Positions 1 through 64,000 of a stretch of DNA of 64,000 bases are shown here, in pieces. A model generated the notes under the pieces. It was not told where the DNA came from, searched no databases, and was given only the letters and a program-made list of their open reading frames with translations. A program made the translations under genes and the position numbers. Numbering within the stretch: the stretch's first letter is position 1; the number at the start of each line of letters is the position of its first letter. The DNA comes from an uncultured Candidatus Pelagibacter sp. (GTDB lineage: Bacteria > Pseudomonadota > Alphaproteobacteria > Pelagibacterales > Pelagibacteraceae). Where the stretch lies: contig CAJQSX010000002.1 in the NCBI GenBank assembly GCA_905616465.1, positions 88,955-152,954 on the forward strand, in the 5' to 3' direction.

Positions 1-689
1 TTATCTTTTTTTATTAAAACTTTAGCTAGCAAAGCAACATCTTCTACCGTCCTACCAAAAACCCCTATATGGTCTAACTTCTCAGAAGTTTTTAAAACAC
101 CATTTCGAGAAATTAATCCATAAGTTGGTTTATATCCAACAATTCCACAATAAGATGCTGGTCGAATAATTGACCCTCCTGTTTGAGATCCAATTGAAAG
201 TGGAGCCATTAACGATGCAACAGATGCCGCTGATCCACTTGAGGAACCACCAGGTGTTCTTGTATTATCATGTGGATTGGTAGTTTTTGAGGGACCAAGA
301 TAAGCAAGTTCAGAGGTTGTCGTTTTACCCATTACAATTGCACCAGCCGAAAGTAGTAAATCAACTATTTCTGCATTTTGAGAATAAGATTTTCCTTTTC
401 TAATTGATGTCCCACACTCAGTAGGCATATCTACTGTTCCAATAATATCTTTTAGGGCAACTGGTATTCCGTGTAATAGTCCTATTGGTTTTCCAGATCG
501 TCTATATTCATCTGCCTCTGCAGCTTTTTCTAACAAAATTTTTTTATCAAAATAAACCCATGCTTTTACATCTTTTTCAAATTTATTTATTCTTTCAATA
601 TATTTTTCACAAATTTCAACAGATGTAAGTTGAGAATTCTTTATCTTAGATGCAATTTCTTCAACCTTTAATGAAAATATATCTATCAT
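1..689 (-). CDS. Amidase (amidase signature family), partial, runs off left edge
   Basis: Minus-strand reading frame from ATG at 689 stays open to position 1; contains GGSSSGSAASVASLMAPLSIGSQTGGSIIRPASYCGIVGYKPTYG, the amidase signature. Confidence 0.9.
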   Translation of the reverse strand, partial: MIDIFSLKVEEIASKIKNSQLTSVEICEKYIERINKFEKDVKAWVYFDKKILLEKAAEADEYRRSGKPIGLLHGIPVALKDIIGTVDMPTECGTSIRKGKSYSQNAEIVDLLLSAGAIVMGKTTTSELAYLGPSKTTNPHDNTRTPGGSSSGSAASVASLMAPLSIGSQTGGSIIRPASYCGIVGYKPTYGLISRNGVLKTSEKLDHIGVFGRTVEDVALLAKVLIKKD

Positions 690-694
690 TTTTT

Positions 695-2056
695 TTAGTT
701 AGCAAACAATGTCTCTGGCAACCACAAAGCGATACCAGGAAACATATACATTAAAAACATTGCAAAAATTACTATACCCAAAAATGGCATAATTCCTGCA
801 AATATTTCCATTAATTCAACATTCGCTTTTTGAACACCTTTTAAATAGTAAGCCGACATGGCCATTGGTGGAGTTAAAAAAGATGTCTGTAAATTTAATG
901 CAATTAACATCGCAAAGAAATAGGGGTTAACATCAAATACTTCTAGTAATGGCAAAAATATTGGGACAAATATAATTAAAATTTCTGTCCACTCTAGTGG
1001 CCAACCTAAAAGAAAAATTATTATTTGTGTAATTATTAAAAATTGCCAAGTAGTAATGTTTATTGATGTAAAGAATTGCTCAAAAACTTCATGACCTCCT
1101 AAGTAAGAAAATACTGATGAAAAAGTCCAAGAACCAATAAACAACCACATAATCATTGCTGTAGTTTTTGCTGTTAAAAAAACTGACTCTTTAAAACTTT
1201 TCCATTTTAAAGTTTTATAAAACCAAGATAAAAGTATAGCACCAAAAGCACCTGCCGCAGCTGCCTCTGCTGGAGTGGCTATACCTGCTAAAATTGTTCC
1301 AAGAACTAACATTATTAATCCAAATAAAGGTACAAAAGAAACTAACACTTCTTTTAAAATTTCTGCTCGTGGTGGAATATCTTCTGCTTTAGGTTTTGGT
1401 GCAATAGAAGGGTCCATCCAAGCTCTAAAAATTGCATAAGAAATATATAAACTTGACAACAGTAATCCTGGAAAAATTGCAGCAGCAAACAACCTTAGTG
1501 GGGATAGTTGTGCAATTACAGAATACACAATTAACATAATACTTGGTGGTATTAAAATTCCTAGACATCCACCTGCACAAATTACACCCGATGCAAATTT
1601 TTTGTCATATCCCGCTTTAACCATTGCTGGCCATGCAAGTAATCCCATTAGAGTTACAACGGCACCAATAATTCCTGTTGCTGTTGAAAACAAAGTGCAC
1701 GTAATTAATGCAGCTACTGCCATTGACCCAGGAAGTCTATGGGCCGCTAACCTGATTGCAAAAAATAATTTTGAAACTATTCCAGCTCTTTCGACTAGAT
1801 AACCCATAAATAAAAATAATGGTACAGCAGTGAGAACATTATTATCCATAACTGTGTAGGTATTTTGAACAAATAGTTGAAATATCCTATTGTCAAATAA
1901 ATGCTCCATTACTGATGGATCATAAAAAGCATAATAACCAAAGCCTATACCCATTGCCATTAACGTAAATGCAATTGGAAACCCTAACAAAACAGCAAAT
2001 AAAAATAATCCCATCATTAGAATTGCAACTTCAGGATTTGTTAAACTAAATAACAT
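695..2056 (-). CDS. dctM: TRAP transporter large permease (DctM family)
   Basis: 453 aa hydrophobic protein with DctM-like motifs (GFPIAFTLM, CAGGCLGILIPPSIMLIVY); adjacent to DctQ- and DctP-like genes. Confidence 0.92.
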   Translation of the reverse strand: MLFSLTNPEVAILMMGLFLFAVLLGFPIAFTLMAMGIGFGYYAFYDPSVMEHLFDNRIFQLFVQNTYTVMDNNVLTAVPLFLFMGYLVERAGIVSKLFFAIRLAAHRLPGSMAVAALITCTLFSTATGIIGAVVTLMGLLAWPAMVKAGYDKKFASGVICAGGCLGILIPPSIMLIVYSVIAQLSPLRLFAAAIFPGLLLSSLYISYAIFRAWMDPSIAPKPKAEDIPPRAEILKEVLVSFVPLFGLIMLVLGTILAGIATPAEAAAAGAFGAILLSWFYKTLKWKSFKESVFLTAKTTAMIMWLFIGSWTFSSVFSYLGGHEVFEQFFTSINITTWQFLIITQIIIFLLGWPLEWTEILIIFVPIFLPLLEVFDVNPYFFAMLIALNLQTSFLTPPMAMSAYYLKGVQKANVELMEIFAGIMPFLGIVIFAMFLMYMFPGIALWLPETLFAN

Positions 2057-2633
2057 CTTTTTGATCCTCGTCTTGAGCCGTTCTCATTAAAATTTTTTCT
2101 GTTTCTTCTGCAACAACCATTCTTGCTGGCCAATGCCCAGTTTGAATACATATTACTGATCTGAATACTTCACTAATTCCTTGAATAATCAATAAGACAC
2201 CTGCAGCAGGTATCATCGATTTTACCATATAAATTTGTATTTGAGCTGGACTACTCCAGCTAGTTTCTTTTATTTTCCAAGCTAGGGCCGCATATTCATA
2301 TCCATAAAATGCTAATGCTATAACCCCCGGAAAAAAGAAGATAAAATAAAGTACTAAATCTATCCAGCCTTGTATCGTTGGTTTAAATAATCTGTAAATG
2401 ACATCACCCCTGACATGAGACTCTGTTGCTAAACAATAAGCACCTGACATCATAAGTATTGCACCATACATCTGCATACTAAAATCAAAGTTCCATAATG
2501 TTGGTTTGTTAAAAACATAAGCCATTACAACTTCATAAACAGTACCGCCCATTAAAATAACAATGCACCACGAAAAAGCTTTACCCATTGAGGTGCTAAG
2601 GGTGTCTGCAAATTTAATGAAGATTCTCATCAT
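2046..2633 (-). CDS. dctQ: TRAP transporter small permease (DctQ family)
   Basis: 195 aa membrane protein overlapping the dctM start; VRGDVIYRL-type DctQ motif. Confidence 0.88.
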   Translation of the reverse strand: MMRIFIKFADTLSTSMGKAFSWCIVILMGGTVYEVVMAYVFNKPTLWNFDFSMQMYGAILMMSGAYCLATESHVRGDVIYRLFKPTIQGWIDLVLYFIFFFPGVIALAFYGYEYAALAWKIKETSWSSPAQIQIYMVKSMIPAAGVLLIIQGISEVFRSVICIQTGHWPARMVVAEETEKILMRTAQDEDQKDVI

Positions 2634-2667
2634 ATTTTTTTAAAATATACTAGATCTAAACAAAAAA

Positions 2668-2692
2668 AAAGGGGGTTTTTAAACCCCCTTCT
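2668..2692 (-). terminator. Intrinsic terminator/attenuator between dctP and dctQ
   Basis: aagggggttt-tt-aaaccccctt hairpin (2669-2690) followed on the minus strand by a T-run (plus-strand caaaaaaaaa at 2661-2670). Confidence 0.75.
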
Positions 2693-2713
2693 TTTAAAAT
2701 TATTTAAAGTTAC

Positions 2714-3898
2714 TTAGATTTTAACTTTTCCGATTGGACCAAACTCATTTTCATAAGCTAATTTGTAGTTCGGTTGATTCATCAACAGATACTTCATTGT
2801 TCTCTTAGCGTATGCTTTTTGGGAGTCTATAACCTTCTTGAAGAAAGCATCTTTACCAGAAAACTCAGCAACAATTTTATCCCAACCTTTTAACTGTTCA
2901 GATAAAATAGCATCAGATGTTTGATAAACATTAACCTTATGCTCATTCATCAATTTAGCTAAGTCAGTAGAATATCTAACTAGCGCTTTGAAGTAGTTAT
3001 CTGAGTTTGCAGCATAAGCAGCATTTTTCAAGATAGCTTGGTGAGCAGGTGAAAGGCTTTTCAGTTTCTTGGTATTCATAGGAATTTCAAACATCTCCTG
3101 AGATTGATGAAAACTTCCTAAGTGATAATGTTTAGAAACATCTTGCATTCCAAACTGTGAGTCTGATGTTGGATTGTTAAACTCTGCAGCATCAATCAAA
3201 CCAGTTTTCATTGCTGGTTGAATTTCACCACCCGGTAATTGTCTTACAACCATTCCCATAGCAGTTAAAACGTTAGTCGCTAGACCAACTGTTCTATACT
3301 TCATACCTTTAACATCAGATACTTTAGTTACATTCTTTTTGAACCAACCAAAAGGTTGTGCTGGCATAGGCATATGAAAGAAACCAGTGTATTCAAATCC
3401 AACACTAGCTACTGCTTCTTCATATAATTTTCTTCCTCCACCATACTCCATCCATCCCATTACTTCTTGAGATGACATTCCGTATGAAGGTCCAGTTCCA
3501 AAAAGGGAAGCAGCGGCATTTTTACCATACCAGTATGCTGTCACCCAGTGACCCATATCAACTACGCCTGAACTTACTGCTTGTCCAATTTCTGAAGTTT
3601 TTACAATTGCTCCAACTGGCTGAAGATCAATTTTAAGCGATCCACCAGACATGTCGCTAACCATTTTACAATAGTCACCAGCCATTTCATAAAAGATATT
3701 AGCGCCTGAAGGCCAAGCTGCTTGCATCTTTAGTGTAACGTGTCCATCTGCTCTAACAATGTTTGGCATTGCAACTGTTGCTGCTGCAACTGCACCAGCT
3801 TTAGCAGCAGTTTTAAAGAACTTACGTCTTGAAGATGTTTTAATCTTCAATGATTTATTTTCTTTTGTCATTATTTCTCCTGTTACGTTAATTAACAT
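2714..3898 (-). CDS. dctP: TRAP transporter solute-binding protein (DctP family) with Tat-like signal
   Basis: SSRRKFFKTAAKAGAVAAATVAMPNIVRA signal sequence; DctP-like body (QAAWPSGANIFYEMAGDYCKMV...). A downstream ATG (MTKENKSL) is the more likely start. Confidence 0.9.
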   Translation of the reverse strand: MLINVTGEIMTKENKSLKIKTSSRRKFFKTAAKAGAVAAATVAMPNIVRADGHVTLKMQAAWPSGANIFYEMAGDYCKMVSDMSGGSLKIDLQPVGAIVKTSEIGQAVSSGVVDMGHWVTAYWYGKNAAASLFGTGPSYGMSSQEVMGWMEYGGGRKLYEEAVASVGFEYTGFFHMPMPAQPFGWFKKNVTKVSDVKGMKYRTVGLATNVLTAMGMVVRQLPGGEIQPAMKTGLIDAAEFNNPTSDSQFGMQDVSKHYHLGSFHQSQEMFEIPMNTKKLKSLSPAHQAILKNAAYAANSDNYFKALVRYSTDLAKLMNEHKVNVYQTSDAILSEQLKGWDKIVAEFSGKDAFFKKVIDSQKAYAKRTMKYLLMNQPNYKLAYENEFGPIGKVKI

Positions 3899-3995
3899 TA
3901 CCAGTTAAATATACTTAGCTAAGAGAGTCCATAGTCAAAGTGACATAGATAGTTTTTAATTCAATCCCTAGTAGAATAATCTTAATTATTTATTA

Positions 3996-4949
3996 TTAAT
4001 TCACTTTATTTTTACAGTTTCCTGTTTTAAAAAATTCATAAATATTATCAATTGCTAAATTTGCCATTGCAATCCTTGTATGTTTTGTTGCACTTCCGAG
4101 ATGTGGTAAAATGAAAACACTCTTTATTTTTAGATAGCCTGGGTTTAAATTTGGCTCACCCTTATAAACATCAAGCCCTGCTGCAAAAATTTTTTTTTTA
4201 TTTAATGCATCTATTAAGGCCACATCATCAACAATGTCTCCACGTGCTACATTCGTAATAACTGCACCTGTTGGAAAATATTCTAACGTTTCTTTATTAA
4301 TTAAATTTTCTGTCTCTTTAGTTGCAGGACAACAAATTGATAATACATCTGAAACTTCAAAAAGACTTCTTAAGCTGTCATGGTAAATGGCACCTTGTTC
4401 TTTTTCTACGCTAAGTTTTGATCTATTATGATAGTGAATAATCATTCCTAAAGATTTTGCTATTGCTGCAATTTTTTGTCCTATTCTTCCCATTCCCAAA
4501 ATTCCAAGTCTTGTTCCTGTTAATTGTTTTCCTATTAAATAGTCTGCAGACCATTTCCAATTACTTTCTTTTGCACTTTGAATTCCTTCCGATACTCTTC
4601 TGCATGCGCCTAATATTAAGAGTATTCCAATTTCAGCTGTCGCATCTGATAAAACTTCAGGAGTATTTGTAACTGCAATGCCTTTTTTTTTTGCTGCCTC
4701 TAAATCTATATTACCAAAACCAACCGCAAAGTTAGAAATTACTTTTATAGTGTTTGGTAATTTATTTATCATCTCCTCATCCATTTTATCTGTAAGAGAG
4801 GTTAAAACAGCTTCGCAGCCTTGACTCATTTCTATTACTTTTGCTCGAGAATATAGCTCATCATTTGAATTGAGTTTTGCCTCAAAAATTTTTGTTGCCT
4901 TGTCTTCACTGTCTTTAATTAATTTCCGTGTAATTAAAATTTTTTTCAT
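3996..4949 (-). CDS. D-isomer-specific 2-hydroxyacid dehydrogenase (NAD-binding)
   Basis: GILGMGRIGQKIAAIAKSLGM Rossmann motif and NVARGDIVDDVALIDAL signature. Confidence 0.92.
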   Translation of the reverse strand: MKKILITRKLIKDSEDKATKIFEAKLNSNDELYSRAKVIEMSQGCEAVLTSLTDKMDEEMINKLPNTIKVISNFAVGFGNIDLEAAKKKGIAVTNTPEVLSDATAEIGILLILGACRRVSEGIQSAKESNWKWSADYLIGKQLTGTRLGILGMGRIGQKIAAIAKSLGMIIHYHNRSKLSVEKEQGAIYHDSLRSLFEVSDVLSICCPATKETENLINKETLEYFPTGAVITNVARGDIVDDVALIDALNKKKIFAAGLDVYKGEPNLNPGYLKIKSVFILPHLGSATKHTRIAMANLAIDNIYEFFKTGNCKNKVN

Positions 4950-4963
4950 TTATCTTTTTTTGA

Positions 4964-6337
4964 TTAATCTAAATCAAAGATTTTGCCCGGATTCATAATA
5001 TTATTACTATCCAAACTTATCTTTATTGACTTCATTACAGAAATATTATCAGGGTGTTCTTTTAGTAGATAGTGTTTTTTTTGCAATCCAATACCATGCT
5101 CTCCTGTTATTGTGCCTTCTAGTTCAAGAGCCTTACTAATAAGATCATCACTATATTGTCTAATTTTTTTTTGTTTCTCTTTATCGTTTGGATCAAATAA
5201 AATTATTGAATGAAAATTACCATCACCAACATGTCCTACCATAGGAGCAATTAAGTCATGTTTTTTTACTTCTTTTTCAGCCCAAGAAATACACTCAACT
5301 AAATTAGAAATTGGAACACAAACATCTGTTGAGTATACTTTCATGTTATTTCCTAAGGCTTTAACAGACCAATAAACATCATGTCTTGCCTGCCATAACT
5401 TATTCCTCTCCTCTAGCGACTCTGCCCATTTAAAATCTCCACCTTTGTTATTTTTAGATAATTCTTCAACTAGTTTTATTGCTTCTTTATTTGAGCTTTC
5501 ACTTCCATGAAATTCGAAAAACAATGTTGGAGACGCTTTTATGTTTTCTAATTTAGAATACTTTATGCTTATTTCCATCTGATCTTTATTTAGCATTTCT
5601 ATTCTAGCAATGGGTATTCCGTATTGTATTACCTCTTGGGCTGTTTGAACCGCTGAATCTAAATCTGGAAAATAACAAACGGCACTCATTATACTTTCCG
5701 GTATTGGAGACAATCTTACTTGTACCTCTGTGATTACTCCAAGAGTTCCCTCAGAACCTATAAATAAATTTGTTAAATTGTAACCTGCAGAAGATTTTTT
5801 TGTCCTCGCACCTGTTTTAATTATCTCCCCATTAGCAAGCACAACTGTTAAACCTGATATTACAGTTCTCATTGTTCCATATTTAACAGCCATAGTTCCA
5901 GATGCTGAAGTTGATGCCATTCCACCAATTGCAGCGTCCGCTCCCGGGTCAATTGGAAAGAACACTCCATCTTCTCTTAGGTGTTCATTTAACTGTTTTC
6001 TAGTAACGTTTGCTTGAACTCTACAATCAAAATCTGCAGCATTAACATTTAAAATTTTATTCATTTTTTCTAATGAAATTGTAATACCATTTGAATTTCC
6101 AACAACATTTCCTTCTAAAGATGTGCCTGTACCAAAAGGTACTACAGGGATTTTGTGATTGTTACATAGTTTAAGAATTTTTGAAACTTCTTCATTTGTT
6201 TCTGGAAAAACAACTGCTTTAGATAAAACTGGTTCATAAGTATCTTCACCTCTTGCATAATTAGCTCTTATAGATTCTGAGGTTGAAAATCTTTCATTGA
6301 AAATTTTTTTTAATTCATTATGTACTAATTCATTCAT
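4964..6337 (-). CDS. FAD-binding oxidase, GlcD/D-lactate dehydrogenase family
   Basis: VVPFGTGTSLEGNVVG FAD-binding motif and C-terminal GEHGIGLQKKHYL, MNPGKIFDL. Confidence 0.92.
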   Translation of the reverse strand: MNELVHNELKKIFNERFSTSESIRANYARGEDTYEPVLSKAVVFPETNEEVSKILKLCNNHKIPVVPFGTGTSLEGNVVGNSNGITISLEKMNKILNVNAADFDCRVQANVTRKQLNEHLREDGVFFPIDPGADAAIGGMASTSASGTMAVKYGTMRTVISGLTVVLANGEIIKTGARTKKSSAGYNLTNLFIGSEGTLGVITEVQVRLSPIPESIMSAVCYFPDLDSAVQTAQEVIQYGIPIARIEMLNKDQMEISIKYSKLENIKASPTLFFEFHGSESSNKEAIKLVEELSKNNKGGDFKWAESLEERNKLWQARHDVYWSVKALGNNMKVYSTDVCVPISNLVECISWAEKEVKKHDLIAPMVGHVGDGNFHSIILFDPNDKEKQKKIRQYSDDLISKALELEGTITGEHGIGLQKKHYLLKEHPDNISVMKSIKISLDSNNIMNPGKIFDLD

Positions 6338-6374
6338 AGGTGAATATTAGTAAAAAAATTTTAAAAAATATAGC

Positions 6375-7541
6375 TTATTTAGAGAGCATTTTCTTAAGAT
6401 TTTCTAATGCATTGGAGATATTATCTTGTGAACATGCAAAACTAAACCTTACATAATCACCAGAAGTTTTTCCAAAAGCTGTACCTGGCACTATTGCAAC
6501 TCCTGCTTCATGCATTGCTTTTTTGCAAAATTCAGCACCATTCATTCCAGTTCCAATGACTTTAGGAAATGCATAAAAGGCTCCACCAGGTAAACTGCAC
6601 TCTATGCCAGGTAAATTATTTAGACCTTCATGAATTAACTTCCTTCTTACAGTAAATTCTTTCATCATTTCATTAATTGAATCATCTGGGCCATCTAACG
6701 CTGCAATACCTGCAAATTGAGAAGCTGCATTTACACAAGAAACACTATTTATTAAAAGTTTATTTACATGTGGTACCAGTTCTTTAGGCCAAAAACTCCA
6801 TCCTAGTCTCCAACCGGTCATTGAATATGCTTTGCTCCACCCTTCTAAAATAATTAATCTTTCTCTTAATTCTGGATAATTAAAAAATGATGGCATCTCT
6901 TTATTGTCAAAGATTTGTCTACTGTAAATCTCATCACTCAAAATAGTTACGTGTGGATATTTTTTTAAACCTTCAGCCAATACATCAATAACGGATTTTT
7001 CTACAAAACTTCCAGTTGGATTATTTGGGTTAATTAATATTAATAATCTAGTTTTATCAGTAATAAGTGATAAAATTTTCTTTGGATTTAATTTTAAGTC
7101 TTTATCTTCCGTCAAATCATAAGGTACAGAAGTTGAACCTGTATAATTAATCATTGATTCATAAATTGGAAAAGCAGGAGTTGGGTGAATTATTTCCGCA
7201 CCTGGTTCACCAAAACATTGAATTGCATAACTCATTGTTGGTTTTCCACCTGGCATGATTAAAATTCTCTCAAAATCAATATCAACACTGTAACGTTTTT
7301 TAATCCATCTAGTTACAGCCTGTCTACATTCTGGAATTCCATTAGACATTACATATCCGTGATGACCATCATCTAGAGCTTTTTTTGCTGCTTCAACTAT
7401 ATGTTTTGGCGTTTTAAAATCTGGCTGGCCCAATCCCATATGGATCATTGGGTTCCCTTTAGCTTCTAATGCTTTAGCTTCAGCTAAAACCGTGAATGCA
7501 GATTCTGTTCCTAAATTTTCTAAATTTTTTGCAAGTTTCAT
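6375..7541 (-). CDS. Pyridoxal-phosphate-dependent aminotransferase (class I/II)
   Basis: INPNNPTG motif and SKAYSMTGWRLGW PLP-lysine motif. Confidence 0.93.
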   Translation of the reverse strand: MKLAKNLENLGTESAFTVLAEAKALEAKGNPMIHMGLGQPDFKTPKHIVEAAKKALDDGHHGYVMSNGIPECRQAVTRWIKKRYSVDIDFERILIMPGGKPTMSYAIQCFGEPGAEIIHPTPAFPIYESMINYTGSTSVPYDLTEDKDLKLNPKKILSLITDKTRLLILINPNNPTGSFVEKSVIDVLAEGLKKYPHVTILSDEIYSRQIFDNKEMPSFFNYPELRERLIILEGWSKAYSMTGWRLGWSFWPKELVPHVNKLLINSVSCVNAASQFAGIAALDGPDDSINEMMKEFTVRRKLIHEGLNNLPGIECSLPGGAFYAFPKVIGTGMNGAEFCKKAMHEAGVAIVPGTAFGKTSGDYVRFSFACSQDNISNALENLKKMLSK

Positions 7542-7602
7542 TTAATTTAATCTTTCTTATTTTTTATAAGTTAATTTTGAGCTATTCAGTCTTTTAAATT
7601 CA

Positions 7603-8754
7603 CTATTTTCTAAATCTTAAATTACTTCTATTTAAGTCACTTATTTTGGTGCATCCCATTAATTTCATGTCTCTCACTAACTCAGCTTTATACTTTTCAA
7701 TAGCCCTCTCCACACCTGCTTGTCCCCCGGCAGCTAAAGCATAAAGATACAGTCTTCCTCCTGAACATGCTTTTGCACCTAATGATAACGCTTTAAGCAT
7801 ATGAGTTCCCCTATGAATTCCACCTTCACATATCACATCTAGCTTGTCCCCTACGGCATCAACAATTTCTGCAAGTTGATCAAAGGGGGATCTTGATCCA
7901 TCAAGTTGTCTTCCACCATGATTTGAAACCATTATGCCCGTACATCCAATATCAACGGCTCTCTTTGCATCCTCAACACTCATCACTCCTTTTAGCGCAA
8001 AATGACCACCCCATTGAGAACAAAGTTTTTCAGCATCCTTCCAATTCATGGATTGATCCAACATTGTAGAAAAGTAATTTCCAATTGAGGTATTGGTGTC
8101 GGTACCCTCTTTGACATGATCTTGAAGATGGGGTAACTCAAACTTACCTTTTGTTAAATAATTTATCCCCCACATTGGCTTGGTGGCAAAACTAAATAAA
8201 CTTGATAATGTTAACTTTGGAGGAGATGTAAAACCTGTCCTCAAATCTCTCTCACGATTTCCCCCAGTTATTGTATCTACTGTTAAAGCCATAACATCAA
8301 ATTTAGCTGCTTTAGCTCTCTCTAAACAAGAATCATTTAAACCTCTGTCTTTATGAAAATAAAACTGAAACATTTTTGGAGTATCAACTATGGAAGATAT
8401 TTCTTCCACACTCACTGTTGCTAAGGCTGAAACACCAAACATGGTATTAAATTTTTGTGCAGCTTTTCCAACCGCTCTTTCACCTTCATAATGAAAAAGT
8501 CTTTGAAGTGCTGTTGGTGCAAGATAAAAAGGTAAATCTAATTTTTTTCCAAATATGGTTGTTGATAGATCAACATTCTCAACACCTCTTAAAACATTAG
8601 GAACTAGATCAACGTCATCAAAAGCATTTGTATTTCTTTGATAAGTAATTTCATCATCTGCAGCTCCGTCAATATAGTGAAAAATTGGTGAGGGTAATTT
8701 TTTTTTAGCTAGTTTTCTAAAATCACTATAATTGTGACAATCTTTTAAATTCAT
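7603..8754 (-). CDS. FMN-dependent alpha-hydroxy acid dehydrogenase (L-lactate dehydrogenase/glycolate oxidase family)
   Basis: SNHGGRQLDGSRSPFD active-site motif; KKKLPSPIFHYIDGAADDEIT N-terminus. Confidence 0.93.
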   Translation of the reverse strand: MNLKDCHNYSDFRKLAKKKLPSPIFHYIDGAADDEITYQRNTNAFDDVDLVPNVLRGVENVDLSTTIFGKKLDLPFYLAPTALQRLFHYEGERAVGKAAQKFNTMFGVSALATVSVEEISSIVDTPKMFQFYFHKDRGLNDSCLERAKAAKFDVMALTVDTITGGNRERDLRTGFTSPPKLTLSSLFSFATKPMWGINYLTKGKFELPHLQDHVKEGTDTNTSIGNYFSTMLDQSMNWKDAEKLCSQWGGHFALKGVMSVEDAKRAVDIGCTGIMVSNHGGRQLDGSRSPFDQLAEIVDAVGDKLDVICEGGIHRGTHMLKALSLGAKACSGGRLYLYALAAGGQAGVERAIEKYKAELVRDMKLMGCTKISDLNRSNLRFRK

Positions 8755-8763
8755 TAATAAATA

Positions 8764-9276
8764 TTAAAAATTTTTAATAAAATTAAGCATATAGCTATTT
8801 GCCCCAGGATTTTTGTCTCCTAGACTAGCATTAGATACGTGATTATATGAAACTCCAAAACTTGCATCATCTGAAGCTTTATAGGATAGTTGTGCTTCAG
8901 ATTTAAATTCCAAAACATGCCCTAAATCTTTACCATCACCTTCGTGATAAAGTCCTGGTGCAAAACTAGGGGTAAAAATAATTTTTTGTCCCATATCTAT
9001 ATTCCATTCAATTCCTGTATAAACATATGCTGCAGAATTTTCTGTTACGAAGCCACCTGTGATTGGAGAAACGTTTCCTAAAAAGGTATCTCTATTAAGG
9101 CTTTCATCTTGATGCTGAAATCCAACTAAATATGCACTTTGCTTTTCGTCACTAAAGTCGAAGTTGCCAGTAAAAAAATTTAATTGATCTTCATTATTCT
9201 TAATTTCCTCAGCTGCAAATAATTTGGTTGCTGAAAACAAAATAACTAAAAATAGACTTAATTTTTTAAAAAGCAT
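8764..9276 (-). CDS. Acyloxyacyl hydrolase / PagL-like lipid A deacylase family outer-membrane protein
   Basis: Signal peptide and C-terminal FGVSYNHVSNASLGDKNPGANSYMLNFIKNF (PagL-like HxSN pattern). Confidence 0.75.
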   Translation of the reverse strand: MLFKKLSLFLVILFSATKLFAAEEIKNNEDQLNFFTGNFDFSDEKQSAYLVGFQHQDESLNRDTFLGNVSPITGGFVTENSAAYVYTGIEWNIDMGQKIIFTPSFAPGLYHEGDGKDLGHVLEFKSEAQLSYKASDDASFGVSYNHVSNASLGDKNPGANSYMLNFIKNF

Positions 9277-9292
9277 TACTATTACTAACAGA

Positions 9293-9658
9293 TTATTTTT
9301 TAATGTTTATTAATTTTTTTAAAATTATTACACCCCCAAATAAGAAGGTCAATAGAGGCATAAACCACAAAAAATATGTGTTTTTATTGAATTGAGGGTC
9401 GTACAGTATCCACTCACCATATTTTTTGGTTAAAAATTTGTAAATTTGATCTTCAGTAAAACCTTCATTAATTTTATTTTTTACAACTACCTTTAAGCTA
9501 ATGGCAAATTCAGAATCAGAGTCATAAACTGACTGACCTTGGCAAATCAAGCATCTTAGGTTTTTAGCAATTTTGTTTTGAAGCATAATTTCATCTGCTT
9601 TTAATAAATTGAAATTAAATAATATTGTAATAACTAAAAAAAAATTTAAAAACTTCAT
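9293..9658 (-). CDS. ccmH: Cytochrome c-type biogenesis protein CcmH
   Basis: LRCLICQGQSVYDSDSEFA (LRCxxC motif); in a ccm cluster. Confidence 0.93.
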   Translation of the reverse strand: MKFLNFFLVITILFNFNLLKADEIMLQNKIAKNLRCLICQGQSVYDSDSEFAISLKVVVKNKINEGFTEDQIYKFLTKKYGEWILYDPQFNKNTYFLWFMPLLTFLFGGVIILKKLINIKK

Positions 9659-10167
9659 TCTATATAATTTTCAATTTCATCAACTAATTTTGAATTAAGT
9701 GGACCAATATATTTTTTTATTATTTTATTTTCATAAATTAAAAAGGTTTCTGGTACACCATATGCACCCCATTCTATTGCTTTTGTTCCATCTCTATCAA
9801 GCAATATTGTTGAATAAGGGTTGCCTAATTCATTAATAAATTTCTCAGCATTATTTAGATTATCTTTATAATTTAAACCTATAATTTCTATTTTCTCACT
9901 TTTGGCTAAATTTATTAAAAATGGATGCTCATCCCTACATGGTACACACCATGAGGCCCAAATATTTAATAAATAAAACTTATTTTTATTAAAAATATCC
10001 TTTGAATTAAGAGTTTTTTTTTTGATTAAGGTTTCAGAGGCAAATTCTGGAATACTTTTTATTTCTGTATTTGGAGTATATGAGTTTGGATTGTTTAATC
10101 CTCTATAAAAGATTACAAAAATAAAAATAAAAATAACAAGCAGAAGATAAATTATTCTATTTTTCAT
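9655..10167 (-). CDS. ccmG: Thiol:disulfide interchange protein DsbE/CcmG
   Basis: NIWASWCVPCRDEHP thioredoxin-like CXXC motif and GVPETFLI. Confidence 0.93.
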   Translation of the reverse strand: MKNRIIYLLLVIFIFIFVIFYRGLNNPNSYTPNTEIKSIPEFASETLIKKKTLNSKDIFNKNKFYLLNIWASWCVPCRDEHPFLINLAKSEKIEIIGLNYKDNLNNAEKFINELGNPYSTILLDRDGTKAIEWGAYGVPETFLIYENKIIKKYIGPLNSKLVDEIENYIE

Positions 10168-12034
10168 ATTTTTTTTTAAATAAACTTATTAAACCTCCTA
10201 AAGAAATTAATAATACCGAGATCCAAATCCAAAGCATAAAGGGTTTAACTTGATACCTAATATTAAAATACTCCTCATTTTGAACTGAATTCATTGTAAT
10301 AAATTTATCAGTAAAAAATGTAGTTTTGATGTCAGCCTCACTAGTAATTATATTTGGCTGGTTATAAACTCTTAATTCAGGTTCTAACTCATCTTCTGTT
10401 TCATTTTCTCTGATAGAAAAATTTCCTTTAAAAGATGTATAGTTTTTTTCTTCAAATTTTTTTAAATCATTAAAAATAATCTCAAATCTATCATTCTTGA
10501 AGCTTTCACCAACTTTTAGATTTGTTATTAATTCACTTGAAAAAATATTATTAAATAAAATGCTTAATATTAATAAACTAAATCCAAAATGAGCTATGTT
10601 CTGTTGAATGTTCTTAAATCCTTTTAAAAAAAAATCTCTAATAGTTATAAAAAACAAATAAAAAGCACTTCCAATTAAGATGGTATTAACTAAAAAATCT
10701 ATGTCTAAATTCTTAACAATAAAGAAGGATATTAATAAAGAAATAATAAATAAGATCACCAAATGTAGTTTTTCTTCTAATCCTGATTTAATCCACTTTA
10801 ATTGGGGGCCTATAGCCATGAAAATTAAAAATGGAATTAGAAAAGGTATTATAAGTTTGTGATAAAATGGTGGACCAACAGAAATTTTTTGGGAAGCAAT
10901 AACATCTAAAAATATTGGATATACAGTTCCAATTAAAACAACTGATAAAAAATACATCATAAACCAATTATTGACCAAAATTGAGGTTTCTTTACTTAAT
11001 AAAAAAAATGAACTCGAATTTTGGTCGTCTGATTTATGAAAAATAAAAAAGATGAATAAAGACAAAAAAATTAATACAAATAAGAAAGTTAATATAAACA
11101 GCCCTCTTTCTGGATCGTTTGCAAATGTATGAACTGAATTTAAAATTCCAGAACGAACCAAAAATGTTCCACACATACTAAGAGTAAAAGTTGCAATTGA
11201 TAAAATTATTGCCCAAGAACTAAGATTGGATCTTTTCTCTAAAACTAAAATACAGTGTAATAGAGTTGTTAAAGCTAACCAGGGCATCAAAGAAACATTT
11301 TCAACTGGATCCCAAAACCAAAACCCACCCCAACCAAGTTCATAATATGCCCAAATTGAACCTAGTAAAATTCCTAAAGTTAAAAAAATCCATGAAACTA
11401 AAACCCAGTTTTTAATATGAATGGCCCAAATTTTAGAAATATAATTTAAAGTTGTTGCAGCTAGAACACTCGAAAAAATTATAGAAGATCCAACATAACC
11501 TAAATATAAAACTGGTGGGTGAATAGCTAAGGCAGGATCTTGTAAAATTGGATTAAGACCTAACCCTTCATTGGGAACAGGAAATATATAGTTAAATGGA
11601 TTAGACGATTTTATTAAAAAAACAAAAAAACCAATAATAATTATTTGTTGAAATAGTACAGTTAGTACTCTGTATTTCTTTAAAAGATCTTTAGATTTGA
11701 TTAAGAATAAAAAAATAAACAAGGTTAAGACTACTAACCATAATAACAAACTACCCTCATGATTTCCCCAAGTTCCTGAAATTTTGTAAAATAATGGTTT
11801 TGTTGTGTGCGAATTATTAAAAACTGTTTCATTGCTGAAGTCAGAATAAATAAAGGAAAAAACTAATCCTAGGAAACTTAGGACAACTAAAAATAATTGA
11901 ATGAAAGAAAAAGTTATAATTTTATAATCTAGTACTTCTTCATTTCTAAAATTTCTTATAGAAAATAAAATTATTGGAAAAGAAATGATCAGTCCAAAAA
12001 TTAAAGAATAATAACCTATAGAGCTATATAACAT
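10157..12034 (-). CDS. ccmF: Heme lyase CcmF
   Basis: GWGGFWFWDPVENVSLMPWL WWD domain; ISGTWGNHEGSLLLW. Confidence 0.96.
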   Translation of the reverse strand: MLYSSIGYYSLIFGLIISFPIILFSIRNFRNEEVLDYKIITFSFIQLFLVVLSFLGLVFSFIYSDFSNETVFNNSHTTKPLFYKISGTWGNHEGSLLLWLVVLTLFIFLFLIKSKDLLKKYRVLTVLFQQIIIIGFFVFLIKSSNPFNYIFPVPNEGLGLNPILQDPALAIHPPVLYLGYVGSSIIFSSVLAATTLNYISKIWAIHIKNWVLVSWIFLTLGILLGSIWAYYELGWGGFWFWDPVENVSLMPWLALTTLLHCILVLEKRSNLSSWAIILSIATFTLSMCGTFLVRSGILNSVHTFANDPERGLFILTFLFVLIFLSLFIFFIFHKSDDQNSSSFFLLSKETSILVNNWFMMYFLSVVLIGTVYPIFLDVIASQKISVGPPFYHKLIIPFLIPFLIFMAIGPQLKWIKSGLEEKLHLVILFIISLLISFFIVKNLDIDFLVNTILIGSAFYLFFITIRDFFLKGFKNIQQNIAHFGFSLLILSILFNNIFSSELITNLKVGESFKNDRFEIIFNDLKKFEEKNYTSFKGNFSIRENETEDELEPELRVYNQPNIITSEADIKTTFFTDKFITMNSVQNEEYFNIRYQVKPFMLWIWISVLLISLGGLISLFKKKYEK

Positions 12035-12454
12035 TTATTTTTCCTCTAAAGCTGCTTTAACCTCTGGGGGCATATAGTTTTCATCATGTTTAGCTAGAAT
12101 CTTTGTAGCTTCAAAGAAACTTTTATCTTTTAAATATCCCTCCGCAACAACCCCCTTACCTTCGGAAAAAAGATTTGGGATTAATCCTGAATAAGAAACA
12201 TTAATTTCATTTTTAAAGTCTGTAATAATAAAATTTACCTCTTTAGACGATATTTTAATTGAATTAATTTTAACCATTCCACCAACTCTAACCTTCTTAT
12301 TTTTAACTTCGTTTAAAAGCTGAATATCTGAAGGAGATTTAAAATAAACTACATTTTCTTCTAGTGATTTCAAAACTAAATAGACAGATAATATTAAAGA
12401 TAACAATATTAAAGTAATAAAAAAAAATCTTAATTTAACTTTTCGACCATACAT
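12035..12454 (-). CDS. ccmE: Cytochrome c maturation protein CcmE
   Basis: RVGGMVK and C-terminal [13 protein letters not shown] heme-binding histidine motif. Confidence 0.95.
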
Positions 12455-12464
12455 GGTTCAAAAA

Positions 12465-12692
12465 TTAAATACTTTGGTTGCTAGATAGAATTTCTCTATT
12501 AATAGTTTGCGACCTTGCAACTTCTGCTCTTTTAGAGTCTAAGGCTCCAAATTTAGAAACAAATTTGTTTCTTTCTTTAACATATTGAAATTTTGTAATC
12601 ACGTATAAAGTTGAGAAGCTTAAAAGTGTGAACGAAAAAGCAGACCAAACATATAGTCCATATCCATTCATTTTTAAAAATTCGTTAATCAT
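12465..12692 (-). CDS. ccmD: Heme exporter protein D (CcmD)
   Basis: 75 aa, GYGLYVWSAFSFTLLSF; positioned between ccmC and ccmE. Confidence 0.8.
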   Translation of the reverse strand: MINEFLKMNGYGLYVWSAFSFTLLSFSTLYVITKFQYVKERNKFVSKFGALDSKRAEVARSQTINREILSSNQSI

Positions 12693-13396
12693 AATCTATC
12701 TAGTCCTTTATTTTTAATCTTTATCAGTTCTGTATTATATTTCATTAAAAATATTAATAAAGAAAACAGGGCAAATGCCGCAGTCATAATTAATAAAGGA
12801 AAAAGCATCGAAGAATGTATCGATGATTTTGATAAAACATTGATCGATGCAGGCTGGTGAAGTGTGTTCCACCAATCAACTGAATATTTAATTATTGGCA
12901 CATTAATTATTCCTAAAATAGTTATGATTGTTGTGATTTTTAAAACATATTCTTTGTCTTCATAAATTCTCCAGGCGACTAAGTACATTAAATAAAATAA
13001 AGCTAAAATTAACATTGAGGTGATTCTCGCATCCCATGCCCACCATGTTCCCCAGGTTGGCTTTCCCCAAATAGAACCTGTAACCAACGCAACAATATTA
13101 AAAACAAATCCTGAAGGTGCTAAACTTTTTGCAATTAAAAAAAAATTTTTGTTTTTAAAAATATAACCACTTAAAGATAAAAAAGTAATTGATGAAAAAA
13201 TACCAAGAGAAATCCATGCCGCTGGAACATGAACATACATAATTCTAACTGAGTGACTTTGTTTATAGTCTTCAGGTGAAAAAATTAAAGCTTCAAGCAA
13301 TCCAATGGAAATGACAACAACAAATAGTGCCGCAACATATTTTGGTGCTTTTGAAGTAATCAAAAAAATTTGATTTGGCTTAAAAAATTTAAACAT
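12689..13396 (-). CDS. ccmC: Heme exporter permease CcmC
   Basis: KPTWGTWWAWDARITSMLIL WWD motif; IMYVHVPAAW. Confidence 0.95.
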   Translation of the reverse strand: MFKFFKPNQIFLITSKAPKYVAALFVVVISIGLLEALIFSPEDYKQSHSVRIMYVHVPAAWISLGIFSSITFLSLSGYIFKNKNFFLIAKSLAPSGFVFNIVALVTGSIWGKPTWGTWWAWDARITSMLILALFYLMYLVAWRIYEDKEYVLKITTIITILGIINVPIIKYSVDWWNTLHQPASINVLSKSSIHSSMLFPLLIMTAAFALFSLLIFLMKYNTELIKIKNKGLDRL

Positions 13397-13433
13397 AAAT
13401 AATTATTAAGGGTTTTTAGTATGAAAGGTTGGT

Positions 13434-13491
13434 CTGATCAAGAATGTAGAGGGAGATAATATTGTAGTTACAAATTAGCACTCTTGATCAG
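13434..13491. other. Intergenic inverted repeat, possible structured RNA or terminator-like element
   Basis: ctgatcaagaatg (13434-13446) and cactcttgatcag (13479-13491) pair at 12 of 13 positions. Confidence 0.4.
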
Positions 13492-13560
13492 ATATGATTT
13501 AAAAATAGATGATTTCTATGTCTAAGATTTGAGCTAATTGTGTTAAAATAATGATCTTTT

Positions 13561-13881
13561 TTAATTTGAGGGCTTAAAATAGCTTGAGCCCCTCTTGCCG
13601 GAAAAAATTTCCTCAATTAAAGGATGCTTTATAGGCTCTTCTGAATCATCCATTAAAAGGTTTTGTTCTGAGACGTACGCCTCATAAGTAATCTCATCGT
13701 TTTCAGCTAGTAAATGATAAAATGGCTGATTTTTTCTTGGTCTCACATTTTTTGGTATTGATTGATACCATTCTTCTGAATTATTAAATTCAAAGTCAAC
13801 ATCATATATTACACCTCTAAATTCAAAGTGTTTGTGTTTAACAATGTCTCCTATTGAGAATTTAGCTTTTTGTATTGGCAT
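13561..13881 (-). CDS. hspQ: Heat shock protein HspQ (YccV/hemimethylated DNA-binding family)
   Basis: FSIGDIVKHKHFEFRGVIYDVD...QPFYHLLAEND...AYVSEQNL motif set. Confidence 0.92.
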   Translation of the reverse strand: MPIQKAKFSIGDIVKHKHFEFRGVIYDVDFEFNNSEEWYQSIPKNVRPRKNQPFYHLLAENDEITYEAYVSEQNLLMDDSEEPIKHPLIEEIFSGKRGSSYFKPSN

Positions 13882-13968
13882 TGTGTTTAGTATGGGTATT
13901 TAAAAAAAAAAATCAATGGTTAAAATTATATTGTTTTGTGATGTGTTTAATATGTTAATATCTTTTTA

Positions 13969-14520
13969 GTGAATAAATCTTTTTTAAAATTTGTTACAGA
14001 TTTTGGTCCTTTAGCTATATTTTTTTTTTATTATTATAATAATGATAAAAATTTATCGGTTGCTATTCCTCCACTCATAGTTGCAACTTTAGTAGCACTA
14101 GCTGTTGTTTGGTTTTTTGAAAAAAAAATACCGATGATGCCTTTAATAAGTGGAATTTTGATTACATTTTTTGGAGGCCTAACTATTTACTTTAATGATC
14201 CAGTATTTATCTACATAAAACCAACAATCATTAATGTGCTATTTGCTTTAGCACTATTCTTTGGAAAATATTTTTTCAAAGAGCCTGTCTTAAAAAAAAT
14301 TATGGGTAAATCAATTTCTTTAACTGGCACTGGATGGGAAATATTAAATAGAAGGTGGATGTTTTTTTTTCTATGTCTTGCAGTTTTAAATGAATGTATC
14401 TGGAGAACGCAAACTGAAGAGTTCTGGGTTAATTTTAAAGTTTGGGGAATGCTACCAATAACAATAGTTTTTACAGGTTTTCAAATATCACTAATTAATA
14501 AATATAAAATTGATGCGTAG
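13969..14520 (+). CDS. yciB: Inner membrane-spanning protein YciB/septation protein A (IspZ), GTG start
   Basis: KFVTDFGPLAIFFFYY; LNRRWMFFFLCLAVLNECIWR. Confidence 0.92.
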   Translation: MNKSFLKFVTDFGPLAIFFFYYYNNDKNLSVAIPPLIVATLVALAVVWFFEKKIPMMPLISGILITFFGGLTIYFNDPVFIYIKPTIINVLFALALFFGKYFFKEPVLKKIMGKSISLTGTGWEILNRRWMFFFLCLAVLNECIWRTQTEEFWVNFKVWGMLPITIVFTGFQISLINKYKIDA

Positions 14521-14857
14521 TAATTTAAAATTAGTAGTTAACAACCCGCATAAGAAAGTAGAAGAAAGACAATTTTTTGAAAGAGATGAACTTAAAATTA
14601 TTTTAGATTTATATGCTAAAATGGTGTCTGAAGGATCGTGGAAAGATTATGGTTTGAATATTTCTAACAGACAAGTAAGTTTTAGTGTTTTTAAGAATGC
14701 AGCAGAAAATGCTTTGTATAAAATTTGTAAAAATTTTAAACCTAAAAATAAAAACTTAAAATACTTAATTACAGACTCTAATGGTAAAGTTTTAAAAAAT
14801 TCTTTTGATTTGGAAATTTTACTTAAAAATATAAATTGGAAAAACTTTAAAAAGTAA
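14513..14857 (+). CDS. DUF2794-like conserved protein
   Basis: FFERDELKIILDLYAKMVSEGSWKDYGLNISNRQVSFSVFKNA; conserved pattern next to yciB in alphaproteobacteria. Confidence 0.75.
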   Translation: MRSNLKLVVNNPHKKVEERQFFERDELKIILDLYAKMVSEGSWKDYGLNISNRQVSFSVFKNAAENALYKICKNFKPKNKNLKYLITDSNGKVLKNSFDLEILLKNINWKNFKK

Positions 14858-14862
14858 AAAAA

Positions 14863-15633
14863 CTAACGTCTTTGACCAAATAATCTTAACAACATTATAA
14901 ATAAATTTATAAAATCTAAGTAAAGAGTTAAAGCACCCATAACAGCTTTTTTACCCATTATCTCACCTGAGTCACTCATTGCATACATATTTTTAATTTT
15001 TTGAGTGTCATAAGCAGTAAGACCTACAAAAATTAGAACACCTAAAATTGATATGATAAATTCCATTCTTTCAGATCCCATAAACATATTAACAACTGAT
15101 GCTATTATAATTCCAAACAGACCCATCATTAGGAAAGATCCTAATTTAGTAAGGTCTCTTTTGGTTGTATAACCATAAATGCTCATCGCACCAAAAGTTC
15201 CTGAGGTAATAAAAAATACTCTAGCTATACTTCCACCAGTATACATTAGAAAGATCGAGGAAAGTGATATACCCATCAAAGCAGCAAAAACCCAAAATAC
15301 AGTTTGAGCGGACGATGCTGACATTTTATTCATTCTTGCACTCATATAAAAAACAATTCCTAATGGCGCAAGCATTACTAACCATTTTAAAGGCGAACCA
15401 TATATTGCGTAACCCATAGGAGTTAGTCCAGAAATTCCTGCAGATGACATTTGAATATTAGAGCCTCCAGATAAATTGTAAAATAAAATAGAGAATACAC
15501 CTGTTAAAAGAATGGCAGAAGCCATGTAGTTATAAACCTTAAGCATGTGAGCTCTTAAGCCCTCATCCATTACTACTGTTGACTGTTGAGATTCTTTAGC
15601 TCTTGCTAGTATTCCTTTTTTATTAAATTCCAT
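14863..15633 (-). CDS. Bax inhibitor-1/YccA family membrane protein
   Basis: Multi-TM; YDTQKIKNMYAMSDSGEIMGKKAVMGALTLYLDFINLFIMLLRLFGQRR BI-1 C-terminus. Confidence 0.95.
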   Translation of the reverse strand: MEFNKKGILARAKESQQSTVVMDEGLRAHMLKVYNYMASAILLTGVFSILFYNLSGGSNIQMSSAGISGLTPMGYAIYGSPLKWLVMLAPLGIVFYMSARMNKMSASSAQTVFWVFAALMGISLSSIFLMYTGGSIARVFFITSGTFGAMSIYGYTTKRDLTKLGSFLMMGLFGIIIASVVNMFMGSERMEFIISILGVLIFVGLTAYDTQKIKNMYAMSDSGEIMGKKAVMGALTLYLDFINLFIMLLRLFGQRR

Positions 15634-15712
15634 ATCAACTAATATAATAGTCTTTTACTAATTATACAAGATACCTTAAAAGATTAAAAAAAATAAATCA
15701 AAAAAAACCTTA

Positions 15713-16750
15713 ATGAATTACAAAAAGCTGGGAAATACTAATCTTGATGTAAGTACAATTTGTCTTGGAACGATGACTTGGGGTGAGCAAAACACCCAAG
15801 AAGAAGGTTTTGAGCAGATGGATTATGCATTAGATCAAGGAGTGAATTTTTGGGATACCGCAGAGATTTATTCTATTCCTCCAAAAGAAGAAACATTTGG
15901 GGATACAGAGGTAATTATTGGAAATTGGTTTGAAAAAACAAAAAAGAGAGACAAAGTAATTTTAGCCTCAAAGGTTTGTGGCCCAATGAGAGAATATGTC
16001 AGAGGTGGTGGAAATCAATTTGGTACAAAAAATATTACTGAAGCTTTAGAAGATAGTTTAAAAAGATTAAAGACTGATTATATTGATTTATACCAATTAC
16101 ATTGGCCAGAAAGAAAAACAAATTTTTTTGGAAAATTAGGCTATGAACACGATGACAGCAACGAATGGACTCAGTTTGAGGATGTATTAGCTGATTTAAA
16201 AAAATTCATAGATCAGGGAAAAATTAGACATGTTGGTTTATCAAATGAAACACCTTGGGGATTATCAAAATTTTTAGAATTGTCTAAAGCTATGAATTTA
16301 CCAAGAATGCTTTCGGTTCAAAATCCATACAACTTACTTAATAGAACCTATGAAGTTGGTCTTGCAGAAATGTCCGTTAGGGAGAAAGTTGGATTGTTAG
16401 CTTACTCACCTTTAGCATGTGGATATTTATCTGGAAAATATAGGAATAATCAAATGCCAAAAGGCACCCGAATAGAGCGAGATGGTGAGTTTTGGACAAG
16501 ATATAGTAAACCCAATTCTGATAAGGCTATTGATGCTTATTTCGAAATAGCTGAAAAATATAAGTTAAATTTAGCTCAAATGTCTTTAAAGTTTTTAGAA
16601 ATTCAGCCTTTTGTAACTTCTGTTATAATAGGCGCAACCACCATGGATCAGTTGAAAACAAACATAGAAAGTGTAAATATAAACTTAACTAATGAAATTA
16701 TTCAAGAAATTAATGAGATTCAAAAAATTTATTCCAATCCATGTCCATAA
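15713..16750 (+). CDS. Aldo/keto reductase (Tas-like)
   Basis: LGNTNLDVSTICLGTMTWGEQNTQEEGFEQMDYALDQGVNFWDTAEIY; LYQLHWPER. Confidence 0.93.
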   Translation: MNYKKLGNTNLDVSTICLGTMTWGEQNTQEEGFEQMDYALDQGVNFWDTAEIYSIPPKEETFGDTEVIIGNWFEKTKKRDKVILASKVCGPMREYVRGGGNQFGTKNITEALEDSLKRLKTDYIDLYQLHWPERKTNFFGKLGYEHDDSNEWTQFEDVLADLKKFIDQGKIRHVGLSNETPWGLSKFLELSKAMNLPRMLSVQNPYNLLNRTYEVGLAEMSVREKVGLLAYSPLACGYLSGKYRNNQMPKGTRIERDGEFWTRYSKPNSDKAIDAYFEIAEKYKLNLAQMSLKFLEIQPFVTSVIIGATTMDQLKTNIESVNINLTNEIIQEINEIQKIYSNPCP

Positions 16751-17253
16751 TTAAAAAAAACTTAATAATATTTTCAATTTTTACTTTATTAACTTTAGCA
16801 CCCTCTAAAGCTGAAGAAATAAAAAAGATTGGAAAATTTAAAGATTGGCAAACAATGGTTTTGCTTCAGGAAACTGGAAAGGTATGTTTTGCTCAATCAT
16901 CTCCAGTTTTACAATCACCTAAATCAAACAAAAGAGATGCGAGATTATTTATAACTTTTAGACCAGGTGATAAAATTACAGATGAGGTTAGCACAAGTCC
17001 TGGGTATGAGTTTAATAAAAATAATTCTGTAACTGCAACATCTGGAAAAAATAAAATTAAATTTGACATTATGCAACAAGGTTTTGCTTGGATTGCAGAT
17101 AATAAAGTTGAAAAAAAAATGATCAAACTTTTGAAAAAAGGATCTAGAATAATGATTTCAGGATATAATCAAAAAGGATCACAAACCATTGATCACTACT
17201 CTCTTTTGGGTTTCACTAAAGCATATAAAGCCGCGAAAACAGCTTGCAGTTAA
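16741..17253 (+). CDS. Invasion-associated locus B (IalB) family secreted protein
   Basis: Signal peptide; FKDWQTMVLLQETGKVCFAQS and KGSRIMISGYNQKGSQTIDHYSLLGFTKAYKAAKTAC. Confidence 0.8.
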   Translation: MSIIKKNLIIFSIFTLLTLAPSKAEEIKKIGKFKDWQTMVLLQETGKVCFAQSSPVLQSPKSNKRDARLFITFRPGDKITDEVSTSPGYEFNKNNSVTATSGKNKIKFDIMQQGFAWIADNKVEKKMIKLLKKGSRIMISGYNQKGSQTIDHYSLLGFTKAYKAAKTACS

Positions 17254-17259
17254 TTACTA

Positions 17260-18441
17260 GTGTCTAAGAAAAAGATAGTTCTTGCTTATTCAGGAGGTTT
17301 AGACACATCCATAATATTGAAATGGCTTCAAGAAAAATACAATGCAGATGTTATTTGTTATACTGCTGATGTTGGTCAAATAATTGATCGAAAAAAAATA
17401 TTCAATAATGCTAAAAAATTTGGTGTAAAAAATATTATCATTCAAGATCTTAAGGATGAGTTCGTTAAAAACTATGTCTACCCAATGGTTAGAGGACATG
17501 CAATTTATGAAGGAGCATATTTATTAGGAACATCGATTGCAAGACCACTAATAGCAAAAGATCAAATAAGAATAGCAAAAAAATTTAAAGCATGTGCAGT
17601 TTCACATGGTGCCACTGGCAAAGGTAATGACCAGGTAAGATTTGAACTTGGCTATCATTATTTTGGTCCAAAAATAAAAGTGATTGCTCCTTGGAGAATT
17701 TGGAAATTAAAATCAAGAACAGACTTAATCAATTATGCAAAAAAACATAATATAGAAATTCCTAAAGATAAAAAAGGTGCTCCCCCGTTCTCTATTGATG
17801 ATAATTTATTTCATACTTCAACTGAAGGTAAGGTTCTGGAAAACCCTAAAAACTATGCGCCAGAATTTATATTTCAAAGAACTACTTCTCCAGAAAAAGC
17901 ACCTAATAAACCAACATTTGTGACTATAAATTTTAAGAACAGTGATCCATACGGAATTAATGGAAAAAAACTGTCTCCTTACAAATTATTGGAAAAGTTA
18001 AATACAGTGGCAGGTAAAAATGGAATAGGTAGAATTGATCTAGTTGAAAACAGATTTATAGGAATAAAGTCTAGGGGAGTATACGAAACGCCTGGGGGTA
18101 CACTTTTAATAAATGCACATAGAGCTATAGAGTCTGTAACTCTGGATAAAGAAACTATGCATAAAAAAGATGAGGTAATGTCAAAGTATGCTGAATTAAT
18201 TTACAATGGTTATTGGTTTTCTAAAGAAAGATTTAAACTTCAAAAAACAATCGACCTTAAAAAAAACAGGGTGAATGGATCAATTAAGTTAAAACTTTAT
18301 AAAGGAAATATCACTATTTATTCAAGAGTTACTAAAAGTAAGGCATACTCAATTAAAAAAGTTTCATTTGAAGAAAACAAGACTTTCAACAAATCTAGTA
18401 TTGAAAGATTTATTAATTATCATAAAAAAAAACTTAAATAA
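17260..18441 (+). CDS. argG: Argininosuccinate synthase, GTG start
   Basis: KKKIVLAYSGGLDTSIILKWL; GRIDLVENRFIGIKSRGVYETPGGTLL. Confidence 0.97.
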   Translation: MSKKKIVLAYSGGLDTSIILKWLQEKYNADVICYTADVGQIIDRKKIFNNAKKFGVKNIIIQDLKDEFVKNYVYPMVRGHAIYEGAYLLGTSIARPLIAKDQIRIAKKFKACAVSHGATGKGNDQVRFELGYHYFGPKIKVIAPWRIWKLKSRTDLINYAKKHNIEIPKDKKGAPPFSIDDNLFHTSTEGKVLENPKNYAPEFIFQRTTSPEKAPNKPTFVTINFKNSDPYGINGKKLSPYKLLEKLNTVAGKNGIGRIDLVENRFIGIKSRGVYETPGGTLLINAHRAIESVTLDKETMHKKDEVMSKYAELIYNGYWFSKERFKLQKTIDLKKNRVNGSIKLKLYKGNITIYSRVTKSKAYSIKKVSFEENKTFNKSSIERFINYHKKKLK

Positions 18442-18447
18442 TTCAAA

Positions 18448-19590
18448 ATGGATTTTAGTCCTTCAAGAGCTTTGGCAATTGATAATCTTAATCAATTTCT
18501 TGAAAACAATCTTTTTGAATATTCAAAGTTAAGAAATTTTGACTTTGGTCCAAACAATAGATCAAACATTTCTTGTCTTTCGCCCTATATTACTCACGGA
18601 ATTATATCTGAATTAGAACTAATTAAAAAATCATTAAGTAAATTTTCATTTATTAAAAATGAAAAATTTATACAGGAAATTTTATGGAGAACATATTGGA
18701 AGGGTTGGTTAGAATTAAGGCCTAGCGTTTGGACAGATTATTTAAGTGAACTAAAAAAAATTAGTAAAGAATTTAAAGATAGCACTAACTACAAAAGTGC
18801 AATTGAAGGAAATACGAATGTAGAGTGTTTCAATGAGTGGGTAAAAGAACTTAAAGAAAGAAATTATCTACATAATCATGCAAGAATGTGGTTTGCGAGT
18901 ATCTGGATTTTCACTTTAAATCTTCCTTGGCAATTAGGAGCAGAGTTTTTTATGAAACACCTTTATGACGGAGATGCTGCAGCTAATACTTTAGGATGGA
19001 GGTGGGTTGCTGGAATTCAAACGCCAGGTAAAAATTATCTCGCAAGTGAATGGAATATTAAAAAGTTTACTAATAATCGATTTCAAAATATTAAACTTAA
19101 TGAAGAGGCTAAACCTATTTTCAGTGATAAAACATATTCTGTCATTGATAGGAACTTTGGCAATCCTAAAATTTTAGAAGAGAAAACTTTGTTGATATTT
19201 GAAAATAATCTTTCATTTGAGATTGGTGATTTTAATAATAAAAAATTTAAAAAAATTATTTTAATCTCAAATAAAAGTGAAAACCGAGCTATTGTGCTTA
19301 GTGAAAACGTAATGAAATTTAAGTCTCAATTAATTGAAGATCAGAAAAAAAGATTAGAAGAAAAATCAATTAACTGTGAAATTATCGATCTAACAGAAAT
19401 ACAAAATATTAATGAAGATACATACGGTTTATACCCAACTGTTGGAGAAAACCTGGATTATATAAATTTGAATAAGTTAAAGATAGAATTTTTGTACAGA
19501 AAACTTGATCAATTTTCTTGGCAATATTGCAATAAAGGTTTTTTTAATTTCAAAAATTATATTCCAAAAATAATTACAACTTTTAATTAA
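18448..19590 (+). CDS. Photolyase/cryptochrome FAD-domain protein with atypical C-terminal region
   Basis: LRNFDFGPNNRSNISCLSPYITHGIIS; FMKHLYDGDAAANTLGWRWVAGIQTPGKNYLASEWNIKKFTNNRF; no canonical N-terminal antenna domain. Confidence 0.85.
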   Translation: MDFSPSRALAIDNLNQFLENNLFEYSKLRNFDFGPNNRSNISCLSPYITHGIISELELIKKSLSKFSFIKNEKFIQEILWRTYWKGWLELRPSVWTDYLSELKKISKEFKDSTNYKSAIEGNTNVECFNEWVKELKERNYLHNHARMWFASIWIFTLNLPWQLGAEFFMKHLYDGDAAANTLGWRWVAGIQTPGKNYLASEWNIKKFTNNRFQNIKLNEEAKPIFSDKTYSVIDRNFGNPKILEEKTLLIFENNLSFEIGDFNNKKFKKIILISNKSENRAIVLSENVMKFKSQLIEDQKKRLEEKSINCEIIDLTEIQNINEDTYGLYPTVGENLDYINLNKLKIEFLYRKLDQFSWQYCNKGFFNFKNYIPKIITTFN

Positions 19591-19594
19591 ATAC

Positions 19595-20203
19595 CTAAGC
19601 TAAAAAGACTTTAAGCCCATCTAAAATATACTGAACACTTAGTCCTGCTAAAATGATTGCTATTACTCTTGAGATTACACTAATTATTTTTTTATTAATT
19701 AATCTTGAAGACTTTGAAGCTATAAAAAAAATTGTAAAAGTTAAAAGCAAAACTAAAACTAAAGACAACATCCCAACAATTTGATTTGTAAAATTATCAC
19801 CTATGTCTGAAATAGAGACGATAACAGAAGTAATTCCAGCCGGACCAGCTATCAATGGTGTTGCTAAAGGAAAAACACTTACTCTATCTGAATTATATTC
19901 AAGATCATCTTCTTTTCTTTGTTGTCTCTTATCAAACAACATTTCTATTGATATTAAAAATAAGATAACCCCACCCGCTATTGTAAAAGCAGGAAAAGAT
20001 ATATTTAAATAACTTAATAAAGAGCTTCCCAATAAAGCAAAGAACAAAAGTATAAGAGCAGCTATTATTGTGGCACTTAAAGCAGTTTTAATCTTATCTT
20101 TGGTTTCCATGTGCTGGGTTACGATTAAGAATAATGGTGTTGTTCCCAAAGGGTCAATCACAATAAAGTATAAGAAAAAAGTTTGAATAAAAATTTCTAA
20201 CAT
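19595..20203 (-). CDS. MarC family membrane protein
   Basis: FFLYFIVIDPLGTTPLFL; PLATPLIAGPAGITSVIV. Confidence 0.93.
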   Translation of the reverse strand: MLEIFIQTFFLYFIVIDPLGTTPLFLIVTQHMETKDKIKTALSATIIAALILLFFALLGSSLLSYLNISFPAFTIAGGVILFLISIEMLFDKRQQRKEDDLEYNSDRVSVFPLATPLIAGPAGITSVIVSISDIGDNFTNQIVGMLSLVLVLLLTFTIFFIASKSSRLINKKIISVISRVIAIILAGLSVQYILDGLKVFLA

Positions 20204-20238
20204 CTGGTTTATCTATCTTTTTAAAATAATATTACAAT

Positions 20239-20961
20239 TTAAATTAAAATTTTTTTAAAGTTTTTGTAAAGTATTTTTGAATAATTATTCATATCTTTCA
20301 TGTTATCTTTGGCTGCTTGATCAAATTTATCTAATGCTCCATCTCCCAGTTGATCTTCAAGAGCTTTTTTATATTCTGGTACACAGCCCCACTCATTAAC
20401 TGTTGTGTCCTTAATCTCAATATGAAATTGAATTCCGTAAGCATGATTTTTATATTTAAAAATTTGATATTTAGTTACAGGTGATGAGGCCAATAAAGTA
20501 ACATCTTTATTGTTTTCTATTCCTTGCACCTCATAAGAATGCCATTGTAAACTTTTGATTTGATCTGGAAATTTTAAAAATAATCTATCTTCTTTTTTTT
20601 CTTCAGTAAAATTAATATTCATAACACCAATTTCAGCTGGATTTGATTTTACCACCTTACCACCAATGACTTCACCTAATAACTGACAGCCTAAACAAAA
20701 ACCCAGGTAAGGCTTCTTTAAATCAACTACAAATTCTTTAATTTTTTTCTTTTCTTCAATTAACCAAGGATATTCATTTTCCATAAAAGTATCCATCGGA
20801 CCACCCATGCAAAACATTCCGTCAAATTTACTTAAATCACTTGGAATTTTTTCACCTTCATCTAACTCGATAGTAGTTAAATTAAATCCATCAACTAGCA
20901 TTAAATCTTTGATATAACCTGGATCTTCAATCTTTATGTGTTGTAAAACTATTATATTCAT
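20239..20961 (-). CDS. Class I glutamine amidotransferase-like protein (GMP synthase GATase-like)
   Basis: GPMDTFMENEYPWL; PYLGFCLGCQLLGEVIGG nucleophile elbow; YGIQFHIE. Confidence 0.92.
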   Translation of the reverse strand: MNIIVLQHIKIEDPGYIKDLMLVDGFNLTTIELDEGEKIPSDLSKFDGMFCMGGPMDTFMENEYPWLIEEKKKIKEFVVDLKKPYLGFCLGCQLLGEVIGGKVVKSNPAEIGVMNINFTEEKKEDRLFLKFPDQIKSLQWHSYEVQGIENNKDVTLLASSPVTKYQIFKYKNHAYGIQFHIEIKDTTVNEWGCVPEYKKALEDQLGDGALDKFDQAAKDNMKDMNNYSKILYKNFKKILI

Positions 20962-20964
20962 TGC

Positions 20965-21381
20965 TTAACCAATCAAATAGAAGACAACAAGGTATCTGCT
21001 TACTTTTCCAATTGATACTAAAATGATAAAATCTAAAAATCTAACTCTCAATAAACCCGCAACTAAAGTTAATGGATCACCTAAAATAGGAACCCAAGAA
21101 AATATTAATAACCATTTACCAAACTTTCTAAACCATTTTGATGGTCTTTCTATTTGTTTTTCTTTAAATGGAAACCACTTTTTTATAGAAAGGTTTCTTG
21201 AATAAATACCTAGGGCCCAGTTAACAACTGATCCCAAAACATTCCCAAAGCTTGCAACAATTAATAATATTAAATTATCATAATTTGATGTTGCAATTAA
21301 TCCTGCCAATGTGAGCTCAGATGAAAATGGTAAGATAGTTGCGGCTAGAAAAGATATTATAAATAAAGATAAATAAATCAT
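20965..21381 (-). CDS. YqaA family (DedA/SNARE-associated) membrane protein
   Basis: [14 protein letters not shown] and [20 protein letters not shown] at 21381 preferred over the upstream GTG at 21390. Confidence 0.85.
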
Positions 21382-21500
21382 CCAGAACACTTCTTAGAAC
21401 AGTACTTTACCTTAACCCAATTTAGCTTCCATTTCTTACGCCAAACAAAAGGTCTTTTACAAACAGGACAAACCTTTGAGGGCAAGTGTTCTTTTTTCAT
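21378..21500 (-). CDS. DUF2256-like 40-aa zinc-ribbon protein, not in the ORF track
   Basis: Direct reading of minus strand: [44 protein letters not shown]...CSKKC; start overlaps the stop of the upstream cryptochrome gene. Confidence 0.85.
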
Positions 21501-22990
21501 TAAATAGTGTTTTGTTTAATAAATTTATCAGCTTCAGATAAAATCATTTTTTTTCTCTCATCTTTCATTTTATCAAAAACATAAACCATCATTGATAGTC
21601 TGGGGTTCTTTAAAAAAAATTTTCTATTTCTGTCTATAAATCTCCAGTACAAGCCGTCCATCGTATTGCACCATTCTCCTTTTTTAAAATCCATCATTTT
21701 CATAAAATAACTTGACCCACAAATATACGGCTTTGTTGCAAAAATACCTCCATCACTAAATAACCCCATCCCATAAACATTAGGCACCATCACCCAATCA
21801 GAAGAGTCCACAAACATTTCCATAAACCACTTGTAAACAATGGTTGGCTTAACTTCACAAAGATTCATTATATTTGATAAAATCATTAATCTTTCAATAT
21901 GATGAGACCAACCATGATCAACAGCATTTTTAATTGCATAATCTAAAGGAGGTAATCCAGTTGTTCCTTCATACCAAGACTTTTTCATTTTTCTATTATG
22001 TTTAAAGAAATTTTTGGTTTCCATTTCATCCGAGTAACCTTGATATATTCCTCGCATAAACTCTCTCCAACCAATTACCTGACGAACATAGCCTTCAAGA
22101 GAATTCATTTTAATTTTATGTTTTTTATGAAAATCTAAAATTTTTTGGATAATAAATTCAGGAGTTATTAAACCTAAATTAATATATGGGCTCAATGCAC
22201 TATGGAATAAAATATTATCTTTTTGGTTAACAGCATCTTCATAATCACCAAATAAATTTGATTTTTCTTTAATAAAAAAATCTAAAAGATTAACCACATC
22301 ATTGTATTCGGTTGCTAACCAAAAATTATTTGTACTACCAGGGTGATCTTTAAATAATTTTTCAATAATTGGTTTTAATTTTTTAGTATGACTAGTTTCA
22401 CTAATCTTTGGAAATTGTGGAATTGACATGTCCTTAGGTAATTTATTTCTGTTGTCCTCATCAAAACTCCATTTGCCACCAATAGGGTTTCCATCAGCAC
22501 CCATAAGTATTCCAGATTTTTTACGTACCTCCTTATAAAAAGTTGCCATAAAAGGTTTTTTTGATTTTCCTAAATAATTTTTAAATTCTTCTCTTGAGTT
22601 TAAAAACATTGGAGTCTGGGCAACATTCCATTTAATCTTTTCTTTTTTTAAAAATTGTTCAATTTTCTTTTCAAAAAACTTATCCTCTACTTCAAAGCTA
22701 GAAATTTCTGTTATTTTTTTTTGAGTAATTATCCTTTTTAATTTTTTGAGGTAGTCATCTTTAAAATCTTTACCTTCAATTTCTAAGTAATCTAATTTAT
22801 ACTTACCTCTCTTGAGGCTATCAGCATAAGAACGCATAGAAGACAAGAATAACAGGATTTTTTGCTTATGATGTTTTTCATAAGTGCATAATCCGTTATC
22901 TTCTGCCATAAAAAATGTATGATCCTTTTTGAAGCGGTCTATATATTTTAATGGAAATAATTGATTACCAAGTATAAAAAATAGTTTCAT
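21500..22990 (-). CDS. Cryptochrome/deoxyribodipyrimidine photolyase-related protein (FeS-BCP/PhrB-like)
   Basis: [29 protein letters not shown]; cysteine-containing C-terminus ([32 protein letters not shown]). Confidence 0.92.
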
Positions 22991-23017
22991 AATTAAATAT
23001 AACTAATAAAAAAATTT

Positions 23018-23728
23018 ATGTCAGAAAAATATCTAATCTTTGGTGCGACAGGTTCTGTAGGCTCTAGCTTAGCTGAACAATTAAAAAATTCAGGAAAAGA
23101 TATTCATCTTGTGGCAAGAAATGAAAATGAAGTTAAAGCCATTGCAGAAAAATTAGGCTGCTCGCATACAGTTGCTGATGTTTTAGAAGATGGATTTATA
23201 GAAAAAGTAAAATCAGATATTAATGACATTAAAGGTATTGCTTATTGCGTTGGTTCTATTGATTTAAAACCATTAAGAATGGTTACAGAAGCTGACATGA
23301 ATAAGTGTATGAAACTAAACCTTTATTCAGCAATTGAAGCTATAAAAGGATTTCAGGAAAGTCTAAAAAAAAATAAAGGTTCTGTTGTTTTGTTTTCAAC
23401 CGTAGCCGCTCAAAGAGGTTTTACCAACCATACAATTATTGCATCTGCAAAAGCTGCTGTTGAGGGATTAACAGTAACACTTGCTGCTGAATTTGCTCCA
23501 AGCATTAGAGTAAACTGTATAGCACCAAGTCTATCAAAATCTAAAATCGCAGAACCAATGTTAAAAAATCCTGCAATTGCAGAAGGAATTGCTAAAGCTC
23601 ATCCTCTGAAAAGATTGGGTGAAGGAAAAGATTCCGCTGCACTTGCAAAGTTTTTAATTACTGAAGAGAGTTCTTGGATTACTGGACAGATAATAGCTGT
23701 TGATGGTGGTAGATCAAAACTTTCTTAA
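23018..23728 (+). CDS. SDR family oxidoreductase
   Basis: FGATGSVGSSLAEQL cofactor motif; C-terminal TGQIIAVDGGRS. Confidence 0.95.
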   Translation: MSEKYLIFGATGSVGSSLAEQLKNSGKDIHLVARNENEVKAIAEKLGCSHTVADVLEDGFIEKVKSDINDIKGIAYCVGSIDLKPLRMVTEADMNKCMKLNLYSAIEAIKGFQESLKKNKGSVVLFSTVAAQRGFTNHTIIASAKAAVEGLTVTLAAEFAPSIRVNCIAPSLSKSKIAEPMLKNPAIAEGIAKAHPLKRLGEGKDSAALAKFLITEESSWITGQIIAVDGGRSKLS

Positions 23729-23729
23729 A

Positions 23730-24794
23730 ATGAAAAAGAATTTTTTATTAATAATTTTTTTTCTTTTACTCACCTCAAAAAGCCATTCCAACAATTATAC
23801 ATTCACTAAAATAATAGATTTAGATGAACCATGGGGATCATCATTTATTAATAATAATGAAATTATTATTACTGAAAAAAGTGGAAAAATTAAAATTATT
23901 AATGTTGTTTCAAAAGAAGTTACAGGGATTAAACATAATCTTAATTTTTTAGAAGTCGGCCAAGGTGGATTATTAGATATTATTCATCAAGATAGTACCC
24001 TATGGATTTCTTATTCAGAAAATAGAGGGAATTCGAAAACAAGTACATCAATTGCAATAGCTCAGTTAAATAAACAAGAATTAAATTTTAAAAATATTTT
24101 TCAAGCAAACCCTCCTATAAACTCTGGTTATCATTTTGGTTCAAGGCTAGCAATTAAAGGTGATTATCTTTATGCATCAACTGGTGAAAGAGGCCAAGGT
24201 ATGATTGCTCAAGATCCCACAAAACATCCCGGTAGTATTATTAGAATTTATACTGACGGTAGTATTCCAAAGGATAATCCAAAATTTGAAGGTAAGAAAA
24301 ACTGGCTACCTGAAATTTATCAAATAGGTGTTCGTAATCCACAAGGTTTAACACTCTCCGATTATGATGGGAAAATATATTTGAGTAATCATGGAGCAAA
24401 AGGTGGTGATTGGTTTGGAGAAGTTAAAAAGGGAGAAAATTATGGATGGAAAATATTAGGCTGGGGTGGGGAAAATTATACAGGAACAAAGATAGGTCCC
24501 AAATGGAAGCCAGGTTTTACTAAAGCAATTCAATATTGGGTACCTTCAATAGCTACTAGTGCTATTGCGATTTATAAGGGGAATGAATTCAAAGAATGGA
24601 ATGGGCACGCATTAATTACCTCTTTAAAGGATAAATCTTTAAGAAAATTAATATTTAACGATTTATCTAGTGTGAAAGAAGATCTTATATTTAAAAATAG
24701 AATTGGAAGAATAAGAGATATTCAAATTCATCCATCTAATGGTAAAATATTTTTCTTAAGTGAAGATGCTTTGTGGTTAATGGAAAAAAATTAA
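23730..24794 (+). CDS. PQQ-dependent sugar dehydrogenase (glucose/sorbosone dehydrogenase family), secreted
   Basis: Signal peptide from ATG 23730; IYQIGVRNPQGLTLSDYDGKIYLSNHGAKGGDWFGEVKKGENYGW. Confidence 0.92.
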   Translation: MKKNFLLIIFFLLLTSKSHSNNYTFTKIIDLDEPWGSSFINNNEIIITEKSGKIKIINVVSKEVTGIKHNLNFLEVGQGGLLDIIHQDSTLWISYSENRGNSKTSTSIAIAQLNKQELNFKNIFQANPPINSGYHFGSRLAIKGDYLYASTGERGQGMIAQDPTKHPGSIIRIYTDGSIPKDNPKFEGKKNWLPEIYQIGVRNPQGLTLSDYDGKIYLSNHGAKGGDWFGEVKKGENYGWKILGWGGENYTGTKIGPKWKPGFTKAIQYWVPSIATSAIAIYKGNEFKEWNGHALITSLKDKSLRKLIFNDLSSVKEDLIFKNRIGRIRDIQIHPSNGKIFFLSEDALWLMEKN

Positions 24795-24796
24795 TC

Positions 24797-25414
24797 TTAA
24801 TTTGATAATTTATTTTTTAAAATTATTTCCTGTAAAGTTTTACTAATAATAATTGTACCTTTTTCATTGGGATGCATTCCATCACTTAAATTTAATTTGG
24901 GTTTTAAAGCAACACCTTCTAGCAAAAAAGGTATCAATGGTAAATTATATTGCTTTGATAAATTTAGATAAATTTGATCAAAATTATTTTTATATTCAAG
25001 CCCATAAGAGGTTGGTGCAATCATGCCTGCCAAAATTACTTTAATATTTTTAGCATGTGCAGCTTTTATTATTTTTTCTAAATTATTTTTAGTTTCTTTG
25101 GGCTGAATACCTCTAAGCATATCATTTGCTCCAAGGCCTAAAATTACTAAACTAATATTGGACTCAGACAGCGTCCATTCAACTCGGTTTACACCGCCAG
25201 AAGAAGTGCTTCCAGAAACACTTCCATTAACTACTTTAATTTTGTAACCTTCAGATATCAATTTTTCTTGCAAGACTGTTGATAAATGATGTTCATTATT
25301 TAAACCATACCCAGCCATCAAACTATCACCAAACAGTACAATTTTTTCTATTGCAGATACTTTTATAGTAACTAGACAGAACACAATTATTTTAATAATA
25401 AAACTTTTATTCAT
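24797..25414 (-). CDS. tesA: Arylesterase / GDSL lysophospholipase (TesA-like)
   Basis: IVLFGDSLMAGYGL; GANDMLRGI; DGMHPNEKG. Start at 25414 (MNKSFIIK...) preferred because it precedes the signal peptide. Confidence 0.9.
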   Translation of the reverse strand: MNKSFIIKIIVFCLVTIKVSAIEKIVLFGDSLMAGYGLNNEHHLSTVLQEKLISEGYKIKVVNGSVSGSTSSGGVNRVEWTLSESNISLVILGLGANDMLRGIQPKETKNNLEKIIKAAHAKNIKVILAGMIAPTSYGLEYKNNFDQIYLNLSKQYNLPLIPFLLEGVALKPKLNLSDGMHPNEKGTIIISKTLQEIILKNKLSN

Positions 25415-26078
25415 GGACACTCTTCTTAAATTAAAAAAGATTAATCTTAAATACCAAACTAACAAGGAAACTATAAAAGTTTTAAACAATATTGATTTAA
25501 CAACAAAGAAAAGAGAGACTATCTCTATTGTTGGTGAAAGTGGCTCGGGAAAAACTAGTTTGATTATGTTAATTGGGGGTTTAGAAAAAGCAACCTCAGG
25601 GAAAATTTATTTTCAAGATCAAGATTTAACTACTCTTTCTGAAGATGAAGTTTCAAAAATAAGAAGAAAAAGTATTGGAATTGTATTTCAATCTTTTTAT
25701 TTAATTCCAAATTATACAGCAGTTGAGAATGTTGCTTTAACTTTAGAGCTAAACAAACTTAAAAATCCTGAACAACAAGCGAAAGAATTATTGGATCGAT
25801 TTGGGTTAAAGAAAAGATTTAATAATCTACCAAGTCAATTATCAGGCGGAGAACAGCAAAGAGTAGCTATAGCAAGAGCAATAGCCATGAAACCTCAATT
25901 AATATTAGCAGATGAGCCAACTGGCAACCTGGATAGTGAAAACTCAGCAATGATATCAAATATATTATTTAAGTACGTCAAAGATGAAGGTTCATCTTTA
26001 ATTATGGTAACTCACGATCCTAAGCTGGCTAATAAAGCAAATAGAAAAATTAAAATTAAAGATGGAAAAATTGCTTAA
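25413..26078 (+). CDS. ABC transporter ATP-binding protein (YbbA/LolD-like)
   Basis: GESGSGKTSL Walker A; LSGGEQQRVAIARA; LILADEPTGNLD. Confidence 0.95.
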   Translation: MDTLLKLKKINLKYQTNKETIKVLNNIDLTTKKRETISIVGESGSGKTSLIMLIGGLEKATSGKIYFQDQDLTTLSEDEVSKIRRKSIGIVFQSFYLIPNYTAVENVALTLELNKLKNPEQQAKELLDRFGLKKRFNNLPSQLSGGEQQRVAIARAIAMKPQLILADEPTGNLDSENSAMISNILFKYVKDEGSSLIMVTHDPKLANKANRKIKIKDGKIA

Positions 26079-28599
26079 AATTTTTGAATTTAATTTAATT
26101 TTAAAATATGCGTTTAGAGATCTTGTTAGAAACTATCGTAAAATTTTTAGTATTATCCTCACTTTATTTATTAGTCTTTTTATTTTAAGTGCAATTTTAA
26201 CTATTGAAGACAGTTTAAAAAAGGAGCTGAATGATAATGCTAAGTCTTTATTGGGTGGAGATGTTGAAATTGATTACAATAGAGTACAGGGAAATTTAGA
26301 GTTAATTAATAAAGTAAGAGACTTTACAGCAATTTCAGTAATTGTTGAATTTTCAACCATGGTCTCAGGATTAAATGACAATAATAATCAGTCATTGTTT
26401 ACTCGAATTAAAACAGTTGATAAAAAATATCCACTATATGGAGAAGTTGTTCATGAACCTATTGGAGCAATGGATAGAATTCATCAAGAAAAAAATACCA
26501 TTATTGTTAATGAAAATATTTTCAAAACTTTAGATCTCAAAGTGAATGAAAAAATTAAAGTTCAAAATCAATTATTTACAGTAGTTGGAGTGATAAAATC
26601 ATTACCTGATGTTAGTGGTTTTGTAGCATTTGGTGATTTTGCAATAACTAGTAAGGAAACTTTAGATCTATTAAAACTTAATAGCTTGGGTAGCTTTTTA
26701 AATTATGAATATAGAGTTAAATTTAATGAAGGAGATAATACAAAAGCAACAAGAAAAAAAATTAAAGAAATATTTAAAGATGACCTTACAGTAAGACTGC
26801 GGTATCCTGAAAATTCAGCTAGTGGTCTTAGAAGAATAATTAATAATTTTTCACAATTTTTATCTCTTATATCTATTAGTGCTATGTTAATTGCTGGTAT
26901 TGGTATCGCAAATACTCTGTTATCTTTCATTAACCAAAGCAATATGTCTATTGCTGTAAAGAAAGCTTTGGGTTTTTTTTCATTAAATATAAAGACAATA
27001 TATTATCTACAGTTATTAATTTTACTCACTTTTGTAAGTATCGCCGCTTATGCTTTAAGTTTTTTATTAGTACCTGTAGCTGATGCATATTTATCTGAAG
27101 GTCTAGGATTAAACATTGAACCCTTATTTTCATTGACTAATTTTATTAAGATATTTCTTGTTGGCATGTTGGTGTTAATCATTTTTTCTATTCCAACTAT
27201 AAATGCAATTGATCAAGTAAAGGCCTCTAACTTATTTAGAAATGTATTTCAAAATTTACAATTTTATTATTCAAAAAAATCTATCTTTGTAAGTTTATTG
27301 TTTTTATCAGCTTTAATAATGCTATTTGTCATTGGCTCAGCAAGACCTTTATATAGTTTGATTTATTTTATAGCTTTTTTTATTTGTTTAATTGTATTTT
27401 TTTTGCTTTCAAAATTTGTTGTTTTTTTACTAAAAAGTTTAAAAAATATGTCCAATATCTCTCTTAAAGTATCAGTTAAAAATATTACTCAAACTAAAGG
27501 TATTACTCCAATCACTATTATGTCTTTGGGTTTGGGTGTAACTTTATTATTAACATTAGCATTGGTTGGTACAAATTTTAAAAGAGAAATTGCAAAATCT
27601 CTTCCTGAGATCGCACCTGATTATTTTTTTATTGGGATACAGAATTCTGATCGAGATTTATTTGAGAGTGCAATTATCGAAATGGACTCGAATGCTAAAT
27701 TAGAAATAGTCCCTTTAGTTGTCGCAGGCATTGTTAAAATTAATGGAATAGATCCAAGAACCTATATTAACCTAGATAACAACAGTTATTGGGCAATTGG
27801 AAGTGCTCGGCGTTCATCATGGGCTGCTGAGGTTCCTGAAGACAATCCAATAGTTGAAGGTGAATGGTGGGATTTATCAAAACCTAACAAACTTCAAATT
27901 TCATTAGATAGCGTGATTGCAAAAGATTTTAATGTAAAATTAGGGGATATTTTTACACTTAATATTTATGGGAGAGAAATTGAAGGAAAAATAGTTAATT
28001 TTAGAGCAGTTGATTATCGAGATTTATCTATAAATTTTGCAATGTTGTTCAATCCACAGTTCGCAAATACTATTCCCCACGAATATTTGGCAACAGCTAA
28101 ATTTAAAGATCAAACAAAATTCAAAGAAGCCAAACTATTAGAAACTTTGCCAAGCATTTCAATTATAAGAATTGCTGATTATCTTACAAAGGTAACTAAT
28201 ATATTAAATAAAGTTTTTATTGCTGTAATTTTGATTTCAGCAATTACAATTATTATAGGTTTAATTGTTATCTCTAGTGCAATTATCGTACAAGGTAAGA
28301 TTAAAGAGTTTCAAAACTTAGTTTTTAAAATTTTAGGTTTCTCAAAAAAAGAAATTATTCTATCTTCTGTTATAGAATTTGCTTTAATCTTTTTTTCAGT
28401 AATATTAATTGCAATATTTTTTGCTGTAATCGGCTCTTATTATGTTATTGAAAATGTCTTTCAATTAGCATGGCAATTAGATTTGAAAATTTTATTTAAC
28501 ATTAGTGGAAGTATTGGTTTGATAACGTTGGCTTTAATCATGTTAACAAATTTAAAATATTTAAACCCAAAAGTTTATCCCCTAATTAGAAACCAATAA
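26062..28599 (+). CDS. FtsX-like ABC transporter permease (YbbP-like)
   Basis: 845 aa, two FtsX-type permease halves; overlaps the ATPase gene. Confidence 0.92.
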   Translation: MEKLLKIFEFNLILKYAFRDLVRNYRKIFSIILTLFISLFILSAILTIEDSLKKELNDNAKSLLGGDVEIDYNRVQGNLELINKVRDFTAISVIVEFSTMVSGLNDNNNQSLFTRIKTVDKKYPLYGEVVHEPIGAMDRIHQEKNTIIVNENIFKTLDLKVNEKIKVQNQLFTVVGVIKSLPDVSGFVAFGDFAITSKETLDLLKLNSLGSFLNYEYRVKFNEGDNTKATRKKIKEIFKDDLTVRLRYPENSASGLRRIINNFSQFLSLISISAMLIAGIGIANTLLSFINQSNMSIAVKKALGFFSLNIKTIYYLQLLILLTFVSIAAYALSFLLVPVADAYLSEGLGLNIEPLFSLTNFIKIFLVGMLVLIIFSIPTINAIDQVKASNLFRNVFQNLQFYYSKKSIFVSLLFLSALIMLFVIGSARPLYSLIYFIAFFICLIVFFLLSKFVVFLLKSLKNMSNISLKVSVKNITQTKGITPITIMSLGLGVTLLLTLALVGTNFKREIAKSLPEIAPDYFFIGIQNSDRDLFESAIIEMDSNAKLEIVPLVVAGIVKINGIDPRTYINLDNNSYWAIGSARRSSWAAEVPEDNPIVEGEWWDLSKPNKLQISLDSVIAKDFNVKLGDIFTLNIYGREIEGKIVNFRAVDYRDLSINFAMLFNPQFANTIPHEYLATAKFKDQTKFKEAKLLETLPSISIIRIADYLTKVTNILNKVFIAVILISAITIIIGLIVISSAIIVQGKIKEFQNLVFKILGFSKKEIILSSVIEFALIFFSVILIAIFFAVIGSYYVIENVFQLAWQLDLKILFNISGSIGLITLALIMLTNLKYLNPKVYPLIRNQ

Positions 28600-28633
28600 A
28601 ATTGAAAATTTTATCAATTTGTATTGAAAATTT

Positions 28634-29479
28634 TTAATTTTTTGATCTTTTAAAACACTCAATAGTATTTTTTAACAAACAGGCAATAGTCATTGGTCCT
28701 ACTCCACCTGGAACAGGGGTTAAAGCTCTTGCAACTTTTGACACTTCATCAAATGCAACATCTCCAACAATTCCTTTTTCAGTTTTATTAATACCTACAT
28801 CAATTACGATTGCATCTTTTTTAACCCAGTCTGCTTTTACAAGCTCTGGGATACCCACTGCTGCAACTATAATATCTGCTTCTAAACATTCTGCTTTTAA
28901 ATCTTTAGTTTTTGAGTGAGTTATTGTTACCGTACAATTTTCTTTTAAAAGTAATTGTGCCATTGGTTTTCCATTTAGATTTGATCTACCAATCATAACA
29001 GCTTTTTTTCCACTCAAGTTAGGTTCAATTTTTTTAATCATTAAATAACATCCTAAAGGAGTGCAGGGCACTGAACTTTCGTAGCCCGATGAAAGGTTTC
29101 CGACATTCATTGGGTGAAATCCATCAACATCTTTTCCTGGTAAAATAGTTTCAATAACTTTTTGCTTATCAATATGTTTTGGCAAAGGTAATTGAACTAA
29201 AATTCCTGAAATACTTTCATCTTTATTTAGCTCGTCAATTTTATCTAATACTGTTTTTTCTTCCACAGTTCCTGGATATCTAATTACTTCAGATTTTAAT
29301 CCCACTTCATTCGCAGCCTTTTCTTTCATGCGAACATAAATTTGACTAGGAGCCATATCTCCAATTAAAACTACTGTAAGTCCTGGAATTTTATTATGTT
29401 TAACCTTTAGTTCTACAACCTCTTTTCTTAGTTCTTCTCTAAGCTCAGCTGCTATTTTTTTTCCATCTATTAAAATCAT
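28634..29479 (-). CDS. folD: Bifunctional methylenetetrahydrofolate dehydrogenase/cyclohydrolase
   Basis: GILVQLPLPKH; PGKDVDGFHPMNVGNL; PVPGGVGPMTIACLLKNT. Confidence 0.97.
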   Translation of the reverse strand: MILIDGKKIAAELREELRKEVVELKVKHNKIPGLTVVLIGDMAPSQIYVRMKEKAANEVGLKSEVIRYPGTVEEKTVLDKIDELNKDESISGILVQLPLPKHIDKQKVIETILPGKDVDGFHPMNVGNLSSGYESSVPCTPLGCYLMIKKIEPNLSGKKAVMIGRSNLNGKPMAQLLLKENCTVTITHSKTKDLKAECLEADIIVAAVGIPELVKADWVKKDAIVIDVGINKTEKGIVGDVAFDEVSKVARALTPVPGGVGPMTIACLLKNTIECFKRSKN

Positions 29480-29488
29480 AAAATTTTT

Positions 29489-29779
29489 CTAAATAATCAT
29501 TGGTGCAATGTACAGCTTCATACACATTTCTATAAACCAAATCAATAACAGTAGTATTATTGGTGAAATATCTAGTGATCCTAAATTAGGAAGAAATCGT
29601 CTTATCCTATTAAGCATAGGTTCAGTTAACCGGTAGGTCATTTCTAAAATAGAGTAAACAAACCTATTTTGAGTGTTTAAAATATTAAAAGAAACAAGCC
29701 AACTGATTACAACATTGGCTAAAACTACGTAAGAATAAAGTTTTAAAATTTGTAATGTTAAGAAAAAAATAGCTATCAT
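29489..29779 (-). CDS. YggT family membrane protein
   Basis: NVVISWLVSFNILN...LTEPMLNRIRRFLPNLGSLDISPIILLLLI. Confidence 0.93.
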   Translation of the reverse strand: MIAIFFLTLQILKLYSYVVLANVVISWLVSFNILNTQNRFVYSILEMTYRLTEPMLNRIRRFLPNLGSLDISPIILLLLIWFIEMCMKLYIAPMII

Positions 29780-30861
29780 TTCTTTTCAATATAAATTGAC
29801 TGGCTTGGGAAAGCAAAGGCTGCACTATTTCCTTCTACAATTTGTTTAATTTCAATTGCAAGTTTTTCTTTAACTTCTAACCACGTACTAAAACTATTGG
29901 AGGTGGTAAAACATCTAACCCTCATATCTATAGAGCTGTCTGAAAATTTCTCAACTCTTACTGCAATCCCAACGGCATTATCAAAGTCATTACTTTTTTT
30001 AATATGATTTTCAATTTCATTCCTTATCTTTTTTAACTGATCAACCGTAGTGTCATATTGAAGAGTTATTGCCCAATCTATTCTCCAGTTAGTTGTTTCA
30101 CTAATATTTATAACTGCATTCTCAGCAAACTGAAAATTAGGAATTATAGCTAAAGACTTATCAAACTTTCTTAAGACAGTTGATCTAAATCCGATTTTCT
30201 CAACAATACCCTCAATGATGCCTTCTACTAAAATCCAGTCTCCTATTTTAAATCTTTTTTCTACTAATACTAAAATTCCTGAAATTAAGTTTTTGAATAA
30301 ATCTTGCGCACCCAATGCAACAGCCACACCAAATAAGCCAAGTCCAGCAATAATTGGTCCTATTTTTATTCCCCAAAGTTCAAGAACAGCGGCTAAGCCT
30401 AAGATAAAAATTAAAATTTTTAAAGACTTAATAATCCAACCAATTAACTCGCGAGTTAACATCTTATCTAATCCACTTAATATATAAGAAATTGGTTCAA
30501 CAATTTGATGAATTAACCAAAAAATTAAAATTGTGATTAAGGTTCGATTGATTGTATCAACTATGGCTCTAGCATCTTCACCAAAAGACATATAGTAACT
30601 TGCTATAAAAAACCCTAAAACAATTGGTAAAAATCTAGCCGGTCCCTCCATTGCATAAACAAATGTATCATCCAGCTTGTTTGTAGTTCTCTTTGCGACG
30701 GCTTCTAATCTTTTAATAATAACTTTACTTATTATTCCTCTAAAAATTAAAAAAATAAAAAATATTCCAATACCAATTAATATTTGAAAAATATCAACTC
30801 CACGAATTCCTTTAGACCAAACAGAAATAAACAGGTCACTAAAATTACTAAATATGTCCAT
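29776..30861 (-). CDS. Mechanosensitive ion channel MscS family
   Basis: GLGLFGVAVALGAQDLFKNLISGILVLVEKRFKIGDWI. Confidence 0.93.
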   Translation of the reverse strand: MDIFSNFSDLFISVWSKGIRGVDIFQILIGIGIFFIFLIFRGIISKVIIKRLEAVAKRTTNKLDDTFVYAMEGPARFLPIVLGFFIASYYMSFGEDARAIVDTINRTLITILIFWLIHQIVEPISYILSGLDKMLTRELIGWIIKSLKILIFILGLAAVLELWGIKIGPIIAGLGLFGVAVALGAQDLFKNLISGILVLVEKRFKIGDWILVEGIIEGIVEKIGFRSTVLRKFDKSLAIIPNFQFAENAVINISETTNWRIDWAITLQYDTTVDQLKKIRNEIENHIKKSNDFDNAVGIAVRVEKFSDSSIDMRVRCFTTSNSFSTWLEVKEKLAIEIKQIVEGNSAAFAFPSQSIYIEKK

Positions 30862-30863
30862 AA

Positions 30864-31562
30864 CTAAATTTTATATAGCAAAAATTCCTCTTCTCCAGAA
30901 TTAAAAAGAAAAATTTTTTTCCACTTAATTTCATTAAGAATTGATGAGGTTTTTTCACCAATACACATTAAATTTGTATCCATCCAAAGATTTTCAGATT
31001 GATTAATCTTTATAAAGTTTAAAAAACTTAATGCACTGTTTTGAGAGTAAATATATACTATGTTTGGTATTTTCAGTTTTAATTCATTAACAAATCCTTC
31101 ATCAAATTTTTGATTATGGGTAGTTCTGTAATTGATTATCCTTTTTATGTTGTATCCTTCATTTAGAAGTTGCTGATCTAAATCTACTGAAATGGTTTCT
31201 CCACTAATGTAAATTAATTTTCCATCTTTTTTATCAAAATTTTGTAAAACTAGTTCTTTCAAGTTTGCAACATTGCCCTCTGCAGCAATTACATTTTGAA
31301 AACCAACACTTCTAGCTTTTTTTTCAGTCGCACTACCAACACAGAAACACATAATTTTTTTATCAATACTTTTTAGATCTAAAAATTTCACTGCATTTGC
31401 GCTAGTAAAAATAATACTCCTAAATTCTGAAAAATTTATTTCACCACTCTTTATGGGCTCAACATTTAACAATGGTAGGTGAGAAATATGGTGTCCCAAA
31501 GATTTAAATTTTAAAATCATATCTGAGCTATCTTCTAAAGTTCTTGTTAATAAAATGTGCAT
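30864..31562 (-). CDS. hemD: Uroporphyrinogen-III synthase
   Basis: ILLTRTLEDSSDMILKFKSLGH; IFTSANAVKFL; adjacent to hemC. Confidence 0.9.
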   Translation of the reverse strand: MHILLTRTLEDSSDMILKFKSLGHHISHLPLLNVEPIKSGEINFSEFRSIIFTSANAVKFLDLKSIDKKIMCFCVGSATEKKARSVGFQNVIAAEGNVANLKELVLQNFDKKDGKLIYISGETISVDLDQQLLNEGYNIKRIINYRTTHNQKFDEGFVNELKLKIPNIVYIYSQNSALSFLNFIKINQSENLWMDTNLMCIGEKTSSILNEIKWKKIFLFNSGEEEFLLYKI

Positions 31563-31563
31563 A

Positions 31564-32481
31564 CTATCTTTTATATGAATTGTTAGATTTCTTTTTTAAC
31601 ATTTTCCCTATTTCAATGCCCAATTCTTTTGCATTCCCAATTTCTGAAGATTTTTTTTCATAAAATTTTTGTTTCCCGTCTAGTGAAAAAAGTTCTGCCT
31701 CCAGTGTTATTTGATCACCTATTATGATGGCATGAGCCCCAACTGCCGTTTCACAGTCTCCTTCTAATACCTTAAGAACATTTCTTTCTGCGTGAGCTCT
31801 CAAATAAGTTTCATTATGATTAGCTTTGTCTAAAAGATTAATAATTTCTTGATCATTAATTCTACATTGAAGTGCAATAATTCCTTGTCCAGCACTTGGA
31901 ATTATTTCTTCTGTTGAAAATACTTCGGTAATTTTATCTTCTATTGTTAAACATTTAACCCCTGCATAAGATAATATTATTGCATCGTACAAACCATCAT
32001 TAAGTTTTTTTATTCTAGTATCAACATTTCCTCTAATAAGTTTACAATTAAGATCTAATCTCAATTTTTTTATTTGAAATTCTCTTCGGTAAGATGAAGT
32101 TCCAATTATTGCATCAACCTTTAAATCTTTAAGTTTTTTTTTATTCTTAGTAATTAAAATTTCTCTTGGATCATTTCTCTTTAAAAATGCATCCGTTCTT
32201 AAACCATCAGTCTCAAGAGCTGGCATATCTTTTAGCGCATGAACAGCTATATCAATTTTTTTATCCTGAAGCTCTTTTTCTATATTAGTTGAAAATAAAC
32301 CTTTGCCCCCTACATCAGATAATCTCACATCCTGAATCTGATCACCCTTGGTGGTAATTTCTTTGATGATAATATCTTGATCATTTAAATTTGTATTTTG
32401 AACAATTTTATTTTTGGCATTGTGAGCATAAATTAATGCCAACTTACTTCCTCTAGAGCCAATAGTTATTATTTTATTCAT
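31564..32481 (-). CDS. hemC: Hydroxymethylbilane synthase
   Basis: IGSRGSKLAL; VDIAVHALKDMP-type motif; EGDCETAVGA. Confidence 0.97.
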   Translation of the reverse strand: MNKIITIGSRGSKLALIYAHNAKNKIVQNTNLNDQDIIIKEITTKGDQIQDVRLSDVGGKGLFSTNIEKELQDKKIDIAVHALKDMPALETDGLRTDAFLKRNDPREILITKNKKKLKDLKVDAIIGTSSYRREFQIKKLRLDLNCKLIRGNVDTRIKKLNDGLYDAIILSYAGVKCLTIEDKITEVFSTEEIIPSAGQGIIALQCRINDQEIINLLDKANHNETYLRAHAERNVLKVLEGDCETAVGAHAIIIGDQITLEAELFSLDGKQKFYEKKSSEIGNAKELGIEIGKMLKKKSNNSYKR

Positions 32482-32537
32482 AAATACATTTATTTCTTAC
32501 TTGTATTGAGATTGTACTATTAATAAAAACTATTTTA

Positions 32538-33611
32538 ATGAATAAAAAACCCTTAATTCTTGGAATTGAGACTAGTTGTGATGAAACAGCCGTATCCTTA
32601 ATAACTGAAAATGAGCAAGGAATTCCTATAGTTTTATCCAATATTATTTCAAGTCAAGTCGATGTTCATAAAGAATTTGGGGGAGTGGTTCCTGAACTGG
32701 CAGCTCGTTCACATATAGAAAAAATAGATTGGATAGTTCAAAAAGCAATTGATGATAGTGGAAGAAAGATTGAGGAAATTGATGCCATAGCTTCTACAGC
32801 GGGTCCTGGTTTAATAGTTTGTTTGTCAATCGGTTTAAGTTTTGGGAAAGCTTTTGCTAGCACATTAAATAAACCATTCATTGCAGTTAATCATTTAGAG
32901 GGTCATGCATTAAGTCCAAAACTTAATTCAGAATTAAACTATCCTTATTTAGTTTTATTAATTTCTGGTGGCCACTCACAATTTTTAAGTGTTAATGATC
33001 TTGGAAAATATACAAGATTAGGAACAACTATAGATGATGCTTTGGGTGAAGCTTTTGACAAAACAGCAAAACTTTTAGGAATTGAATTTCCTGGTGGGCC
33101 ACAAATTGAAGTTTTAGCAAAAAAAGGTGATCCTAATAAATATGAATTACCAAAACCAATTTTTAATAAAGGTGGTTGTAACCTTTCTTTTGCAGGACTT
33201 AAAACTGCAATTCTAAAAATTGCTAAAAATATCAAAACTGATCAAGAAAAATTTGATCTTGCAGCTTCTTTTCAAAAGACAGTTACTGAAATTCTATATA
33301 AAAAAACTAAAATTGCATTTAGTGAGTTTGAAAAACAAAATAATCCAAAAGAAAAAATATTTGTAGTTGCGGGAGGGGTGGCAGCAAATCAAAGTATTAG
33401 AGATATGTTGATTAATTTATGTAATGAAAAAAGTTATCGAAGTATTTTTCCCCCGATTGAACTGTGTGGCGATAATGCTGCAATGATAGCAATGGTGGGA
33501 TTAGAAAAATTTAAATTAAATCAATTTGATAACTTAGACCATCCAGCAAAACCAAGGTGGCCATTGGATGAAAAAGCAGCTTTCCTTAAAGGCGCGGGCG
33601 TAAAGTTTTAA
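32538..33611 (+). CDS. tsaD: tRNA N6-adenosine threonylcarbamoyltransferase
   Basis: LGIETSCDETAVSL; VNHLEGHALSP; LISGGHSQFL. Confidence 0.98.
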   Translation: MNKKPLILGIETSCDETAVSLITENEQGIPIVLSNIISSQVDVHKEFGGVVPELAARSHIEKIDWIVQKAIDDSGRKIEEIDAIASTAGPGLIVCLSIGLSFGKAFASTLNKPFIAVNHLEGHALSPKLNSELNYPYLVLLISGGHSQFLSVNDLGKYTRLGTTIDDALGEAFDKTAKLLGIEFPGGPQIEVLAKKGDPNKYELPKPIFNKGGCNLSFAGLKTAILKIAKNIKTDQEKFDLAASFQKTVTEILYKKTKIAFSEFEKQNNPKEKIFVVAGGVAANQSIRDMLINLCNEKSYRSIFPPIELCGDNAAMIAMVGLEKFKLNQFDNLDHPAKPRWPLDEKAAFLKGAGVKF

Positions 33612-33657
33612 TCTTTATAAAAATTATAGGAAGGATGTCGGTCTTTGGGTACAAAAT

Positions 33658-33812
33658 ATGACAAAATCATACTGGCTAATGAAACCAACACTCCTTGTAC
33701 TTCAATAAGAACCTGTCGACTCCCATCAACTTTTACTTTATTTTATGAGCACAGGTCTTGTTTAAAGCTTATTAATAAGTGTAAATGAGGGGTACGTAGT
33801 GGGGTGTCAATT
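33658..33812 (+). repeat. Island boundary block A: EVE-gene 5' fragment plus degenerate conserved block
   Basis: ATGACAAAATCATACTGGCTAATGAAACCA reads MTKSYWLMKP (compare [10 protein letters not shown] of the EVE gene); gactcccatcaacttttactt at 33718; ggtgtcaatt at 33803. Confidence 0.65.
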
Positions 33813-33857
33813 TAACGATATACACTAAACTGAATTTATTTAAAAAAAAATTTTGGT

Positions 33858-35021
33858 TTAACTAATCTTAAATAGTTCCTCTATATAACCTGGCCGCAAA
33901 AAATCTCTTGTTCTGTAAATACTATCTGTCTTTAATAGATCGCTAACAGTATGTTGTTTAATACCTTTTCCGTAATCGTTTCTTGCCTCTTGATTTATGC
34001 TTAAAAAATAACTTTTTTTACTTTCTAAAATTTTTTTTGTGTATTTTTTAGAAAGACTTAAGTCTATTTCAGGCATGGAATCTTCGTTAAACCATAAAAT
34101 ATTTTTTTTTGTTTTATGCTCAAAAATTTTCCAATAAGGCTTTATAAAAATTTTTTTATCAGACAATTTTTTATTGGGTAATTTTTCATTATCTAAGTGA
34201 ACATTATTTTCACCGTGTGAGATCATAAGGTATATGGCTTGTAGTATTGATGAAAAAGGAAGATCATAAATGGTATATTTAGTGTTTATCATTTGTTTTA
34301 GGTAATGGCATGTGTATCCAATGCCAGCACCAATTTCTATTATTTCTGATAAATCATTATTTTTATAGATATTTCTTAGCTGCTCAGCTGCATAGAGACC
34401 CTTTAAATCCTTTAAAAAAATAAATTCTTTTTTGTATTTATAGCCATAGTAATAGTTGGGTGTTTTAAAAAGTGAAATTTTTTTTTTTTTAAAAATTTTG
34501 TTAATTAAATCATCATAATCAACTTCTTCAATCAACCAACCACCTTGCTCTGGATTAAATACTTTTATATTTCCATAATATTCACTAATCGATATTAGAT
34601 AATCAAAAAAAAAGCGTTTTTCATCATCTTTGAATTTTTTATTGCTTAATTTATTATATGATTTTCTATTAGTTCCGTATCCCCAAAGTAATTTTGTTTT
34701 ACCCAAGTCCTTAAGTACTTTTATAAGTTCTTTGTTATTTTTTTGTGTGTCACAAATTGAATCAATAAATCCTTTATGATCAATTTGATTTTCAATTACA
34801 CTCCATAAGTCATTATTTTTTTTTATAGGTTCGTTAGTTTTCAAATATAATGCATATGCAGAAATTCTATCTATAAACTTGTTTGAAATTTTTACTTGTA
34901 AATTTTTTTTGAAACTAAATTTTTTTGATGATGACTTTATCGCAGAAAATACATGATAATTTTTAAAATCATGATTTAATCTAGATATAATTCTATTTAT
35001 ATTTTTAATTATTTTTTTCAA
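33858..35021 (-). CDS. Putative sugar O-methyltransferase-like protein
   Basis: IIEIGAGIGYTCHYLKQM SAM-binding-like motif; YGTNRKSYNKLSN and sugar-methyltransferase-like organisation. Confidence 0.65.
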   Translation of the reverse strand: MKKIIKNINRIISRLNHDFKNYHVFSAIKSSSKKFSFKKNLQVKISNKFIDRISAYALYLKTNEPIKKNNDLWSVIENQIDHKGFIDSICDTQKNNKELIKVLKDLGKTKLLWGYGTNRKSYNKLSNKKFKDDEKRFFFDYLISISEYYGNIKVFNPEQGGWLIEEVDYDDLINKIFKKKKISLFKTPNYYYGYKYKKEFIFLKDLKGLYAAEQLRNIYKNNDLSEIIEIGAGIGYTCHYLKQMINTKYTIYDLPFSSILQAIYLMISHGENNVHLDNEKLPNKKLSDKKIFIKPYWKIFEHKTKKNILWFNEDSMPEIDLSLSKKYTKKILESKKSYFLSINQEARNDYGKGIKQHTVSDLLKTDSIYRTRDFLRPGYIEELFKIS

Positions 35022-35106
35022 GATTTATTATAATTCTTTATATCAAATCCTCATAGTAATTAAAACTGTATATGATGCCTTATGGTTCTTCATAATTTTT
35101 TATGTT

Positions 35107-35219
35107 AAAAGTTACAGAAGTATTTTTCCTCCAATTTAACTGTGCGGTGATAATGCTGCAATGATAACAATGGTAGGACTAGAAAAATTCAAATTAAAAA
35201 AACTTAGCAATTTATGTTG
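35107..35219 (+). pseudogene. Duplicated 3' fragment of tsaD
   Basis: In-frame reading SYRSIFPPI*LCGDNAAMITMVGLEKFKLKKLSNLC* against tsaD SYRSIFPPIELCGDNAAMIAMVGLEKFKLNQFDNLD. Confidence 0.93.
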
Positions 35220-35255
35220 ATGGTATGATACAATTGGTTATTGAAAAATAATTTG

Positions 35256-35424
35256 ATGCACTACTGGTTAATGAAACCAAAGCTTGCAATACATCGATAA
35301 AGCTCCACTGACTCCCACTAGCTTTTTGCTTATTTTTCTAACTAAAAATATTAATTAACAACATTTAATGCCTCCCAATGTATAGCACATCGTATAGCAC
35401 GGTTTTATTTATAAGGTGTCAATT
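35256..35424 (+). repeat. Island boundary block B: EVE-gene 5' fragment, conserved block and 12-bp tandem repeat
   Basis: ATGCACTACTGGTTAATGAAACCA (MHYWLMKP); gactcccactagctttttgctta at 35310; GTATAGCACATC GTATAGCACGGT at 35380-35403; ggtgtcaatt at 35415. Confidence 0.8.
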
Positions 35425-36254
35425 ACTGATCTTTGTCGTGCATAAGCACAGTTTTCACAGCTATCATGAGAATCGGGTACGCTTTCTGAATTCATAACAT
35501 CAATCATTTTCTGTATCTCTGTCTCCAAATAGTCTGTTCTGATTTTATAATAAATTAAAACTTCATCAAATAACATTTTACCATGAAAGCCTTCGTCTAC
35601 TTCCTTAGCATTACAAATATAAAAATATGCATCTGAAGAAACTTTGTAACCCATACCTTTAAGTATGTAGGCATAGTAATCTAGCTGTCTTTTATAGCCC
35701 TCTTTATAAGGATCATTAAAATATGTCTCTTGTGATATTTCTTTTTTGTGTTGAGATTTATAATCTGCAACAACTAATTCTTTTGTCTCAGTATTAAACC
35801 ACACATCGTCAATTCCACCTTGCAAAATAATATTACTGTCTTTAAATCTATATTTAATTCCATAATGCAATGAATCTCTCCATTCATCAATTAACAGTTT
35901 ATCATTGCCCTTTTTATCTTTAATAATCTCAGATGCATAAGGAACTAGGTGACTAAGATTATTTTTAATCATAATTCGATGAGGTTCTTGTTTCGCTCTG
36001 CATTCATCAAATTCTTTTTTTAAAAGTGTGTCAGTCAAAGTATTTAACGTCCATCCAGGGGTAGAAGGTGACATAAAACCTTTATTAACTTTTAAATAAA
36101 AACATCTAGGACAAGACATAAATTCATCAAATCTAGATCTGCTTAATTTATAGTCTTTATTTTGATTGGGAGAATAAATTCTAAATTTTTGACTGGTTAC
36201 ACCAGTTGCACTAACTAGCTCTTTTGTTTTACTATTTCTTTTTAAACTAATCAT
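35409..36254 (-). CDS. PD-(D/E)XK nuclease, Cas4/RecB-like with putative Fe-S cysteines
   Basis: FMSCPRCFYLKVNKG; LVVADYKSQHK (D-xK core); C-terminal CENCAYARQRS. Confidence 0.75.
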   Translation of the reverse strand: MISLKRNSKTKELVSATGVTSQKFRIYSPNQNKDYKLSRSRFDEFMSCPRCFYLKVNKGFMSPSTPGWTLNTLTDTLLKKEFDECRAKQEPHRIMIKNNLSHLVPYASEIIKDKKGNDKLLIDEWRDSLHYGIKYRFKDSNIILQGGIDDVWFNTETKELVVADYKSQHKKEISQETYFNDPYKEGYKRQLDYYAYILKGMGYKVSSDAYFYICNAKEVDEGFHGKMLFDEVLIYYKIRTDYLETEIQKMIDVMNSESVPDSHDSCENCAYARQRSVIDTL

Positions 36255-36412
36255 TAGTATACCTCCGATGCGTATCTGGCTAATTTAGGTTTTATTTTGG
36301 ACTCCCCAATTATTTTAATTGTTTCATTTATCTCCATATAGATTCTATAGAAATACTTTCCTTCTTTACGATTATGAACTTCCTCAACTCTTATTTCATG
36401 TATTTTATCCAT
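36254..36412 (-). CDS. Small 52-aa protein coupled to the nuclease, not in the ORF track
   Basis: Direct minus-strand reading MDKIHEIRVEEVHNRKEGKYFYRIYMEINETIKIIGESKIKPKLARYASEVY*; 1-nt stop/start overlaps with both neighbouring ORFs. Confidence 0.75.
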   Translation of the reverse strand: MDKIHEIRVEEVHNRKEGKYFYRIYMEINETIKIIGESKIKPKLARYASEVY

Positions 36413-36672
36413 TAGTGAATACTCCTCATTTTTTGAAAAGCTTCAAATTCAATTTTGGCACTTAGCAGTCTAAAATTATCCATTAACTTTACCCATTTTT
36501 CATCATTTTTTGATGGATTTATCCAAGGCAAATCATCTTTTTTTAAATCTAAAAAAAAACAAATATTTAAATCTATGTCATTTAAAAATTTTTGATGATC
36601 TTCTGGTGATAGTATGGATATTAATCTTATTAATTTTGCATTCTTAATGTTATCTGTTTTTTCTTTTTTCAT
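36412..36672 (-). CDS. Hypothetical 86-aa protein in nuclease operon
   Basis: Supplied ORF; coupled by 1-nt overlap to the 52-aa ORF. Confidence 0.6.
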   Translation of the reverse strand: MKKEKTDNIKNAKLIRLISILSPEDHQKFLNDIDLNICFFLDLKKDDLPWINPSKNDEKWVKLMDNFRLLSAKIEFEAFQKMRSIH

Positions 36673-36682
36673 ATATTAAATC

Positions 36683-36946
36683 TCAATTGGTAACATTATA
36701 ACAAATATGACCATCAGCATATAGCGCATCAAGTTCAACAACACATGATACAATTTTCGTTTTATTTTTAGCAAAAGTATAAAGCATTACCCTGGGACCT
36801 TCAGTTTCAATAGGTATTACTGTATGTAAAATATATCCATCATTTACCAAATCTTTTGGTTGTATATGGGGAAGTTTATATTCTTCTGAAAAACTTAGGC
36901 TAAACCATATTAAACTTAGGGCTGTAATTAATAGTAGTTTTTTCAT
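36683..36946 (-). CDS. Hypothetical secreted 87-aa protein
   Basis: Signal peptide MKKLLLITALSLIWFSLSFSEE; two cysteines (VSCVVEL, HICYN). Confidence 0.6.
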   Translation of the reverse strand: MKKLLLITALSLIWFSLSFSEEYKLPHIQPKDLVNDGYILHTVIPIETEGPRVMLYTFAKNKTKIVSCVVELDALYADGHICYNVTN

Positions 36947-37097
36947 TTAATTTTTTTGTTTTCTCATTGGCTAAACATTCTACTGTTTTACTAATTGATA
37001 ATTTTGCATCGGGCAACATTGCCTTCGATAAACTAATCAACGTCTTGTATGTTTCGTGTTTTAACGAAACATTTCTATATTTGGTTAAATCAGTCAT
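36900..37097 (-). CDS. Small ribbon-helix-helix-like protein (tentative)
   Basis: From ATG 37097: MTDLTKYRNVSLKHETYKTLISLSKAMLPDAKLSISKTVECLANEKTKK; NVSLK strand followed by two helices. Confidence 0.5.
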   Translation of the reverse strand: MTDLTKYRNVSLKHETYKTLISLSKAMLPDAKLSISKTVECLANEKTKKLNEKTTINYSPKFNMV

Positions 37098-37234
37098 AGT
37101 TCCTTTCGTTTTATTTTTTATTATACTAACCCACATATTATTAATTTATAGAAAAAATACGTTCGTTAAGAGCTCGACGTATAAAATAGTTTAGTATATT
37201 GTTAAAATTCATATATCTAAGAGATTGGTAAATT

Positions 37235-38128
37235 ATGTCTGAAAATAATTTAATAGAAGTCAAAACCTACGATGAACTAACAGAGGGATTAAAGGTATTG
37301 GGTGTTACTCCAAAAGAAGCATTCTCACTGGTATTTAAAAGTAAATTTCATTTCGACAAAAGGCATTTCTGGACAATGTCTAGAATTACTAAGTATTTGC
37401 GGGTCAGGATGATTGACGCGCTTAATTTAAAATCAAAATATAATGTAGAAGTTAAATATCCAAAAAAATTATGGAGCCTATATCACAAAGAACTTAAAGA
37501 GGAAAAATGGTTCAATAAAAAACTAATGGGAGAGCCAGTTCCTAACTATAAAAAAGATGGCACGTTTCACACTACACTATATTACGTAGATCCAGCATAT
37601 CGGAGTGATTTATGCAACGCAATTTTAGAAGATAGAGAAATAATTAAATTAATTAAAACAGAAATGCCAAAAAAAATTGATACTTGTAGAAAGTTAAATG
37701 AATCAGAAATTTTTGAATTTGATTATGAGCATCTATGGTTTTCTGGAAAGAAATTTGATGCTTATCAAGAAATTCAAAACTTACATAAGCTAGTAACTGA
37801 AAAAAGACATAACAAAAAATTCTCTCCAAATTATCTAGATGTAAGAAAAGTGCCAAACTGGAATAATATTAAGTGGGAAACTCCACTCTGGAAGGAACTT
37901 GGACACAACTATTTTGAATTAGAATATGAAAAAATAAAAAAAAAAGCCACACGTATGAGAAAAGTAATTCCTGATTATGCTAAATCTGCACAAATGTGGG
38001 AAGATCCCAAACCTACTGATGGAAAATATTTAAAAATTAATGAGATTATGCTTAGGCATAATAGATATGGTGGAAAGCTTAATGAATTCAAATATTTTAC
38101 TCAAAGAAATATTGATCTTATACGTTAA
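37235..38128 (+). CDS. Hypothetical protein, 297 aa, no recognised family
   Basis: Long ORF in accessory island starting MSENNLIEVKTYDELTEGLKVLGVTPKEAF. Confidence 0.6.
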   Translation: MSENNLIEVKTYDELTEGLKVLGVTPKEAFSLVFKSKFHFDKRHFWTMSRITKYLRVRMIDALNLKSKYNVEVKYPKKLWSLYHKELKEEKWFNKKLMGEPVPNYKKDGTFHTTLYYVDPAYRSDLCNAILEDREIIKLIKTEMPKKIDTCRKLNESEIFEFDYEHLWFSGKKFDAYQEIQNLHKLVTEKRHNKKFSPNYLDVRKVPNWNNIKWETPLWKELGHNYFELEYEKIKKKATRMRKVIPDYAKSAQMWEDPKPTDGKYLKINEIMLRHNRYGGKLNEFKYFTQRNIDLIR

Positions 38129-38243
38129 AAATTTTTTTCAAATAAATAAATGTAAAGTACATATGTTCCCCGGCACAATAATGACTTGTATTAAGACAGT
38201 ACTATTTAGCTGCAAAATTTTAGAAATAGTGTAATAAATATTT

Positions 38244-38444
38244 ATGACTAAGTTTAAACTTGCAGAATTTTTTAGTGGACCTGGAGGCATGGGTTATGGT
38301 GCGGGCTTAAGCAAGGTTAAGGATAAAAAAAATATTCATTCAATTGAGCATGCATGGGCTTCTGATTATCATCAAGCTTCTTGCAATACTTATGAAAAAA
38401 ATATTAAAACCAACATACCTAGTACCCTGATAAAACTCTACTAA
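38244..38444 (+). pseudogene. Truncated N-terminus of a C5-cytosine DNA methyltransferase
   Basis: KLAEFFSGPGGMGYGAGLSKVKDKKNIHSIEHAWASDYHQASCNTYEKNI (motif I), then terminates inside boundary block C. Confidence 0.8.
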
Positions 38445-38535
38445 CCCCCACTAACCTTTTACTTGGTTTCATTAATCAGAATGTTGATTAGTAACGCTTA
38501 GTAGTTAATATGCATATGACATTGCATAGTACGAC
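38403..38535 (+). repeat. Island boundary block C
   Basis: attaaaaccaacat similar to EVE-fragment tail; aacccccactaaccttttactt at about 38443; GCATATGACATT GCATAGTACGAC at 38512-38535; spacing 69 bp versus 70 bp in block B. Confidence 0.75.
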
Positions 38536-38592
38536 TTCGTTCTATTGTATAAAACTTTATTTTGTAAGATTGCAAAATATGATAAAATTATT

Positions 38593-39588
38593 ATGATTCA
38601 GAAAATGAATAAACTAAAAGTATTTGAAGCATTTGCAGGATATGGGGGGGCTTCCTATGGTTTAAAAAGATCTAAAATTGAATTTGAAGTTATAGGTTTT
38701 TCTGAAATTGATAAATTTACAAGTGAGTTTTATCAAAAAAATCATCCTAAAACTTTCAACTACGGTGATATTACAAAAATAGATCCTAAAAAAATTCCAG
38801 ATTTTGATCTTTTTACTGGTGGATTTCCATGTCAACCTTTTTCTCAAGTTGGTATGGGGTTAGGTGAAGATGATACTAGAGGAACATTGTTTCATGACAT
38901 AATTAGAATTTGTAAAATTAAAAAACCTAAACATATTTTACTTGAAAACGTTAAAGGTTTAAAAACAGTTAGACATGGAAGAACCCTCAAAACAATCATA
39001 AGCAAGCTAACTAAATTGGGATATGATGTGGTAACTGAGGTTATGAATTCAAAAAATTATGGCATACCTCAAAATCGAGAACGAGTTTGGATTTACGCAT
39101 ATCAAGGTATTCTTCCTCTAACATTTAACTTGTCACCTCCAACAAGAAAATTAAAGATTTTTTTTAAAGACTTATTAGATAAAGAGCCTGATAAATTACT
39201 TTTTAAAAATCAAAAACAAATAAAAAGATTAAAAGAGTTATATAATCTAGATTTTAAGGTTAAAGAACCCTCTTGCGCAGATCTATATAATAAAAATATT
39301 CGCAGTGATGGGATTAGCATCACTATTTTAGAACCACACCACAATAAAATGAGAGTGGCCCATCCTTCAATTAATAATAAATTACAAGTAAGGAAATACT
39401 CTATAAATGAACACTTTCGATTTATGGGCTTTAAAAATGAGAAAATTGATTTGTGTAATCAATCTTATCAACAATTATGTAAGATGTTAGCAAATGGGTG
39501 GGATGTAAATTTAACATCACTTATTTTTCAAAATATATTTAAACAAATACAAAACAATCAATACGAAAATATCTCTAAGGCATCTTAA
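38593..39588 (+). CDS. DNA (cytosine-5-)-methyltransferase
   Basis: FEAFAGYGGASYGL motif I; GGFPCQPFSQVG motif IV; LLENVKGL motif VI; NRERVWIYA motif VIII. Confidence 0.93.
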   Translation: MIQKMNKLKVFEAFAGYGGASYGLKRSKIEFEVIGFSEIDKFTSEFYQKNHPKTFNYGDITKIDPKKIPDFDLFTGGFPCQPFSQVGMGLGEDDTRGTLFHDIIRICKIKKPKHILLENVKGLKTVRHGRTLKTIISKLTKLGYDVVTEVMNSKNYGIPQNRERVWIYAYQGILPLTFNLSPPTRKLKIFFKDLLDKEPDKLLFKNQKQIKRLKELYNLDFKVKEPSCADLYNKNIRSDGISITILEPHHNKMRVAHPSINNKLQVRKYSINEHFRFMGFKNEKIDLCNQSYQQLCKMLANGWDVNLTSLIFQNIFKQIQNNQYENISKAS

Positions 39589-39600
39589 TTTTAATTTACT

Positions 39601-40485
39601 TTATGCTTTAATAGTAAATTTTTCATTTGCGTCACCAAATGTTTGTATTTCATCATTATATTTATTGTTTGGTAATTTTGCTAATAAATGTAAAGCATCC
39701 TTGCTGTACATATTAAACCTTAGAAGACGATATTTGATTTTACTGTCATTTCTGACTTCAATTTCAACAATATTTTTAGAAGTGCCAGGAGTTTTTTCAT
39801 AGCATAAAAGTATTTTTTGGCCATCAACATTAAAATCTTGAGGAATTTTACCTGCTTTTGAGACTGAAGGATGAGTTGACTCAGTTAATACTTTTAAAAC
39901 ATCATCCTTTGTAAAAACTTTAAATAGACCATCTTTTTTATAGTGAGTATCTTTTATTATTAAAAATTTTACTTCATCATTATTAAAAATAGCTTCATTA
40001 TAAAATTTCTTTAAAACATTTTTGTCGTTAAGTATTTTTGAAACTATTTTTGTGTTTTTGTGAAGTATATATTTGGCATTTATATAAACATTATTTTTAA
40101 GAGTACTAATAACTTCTTTGTTCAATAATTTTTTTGTAGCTTCTTTACCATAATCTTTTAGGTATGCTTCTTTATATGAAATACAGGCAATTCTATCTGT
40201 TTCATATAACTCATAATTTTCAGGAAAAGATTCTAAACAAGGTTTTAAAATAGCAAGATTTAAACTCTGAGAAATTCTACCTAATGTATAAAGAAAAATT
40301 TGCCATTTTTTTCCACTTTTGACAGAATAGAGTGTTTCTAACTTATCAACTACATCACCTTTTCGCGTTCCTTTTTTAACACTTCCATTAATTAACTTTG
40401 CAAAGACTTCTTCATTTTTATGACCAAGTTTTTTCTTTTCACTTGAAATTTTGCTTGATGGTGCGCGTCTTCTGTTAATAGTCAT
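39601..40485 (-). CDS. Candidate Type II restriction endonuclease partner of the C5-methyltransferase
   Basis: 294 aa ORF convergent with the methyltransferase (12-bp gap); KKLGHKNEEVFAKLINGSVKKGTRKGDVVDKLETLYSVKSGKKWQIFLY resembles a nuclease core with D...SxKS. Confidence 0.6.
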   Translation of the reverse strand: MTINRRRAPSSKISSEKKKLGHKNEEVFAKLINGSVKKGTRKGDVVDKLETLYSVKSGKKWQIFLYTLGRISQSLNLAILKPCLESFPENYELYETDRIACISYKEAYLKDYGKEATKKLLNKEVISTLKNNVYINAKYILHKNTKIVSKILNDKNVLKKFYNEAIFNNDEVKFLIIKDTHYKKDGLFKVFTKDDVLKVLTESTHPSVSKAGKIPQDFNVDGQKILLCYEKTPGTSKNIVEIEVRNDSKIKYRLLRFNMYSKDALHLLAKLPNNKYNDEIQTFGDANEKFTIKA

Positions 40486-40678
40486 AAGGTATCAATCGCT
40501 AATCATTTGACTAATCTTATTGTTTAAAAAAACTGATTACCAGCCTTAAAATCTAACAATGTATAAATAACAAAGATACAAAATTTAAATTTTATGCACT
40601 TTTTAAGTGATGCTTATACTTGCCCTTTAAGGGCTTACTTGGTCACTATAGAGGGAAAAATTAATTTAGTATAAAAAT

Positions 40679-41011
40679 TTGATTATGAAAAAAAAAGTAA
40701 AAGAAGTTGTAGATAAATTTTATAAATTTTTTGAGATGAATGTTTTTGATCCTAATAATGAAAAGCATAAAATGATTGTTCAAAGAAGAATAAATATGAT
40801 GATGGGTAGTCCATTGCTAATTCAATGGTTAAAAGAAAGTACATGGTTTAATAAAGATGAAAAATTAACACACGAAGTAATTAAATACCTTATTAATTGT
40901 GCAACAGCATTTTTAAATGAAAAAGAGTTTATAGAAAAAATTGACTTCAATTCTAAAGATTGGATAGAAGGACTAGATGTAAGAGTGTCCAGCGTGAGTA
41001 AAAAAAACTAG
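40679..41011 (+). CDS. Hypothetical 110-aa protein
   Basis: Supplied ORF between the R-M pair and the EVE gene; no recognised family. Confidence 0.5.
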   Translation: MIMKKKVKEVVDKFYKFFEMNVFDPNNEKHKMIVQRRINMMMGSPLLIQWLKESTWFNKDEKLTHEVIKYLINCATAFLNEKEFIEKIDFNSKDWIEGLDVRVSSVSKKN

Positions 41012-41043
41012 AATTCATAAAAAAATTAACGAGTTATTGGTTT

Positions 41044-41067
41044 GCATATGACTTTGCATAGTACGTG
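41044..41067 (+). repeat. Island boundary D: 12-bp tandem direct repeat upstream of EVE gene
   Basis: GCATATGACTTT GCATAGTACGTG, close match to motifs at 35380 and 38512. Confidence 0.75.
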
Positions 41068-41137
41068 TTTTATAAAAATCATGTATAATGAAAGTGCTAT
41101 GTTTAAAAAAGTAAGTAAACACTGGAGAAACAATTAG

Positions 41138-41551
41138 ATGCAGTACTGGTTAATGAAATCAGAACCAAATGTTTGGTCTATTGATCAACAAAAAAAAGTA
41201 GGTGCTAGAGGTGCTTCTTGGGATGGTGTAAGAAACTATCAGGCTGCCAAAAACTTAAGATCAATGAAAAAAGGTGATCATTGTTTTTTTTATCATTCTA
41301 ATATTGGGAAGGAAATTGTTGGAATTGTTGAGATCATTAAAGAAGCTTATCTAGACAAAACTGACAAATCAAATCGATTTGTTGCTGTTGATGTTAGGTT
41401 TTTAAAGAAACTTGATAAATATGTTGGCCTAGAAAACATAAAAAAAAATAAGGAATTAGGCCATTTATCCTTGATTAAACAAAGCAGATTATCTGTAATG
41501 CCTATAGATTCTAAAAGCTGGAAAATCTTGATCAACATGAGTAAAATTTAA
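41138..41551 (+). CDS. EVE domain-containing protein (thymocyte nuclear protein 1-like)
   Basis: [18 protein letters not shown]...[29 protein letters not shown]. Confidence 0.95.
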
Positions 41552-41556
41552 GATAT

Positions 41557-43623
41557 ATGCTAAAAAAAAAGAAAAAAGGAAAAGTTAAAAAAAAACCTTT
41601 AAAAAAAAAAGTTGTTAGAAAAAAAGTTTCAAAAAAAAAAGCAACTAAAAGAAAAGTTACACAAAATATTGATAAAACGAATATACCTTCTGAATTAATT
41701 ATTAAAACTAAACCTGAATGGATTAGAGCGGGTTTAACTAACAAGTCTCAATACCAAAAAAAGTACAATGAATCGATAAAAAATAACGATGGATTTTGGA
41801 AAAAAGAAGGAAAAAGAATAACATGGATTAAACCATATAAAAAAATTAAGGATATAAAATACAGTTCAAAAGATGTAAAAATTAAATGGTTCCACGATGG
41901 AACTTTAAATGCCTCTGCGAATTGTGTTGATCGACATTTAAAAGACAAAAAAGATAAGACTGCTATAATTTGGGTCGGAGATGATCCAAAAGATAGTCAA
42001 AAAATTTCTTACAAACAACTTCATGAAAAAGTGTCCAAGGCTGCAAATGGATTAAAAAAATTGGGAATTCAAAAGGGAGATAAAGTTACAATTTATTTAA
42101 CGATGATCCCTGAGCTTGCTATTTTAATGTTGGCGTGCGCAAGAATTGGTGCAGTACACTCAGTAATTTTTGGAGGTTTTTCAGCAGATTCTATTTCAGG
42201 ACGAGTAAACGATTGTGAGTCTGAATATATTATTACTGCAGATGAAGGGGTTAGAGGTGGAAAAACAATACCTTTGAAAGCTACAACTGATGAAGCGTTA
42301 CTAAGTTGTCCAAATGTAAAAAAATGTATTGTTGTTAAAAGAACAGGAAACGAAATTGGTTGGAATGACCATAGGGATATTTGGTACCATGATTTAATTA
42401 AAGATGTTTCTTCACATTGTGAACCTGAAGAAATGAACGCTGAAGATCCATTGTTTATTCTCTACACTTCTGGATCAACCGGAAAACCAAAAGGAGTGTT
42501 ACATACAACCGGTGGCTATATGGTTTATGCATCTATGACACACCAATATATTTTTAATTATAAACCAAAAGATATTTATTGGTGCACTGCTGACATTGGT
42601 TGGGTAACAGGACACAGTTATATTGTTTATGGACCTCTTGCTAATGGAGCAACAACTATGATGTTTGAGGGTATCCCTAATTATCCAGACAGTTCAAGAT
42701 GGTGGCAAATAGTTGATAAGTATAAAGTTAACACTTTTTACACTGCACCAACTGCGATTAGAGCGTTAATGAGGGAGGGTGATGATCCAGTTAACAAAAC
42801 CTCAAGAAAATCATTAAAATTGTTAGGAACTGTTGGTGAACCAATTAATCCAGAAGCTTGGATGTGGTATTACAAAATAGTTGGAAATTCAAATTGTCCA
42901 ATAGTTGATACTTGGTGGCAAACAGAAACAGGTGGAATAATGATTGCTCCTCAAATTGGTGCCATTCCTTTAAAACCTGGGTCAGCAACAAAACCTTTTT
43001 ATGGAATTAAACCTGTGATTATGAATAAAGATGGTGAAGAAATAAAAGGGCCTGGTGAAGGTAATCTTTGTATATCTCAATCTTGGCCTGGCCAGATGAG
43101 AACTGTTTATGGTGACCATCAAAGATTTATTAATACATATTTTTCGCAATTCGACGGAAAATACTTTACAGGAGATGGCTGTAGAAGAGACAGGGAGGGT
43201 TATTATTGGATTACAGGAAGAGTTGATGACATTATTATTGTTTCGGGACATAATCTTGGCACTGCAGAAATTGAAAGTGCATTTGTAGCTCATCCTAAAG
43301 TAGCAGAGGCTGCTGTTGTGGGTTATCCACATGATATTAAAGGTAATGGATTATATTGTTATGTAACATTAAATGCCTCTGAAATAGAAACTGGTGAACT
43401 TGAAAGAGATTTAAAACTCTGGGTTAGAAAACAAATAGGACCACTTGCAACACCTGATTTAATTCATTTCACACCTGGATTACCAAAAACTAGATCGGGT
43501 AAAATTATGAGGAGAATTTTAAGAAAAATTGCAGCAAATGAACATGGTCAATTAGGAGATACTTCGACGTTAGCAGATCCTAGTGTTGTTCAAAGTTTAG
43601 TTGATAATAGAAAAAATATTTAA
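41557..43623 (+). CDS. acs: Acetyl-CoA synthetase with lysine-rich N-terminal extension
   Basis: [42 protein letters not shown]. Confidence 0.95.
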
Positions 43624-44243
43624 AATTCAATTCGTTCTCTAAATTCTTTTTTAATTACATCCCATTTTAAAATTACAGAATTTAAAACAATCTTTCGATC
43701 TAATAATTTTAGCTCTTCAGCAATTGGAGCCCACTTATAAAGTGAAAGCGCACTAGGATTAAATGGAATGTCGTTAAAGTAATTTTCCCAATTAATTTTT
43801 TTTAATCTTTCATTAAAAGATTTTTTGGCTTCATCAATAATTTCAAGAGGCATGTTGTTAGAAACTTCATCATCTAAAATCTTAAAAAAAATTTCTTTGG
43901 CTTTGTCAGTTTCATTAAAACTAAAGTTAGTTTTTAAATAAGAAAATATAAAAAAAATAAGATCCTGAAGTGCAACTGAATAAATATTCCACTTAGCTAG
44001 ATTTGTTGATTTCATAAATTCATCATTTTCAAAATGAAGGACATACCTTGTGCCCATTCTGGTTTTTAAATAACCATATAGAGTAACTTGGGAAACCCAA
44101 GCTGATTTAGTTTGCACAAACTCTTCTAGGTCATAAAAATTCTTAATTTTTTTTTTTGGAACAAAGGCCTTAAACAAAGAAAAAATATAAATCTTAAAAT
44201 CGCTCAATGATAAATCTTTCCAAGTATATTTGTTTTTTGCCAT
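43620..44243 (-). CDS. Conserved hypothetical protein, 207 aa
   Basis: Supplied ORF with coding-like composition; no recognised family. Confidence 0.6.
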
Positions 44244-44365
44244 AAAATTTGATTATGAGTCATATATAGCGCAAAATCTCCCTAATATGAGCAATTTTTA
44301 TACTATTAATAACCCTCAGAATAAGTATGGTTTTCCAAGTTATAACTAAAGAGAGAGGTATTATT

Positions 44366-44626
44366 ATGACAAAAAATGAACAACACTGGGAAAAAACCAG
44401 AGGTTTGCTATTTATTACATTAGCAATCTGGTTTGTGTTTTCAATTGGTATCTTCCTGTTTGGAGCTGAACTAAATGAATTTGGTGGACCATTTGGGTAT
44501 CCGCTAATTTATTGGTTTACATGTCAAGGATCTCTTGGAATTTTCGTAGTACTAATTTTTTGGTTTGCGAACAGACAAGAAAAAATTGATGAAGAGTTTG
44601 GCTTTGCAGAAAGAGAGGACAACTAA
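44366..44626 (+). CDS. DUF4212 small subunit of sodium:solute symporter
   Basis: MTKNEQHWEKTRGLLFITLAIWFVFSIGIFLFGAELN...GGPFGYPLIYWFTCQGSLGIFVVLIFWFA; upstream of the symporter; ATG 44366 preferred. Confidence 0.88.
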   Translation: MTKNEQHWEKTRGLLFITLAIWFVFSIGIFLFGAELNEFGGPFGYPLIYWFTCQGSLGIFVVLIFWFANRQEKIDEEFGFAEREDN

Positions 44627-46425
44627 TGAAAGGTAATTTTATAGATAATTTGCCTAAAGTTTACGGAATCTATACAGGAGGTTTTATAGGTTTTATAATC
44701 TTGATGGCAATTGGTGAACAGATGGGTATGACAGCAAAAGCAATAGGTATTTGTTTTGTTGCCTTTACAATAGCCATCTATGCGTTAATTGGTTGGCTAT
44801 CACGTACAGCCCAAGCAGATGCATATTACGTAGCTGGAAGACAAGTTCCAACTGTATTCAATGGAATGGCGACTGCAGCAGACTGGATGTCTGGTGCTTC
44901 ATTCGTTGCAATGGCAGGTGGTATTTACTTCAAGGGCTACGGCTATATGGCGCTACTTGTTGGTTGGACTGGTGGTTATGTGTTGGTTGCAACTCTATTA
45001 GCACCTTACTTAAGAAAATTTGGCTGTTACACAGTTCCAGATTTCATTGGTACAAGATATGGTGGTAATTTAACTAGGCTACTTGCAGTAATAGTTTTAA
45101 CTGTTGCTTCATTTACTTATGTGACTGCACAAATTAATGCCACAGGTACTATTGCATCCGTTGCTCTAGATATCCCGTTTCAATACGCTGTATATATTGG
45201 GCTAGTAAGTATCTTATTATGTTCAATGTTAGGAGGTATGAGGGGGGTAACTTGGACACAGGTTGCACAATACATTGTATTAATTGTAGCTTACTTACTT
45301 CCAGTTTTTTGGATTAGTAACAAAATAGGTGGAGGTTTTTTCCCTCACTTTATGTTGGCTGATGAAGTGGCTAGAATTGGTGAATTAGAACAACAGTTTG
45401 GTTTTGTTAAAAACTCCGCTGCCGATCTAGCAACAGTACCAAAAGGATTAGCTGGAATAACTAAAGCTCACTCCGCAGTTAATGCTACACCTTGGGCTTT
45501 TATTTCTTTAGCACTAGCGATGATGATGGGAACTGCCTCATTACCGCACGTGATGATGAGATATTTTACCACTCCAAGTGTAAAAGCGGCTAGAAAATCA
45601 GTAGGTTGGTCTTTATTCTTTATCTTCCTGCTTTATTCTTCTGCTCCAATGTTAGCAACACTATCTAAATTGTCGTTGATTGACCCTTCACTACCAACAG
45701 GTATTATTGGTAAATCAATTGCAGATGTTCAAGCGATAGATTGGTATCAAAACTGGAACGCAGCAAACTTGATGTTTGTAAGCGACTTTAACGGAAATGG
45801 AACTCTTGAGTTAAATGAGTTTTTCATGGGTGGTAAAGCCGTTGTGTTAGCAACTCCAGAAATAGCTGGATTACCTTACGTAATCTCAGGTCTGGTTGCT
45901 GCTGGAGGTATGGCTGCTGCCATGTCAACAGCCGATGGGTTGATTCTTGCAATTGCTAATGCGATCTCTCATGATGTTTACTACAAGATGATAGATCCAA
46001 AAGCAGAAACTGCAAAAAGACTAGCTGTTGCAAGGGTATTACTTGTAGTAATTGGTTTTGCTGGAGCAACTATTGCAGCAATGGAGATTCAAGGTATCTT
46101 AGGTTCGGTAATCTGGGCTTTTGACTTTGCAATGTCTGGTTTGTTCTTCCCACTTGTACTTGGTGTATGGTGGAAGAGAGCTAACAAAGAAGGTGCTATA
46201 GCTGGTATGGCTTTAGGTCTTGCTTCTGGTATGGGTTACCTGATTTGGGTACGAAATGGTGGAAGTGGATTCTTGGGTATTACACAGTTAACGTTTGGTA
46301 TCTTTGGAGCTGCTGTTAGTTTAGTGTCTATGGTTGTTGTAAGTTTGATTACTTCAGCACCAGATGCTGCTACGCAAAGAATGGTTGATAATGTTAGAGT
46401 ACCAGCTGGTAAATCTATCATATAA
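44626..46425 (+). CDS. Sodium:solute symporter (ActP/acetate permease-like)
   Basis: YYVAGRQVPTVFNGMATAADWMSGASFVAMAG; LPHVMMRYFTTP. Confidence 0.93.
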   Translation: MKGNFIDNLPKVYGIYTGGFIGFIILMAIGEQMGMTAKAIGICFVAFTIAIYALIGWLSRTAQADAYYVAGRQVPTVFNGMATAADWMSGASFVAMAGGIYFKGYGYMALLVGWTGGYVLVATLLAPYLRKFGCYTVPDFIGTRYGGNLTRLLAVIVLTVASFTYVTAQINATGTIASVALDIPFQYAVYIGLVSILLCSMLGGMRGVTWTQVAQYIVLIVAYLLPVFWISNKIGGGFFPHFMLADEVARIGELEQQFGFVKNSAADLATVPKGLAGITKAHSAVNATPWAFISLALAMMMGTASLPHVMMRYFTTPSVKAARKSVGWSLFFIFLLYSSAPMLATLSKLSLIDPSLPTGIIGKSIADVQAIDWYQNWNAANLMFVSDFNGNGTLELNEFFMGGKAVVLATPEIAGLPYVISGLVAAGGMAAAMSTADGLILAIANAISHDVYYKMIDPKAETAKRLAVARVLLVVIGFAGATIAAMEIQGILGSVIWAFDFAMSGLFFPLVLGVWWKRANKEGAIAGMALGLASGMGYLIWVRNGGSGFLGITQLTFGIFGAAVSLVSMVVVSLITSAPDAATQRMVDNVRVPAGKSII

Positions 46426-46443
46426 TCATAAATAAAATCTTAC

Positions 46444-46475
46444 AAAGGGGCGATTAATTTCGCCCCTTTTATTTT
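46444..46475 (+). terminator. Intrinsic terminator after symporter gene
   Basis: aaaggggcga-ttaatt-tcgcccctttt hairpin followed by a T-rich tract. Confidence 0.88.
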
Positions 46476-46501
46476 GTCCCTTAATAAATTATAGATAATT
46501 A

Positions 46502-46858
46502 ATGTCCGCTAACTTTCACCCATTAGTTTATATCATAGACTATATACTTGGAGTTATTATGTGGACTTTAATTGGTAGAGTTGCGATGAATTTCTTTCAA
46601 AAAGAAGATTCAAATTTTTTTTTTATGAGGGTTTTTGTAAAATTTACTAACCCTTTACTAAAAATTTTTTCACGAATTACACCTTCTTTTATTATCCAAC
46701 CTTTAGTGCCACTTTACGTTGCCTGGTTCTTTTTCATGATTAGATTTTATTTAATGCCCTTTGTATTAGGTTACTCCGTGATGGGAATGCTGTCTTTTCC
46801 TCTTGAAAGTGATATATCTAAGCAAATTTATCAATTTTTTAATTCAATAAAATTTTAA
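46502..46858 (+). CDS. YggT-like small membrane protein
   Basis: LGVIMWTLIGRVAMNFF...FTNPLLKIFSRITPSFI. Confidence 0.7.
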   Translation: MSANFHPLVYIIDYILGVIMWTLIGRVAMNFFQKEDSNFFFMRVFVKFTNPLLKIFSRITPSFIIQPLVPLYVAWFFFMIRFYLMPFVLGYSVMGMLSFPLESDISKQIYQFFNSIKF

Positions 46859-46885
46859 AATTGGTACTGATAAATTTAGTACTCA

Positions 46886-47545
46886 ATGAAAAAAATACAA
46901 ATTTCACCTTCGATACTTTCTGCTGACTTTAATCAACTGGGTGCAGAGATTAAAAGATTAGAAGAAGGGGGTGCCGATCTAATTCATGTTGATGTTATGG
47001 ATGGTCACTTTGTTCCTAACTTAACAATTGGCCCTTCTGTAATTAAAGCACTTAAAAAAAATTGCTCTATTAAATTTGATGTGCATTTAATGATTTCTCC
47101 AGTGCATAAATATATAGAAGCTTACTCTGATGCTGGTGCGGATATTATTACTATTCATCCTGAGGCAACAAATAATCTAACTGACTCAATTTCTAAAATC
47201 AAAGAATTAAAGAAAAAAGTTGGTGTTTCCCTAAACCCAGAAACAAAAGTTGATATAATCAAAGATCATTTAGATCAAATTGATTTAGTGTTAATCATGA
47301 GTGTTAACCCTGGCTTTGGTGGTCAAAAATTTATGCCCGAAGTATTAGATAAAATTAAAGAATTAAAAAAAATTCAAAAAAATCAAAATATAGATTTTGA
47401 TATTGAAATTGATGGTGGAATTAATTTTGAAAATTGTAAAGCTGCTATTAAAGCAGGTGCTAATATTTTAGTTTCAGGAACTACAATATTTAAGAGTAAT
47501 AATGGGGATATTAAAAAAAATATTGATTTACTAAAATCTATATAA
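46886..47545 (+). CDS. rpe: Ribulose-phosphate 3-epimerase
   Basis: ISPSILSADFNQLG; HVDVMDGHFVPNLTIGP; MSVNPGFGGQKF. Confidence 0.97.
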   Translation: MKKIQISPSILSADFNQLGAEIKRLEEGGADLIHVDVMDGHFVPNLTIGPSVIKALKKNCSIKFDVHLMISPVHKYIEAYSDAGADIITIHPEATNNLTDSISKIKELKKKVGVSLNPETKVDIIKDHLDQIDLVLIMSVNPGFGGQKFMPEVLDKIKELKKIQKNQNIDFDIEIDGGINFENCKAAIKAGANILVSGTTIFKSNNGDIKKNIDLLKSI

Positions 47546-47549
47546 TTAA

Positions 47550-49181
47550 ATGATTTTAAGAAATCCCTTAAATTTCATTAGTCAGTTTTTCATAAGTTTT
47601 TCTAAACAATTAAGAAATATTTATTTAAATTCAAATTATTATGACAAAAAAATATCAAAAATTAATTATAATAAATTTATTTATAAACCAAGTCCCCACT
47701 TACTTTCATCATTAATTCGATATCAGACAAAGAAAATTAATGTTGATGATATTTCAATTGAAAATTTGTGGGAAAATAAGAATATAAACTTCGAAAATTT
47801 TATAAGATTGAATAACTTTTATTGGTTTTTTAGTTTAGATTTAAAATCATCAAAAAAAAATACCCAAAAAATTGTATCTGATTGGATAATAAAAAATTTT
47901 AAATATAATTTTAAATCTTGGGAATTTGATCTAACTTCAAAAAGAATTATCGCTTGGCTTTCAAATCATAATTTAACAATTGAGCAAAGTGATAAAAATT
48001 ATCAGTATCAATTTAATGGAATGATACAAAAACAAACCAACCACTTAATGAATGAAATTAATAAATCAGAAATTGTAGATGACAAAATGATAGGATGTGC
48101 CGCTATAATCCTTGTTGGTCTTTGCTATGGAGACGAAGAAAATTATTTAAGGTATGGATTAAGCCTTCTAAAAAAAATATCTAAATTATCTTTTGATAAC
48201 CAAGGTTTTCCAAAATCTAGAAACATTAAACAACTAATATTCTATTTAAAATATTTCATTCTTATTAGAGAGTGGTTTAAGGAGGCTCAAATTGAAGTGC
48301 CTGAACATGTTAATGAAACCATATATTATCTTGGGCAAGGCTATGCATTTGTGTGGCAAAACATTAAGTTTGATATTTTAATGAATGGAAATAATATTTC
48401 TAATAATTCTGAGTTTGATCATTACCTAAAAAGATTTGGTTACAAATTTAAAAATGAAAATAAAGAATTTGGGGGCTATGTAATTTTGCATGATAAAAAG
48501 ATGTCACTTGCAATGGATGTGGGTCCATCACCAATATCAAAATTTTCTTCAAACTACCAATCTGGAGCTTTATCGTTTGAGATAAGTTCAAATGGGAAAA
48601 AATTAATTAGTAATTGTGGTTATTATAATAATAAGGAAATTAAACTTGCTGAGTTATCAAGATCAACTGCAACACAAAGTACATTGGTCATTGATGACCA
48701 CTCCTCATGTCATTATAGGAAATTAAATAATAAAGATTATTTTGTTAATGATGGTTTAAAGATATTAAAAAAGAATATTGTTTTCGAAAAAAATTATTGG
48801 AAAATAGGCGCTGCACACGATGGTTATCAAAAAAAATACAATACGATTCATGAAAGAGAAATTGAGTTTTATCCAGAACAATTCAGTTTTGTTGGTACTG
48901 ATAAAATTTTAAATAAAAAAACAAATTTAAATATCAAATTTGAAATTCGATTTCATCTCGAGCCTGATGCAAAATTGATGAAAACACAAGATAACAAATC
49001 CATTTTAATTGAGTTGGAAAATGAGGGGTGGAAATTTAATTGTGAAAAATATGATATTAATATTGATAATGGATTATACTTTGGTAATAAAAATCATTAT
49101 ACACAAAACCAAAATATTTATATTTCTGGGATTACTAACAACCAAAATGAAAATATCGTTTGGCAATTAAATAAAATTTAA
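47550..49181 (+). CDS. Heparinase II/III family protein
   Basis: SDWIIKNFKYNFKSWEFDLTSKRIIAWLSNH; QSGALSFEISSNGKKLISNCGYY; STLVIDDHSS. Confidence 0.88.
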   Translation: MILRNPLNFISQFFISFSKQLRNIYLNSNYYDKKISKINYNKFIYKPSPHLLSSLIRYQTKKINVDDISIENLWENKNINFENFIRLNNFYWFFSLDLKSSKKNTQKIVSDWIIKNFKYNFKSWEFDLTSKRIIAWLSNHNLTIEQSDKNYQYQFNGMIQKQTNHLMNEINKSEIVDDKMIGCAAIILVGLCYGDEENYLRYGLSLLKKISKLSFDNQGFPKSRNIKQLIFYLKYFILIREWFKEAQIEVPEHVNETIYYLGQGYAFVWQNIKFDILMNGNNISNNSEFDHYLKRFGYKFKNENKEFGGYVILHDKKMSLAMDVGPSPISKFSSNYQSGALSFEISSNGKKLISNCGYYNNKEIKLAELSRSTATQSTLVIDDHSSCHYRKLNNKDYFVNDGLKILKKNIVFEKNYWKIGAAHDGYQKKYNTIHEREIEFYPEQFSFVGTDKILNKKTNLNIKFEIRFHLEPDAKLMKTQDNKSILIELENEGWKFNCEKYDINIDNGLYFGNKNHYTQNQNIYISGITNNQNENIVWQLNKI

Positions 49182-50716
49182 TGAAAAAAATTAAAAGAGC
49201 ACTAATTTCTGTATCTGATAAAAAAAATTTAAAGCCATTATTGAATATTTTAAAAAAGAATAATATTGAAATTATTAGTTCTGGCGGAACCTATAAAGAA
49301 ATAATAAAATTAAAATTTAAGTGTACTGAAGTTTCTGAATATACTGGATCTCCTGAAATCTTAGAGGGTAGAGTAAAAACACTCCATCCCAAAATACATG
49401 CTGGAATTCTCAATAAAAGAAAAAGTAAATCTCACTATCAGGATTTAATCAAAAATAATTTTGGAAATATTGATCTTGTAATTGTGAATTTTTACCCATT
49501 TGAAGAAACCTTGAAAAAAAATTCTAATCACGAAAAAATTGTTGATAATATAGATGTGGGTGGCCCCACTATGGTTAGGGCTGCAGCTAAAAATTATAAT
49601 GATGTGACAGTCATAACTTCAAGAAATCAATATGCCAAACTTATTGAGGAAATGATAAAAAATAAAGGGGCAACATCACTAAGTTTTAGAGAAAAAATGT
49701 CTCAAATGGCTTTTACTGAAACAGCTTACTATGATGCTTTAATCGCTAATTATTTTAATAAAATAACTAATAATCATTTTCCTCAAAAAATGATTATTTA
49801 TGGCAATTTAATAGAAAAACTTCGATATGGTGAAAATCCGCATCAGGAAAGTGCAATATACTCAAAAAATAATTTTCTAAATATTAAACAACTTTTTGGA
49901 AAACCATTAAGTTATAACAATTATAATGACATTTTTTCAGCTCTGACGATTGCTGAGTCTTTACCAAAAAATACCGGTGCGGTTATTGTCAAGCATGCAA
50001 ACCCTTGTGGGGTATCAGTATTAAAAAATAAAGTGGAGTGTTATAAGTCAGCTCTTGCATGTGATCCTATAAGTGCTTTTGGTGGAATAGTTTGTTGTAA
50101 TTTTAAAATTAATAAAAGTGTTGCATTAGAATTAAATAATATATTTCTTGAGGTGATAATTGGAAATGGTTTTGATAAAGATGCTCTTAAAGTTTTTGAA
50201 AAGAAAAAAAATTTAAGATTAATTGATGCATCAAATTTTGTTTTTTCAGAAATTTTAAGATTTAATTCTACAAATGAAAATATTTTGATACAGACTGAAG
50301 ATAAGCGAATCTTTACAAAAAAAGATTTCAAGATTGTATCAAAAAAAAAACCCTCCAGATCACAGTTTGATAATTTAATATTTGCATTCAATATTTGCAG
50401 ATATGTAAAATCAAATGCAATAGTACTGGCAACTAACAAAACAACTGTAGGAATTGGATCTGGTCAACCTAGTAGATTAGACAGTTGTAAAATTGCTATT
50501 GATAAGATGAAAAAATTTATAAAACCAACTACTGACGTTGTTGCCGCTTCAGATGCTTTTTTTCCATTTGTTGATGGAATAGAACATTTGGTTCAGTCTG
50601 GTGTTAGAGCTGTAATTCAACCATCTGGATCTATTAGAGACAAAGAGGTTATCAAATTTGCCAATGATACAGAAACAGTTTTGATGTTTTCAAAAACTAG
50701 GCATTTTAGACATTAA
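49181..50716 (+). CDS. purH: Bifunctional AICAR formyltransferase/IMP cyclohydrolase
   Basis: RALISVSDKKNL; GRVKTLHPKIHAGIL; LRYGENPHQ; KHANPCGV. Confidence 0.97.
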   Translation: MKKIKRALISVSDKKNLKPLLNILKKNNIEIISSGGTYKEIIKLKFKCTEVSEYTGSPEILEGRVKTLHPKIHAGILNKRKSKSHYQDLIKNNFGNIDLVIVNFYPFEETLKKNSNHEKIVDNIDVGGPTMVRAAAKNYNDVTVITSRNQYAKLIEEMIKNKGATSLSFREKMSQMAFTETAYYDALIANYFNKITNNHFPQKMIIYGNLIEKLRYGENPHQESAIYSKNNFLNIKQLFGKPLSYNNYNDIFSALTIAESLPKNTGAVIVKHANPCGVSVLKNKVECYKSALACDPISAFGGIVCCNFKINKSVALELNNIFLEVIIGNGFDKDALKVFEKKKNLRLIDASNFVFSEILRFNSTNENILIQTEDKRIFTKKDFKIVSKKKPSRSQFDNLIFAFNICRYVKSNAIVLATNKTTVGIGSGQPSRLDSCKIAIDKMKKFIKPTTDVVAASDAFFPFVDGIEHLVQSGVRAVIQPSGSIRDKEVIKFANDTETVLMFSKTRHFRH

Positions 50717-51050
50717 AAATTTGATCAATTTTAGCCGCTAAAATAAAATCATTTTCAGATAAACCTTCAATTGCATGTGTGGTTATATTTATTTTTGCAT
50801 AACCCCATCCAAATGAAATATCTGGGTGATGTCCTTCTTCCTCAGAAATTTTTCCAACCTTATTAACAAAATTTTGACTTTCTGCAAAATTTTCAAATTT
50901 ATAATTTTTTTCTAAAAAAAAAATATTTTTATTATTTTTATTAATATCCCACCCATCAACTTTTTTTTGATATTTATGAATTTGTGAAGTGTCAAAAGGA
51001 ATGACACCACCTTCGCAAGGAACACATTTTTTTTTTAAAAGATCATTCAT
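50706..51050 (-). CDS. 4a-hydroxytetrahydrobiopterin dehydratase (pterin-4a-carbinolamine dehydratase)
   Basis: KKCVPCEGG; KISEEEGHHPDISFGWGYAKINITTHAIEGLSENDFILAAKID; start at 51050 (MNDLLKKK), not in the tRNA. Confidence 0.92.
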   Translation of the reverse strand: MNDLLKKKCVPCEGGVIPFDTSQIHKYQKKVDGWDINKNNKNIFFLEKNYKFENFAESQNFVNKVGKISEEEGHHPDISFGWGYAKINITTHAIEGLSENDFILAAKIDQIFNV

Positions 51051-51056
51051 GTTTAA

Positions 51057-51131
51057 TGGAGCGGGCAAAGGGGGTCGAACCCTCGACCTTCTCGTTGGCA
51101 ACGAGACGCTCTACCACTGAGCTATGCCCGC
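51057..51131 (-). tRNA. tRNA-Gly (anticodon GCC), CCA encoded
   Basis: Minus strand GCGGGCATAGCTCAGTGGTAGAGCGTCTCGTTGCCAACGAGAAGGTCGAGGGTTCGACCCCCTTTGCCCGCTCCA folds as a cloverleaf with GCC in the anticodon loop. Confidence 0.97.
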
Positions 51132-51198
51132 ATAAAAACATTATAGTTAGCTGTTTTTTTTAATTCAAGCAATATTAAATGTGCTATGTTGAAAAGAT

Positions 51199-51846
51199 AT
51201 GAAAATAAATGAATTACCAAAAATAACTTCAATATTTCCCTTAAGTAACTTTATCATTTTTCCTAAAACTACAGTGCCTCTTAATATTTTTGAGCCACGG
51301 TATATCGATATGATTAATGATAGTATGAAGACTAATAAATTAATTGGCATGATACAGCCTAGAATTTTAAGAAAATCAAAGTCAAATATGCCTGAGCTTC
51401 ATGAAATAGGTTGTTTGGGGAAAATAACAAGTTTTAAAGAAGCTGATGATGGTAGGTATTTAATTGATCTAAAAGGAATAATTAGATTCAAAATTTTTAG
51501 AGAAATAAAAACTGACCAGAAATATAGGCAATGTGAGATTGATTATAAAAATTATTTACATGATTTAAGCGAAGAAAAAGAGGACTTAAAATTCTCTGAT
51601 TTAGAATTAATTTTTAAAGATTTAAAATCATTATTTGAAAAAAGAGGTTTTATTATTAATTGGAAGGCTCTAGAGAAACAGAGTTTAGACGAGACTATTA
51701 ATGCCCTGGCAATGGCTTCACCTTTCAGCTTAGAGGAGAAGCAAGTATTGCTAGAAGCAAAAAACCTAGACATAAGAAAAAATAAAATTGCTGAAATTTT
51801 AGCTACATATACTTATGATGAATTTAATAATACTACTTTACAATAA
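51199..51846 (+). CDS. LON peptidase substrate-binding domain protein
   Basis: IFPLSNFIIFPKTTVPLNIFEPRYIDMINDSM; GCLGKITSFKEADDGRYLIDLKG. Confidence 0.93.
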   Translation: MKINELPKITSIFPLSNFIIFPKTTVPLNIFEPRYIDMINDSMKTNKLIGMIQPRILRKSKSNMPELHEIGCLGKITSFKEADDGRYLIDLKGIIRFKIFREIKTDQKYRQCEIDYKNYLHDLSEEKEDLKFSDLELIFKDLKSLFEKRGFIINWKALEKQSLDETINALAMASPFSLEEKQVLLEAKNLDIRKNKIAEILATYTYDEFNNTTLQ

Positions 51847-51848
51847 TT

Positions 51849-52931
51849 TTAAATTCTCAAACCACTGTCTGCAAAATTTTTTAAAAAAGAATTTATAATT
51901 TTATTTTTGCCAAAAATATTTATAGCTTTGTTTATTAAGCTTGATTGAATTTTACTTTCAAAATTAAAAAGTTCATAAACCCAATCGATACCTGTTGAAA
52001 AAATAAAATTCTTGTCTTGTATTTTTTTTTGAAAATCACGACATATAGAACTTTCGATATCTAGCCCATCTGTGATTTTTTCATCAATTAATTGTGATAA
52101 CAACTTGATATCTCTTAAAGACATATTAAATCCCTGCCCTGCAAGAGGATGAACTTTGTGGAGCAGGTCTCCAAAAGCAAGTATATTATTTTTATAATAT
52201 TTTCTTAGATTTGATGATTTTAATTCAAATTTAGAACAATCATCAATTTTCTTAATTAAATATTTAGGATTAAATTTTCTAATTAAATTATTAATATCTA
52301 ATTTTTTTTCATTCTCGTTAGTTCTTACAGAATAAACAACTGATGTTTCAGTTTTAGAAATTGGCAAAAAGGCAATGGGGCCTTTATTGGTAAAATTTTG
52401 AAAAGCAATATCATTTTCACCAACCTTTTTATGTTTTATAATAGTTGTATAAGCTTGGCTGTTATAACTTTTTTCAATTCTACTAGAAAAAAATTTTTTT
52501 GTTATCTCATGTTTTGGATCACAATTTATAATTAATTTATATTTTTCTTTAATAATAGATTCGTAATCAGTATCATTTTTAAATTTTATAAATTTACTTT
52601 TTTTTAAATTATCATTTAATATTTTATATAATTTATAATTTTTAATAGTAGAAAAAATTTGTTGATCATTATTACTGAAATTTAAAATTTCTTTATTAGA
52701 AAATTTTTCAGTATAAATTTTAATATTTTTTATTTTCCATAATATTTCTTTAATATTTATTATCTCTTTGTTAAAATAATCAACATTTGATTTTGAGAGG
52801 CCTAAGGTTCTTGATTTGTCATATTTTTTCATTTTACTGCTAAATAAAATATCGACTGATAAATCTTTTTGAATTAACACATTAGCTAACGTTAAACTAA
52901 CCAGTCCATTGCCTATAATACAAACTTTCAT
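51849..52931 (-). CDS. FAD-dependent ubiquinone biosynthesis hydroxylase (UbiH/UbiF/Coq6 family)
   Basis: N-terminal GNGLVSLTLANVL FAD motif; FGDLLHKVHPLAGQGFNMSLRDI. Confidence 0.9.
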   Translation of the reverse strand: MKVCIIGNGLVSLTLANVLIQKDLSVDILFSSKMKKYDKSRTLGLSKSNVDYFNKEIINIKEILWKIKNIKIYTEKFSNKEILNFSNNDQQIFSTIKNYKLYKILNDNLKKSKFIKFKNDTDYESIIKEKYKLIINCDPKHEITKKFFSSRIEKSYNSQAYTTIIKHKKVGENDIAFQNFTNKGPIAFLPISKTETSVVYSVRTNENEKKLDINNLIRKFNPKYLIKKIDDCSKFELKSSNLRKYYKNNILAFGDLLHKVHPLAGQGFNMSLRDIKLLSQLIDEKITDGLDIESSICRDFQKKIQDKNFIFSTGIDWVYELFNFESKIQSSLINKAINIFGKNKIINSFLKNFADSGLRI

Positions 52932-52960
52932 AATAAATTAATTTTACCAACAAAAATTAG

Positions 52961-55084
52961 ATGATACAAAGTGATAAATTTGATTCATCAAAAATGAATA
53001 TTAAAAAAATAGCTAATACTGCCTTACAATTTACAATTAATAGATTAATTGAAATTATAGGTGTGTGTATATTGGTTATTGGGATTTTGCTTCTAATAGC
53101 TTTAATTTCTTATTCTCCTAATGATCCCAACTTCATTTTTCCAGAAAACGTTGAAATACAAAATTTACTAGGCTTTCAGGGCAGCTATATTTCAGACTTG
53201 TTATTTCAATCAATAGGCCTTGTGTCTTATTTGTTGTCTATAACTTTTGTCATTACTGGAATTAACATTTTTAAAAATAAAGATTTGTTTTTAATAATTG
53301 AAAATATTTTTTTTTCTATTCTTTATTTTATTTTTGGGTCATTATTTTTCAGTTTTTTTTATAAAAACACTTTCACATTATACATTAATGGAAATGGTGG
53401 ATTTATTGGCAATTTTTTTAGCGAAAGTTTTTTAGGAGATTTAATTAATTTACATTCAAATATAGCATACTACCTATTAATCCTAATAATCATGGGACTA
53501 TTTTTGATTAGTGTTAATTTTAATCCTAAAAGTTTTTGGATTTTTTTAAAAAAAATTATTAATTTCTTTAACAAAGATAATAATAAACCCTATACAGATA
53601 TAAATGAAATTATTAGTGAGTATATTCCTCAAGACGAGATTAAAAATTTAATTCAAGAGGATCTTCCATTCATAAAAGCAGAAAAAATCAAAGATACTGA
53701 AAAAGTTAAGTTTAAACTTCCTAATTTAGATTTATTGAAAATTTCAACAAGAAAAGAAAGTGAAAATTCTAATAAAGATGAAGCACACGATCCCAAATTT
53801 CTTGAAAAGATATTATTAGATTTTGGTGTAAATGGTAATATTAAAAAAGTAAGCCACGGTCCAGTTGTTACTCTAAATGAATTTGAACCAGCGGCTGGTG
53901 TTAAAGTTTCAAAGATTATTAATCTATCAGATGATATAGCAAGAAATACAAGTTCTGAGTCAGCTAGAATCGCAACTATTCCTGGTAGTAACACCGTTGG
54001 TATAGAGCTGCCAAATGCTTCAAGGGAAAATGTTTATTTAAGTGAAATTCTAAATAATACAGATTTTAAAAAAAGAGAAATTAAGCTTCCTATCGCTTTA
54101 GGTAAAAATATTTCTGGCAGTCCAATAATTGGTGATTTAGCCTCAATGCCTCATTTACTTATTGCTGGAACCACGGGCTCAGGTAAGTCTGTTTGTATTA
54201 ACACAATTATTCTATCTCTACTTTACAGACATACTCCTGATAGATGTAAATTTATTTTGATAGATCCTAAAATGCTAGAGCTTTCAACTTACGAAGGAAT
54301 CCCACATCTCTTATGTCCTGTTATCACGGAAGCTAAAAAGGCTGCGTCTGTTCTTGGCTGGGTAGTTAAGGAGATGGAGAGCAGATACAGATTAATGACA
54401 AAAGAAAGTGTGAGAAATATTGATGGTTACAACGCTAAACACAAATTACCAATGCCCTATATAGTTGTTGTTGTTGATGAAATGTCTGATTTGATGCTTG
54501 TTGCAGGTAAAGAGATAGAAAATTATATTCAAAAATTATCTCAAATGGCCAGAGCAGCTGGTATCCATATCATTATGGCAACTCAAAGACCTAGTGTAGA
54601 TGTCATAACGGGTACTATTAAAGCCAATTTCCCAACTAGAATTTCTTTTCAAGTAACATCAAAAATAGATAGTCGAACAATACTTGGGGAGCAAGGTGCT
54701 GAGCAATTGTTAGGTAAAGGAGATATGCTATATATGTCTTCAGCAAATAGAATTGTGCGGATTCATGCTCCTTTTGTCTCTGATAGCGAAATAGAAAAAA
54801 TAAATAATTTTTTAAGATCTCAATCCGAGCCTGATTATGTGGATGAAATATTAAATTTTGCAGATGAAAAAGAGATTGGAGATACTTTAAAAAGTAGTGA
54901 AGATAAGGATGAACTATATCAGTCAGCTTTAGAAATTATAAAATCAGAAGGAAAGGCCTCAACATCCTTTTTACAAAGAAAATTACAAATAGGATATAAT
55001 AGAGCTGCACGAATTATTGACATGATGGAAAATGAAGGAGTTGTTAGCAAAGCAAATCATGTTGGTAAAAGAGATATTCTCTAA
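52961..55084 (+). CDS. ftsK: DNA translocase FtsK
   Basis: IAGTTGSGKSVCINTIILSLL Walker A; C-terminal gamma winged-helix RKLQIGYNRAARIIDMMENEGVV. Confidence 0.97.
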   Translation: MIQSDKFDSSKMNIKKIANTALQFTINRLIEIIGVCILVIGILLLIALISYSPNDPNFIFPENVEIQNLLGFQGSYISDLLFQSIGLVSYLLSITFVITGINIFKNKDLFLIIENIFFSILYFIFGSLFFSFFYKNTFTLYINGNGGFIGNFFSESFLGDLINLHSNIAYYLLILIIMGLFLISVNFNPKSFWIFLKKIINFFNKDNNKPYTDINEIISEYIPQDEIKNLIQEDLPFIKAEKIKDTEKVKFKLPNLDLLKISTRKESENSNKDEAHDPKFLEKILLDFGVNGNIKKVSHGPVVTLNEFEPAAGVKVSKIINLSDDIARNTSSESARIATIPGSNTVGIELPNASRENVYLSEILNNTDFKKREIKLPIALGKNISGSPIIGDLASMPHLLIAGTTGSGKSVCINTIILSLLYRHTPDRCKFILIDPKMLELSTYEGIPHLLCPVITEAKKAASVLGWVVKEMESRYRLMTKESVRNIDGYNAKHKLPMPYIVVVVDEMSDLMLVAGKEIENYIQKLSQMARAAGIHIIMATQRPSVDVITGTIKANFPTRISFQVTSKIDSRTILGEQGAEQLLGKGDMLYMSSANRIVRIHAPFVSDSEIEKINNFLRSQSEPDYVDEILNFADEKEIGDTLKSSEDKDELYQSALEIIKSEGKASTSFLQRKLQIGYNRAARIIDMMENEGVVSKANHVGKRDIL

Positions 55085-55635
55085 TGAAAAAAATTTTATT
55101 TATTTTTTTTATTTTCTTTTTTAATACATTTGCTTTTGGGTCAATTAAAAAAAATATAATAAAGAATCTAATTAGTACTCAAAATTTAAGCTTTAATTTT
55201 GAACAAAATATCAACGGTAAAATAGAAACTGGAAATTGTATTATTGAATATCCTAAAAAAATTTTTTGCAACTATAATGATTCTAGTAAAAAAAGATTAG
55301 TTTCAAATGGAAAGTCTCTTGTAATAAAAACAAAAAATGGCTCTTACTATCGATATTCTATTAAAAGAACGCCTCTAGTTTATATACTTGATAAAAAATT
55401 TTTAACTAAGGAAATTAAAAATTTAAAAGGAAGAATTATTGATAATAGATTAATAAATTTTACTATTTTTAAAGATGAAAATGAAATTAATATATTTTTT
55501 GATAAAGATAATTATAACTTGGTAGGTTGGCAAACTTTAGATGTTTATCAAAATTTAAGTATTACTCACCTTTCATCTATCAAAAAAAATGAAATATTAG
55601 AAAAAAATATTTTTAAACTTCCTTTGGCAAACTAA
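55084..55635 (+). CDS. lolA: Outer-membrane lipoprotein carrier LolA family
   Basis: Signal peptide; LSFNFEQNINGKIETGNCIIEYPKKIFCNYND; YYRYSIKRTPLVYILD. Confidence 0.85.
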   Translation: MKKILFIFFIFFFNTFAFGSIKKNIIKNLISTQNLSFNFEQNINGKIETGNCIIEYPKKIFCNYNDSSKKRLVSNGKSLVIKTKNGSYYRYSIKRTPLVYILDKKFLTKEIKNLKGRIIDNRLINFTIFKDENEINIFFDKDNYNLVGWQTLDVYQNLSITHLSSIKKNEILEKNIFKLPLAN

Positions 55636-56138
55636 ATTTTAACCGTTTCTTTTTTAAAAATTTTCATACCCCTTGCTAAATAATTTTTAAGCGCATTTTT
55701 ATGGTCTAAAGTACATGTATGAACCCAAACTCTATTAATATCTTTCTTTTCAAAAGACTTTTTAATTGCTCCTGAAAGTAAATATGAGCCTAACTTTTTA
55801 TTATAGTATTCTTTTAAAAGACCTAAATAAGCAATTTCAATTTCTTTTAAATCTGAATGTAAAATTAATTCAAAATATCCCGCTATATCATCTGTTGTTT
55901 TTAAAATATAAGTATCTACTTTAGGATTAGATGAATATTCAATCCATTTTTTTTCTGACCAAACAAGACGGTCAATCCATCTATGGTTTTTACCAACATT
56001 CTTATAAAAGAACTTATTAACTTGGAAATCGTTAGGTTTTACAAGGTTAATTGAGCATTCTAAATTTGGTGCACTACTTTCAATTAAATTATCTAAGGAT
56101 TGTATTTCTAGATAATTTCTATCAACAGTTTTTATCAC
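55632..56138 (-). CDS. GNAT family N-acetyltransferase
   Basis: IAYLGLLKEYYNKKLGSYLLSGAIKKSFEKKDINRVWVHTCTLDHKNALKNYLARGM. Confidence 0.9.
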   Translation of the reverse strand: MIKTVDRNYLEIQSLDNLIESSAPNLECSINLVKPNDFQVNKFFYKNVGKNHRWIDRLVWSEKKWIEYSSNPKVDTYILKTTDDIAGYFELILHSDLKEIEIAYLGLLKEYYNKKLGSYLLSGAIKKSFEKKDINRVWVHTCTLDHKNALKNYLARGMKIFKKETVKI

Positions 56139-56500
56139 TCGACCATTTTTCCAACTTTTTCACCACCAAATAAATGAAAATGAAAATGTGGAACTTCTTG
56201 CCCTCCATCTTCACTAATATTTGCTAATGCCCTGTATCCCTTTCCAGTATCAACTGAAATTCCAAGTTTTTTTGCAACTATATTTATTCCTTTTACCAAG
56301 CCAACTATTTCATTCGGCGCTGCGTTTAAACTAAAATCATCAAGATCGATATATTTTCCTTTTGGAATAACTAATGCATGAATTTTTTTTTGTGGATTAA
56401 TATCGTGAAAAGACAAAACAAATTCATCTTCATAAATTTTATCACACGGAATATCACCTCTTAAAATCTTCGCAAAAAGATTATTATTGTCATAAATCAT
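56135..56500 (-). CDS. HIT family protein (histidine triad nucleotide-binding)
   Basis: FAKILRGDIPCDKIYEDE; GGQEVPHFHFHLFGG (HxHxH). Confidence 0.95.
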   Translation of the reverse strand: MIYDNNNLFAKILRGDIPCDKIYEDEFVLSFHDINPQKKIHALVIPKGKYIDLDDFSLNAAPNEIVGLVKGINIVAKKLGISVDTGKGYRALANISEDGGQEVPHFHFHLFGGEKVGKMVE

Positions 56501-56772
56501 TATTTTTTTCTTTTTTCTAATTCAGACATCACTTCTTCCATTTTTACTTCGTTTACTTCTAGATATACTAGTAAATGATAAAAAACATCTGCTGCCTCAT
56601 GGATTTTGTTTGTGTTTTTTTCAACAGCTTCGATTAATTCACCTATTTCTTCTATCACTTTTTCTTTACACAGGGATTTGTCTGCAAGTAATTTATTTGA
56701 ATAGGATCCTTCAACAGGGTTTTCTTTTCTTTCTCTTATAAGCTTAATTAGATTTTCAAATGCATTTAGCAT
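56500..56772 (-). CDS. hisE: Phosphoribosyl-ATP diphosphatase
   Basis: SYSNKLLADKSLCKEKVIEEIGELIEAVE...EAADVFYHLLVYL; in his cluster. Confidence 0.93.
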   Translation of the reverse strand: MLNAFENLIKLIRERKENPVEGSYSNKLLADKSLCKEKVIEEIGELIEAVEKNTNKIHEAADVFYHLLVYLEVNEVKMEEVMSELEKRKK

Positions 56773-56773
56773 G

Positions 56774-57529
56774 TTAAATTCTAACAGGTATTCCTTTTGA
56801 ATCCAAATATCTCTTAGCTTCTTTTACAGAATACTTTCCATAATGAAAAATAGATGCAGCCAAAACTGCATTTGCGTTTCCTAATTTAATTCCGTCTACT
56901 AAATGATCTAAATTCCCTACTCCACCAGAGGCTATGACTGGGATATTTACTTTTGATGATATCATAAACATTAGATCAATATCATATCCAGTCTGGGTAC
57001 CATCTCTATCCATTGAAGTCACCAATAGTTCTCCCGCTCCACTATCTTCCATTCTTTTCGCAAATTCTATTGCATCAATCCCAGTTTTATTTCTACCACC
57101 ATGCGTAAAAACTTCCCATCTATCACCATTTTTTTTTGCATCGATAGCAACAACGATACATTGGGATCCAAATTTTTTTGAACTAGCTACAACAACTTCA
57201 CGATTCTGAACTGCAGCTGTATTAATTGAAATTTTATCTGCGCCACAATTCAATAACTTACTAATATCTTCAACACTTCTAACTCCCCCACCAACAGTCA
57301 AGGGAACAAAACATTTTTTAGATGTTTTCTCCACAACATTATAAATAGTATCTCTGTTTTCATTTGAAGCCGTAATATCTAAAAAACAAATTTCATCTGC
57401 TCCACCATCACTATAAATTTTAACTTGCTCAACAGGGTCTCCTGCATCTTTTAAATTCACAAAGTTAATTCCTTTAACAACACGTCCATTTTTAATGTCT
57501 AGACAGGGAATTATTCTGTTTTTAAGCAT
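56774..57529 (-). CDS. hisF: Imidazole glycerol phosphate synthase subunit HisF
   Basis: [32 protein letters not shown]. Confidence 0.97.
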
Positions 57530-58247
57530 CCATCTCTTTCGCTAGTTCTTCTAATCGAATATTACCATCATATATAGCCTTACCAACTATAATTCCTTCG
57601 ATATTTCTTTTTTTTAATTCTTTGGCTTTTTTAATATCTTTTATCGACGAAACTCCACCAGAAATTATAACTGGACAATTTGAGATATCAGAAATTTTTA
57701 ATGTTTCTTCAAAATTTGGACCTCGCTTAGTTCCGTCTCTATTTATATCTGTATAGATCAACCTACTAACGCCATAATCATTTACTTCTTTTAAAAAATC
57801 TAGTGTTAATAGATTTGAATTTTCTCTCCACCCATAGATAGAAAGATAACCATCTTTTGCATCTAAACCTAATGCAATTTTATTTGGAAACTTTTGACAT
57901 GCTATTTTTAAAAAAAATTTATCTTTTATAGCAGCGCTTCCCAAAATAACTTTTTCAACACCTGCATCTATATATTTTTGTATGCTATCGACAGTTCTAA
58001 TACCACCGCCGATTTCAATTTTAAGATTAGATTTACCAACTATTTGTTGAATTACATCCGCATTAACTGTCTCCCCAGTTAAGGCCCCATCCAAATCAAT
58101 GATGTGTAAATCTTTAAACCCATGATCTTTATATTTACACGCTTGGTCAACTGGTGACATTTCATATACAGTTTTATCTTTAAAATTTCCTTTGACCAGC
58201 CTAACGCATTTTTTATCTTTAATATCTATTGCTGGAAATATTTTCAT
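57522..58247 (-). CDS. hisA: ProFAR isomerase HisA
   Basis: [42 protein letters not shown]. Confidence 0.97.
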
Positions 58248-58322
58248 TTTTATTGCTACCTATAAGATTATCTCGTTGATCTTTGTTTGTTTTTTGAGAT
58301 TTTAACTTTTATATAAATCATT

Positions 58323-58949
58323 TTACAAATTAATAAAGTTATCTAAAATTTTTAGACCAATCTTATCACTCTTTTCTGGATGAAATTGCGTTCCAAAAAT
58401 ATTTTCTTTTTCAATAGAACAAACAATTTTTGATGAATAATCTGTTGTCGCAGAAATTACATTTTTATTTTCAGGAATAAATTCATAACTATGAACGAAG
58501 TACATGTGTGATTTATTTTTTATATTTTTAAGAATTTTACTATCTTTAACAATATTTAGTTGATTCCAACCAATGTGAGGTAGTTTATATTTGCCATTTT
58601 GGTTATCTATCTTTAATACTTTACCAGAAATCCAACCTAAGCCTTTTGTCTTTTTTTCTTCATATCCAACATCAGCAAACATTTGAAAACCTACACAAAT
58701 TCCAAGTATTGGTTTTTTGTCTTTTATTGCAAACTCATCAAGTGTATCGATTAATCCATTAATATTGCTTAGAGCATCTACACAACTTTTAAATGAGCCC
58801 TGTCCTGGTAAAACTAGTTTATCGCTAGATTTAATTTGATTCAAATCTGAGGTTACTTTTATATTAACTTTATCTTTGGCAACTTCCTTAAAGGAGTTTA
58901 TTACAGAGCTTATATTGCCCGAATTATAGTCAACAATTGTGACGTTCAT
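58323..58949 (-). CDS. hisH: Imidazole glycerol phosphate synthase subunit HisH
   Basis: VDYNSGNISSV; PILGICVGFQMFADVGYE; GTQFHPEKSDKIGL. Confidence 0.97.
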   Translation of the reverse strand: MNVTIVDYNSGNISSVINSFKEVAKDKVNIKVTSDLNQIKSSDKLVLPGQGSFKSCVDALSNINGLIDTLDEFAIKDKKPILGICVGFQMFADVGYEEKKTKGLGWISGKVLKIDNQNGKYKLPHIGWNQLNIVKDSKILKNIKNKSHMYFVHSYEFIPENKNVISATTDYSSKIVCSIEKENIFGTQFHPEKSDKIGLKILDNFINL

Positions 58950-58954
58950 TAAAC

Positions 58955-59545
58955 TTATAAAGAGCCCTTAGTTGAAGGAACTGATTTTTTGTTCCTAGGA
59001 TCTATTTCCAATGCAGTTCTTAAAGATCTTGCAAGGCCTTTAAAGCAAGATTCAATAATGTGATGACTATTATCGCCATAAATATTTTCGATGTGTAAGG
59101 TAATTCCAGCAGCTTGTGAAAATGCTTGAAACCACTCTTTAAATAGTTCTGTGTCCATTTCTCCAAGTTTTTCAACCTTTAATTTTACCTTCCAAATTAA
59201 ATAAGGTCTATTTGAAACATCAATTGCTACTCTAGATAATGTTTCATCCATAGGTATAATTGCGTGTGCGTATCTTTTGATACCAATAAATTTATCAGTA
59301 GCTTTCTTAAGGGCCTCACCAATTGCAATTCCTGTGTCTTCAGTTGTGTGGTGAAGGTCAATGTGAGTGTCTCCTTTTGCCTTAACATTTAAATCAATTA
59401 AGGAATGCTTTGATAATTGCTCAAGCATATGATCCAAAAAACCTATGCCTGTGTCAATATTATATTTGCCTTTACCGTCGATGTTTACTTCAACGCTAAT
59501 GCTGGTCTCTTTTGTTTTTCTAGATATTTTTCCTTTTCTAAGCAT
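58955..59545 (-). CDS. hisB: Imidazoleglycerol-phosphate dehydratase
   Basis: [50 protein letters not shown]. Confidence 0.97.
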
Positions 59546-59632
59546 TTATAAAATAACTTATATAAATTATTTAACTATATCAATATTAGTATCAGCACTT
59601 GAAGAATAAAAATTAATGGCCATCTATTTAAT

Positions 59633-60148
59633 ATGACAACAATAGTATTGGTTAGAAAAAATAATGAAGTAGTAGTAGCTGGAGACGGCCAAGTTAGTAT
59701 GGGAAATACTGTGGTTAAAAGCACCGCTTCAAAAGTTAGAAAAATTGAAAAAAGAAATGTAGTTGCGGGTTTTGCAGGATCAACTGCTGACGCACTTACA
59801 TTGTTTGAAAGACTAGAGGCTAAAATTGAAAAACATGCTGGAAATTTGTCAAGAGCCGCAGTTGAATTGGCAAAAGATTGGCGCACAGACAAATATTTAA
59901 GAAGGTTGGAGGCTTTAATGGCTATAGGCGATAAAGATAATAGTTATATCATTTCCGGAACTGGTGATGTTTTAGAGCCAGAGGGAGATGTAATTGGTAT
60001 CGGTTCAGGTGGAAATTACGCGCTTGCTGCAGGTAAGGTTTTAATAGAAACAAATATGAGCGCAGAGGAAGTTGCAAAAAAAGCAATTCAAGTTGCTTCT
60101 GAAATTTGTGTGTTCACAAATAATAATATCAAGGTAGAAAAAATTTAA
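59633..60148 (+). CDS. hslV: ATP-dependent protease subunit HslV
   Basis: [39 protein letters not shown]. Confidence 0.97.
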
Positions 60149-61521
60149 TGGATAAATCAAACGTAACACCATTAGTAAAAAAAGAAAAAGAAACTAAAAA
60201 AGAAAATGGCTTGGTAAGCTCTTTAACTCCAAGAGAAATTGTATCTGAGCTAGATAGGTTTGTGGTTGGTCAGAATAAAGCCAAAAAAGCTGTCGCTGTT
60301 GCACTAAGAAACAGATGGAGAAGACAGGCTTTAACTGGTGATATGAAAAATGAAGTACTACCAAAAAATATACTTATGATCGGTCCAACTGGTGTTGGTA
60401 AAACTGAAATTTCTCGAAGATTGTCAAAACTTGCTGAAGCTCCATTTGTAAAAGTTGAAGCAACAAGATTCACCGAAGTTGGTTATGTTGGAAGAGATGT
60501 TGAGCAGATAATTAGAGATCTAGTTGAAATTGCTATTTCATTGGAAAAGGTAAAAAAAAGAAAAGAAGTTTTTACAAAAGCTCAAAAATTAGCTGAAGAA
60601 AAAGTTTTAGATGCTTTGGTCGGTAAAAAGGCAAGTCTTGCGACAAGAGAAAGTTTTAGAAAAAGATTAAGAAGTGGCGATCTAGATGATAATGAAATTG
60701 AAATATTGATAAGTGATTCTGCTGGTAGTAACACTTCTTTTGAAATTCCAGGCATGCCAGGAGCTAATGTTGGAATGATTAATATTGGTGAGATGCTTGG
60801 TAAATCTATGGGAGCCAAAGAAAAGAAGAAGAAAATGACTGTTAAAGAATCTCACGAAATTTTACTAAATGACGAGTCAGATAAGCTAATCGAGCAAGAT
60901 AAGATTATTAAAGCTGCAAAACTTTCTACAGAAAATAATGGAATAGTATTTTTAGATGAGGTTGATAAAATATCTGGAAGAGCAGATAGAGTCGGTGGTG
61001 ATGTTTCGCGAGAAGGTGTTCAAAGAGATTTATTACCACTAATCGAGGGAACAACGGTAAATACAAAATATGGACCAATTAAAACTGATCATATTTTATT
61101 TATTGCATCTGGAGCCTTTCAACTGGCTAAACCTTCGGACTTGCTTCCCGAACTGCAAGGAAGACTGCCTATTAGAGTTGAATTAGAAGCTTTAACTAGC
61201 GATGATTTTAAAAGAATTTTAAAAGAACCTGATTTCAGTTTAATTAAACAATATATGGCTTTGTTAAAAACTGAGAATGTTGATCTCGAATTTTCAGAGG
61301 ATGGCATTGATGCAATCGCTAATACAGCTTCAGAAGTAAATACAACTGTTGAAAATATTGGTGCCAGAAGGCTTCATACTATTATTGAAAAAATTTTGGA
61401 TGATATTAGTTTCACAGCAACTGATCGTGCTGGAGAAAAAATAATCATTAACAAGGAGTATATAGATAAAAATTTAGATAATTTAGTTAAAGATACCGAT
61501 TTGTCAAAATTCATTTTATAA
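60148..61521 (+). CDS. hslU: ATP-dependent protease ATPase subunit HslU
   Basis: [48 protein letters not shown]. Confidence 0.98.
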
Positions 61522-61929
61522 TTTTTTTTTAAAAAAAATATAAAAAGCTCCACTCCCACCATCATCTATACTAGCGTCTTTAATCTCTACAATTTTTTTC
61601 ATAAGCTCTATGTTGTTTTCAATAAATTCGGGTACTGAATATTTTAAAGTACTTAGATCTTTTGACACATATGGGTTTTTTTCAACATCTGAATGCAAGC
61701 CCTTTCCTGTTACAACAATAGCTTTCGAAACACCATTCTTGTAAGCATTTTCAATGTATTTTTTTATAGTTTCATTGGCCGCCTCCAAAGAGTAACCATG
61801 CAAATCTATTTGTTTTATTTTTGAAATTTCTTTTTTATTTACTTTAAAATCTTTATTAGGCAGTTTTTCATCACTTGATAGAAATTCTTTCCAAGCATTT
61901 TTATCTTTATCTGAAATTTTATCGTTCAA
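61516..61929 (-). CDS. Smr/MutS2-like endonuclease domain protein
   Basis: [41 protein letters not shown]-terminal [12 protein letters not shown]. Confidence 0.93.
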
Positions 61930-62568
61930 TTAAGTAAGCGTGTCTACCAATTGCCAATTAAGATCGTTAGATCTTGTGTCTCTTGAAAAAACCCAGGTAT
62001 CATAAATTTTTTTAATCTTTTCAGGATTGCCTGAAACAACTTTTTTTTCTTTATCTTTAATACAAGTGATTACTTCACTTACAAAATCAACAGTTACATT
62101 TAGGATTTCATCTATTTTCTTATGTTCTTTAATTTTTGCAGAATTTACTCCGATAAAGGTTATTTCTGCTTGATGAAATCTTTTGCTTCTTTCCTTTAAG
62201 GCTTCATTAAATTGTTCATGTATTTTTTTGCTTAAAAGAGGTTTGCTAGCAATTAGTTTATTGTCATTATCACTAAAATCAGTAATTATTGTTTCGTAAG
62301 CTATTTTTGCTCCTTCTAAAAACTCTTGTTGAGCCTTTTCATCAAAATTTTCTTTTGGAATAGTCTTTTTTTCTACTTGAGTATTATTTATAATTTTTTC
62401 AATTTGTGATGATGCTTTTCCTTCAAATCCAGTTCTTTTACCTAAAATTCCTCTTAATCTTAAAAAAATAAAACCAGCTATCATTGCAAGCAGTATAATG
62501 TCGATGTACTCAAGATTATAATTCATATGCCAAATGTAATTACTATGTTGATTAATTTCAACTAACAA
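61930..62568 (-). CDS. Tim44/TimA family lipid-binding-domain protein
   Basis: N-terminal TM; FLEGAKIAYETIITDF...TWVFSRDTRSNDLNWQLVDT. Confidence 0.92.
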   Translation of the reverse strand: MLVEINQHSNYIWHMNYNLEYIDIILLAMIAGFIFLRLRGILGKRTGFEGKASSQIEKIINNTQVEKKTIPKENFDEKAQQEFLEGAKIAYETIITDFSDNDNKLIASKPLLSKKIHEQFNEALKERSKRFHQAEITFIGVNSAKIKEHKKIDEILNVTVDFVSEVITCIKDKEKKVVSGNPEKIKKIYDTWVFSRDTRSNDLNWQLVDTLT

Positions 62569-62583
62569 TTACATTAAAGACAA

Positions 62584-63009
62584 ATGAACCCAGTTTTATT
62601 GTTAATAATATTAATTCCATTTTTAGAGATTTATCTATTTATTAAAATTGGCTCACAAATTGGTGCTTTTAATACCATTTTATTAATATTTATAACTGCA
62701 ATAATTGGTGTCTATTATGCAAAATATGAAGGGCTTAATACGATCAGATCAGGGTTTGTGCAAATAGTAAAAAAGGAAATTCCTGCTTATGAAATAATTT
62801 CGGGTGCTGCAATAGCTTTTGCGGCAATTCTTTTAATAATACCAGGATTTGCAACAGATTTTTTAGGCTTATTACTAATACTTCCAATTACTAGAAAAGT
62901 AATTTTGGGAAATTTATCAAAAAAATTTAAAAGGCATGAAATTAATAAAAAAAAAATTATAGATGGTGAGTTTGAGGATATAGAAGATAACGATGACAGA
63001 AAAATTTAA
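62584..63009 (+). CDS. FxsA family membrane protein
   Basis: IPFLEIYLFIKIGSQIGAFNTILLIFITAIIG; IPGFATDFLGLLLILP. Confidence 0.92.
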   Translation: MNPVLLLIILIPFLEIYLFIKIGSQIGAFNTILLIFITAIIGVYYAKYEGLNTIRSGFVQIVKKEIPAYEIISGAAIAFAAILLIIPGFATDFLGLLLILPITRKVILGNLSKKFKRHEINKKKIIDGEFEDIEDNDDRKI

Positions 63010-63415
63010 AATTTTAGCTAAGTACATAAAAGATATGTCAAGTGAAACTCGGGACATAGAAACTTTTTTGTTTGTTAAAGAAAATATTTCAAAATACCAA
63101 TTAAATATTGATATAACTTCAAAAGCTTTAAAAAATAAACTCATCGAAGTAAGCGCTACTTTAAAGTTTGAAGATAAAGAGCCTAATGAAAAAAAATCTC
63201 ATTATGAAATAGTTTATTCAGCAATAATTAGGGTAGATGATGATGTAAAAGAAAAAAAGGATTTGGAAAGAATTATTCTACGCGATGTTCCAACGAAGAT
63301 ATATCCTGATTTAGAAAAATCTTTCCTAAATTTAATTCATAACTCAGGTCATCCAGATGTTAAATTGGAGAGAGAAATAGATTTTAACAAATTATACGAC
63401 GAAAGATTCAAGTAA
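62993..63415 (+). CDS. secB: Protein-export chaperone SecB
   Basis: ILAKYIKDMSSETRDIETFLF; small acidic protein in the position conserved beside fxsA/tim44 in alphaproteobacteria. Confidence 0.85.
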   Translation: MTEKFKILAKYIKDMSSETRDIETFLFVKENISKYQLNIDITSKALKNKLIEVSATLKFEDKEPNEKKSHYEIVYSAIIRVDDDVKEKKDLERIILRDVPTKIYPDLEKSFLNLIHNSGHPDVKLEREIDFNKLYDERFK

Positions 63416-64000
63416 AAAAATTTTTTTTTAAATTTGCTTTTAAGAATTGTTTATGTTTTTTTAATTCCTCAACAGAAGGTTTTATTATTTTTTTGAGGTA
63501 TACAACATTTTTACTTTTTAGATCTTTTAATTTGTTGTCATGATTTTGAAAGTCTAAAGTTGGCTCTTTTTGATCAATTAAATTAATATAAACTTTAGCT
63601 AATAGGACACAGTCAATTAGTGCTGTATGTTGAACTCTTTTAGAATTATCAATTCTATATTTTTTACATAAAGCATCTAAACTTACAGAGGACCCAGGAA
63701 ATTTATCTCTAGCTAATATTAAGGTGTCTACAATTTCGTTGTCAATTTTTTTTTTTCCAATTATTTCTAATTCATGATTTAAGTGTGCCACATCAAACTC
63801 AGCGTTATGAATAATTAACCTCTTACCATCAATAAAATTTAAAAATTCATCAACTACCTCTTTGAATTTTTTTTGATTTAACAAAAAGTCATCTGTATAT
63901 CCATGCACTTCTAGTGCTTTTTCTGATACCTTCCTTTCTGGATTTAAATAGCTATGAAATTTCTTTTGAGTTGGAACCAAATTATCTAATTCAATACATC
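63408..64000 (-). CDS. dnaQ: DNA polymerase III epsilon subunit, partial (runs off right edge)
   Basis: HGYTDDFLLNQKKF; LIIHNAEFDVAHLNHEL exonuclease motif; RVQHTALIDCVLLAKVYINL. Confidence 0.95.
   Translation of the reverse strand, partial: CIELDNLVPTQKKFHSYLNPERKVSEKALEVHGYTDDFLLNQKKFKEVVDEFLNFIDGKRLIIHNAEFDVAHLNHELEIIGKKKIDNEIVDTLILARDKFPGSSVSLDALCKKYRIDNSKRVQHTALIDCVLLAKVYINLIDQKEPTLDFQNHDNKLKDLKSKNVVYLKKIIKPSVEELKKHKQFLKANLKKNFFT

Follow-up and report, generated by a model that had tools for sequence, protein, structure and literature searches.

Paired 12-bp repeats as the probable inner boundary of mobile cassette ends at the EVE gene of SAR11 bacteria

The tsaD-EVE locus

The window analysed is a 64,000-nucleotide stretch of DNA from an uncultured Candidatus Pelagibacter sp. 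It contains an intact tsaD gene (32538..33611, + strand; Pfam TsaD, 5.8e-89), which lies beside EVE in most relatives, and an intact EVE gene (41138..41551, +; Pfam EVE, 3.2e-44). The two genes were adjacent or overlapped by stop and start codon in 20 of 30 relatives in the first set compared, an arrangement which leaves no native EVE upstream region. The approximately 7.5 kb that separates them in the window is therefore inserted DNA, with tsaD as the left flank of the island.

The island opens with a displaced fragment of the EVE 5′ end (33658..33684, +), identified by self-comparison and from relatives, which provides the left half of an attachment core. It is followed by a diverged left end (LE0; 33685..33808, +; 68–72% identical to the LE of relatives) containing a decayed repeat pair, GAGGGGTACGTA GTGGGGTGTC (33787-33808), which an earlier note on this DNA had overlooked. 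The cargo of this first module, module 0, is a 387 aa putative sugar O-methyltransferase (33858..35021, −), for which the NCBIfam match (TIGR04371, 1.2e-11) was barely over the cut-off and no Pfam match was found. A fragment of the tsaD 3′ end, 80% identical to the resident gene, remains as a scar at 35093..35214 (+), the place where a right end would be expected. A decayed right-end tail joined to a second displaced EVE 5′ fragment (35243..35276, +; ATG at 35256) is 86% identical to 41125-41161.

Module A begins with LE1 (35277..35403, +; 69–81% identical to relatives' LE), which carries the repeat pair GTATAGCACATC GTATAGCACGGT at 35380-35403. Its cargo includes a predicted PD-(D/E)XK nuclease resembling Cas4 and AddB (35409..36254, −; Pfam PDDEXK_1, 1.1e-11; Cas4-like by PADLOC) and a 297 aa protein of unassigned fold (37235..38128, +) with a 34% identical homologue in another cassette of the same family (L140). 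A 5′ fragment of a cytosine methyltransferase gene (38244..38406, +), cut at AATATTAAAA|CC, is fused to LE2; its full-length homologues (75–77%) are cargo in two other elements, L109 and L123. LE2 (38410..38535, +; 62–73% identical to relatives' LE) has the repeat pair GCATATGACATT GCATAGTACGAC at 38512-38535 and leads into module B, which encodes a C5 cytosine methyltransferase (38545..39588, +; Pfam, 5.9e-66), a 294 aa protein lacking a family match that is a candidate restriction partner by position (39601..40485, −; structure model unusable, pLDDT 37), and a 110 aa protein also with no family match (40679..41011, +). The island closes with the right end (RE; 41044..41137, +; 71–85% identical to relatives' RE), which includes the repeat pair GCATATGACTTT GCATAGTACGTG at 41044-41067, a −10-like TATAAT 18 bp past the repeats, a short ORF (41099-41137) and a GGAG ahead of the EVE ATG. 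Three left ends and one right end are thus retained in the window. Modules 0 and A have each lost their right end or keep it in decayed form, so that we regard the window as a damaged tandem array, left by three or more insertions with methyltransferase, nuclease and other cargo.

Distribution of the repeat pairs

The three tandem 12-bp repeat pairs described in the earlier note read exactly as it gave them. Using the pattern proposed there with up to three mismatches, 3 matches were obtained in the window and none in 100 dinucleotide shuffles, a result at odds with random occurrence; the exact pattern matched 3 times in the 0.8-Mb host assembly and nowhere besides the window sites. The note had also placed each pair where one module ends and the next begins. 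The repeats are indeed found at island edges but the sites are not equivalent, those at 35380 and 38512 being the inner ends of left ends and that at 41044 the inner end of the right end, exactly 94 bp before the EVE ATG.

A refined repeat pattern, GYRTAGTACNTNGYRTAGTACG, was used for an exact scan of approximately 85,000 bacterial and archaeal species genomes and matched 25 stretches. Nineteen of these were Pelagibacteraceae records, and every one of the 19 contained LE, RE or EVE/tsaD of the tsaD-EVE locus; the remaining 6 had none of these features. One viral contig matched the repeat pattern and carried neither LE nor RE. Near-matches inspected elsewhere in SAR11 fell within apparently ordinary coding genes and are chance occurrences. 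In one genome (G051) a match neighboured a recombinase gene, a link we rejected as coincidence as the match sits inside a transporter-like gene. The motif is confined in SAR11 to island edges, the point that the earlier note had proposed to check, and to those of a single locus. That confinement fits the recombinase or protein-binding site offered as one reading, of which binding by a recombinase is the part that we infer. The other reading, a retained fragment of a native EVE upstream region or promoter, was rejected: empty loci lack any sequence of the kind, EVE starting right where tsaD stops, at its stop codon. A host regulon was similarly rejected, as the rest of the host assembly lacks the motif and no match away from this locus was confirmed in SAR11.

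Structure of the cassette ends

Occupied loci in other SAR11 genomes have the order displaced EVE codons 1–7, LE, repeat pair, cargo, repeat pair, RE, EVE. LE is approximately 150 bp when counted from the displaced codons, with some 100 bp between these and the repeat pair, while RE is approximately 95 bp including its repeat pair, of which some 70 bp lies beyond the repeats and ends in a replacement EVE start. LE and RE were common to more than 20 single-cell genomes, always beside EVE, and insertion into the EVE 5′ end was always in the same orientation. Among 399 sampled genomes of the genus approximately 3% carried LE (12 with strong matches), and LE also occurs in G657, which belongs to another family of the order. 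Of 17 elements measured, 14 had LE repeats with both units that began at +124 relative to the displaced ATG, the other positions being +122 and +123, and RE repeats were mostly at −94 from the EVE ATG (range −93 to −97), these and other LE/RE statistics being drawn from homologous, non-independent sequences and from genomes of which many are partial single-cell assemblies. In the AG-343-O17 element the LE repeats are at +124 with the second unit decayed, and in G363 one unit is left. Direct repeats of GACTC occur within LE. Mean conservation of the non-coding LE (88%) exceeded that of EVE coding sequence past codon 9 (77%). A comparison with Rfam gave no match.

Conservation of LE stops approximately 6 bp inside the repeats and that of RE starts approximately 5 bp outside them. 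With the repeats at the limit of the conserved ends, the 12-bp pairs might themselves be sites of cargo exchange, LE–RE repeat recombination swapping the cargo while the LE/RE shell stays put; a block common to LE and RE ends, AAATGYRTAGTACNTTGYRTAGTACG, is abutted by unrelated cargo, and the number of LE repeats varies from one to four units, as this would allow. No empty LE-repeat-RE shell was seen, however, and whole elements travel together with their LE and RE, and we consider cargo exchange at the repeats very improbable. L110 (G355) and L140 (AG-343-O17) contain tandem cassettes in which RE runs straight through the core into LE; this junction would be the structure expected of an attP site.

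Transfer between lineages

Elements in two genomes, G605 and G657 (record AG-909-G09), were 99.3% identical over 3412 bp. Their hosts belong to different families, with tsaD proteins 53% identical and EVE N-termini 69% identical, and on either side the identity between the elements is lost at the EVE core, the breakpoints lying in EVE codons 2–7. The same pattern was observed at approximately 96% between the G546 and AG-343-I16 elements. The gene preceding the element in AG-909-G09 is gpsA-like rather than tsaD, indicating that EVE itself is the insertion target. For 16 elements the identity matrices of LE and RE were correlated with one another (Mantel r 0.68, p 2e-4) and did not follow host EVE (r −0.08 and −0.16). 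The comparisons show that the cassette, as judged from its sequence, moves between lineages as one unit including LE and RE, and near-identical cassettes in different families suggest recent movement. The repeat-bearing sequences are thus very probably the ends of mobile cassettes.

SAR11 bacteria are reported to recombine frequently (PMC2217521), and natural transformation with homologous recombination might instead have distributed the cassettes; LE, RE and the repeats would then be no more than shared homology left from an old insertion. The mosaic cargo of elements having the same ends (L109/L123 and L144/L147), as well as the occurrence of other cargo without LE or RE between tsaD and EVE, would agree with this. 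Against it, the 99% identity halts at the EVE core, upstream of which the aligned flanks are just 33–43% identical (approximately) and so offer no homology, LE/RE similarity is unrelated to EVE similarity, and integration is what yields displaced EVE 5′ copies and tandem RE-core-LE junctions. Spread of the cassettes by homologous recombination is on this evidence already disfavoured and appears quite unlikely. The conserved ends, the transfer and the RE-core-LE arrays, together with cargo in which no integrase was found, lead us to describe the elements as integrase-less cassettes with their own attachment sites, which behave much as CIMEs (described below) or integron cassettes do.

Proposed attachment core

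Most elements have ATGAAGTACTGGTTA in RE, and none of 17 empty sites has its AAG at codon 2. Codons 2–6 of LE resemble those of the host, and LE is near-constant from AAACCAA onward. Taken together these patterns place the exchange in codons 5–7, TTANTNAAA, which sit within an inverted pair, TGGTT...AACCA. The exact crossover is not fixed because codon 6 varies in both LE and RE. Comparison with the codons of empty sites suggests that codons 1–5 of the window EVE were supplied by the element. The ends show a TGGTT-AATGA-AACCA core, direct repeats at fixed distance on both sides and the GACTC repeats in LE, which may correspond to the short core with inverted binding sites and the flanking arm-type sites of a tyrosine-recombinase attP. 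The junction of LE2 with the methyltransferase fragment in the window resembles a core variant, TTATTAAAACC, and this fusion may have arisen by exchange at a secondary core.

Role of the repeats

We propose that a tyrosine recombinase acting in trans would join attP (RE - TGGTT.AATGA.AACCA core - LE) to EVE codons 5–7, and site-specific recombination of this kind is the likely means of insertion. By providing EVE with a replacement promoter, ribosome-binding site and start, RE would keep the insertion from destroying the host gene. Taking the explanation as a whole, we consider it probable that the repeats delimit, on the cargo side, the attachment ends of small mobile cassettes inserted at the SAR11 EVE 5′ end. 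Positioned at −94 and +124 about the core, they could be arm-type or accessory-protein binding sites, and we give an even chance to their being sites for the recombinase complex, the likeliest of the roles considered. Fixed spacing round the core, location at the edge of the conserved ends, absence of a host regulon and matching of repeat type argue for a recombination role. The two repeat types (GCAT and GTGT) tended to agree between the left and right end of the same element (p 0.001 by permutation; 0.014 when thinned), and the matching was seen also inside one array (L110); contrary to the trend, G021 and G505 have different types at their two ends.

The repeats might alternatively be an operator or promoter, with the leading cargo gene expressed from the LE copy and EVE, which in this explanation has lost the tsaD operon promoter, from the RE copy; mobility would then reside in the rest of LE and RE. 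Both copies point in the same direction and lie just 5′ of rightward genes, and a −10-like hexamer is found 18 bp downstream of the RE repeats. LE repeats were intact in 20/20 elements whose first gene is rightward versus 1/5 where it is leftward (Fisher 4e-4), but the left-pointing elements may be just decayed. The earlier note had allowed that the motif could be a promoter conserved ahead of all EVE genes; only at loci with an inserted cassette do the repeats lie before EVE, yet RE does hold a plausible substitute EVE promoter and ribosome-binding site. LE repeats are not followed by a consistent −10-like hexamer (p 0.13), and six elements start with a gene which brings its own conserved upstream region, seen also at other loci without LE. 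A promoter role also leaves the type match between the two ends unexplained, and no host regulon is apparent, given that the host assembly contains the motif at these sites alone and that SAR11 genomes yielded no confirmed case outside this locus. We regard a purely regulatory role as unlikely while noting that recombination and promoter roles of the repeats are compatible and need not be exclusive. A 111 aa first-gene product, whose structure was modelled poorly, was considered as an element-specific regulator forming part of the backbone and was rejected, because the gene also turns up elsewhere, accompanied by an upstream region of its own.

Search for a mobilising enzyme

No integrase was found in the cassette cargo, and the element loci of 16 carrier genomes had no Phage_integrase match. 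Carrier genomes hold either no tyrosine recombinase or one, a single core XerD-like protein as in complete SAR11 genomes, and an integrase belonging to the cassettes was rejected on these grounds. The search for an excision intermediate or free attP found neither. A viral attP or helper was also sought: two exact LE patterns, one RE pattern and exact repeat and EVE-start patterns gave no related match in IMG/VR, and LE gave nothing related and one chance match in a phage collection. The bare LE-side core had 15 matches in IMG/VR; these came from unrelated viruses and clustered by similarity into a few sets. Comparison with dif relied on a weak pattern and its matches equalled those of the control. 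The mobiliser would have to be the XerD-like core enzyme or a transient helper. One could picture an integron-like SAR11 EVE system in which interchangeable defence cassettes, equipped with attachment ends alone, are moved by the single core XerD-like tyrosine recombinase of the cell or by a transient phage helper, the repeat types acting as specificity classes, but this we hold to be doubtful.

Comparison with known systems

Integron cassettes are compact, lie in one orientation and in tandem at one locus, and have an enzyme presumed to act in trans. EVE cassettes likewise have one to four genes, one orientation and tandem arrangement at a single locus. They differ in that LE and RE are long, asymmetric and contain tandem repeats, the target is the start of a protein-coding gene and no integrase gene was seen. 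Single-strand folds of five LE/RE ends revealed no shared attC-like hairpin (z −2.1 to +0.4). Neither do the ends have the terminal inverted repeats of DDE transposons, the LE and RE repeat pairs being in direct orientation.

The nearest concept is that of the cis-mobilizable elements (CIMEs), which together with site-specific accretion are defined in PMC5704250. By analogy with CIMEs, EVE cassettes are without integrase or transfer genes (among 25 listed of 41 cargo families and at 16 carrier loci), they retain LE/RE and displaced and replaced EVE 5′ ends where CIMEs keep attL/attR in a specific target gene, and the RE-core-LE junctions of L110 and L140 would parallel tandem accretion at att sites. 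In contrast to CIMEs, the cassettes (1.2–5 kb) are not recognisable as decayed remnants of an ICE or IME, and their well-kept ends are common to many cargos unrelated to one another. Neither the genomes sampled nor the phage records and viral contigs showed a parent ICE or IME having these att sites.

Tycheposons, described as having a tRNA border and a tyrosine recombinase (PMC10872708), and PICMIs, which carry integrase, regulator and primase genes (PMC10803314), resemble EVE cassettes in being marine and site-specific with ecological or defence cargo. The EVE cassettes differ from both, showing no tRNA border, recombinase, integrase, regulator or primase; the sole tRNA in the window is at 51057-51131 and the window cargo contains no recombinase. 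Exchange at the main SAR11 hypervariable region was proposed to occur by homologous recombination between flanking RNA genes (PMC2217521). Variable gene content at a fixed chromosomal place is common to that region and the cassettes, but the cassettes have precise ends and a gene-internal core. The open-access literature searched contained no link of Pelagibacter to EVE-domain insertions, which is weak evidence of novelty.

Cassette cargo

SAR11 is an abundant ocean bacterium and many EVE cassettes bear anti-phage genes. Ferrying restriction-modification genes between families at a housekeeping gene, with a swap of promoter and start, would represent a concrete and testable route of defence-gene transfer, and LE and RE provide a search handle for the mobilising enzyme or helper. 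Among 41 cargo proteins, no recombinase or transfer family was present in the 25 listed of 41 Pfam families found. Cargo of 1.2–5 kb comprises one to four genes and often encodes restriction-modification functions, including type ISP/IIG and type I-like systems, C5 and EcoRI-type methyltransferases, Vsr and GmrSD, and some cassettes carry metabolic or surface genes.

Insertions at the tsaD-EVE junction and features of the cassette ends

The gap between tsaD and EVE in other SAR11 genomes (L064-L068, L071) was filled by different DNA which did not carry the conserved left end (LE) of the cassettes; the tsaD-EVE junction is a general hot spot for insertion. In G083 (locus L189, approximately 2643-2741 of the reverse-complemented locus), a shortened LE that lacked the 12-bp repeats was observed at a different genomic site, near glycosyltransferase-like and carbamoyltransferase-like genes; neither EVE nor tsaD was found in the 13-kb stretch around it. 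The LE repeat varied in copy number, with four units in G021 (L073) and a single unit in G363 (L070) and AG-343-O17 (L140).

Within the island, a fragment of the tsaD 3' end (35093-35214) was 80% identical to the resident tsaD and was perhaps brought from another strain. The right end (RE) contained a 12-codon ORF, for example MIQKWRKHWRNN, that stops precisely where EVE starts, both in the window (41099-41137) and at the matching position in four other loci (L063, L072, L073, L074). This ORF may be translationally coupled to EVE, which would imitate the lost tsaD-EVE overlap.

Six cassettes (L147, L109, L112, L115, L123, L128) opened with a gene for a conserved 111-aa protein (MQxELFDYRRD..., L147:393-728), which was also present elsewhere in SAR11 with a conserved upstream region of its own, among other places beside an apparent tmRNA gene.

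Tyrosine recombinases were also examined in 12 SAR11 genomes that are complete or nearly so (L148-L161). Most of these contained a single XerD-like core enzyme of approximately 305-318 aa, whose score fell far short of the XerC/XerD equivalog cut-offs.
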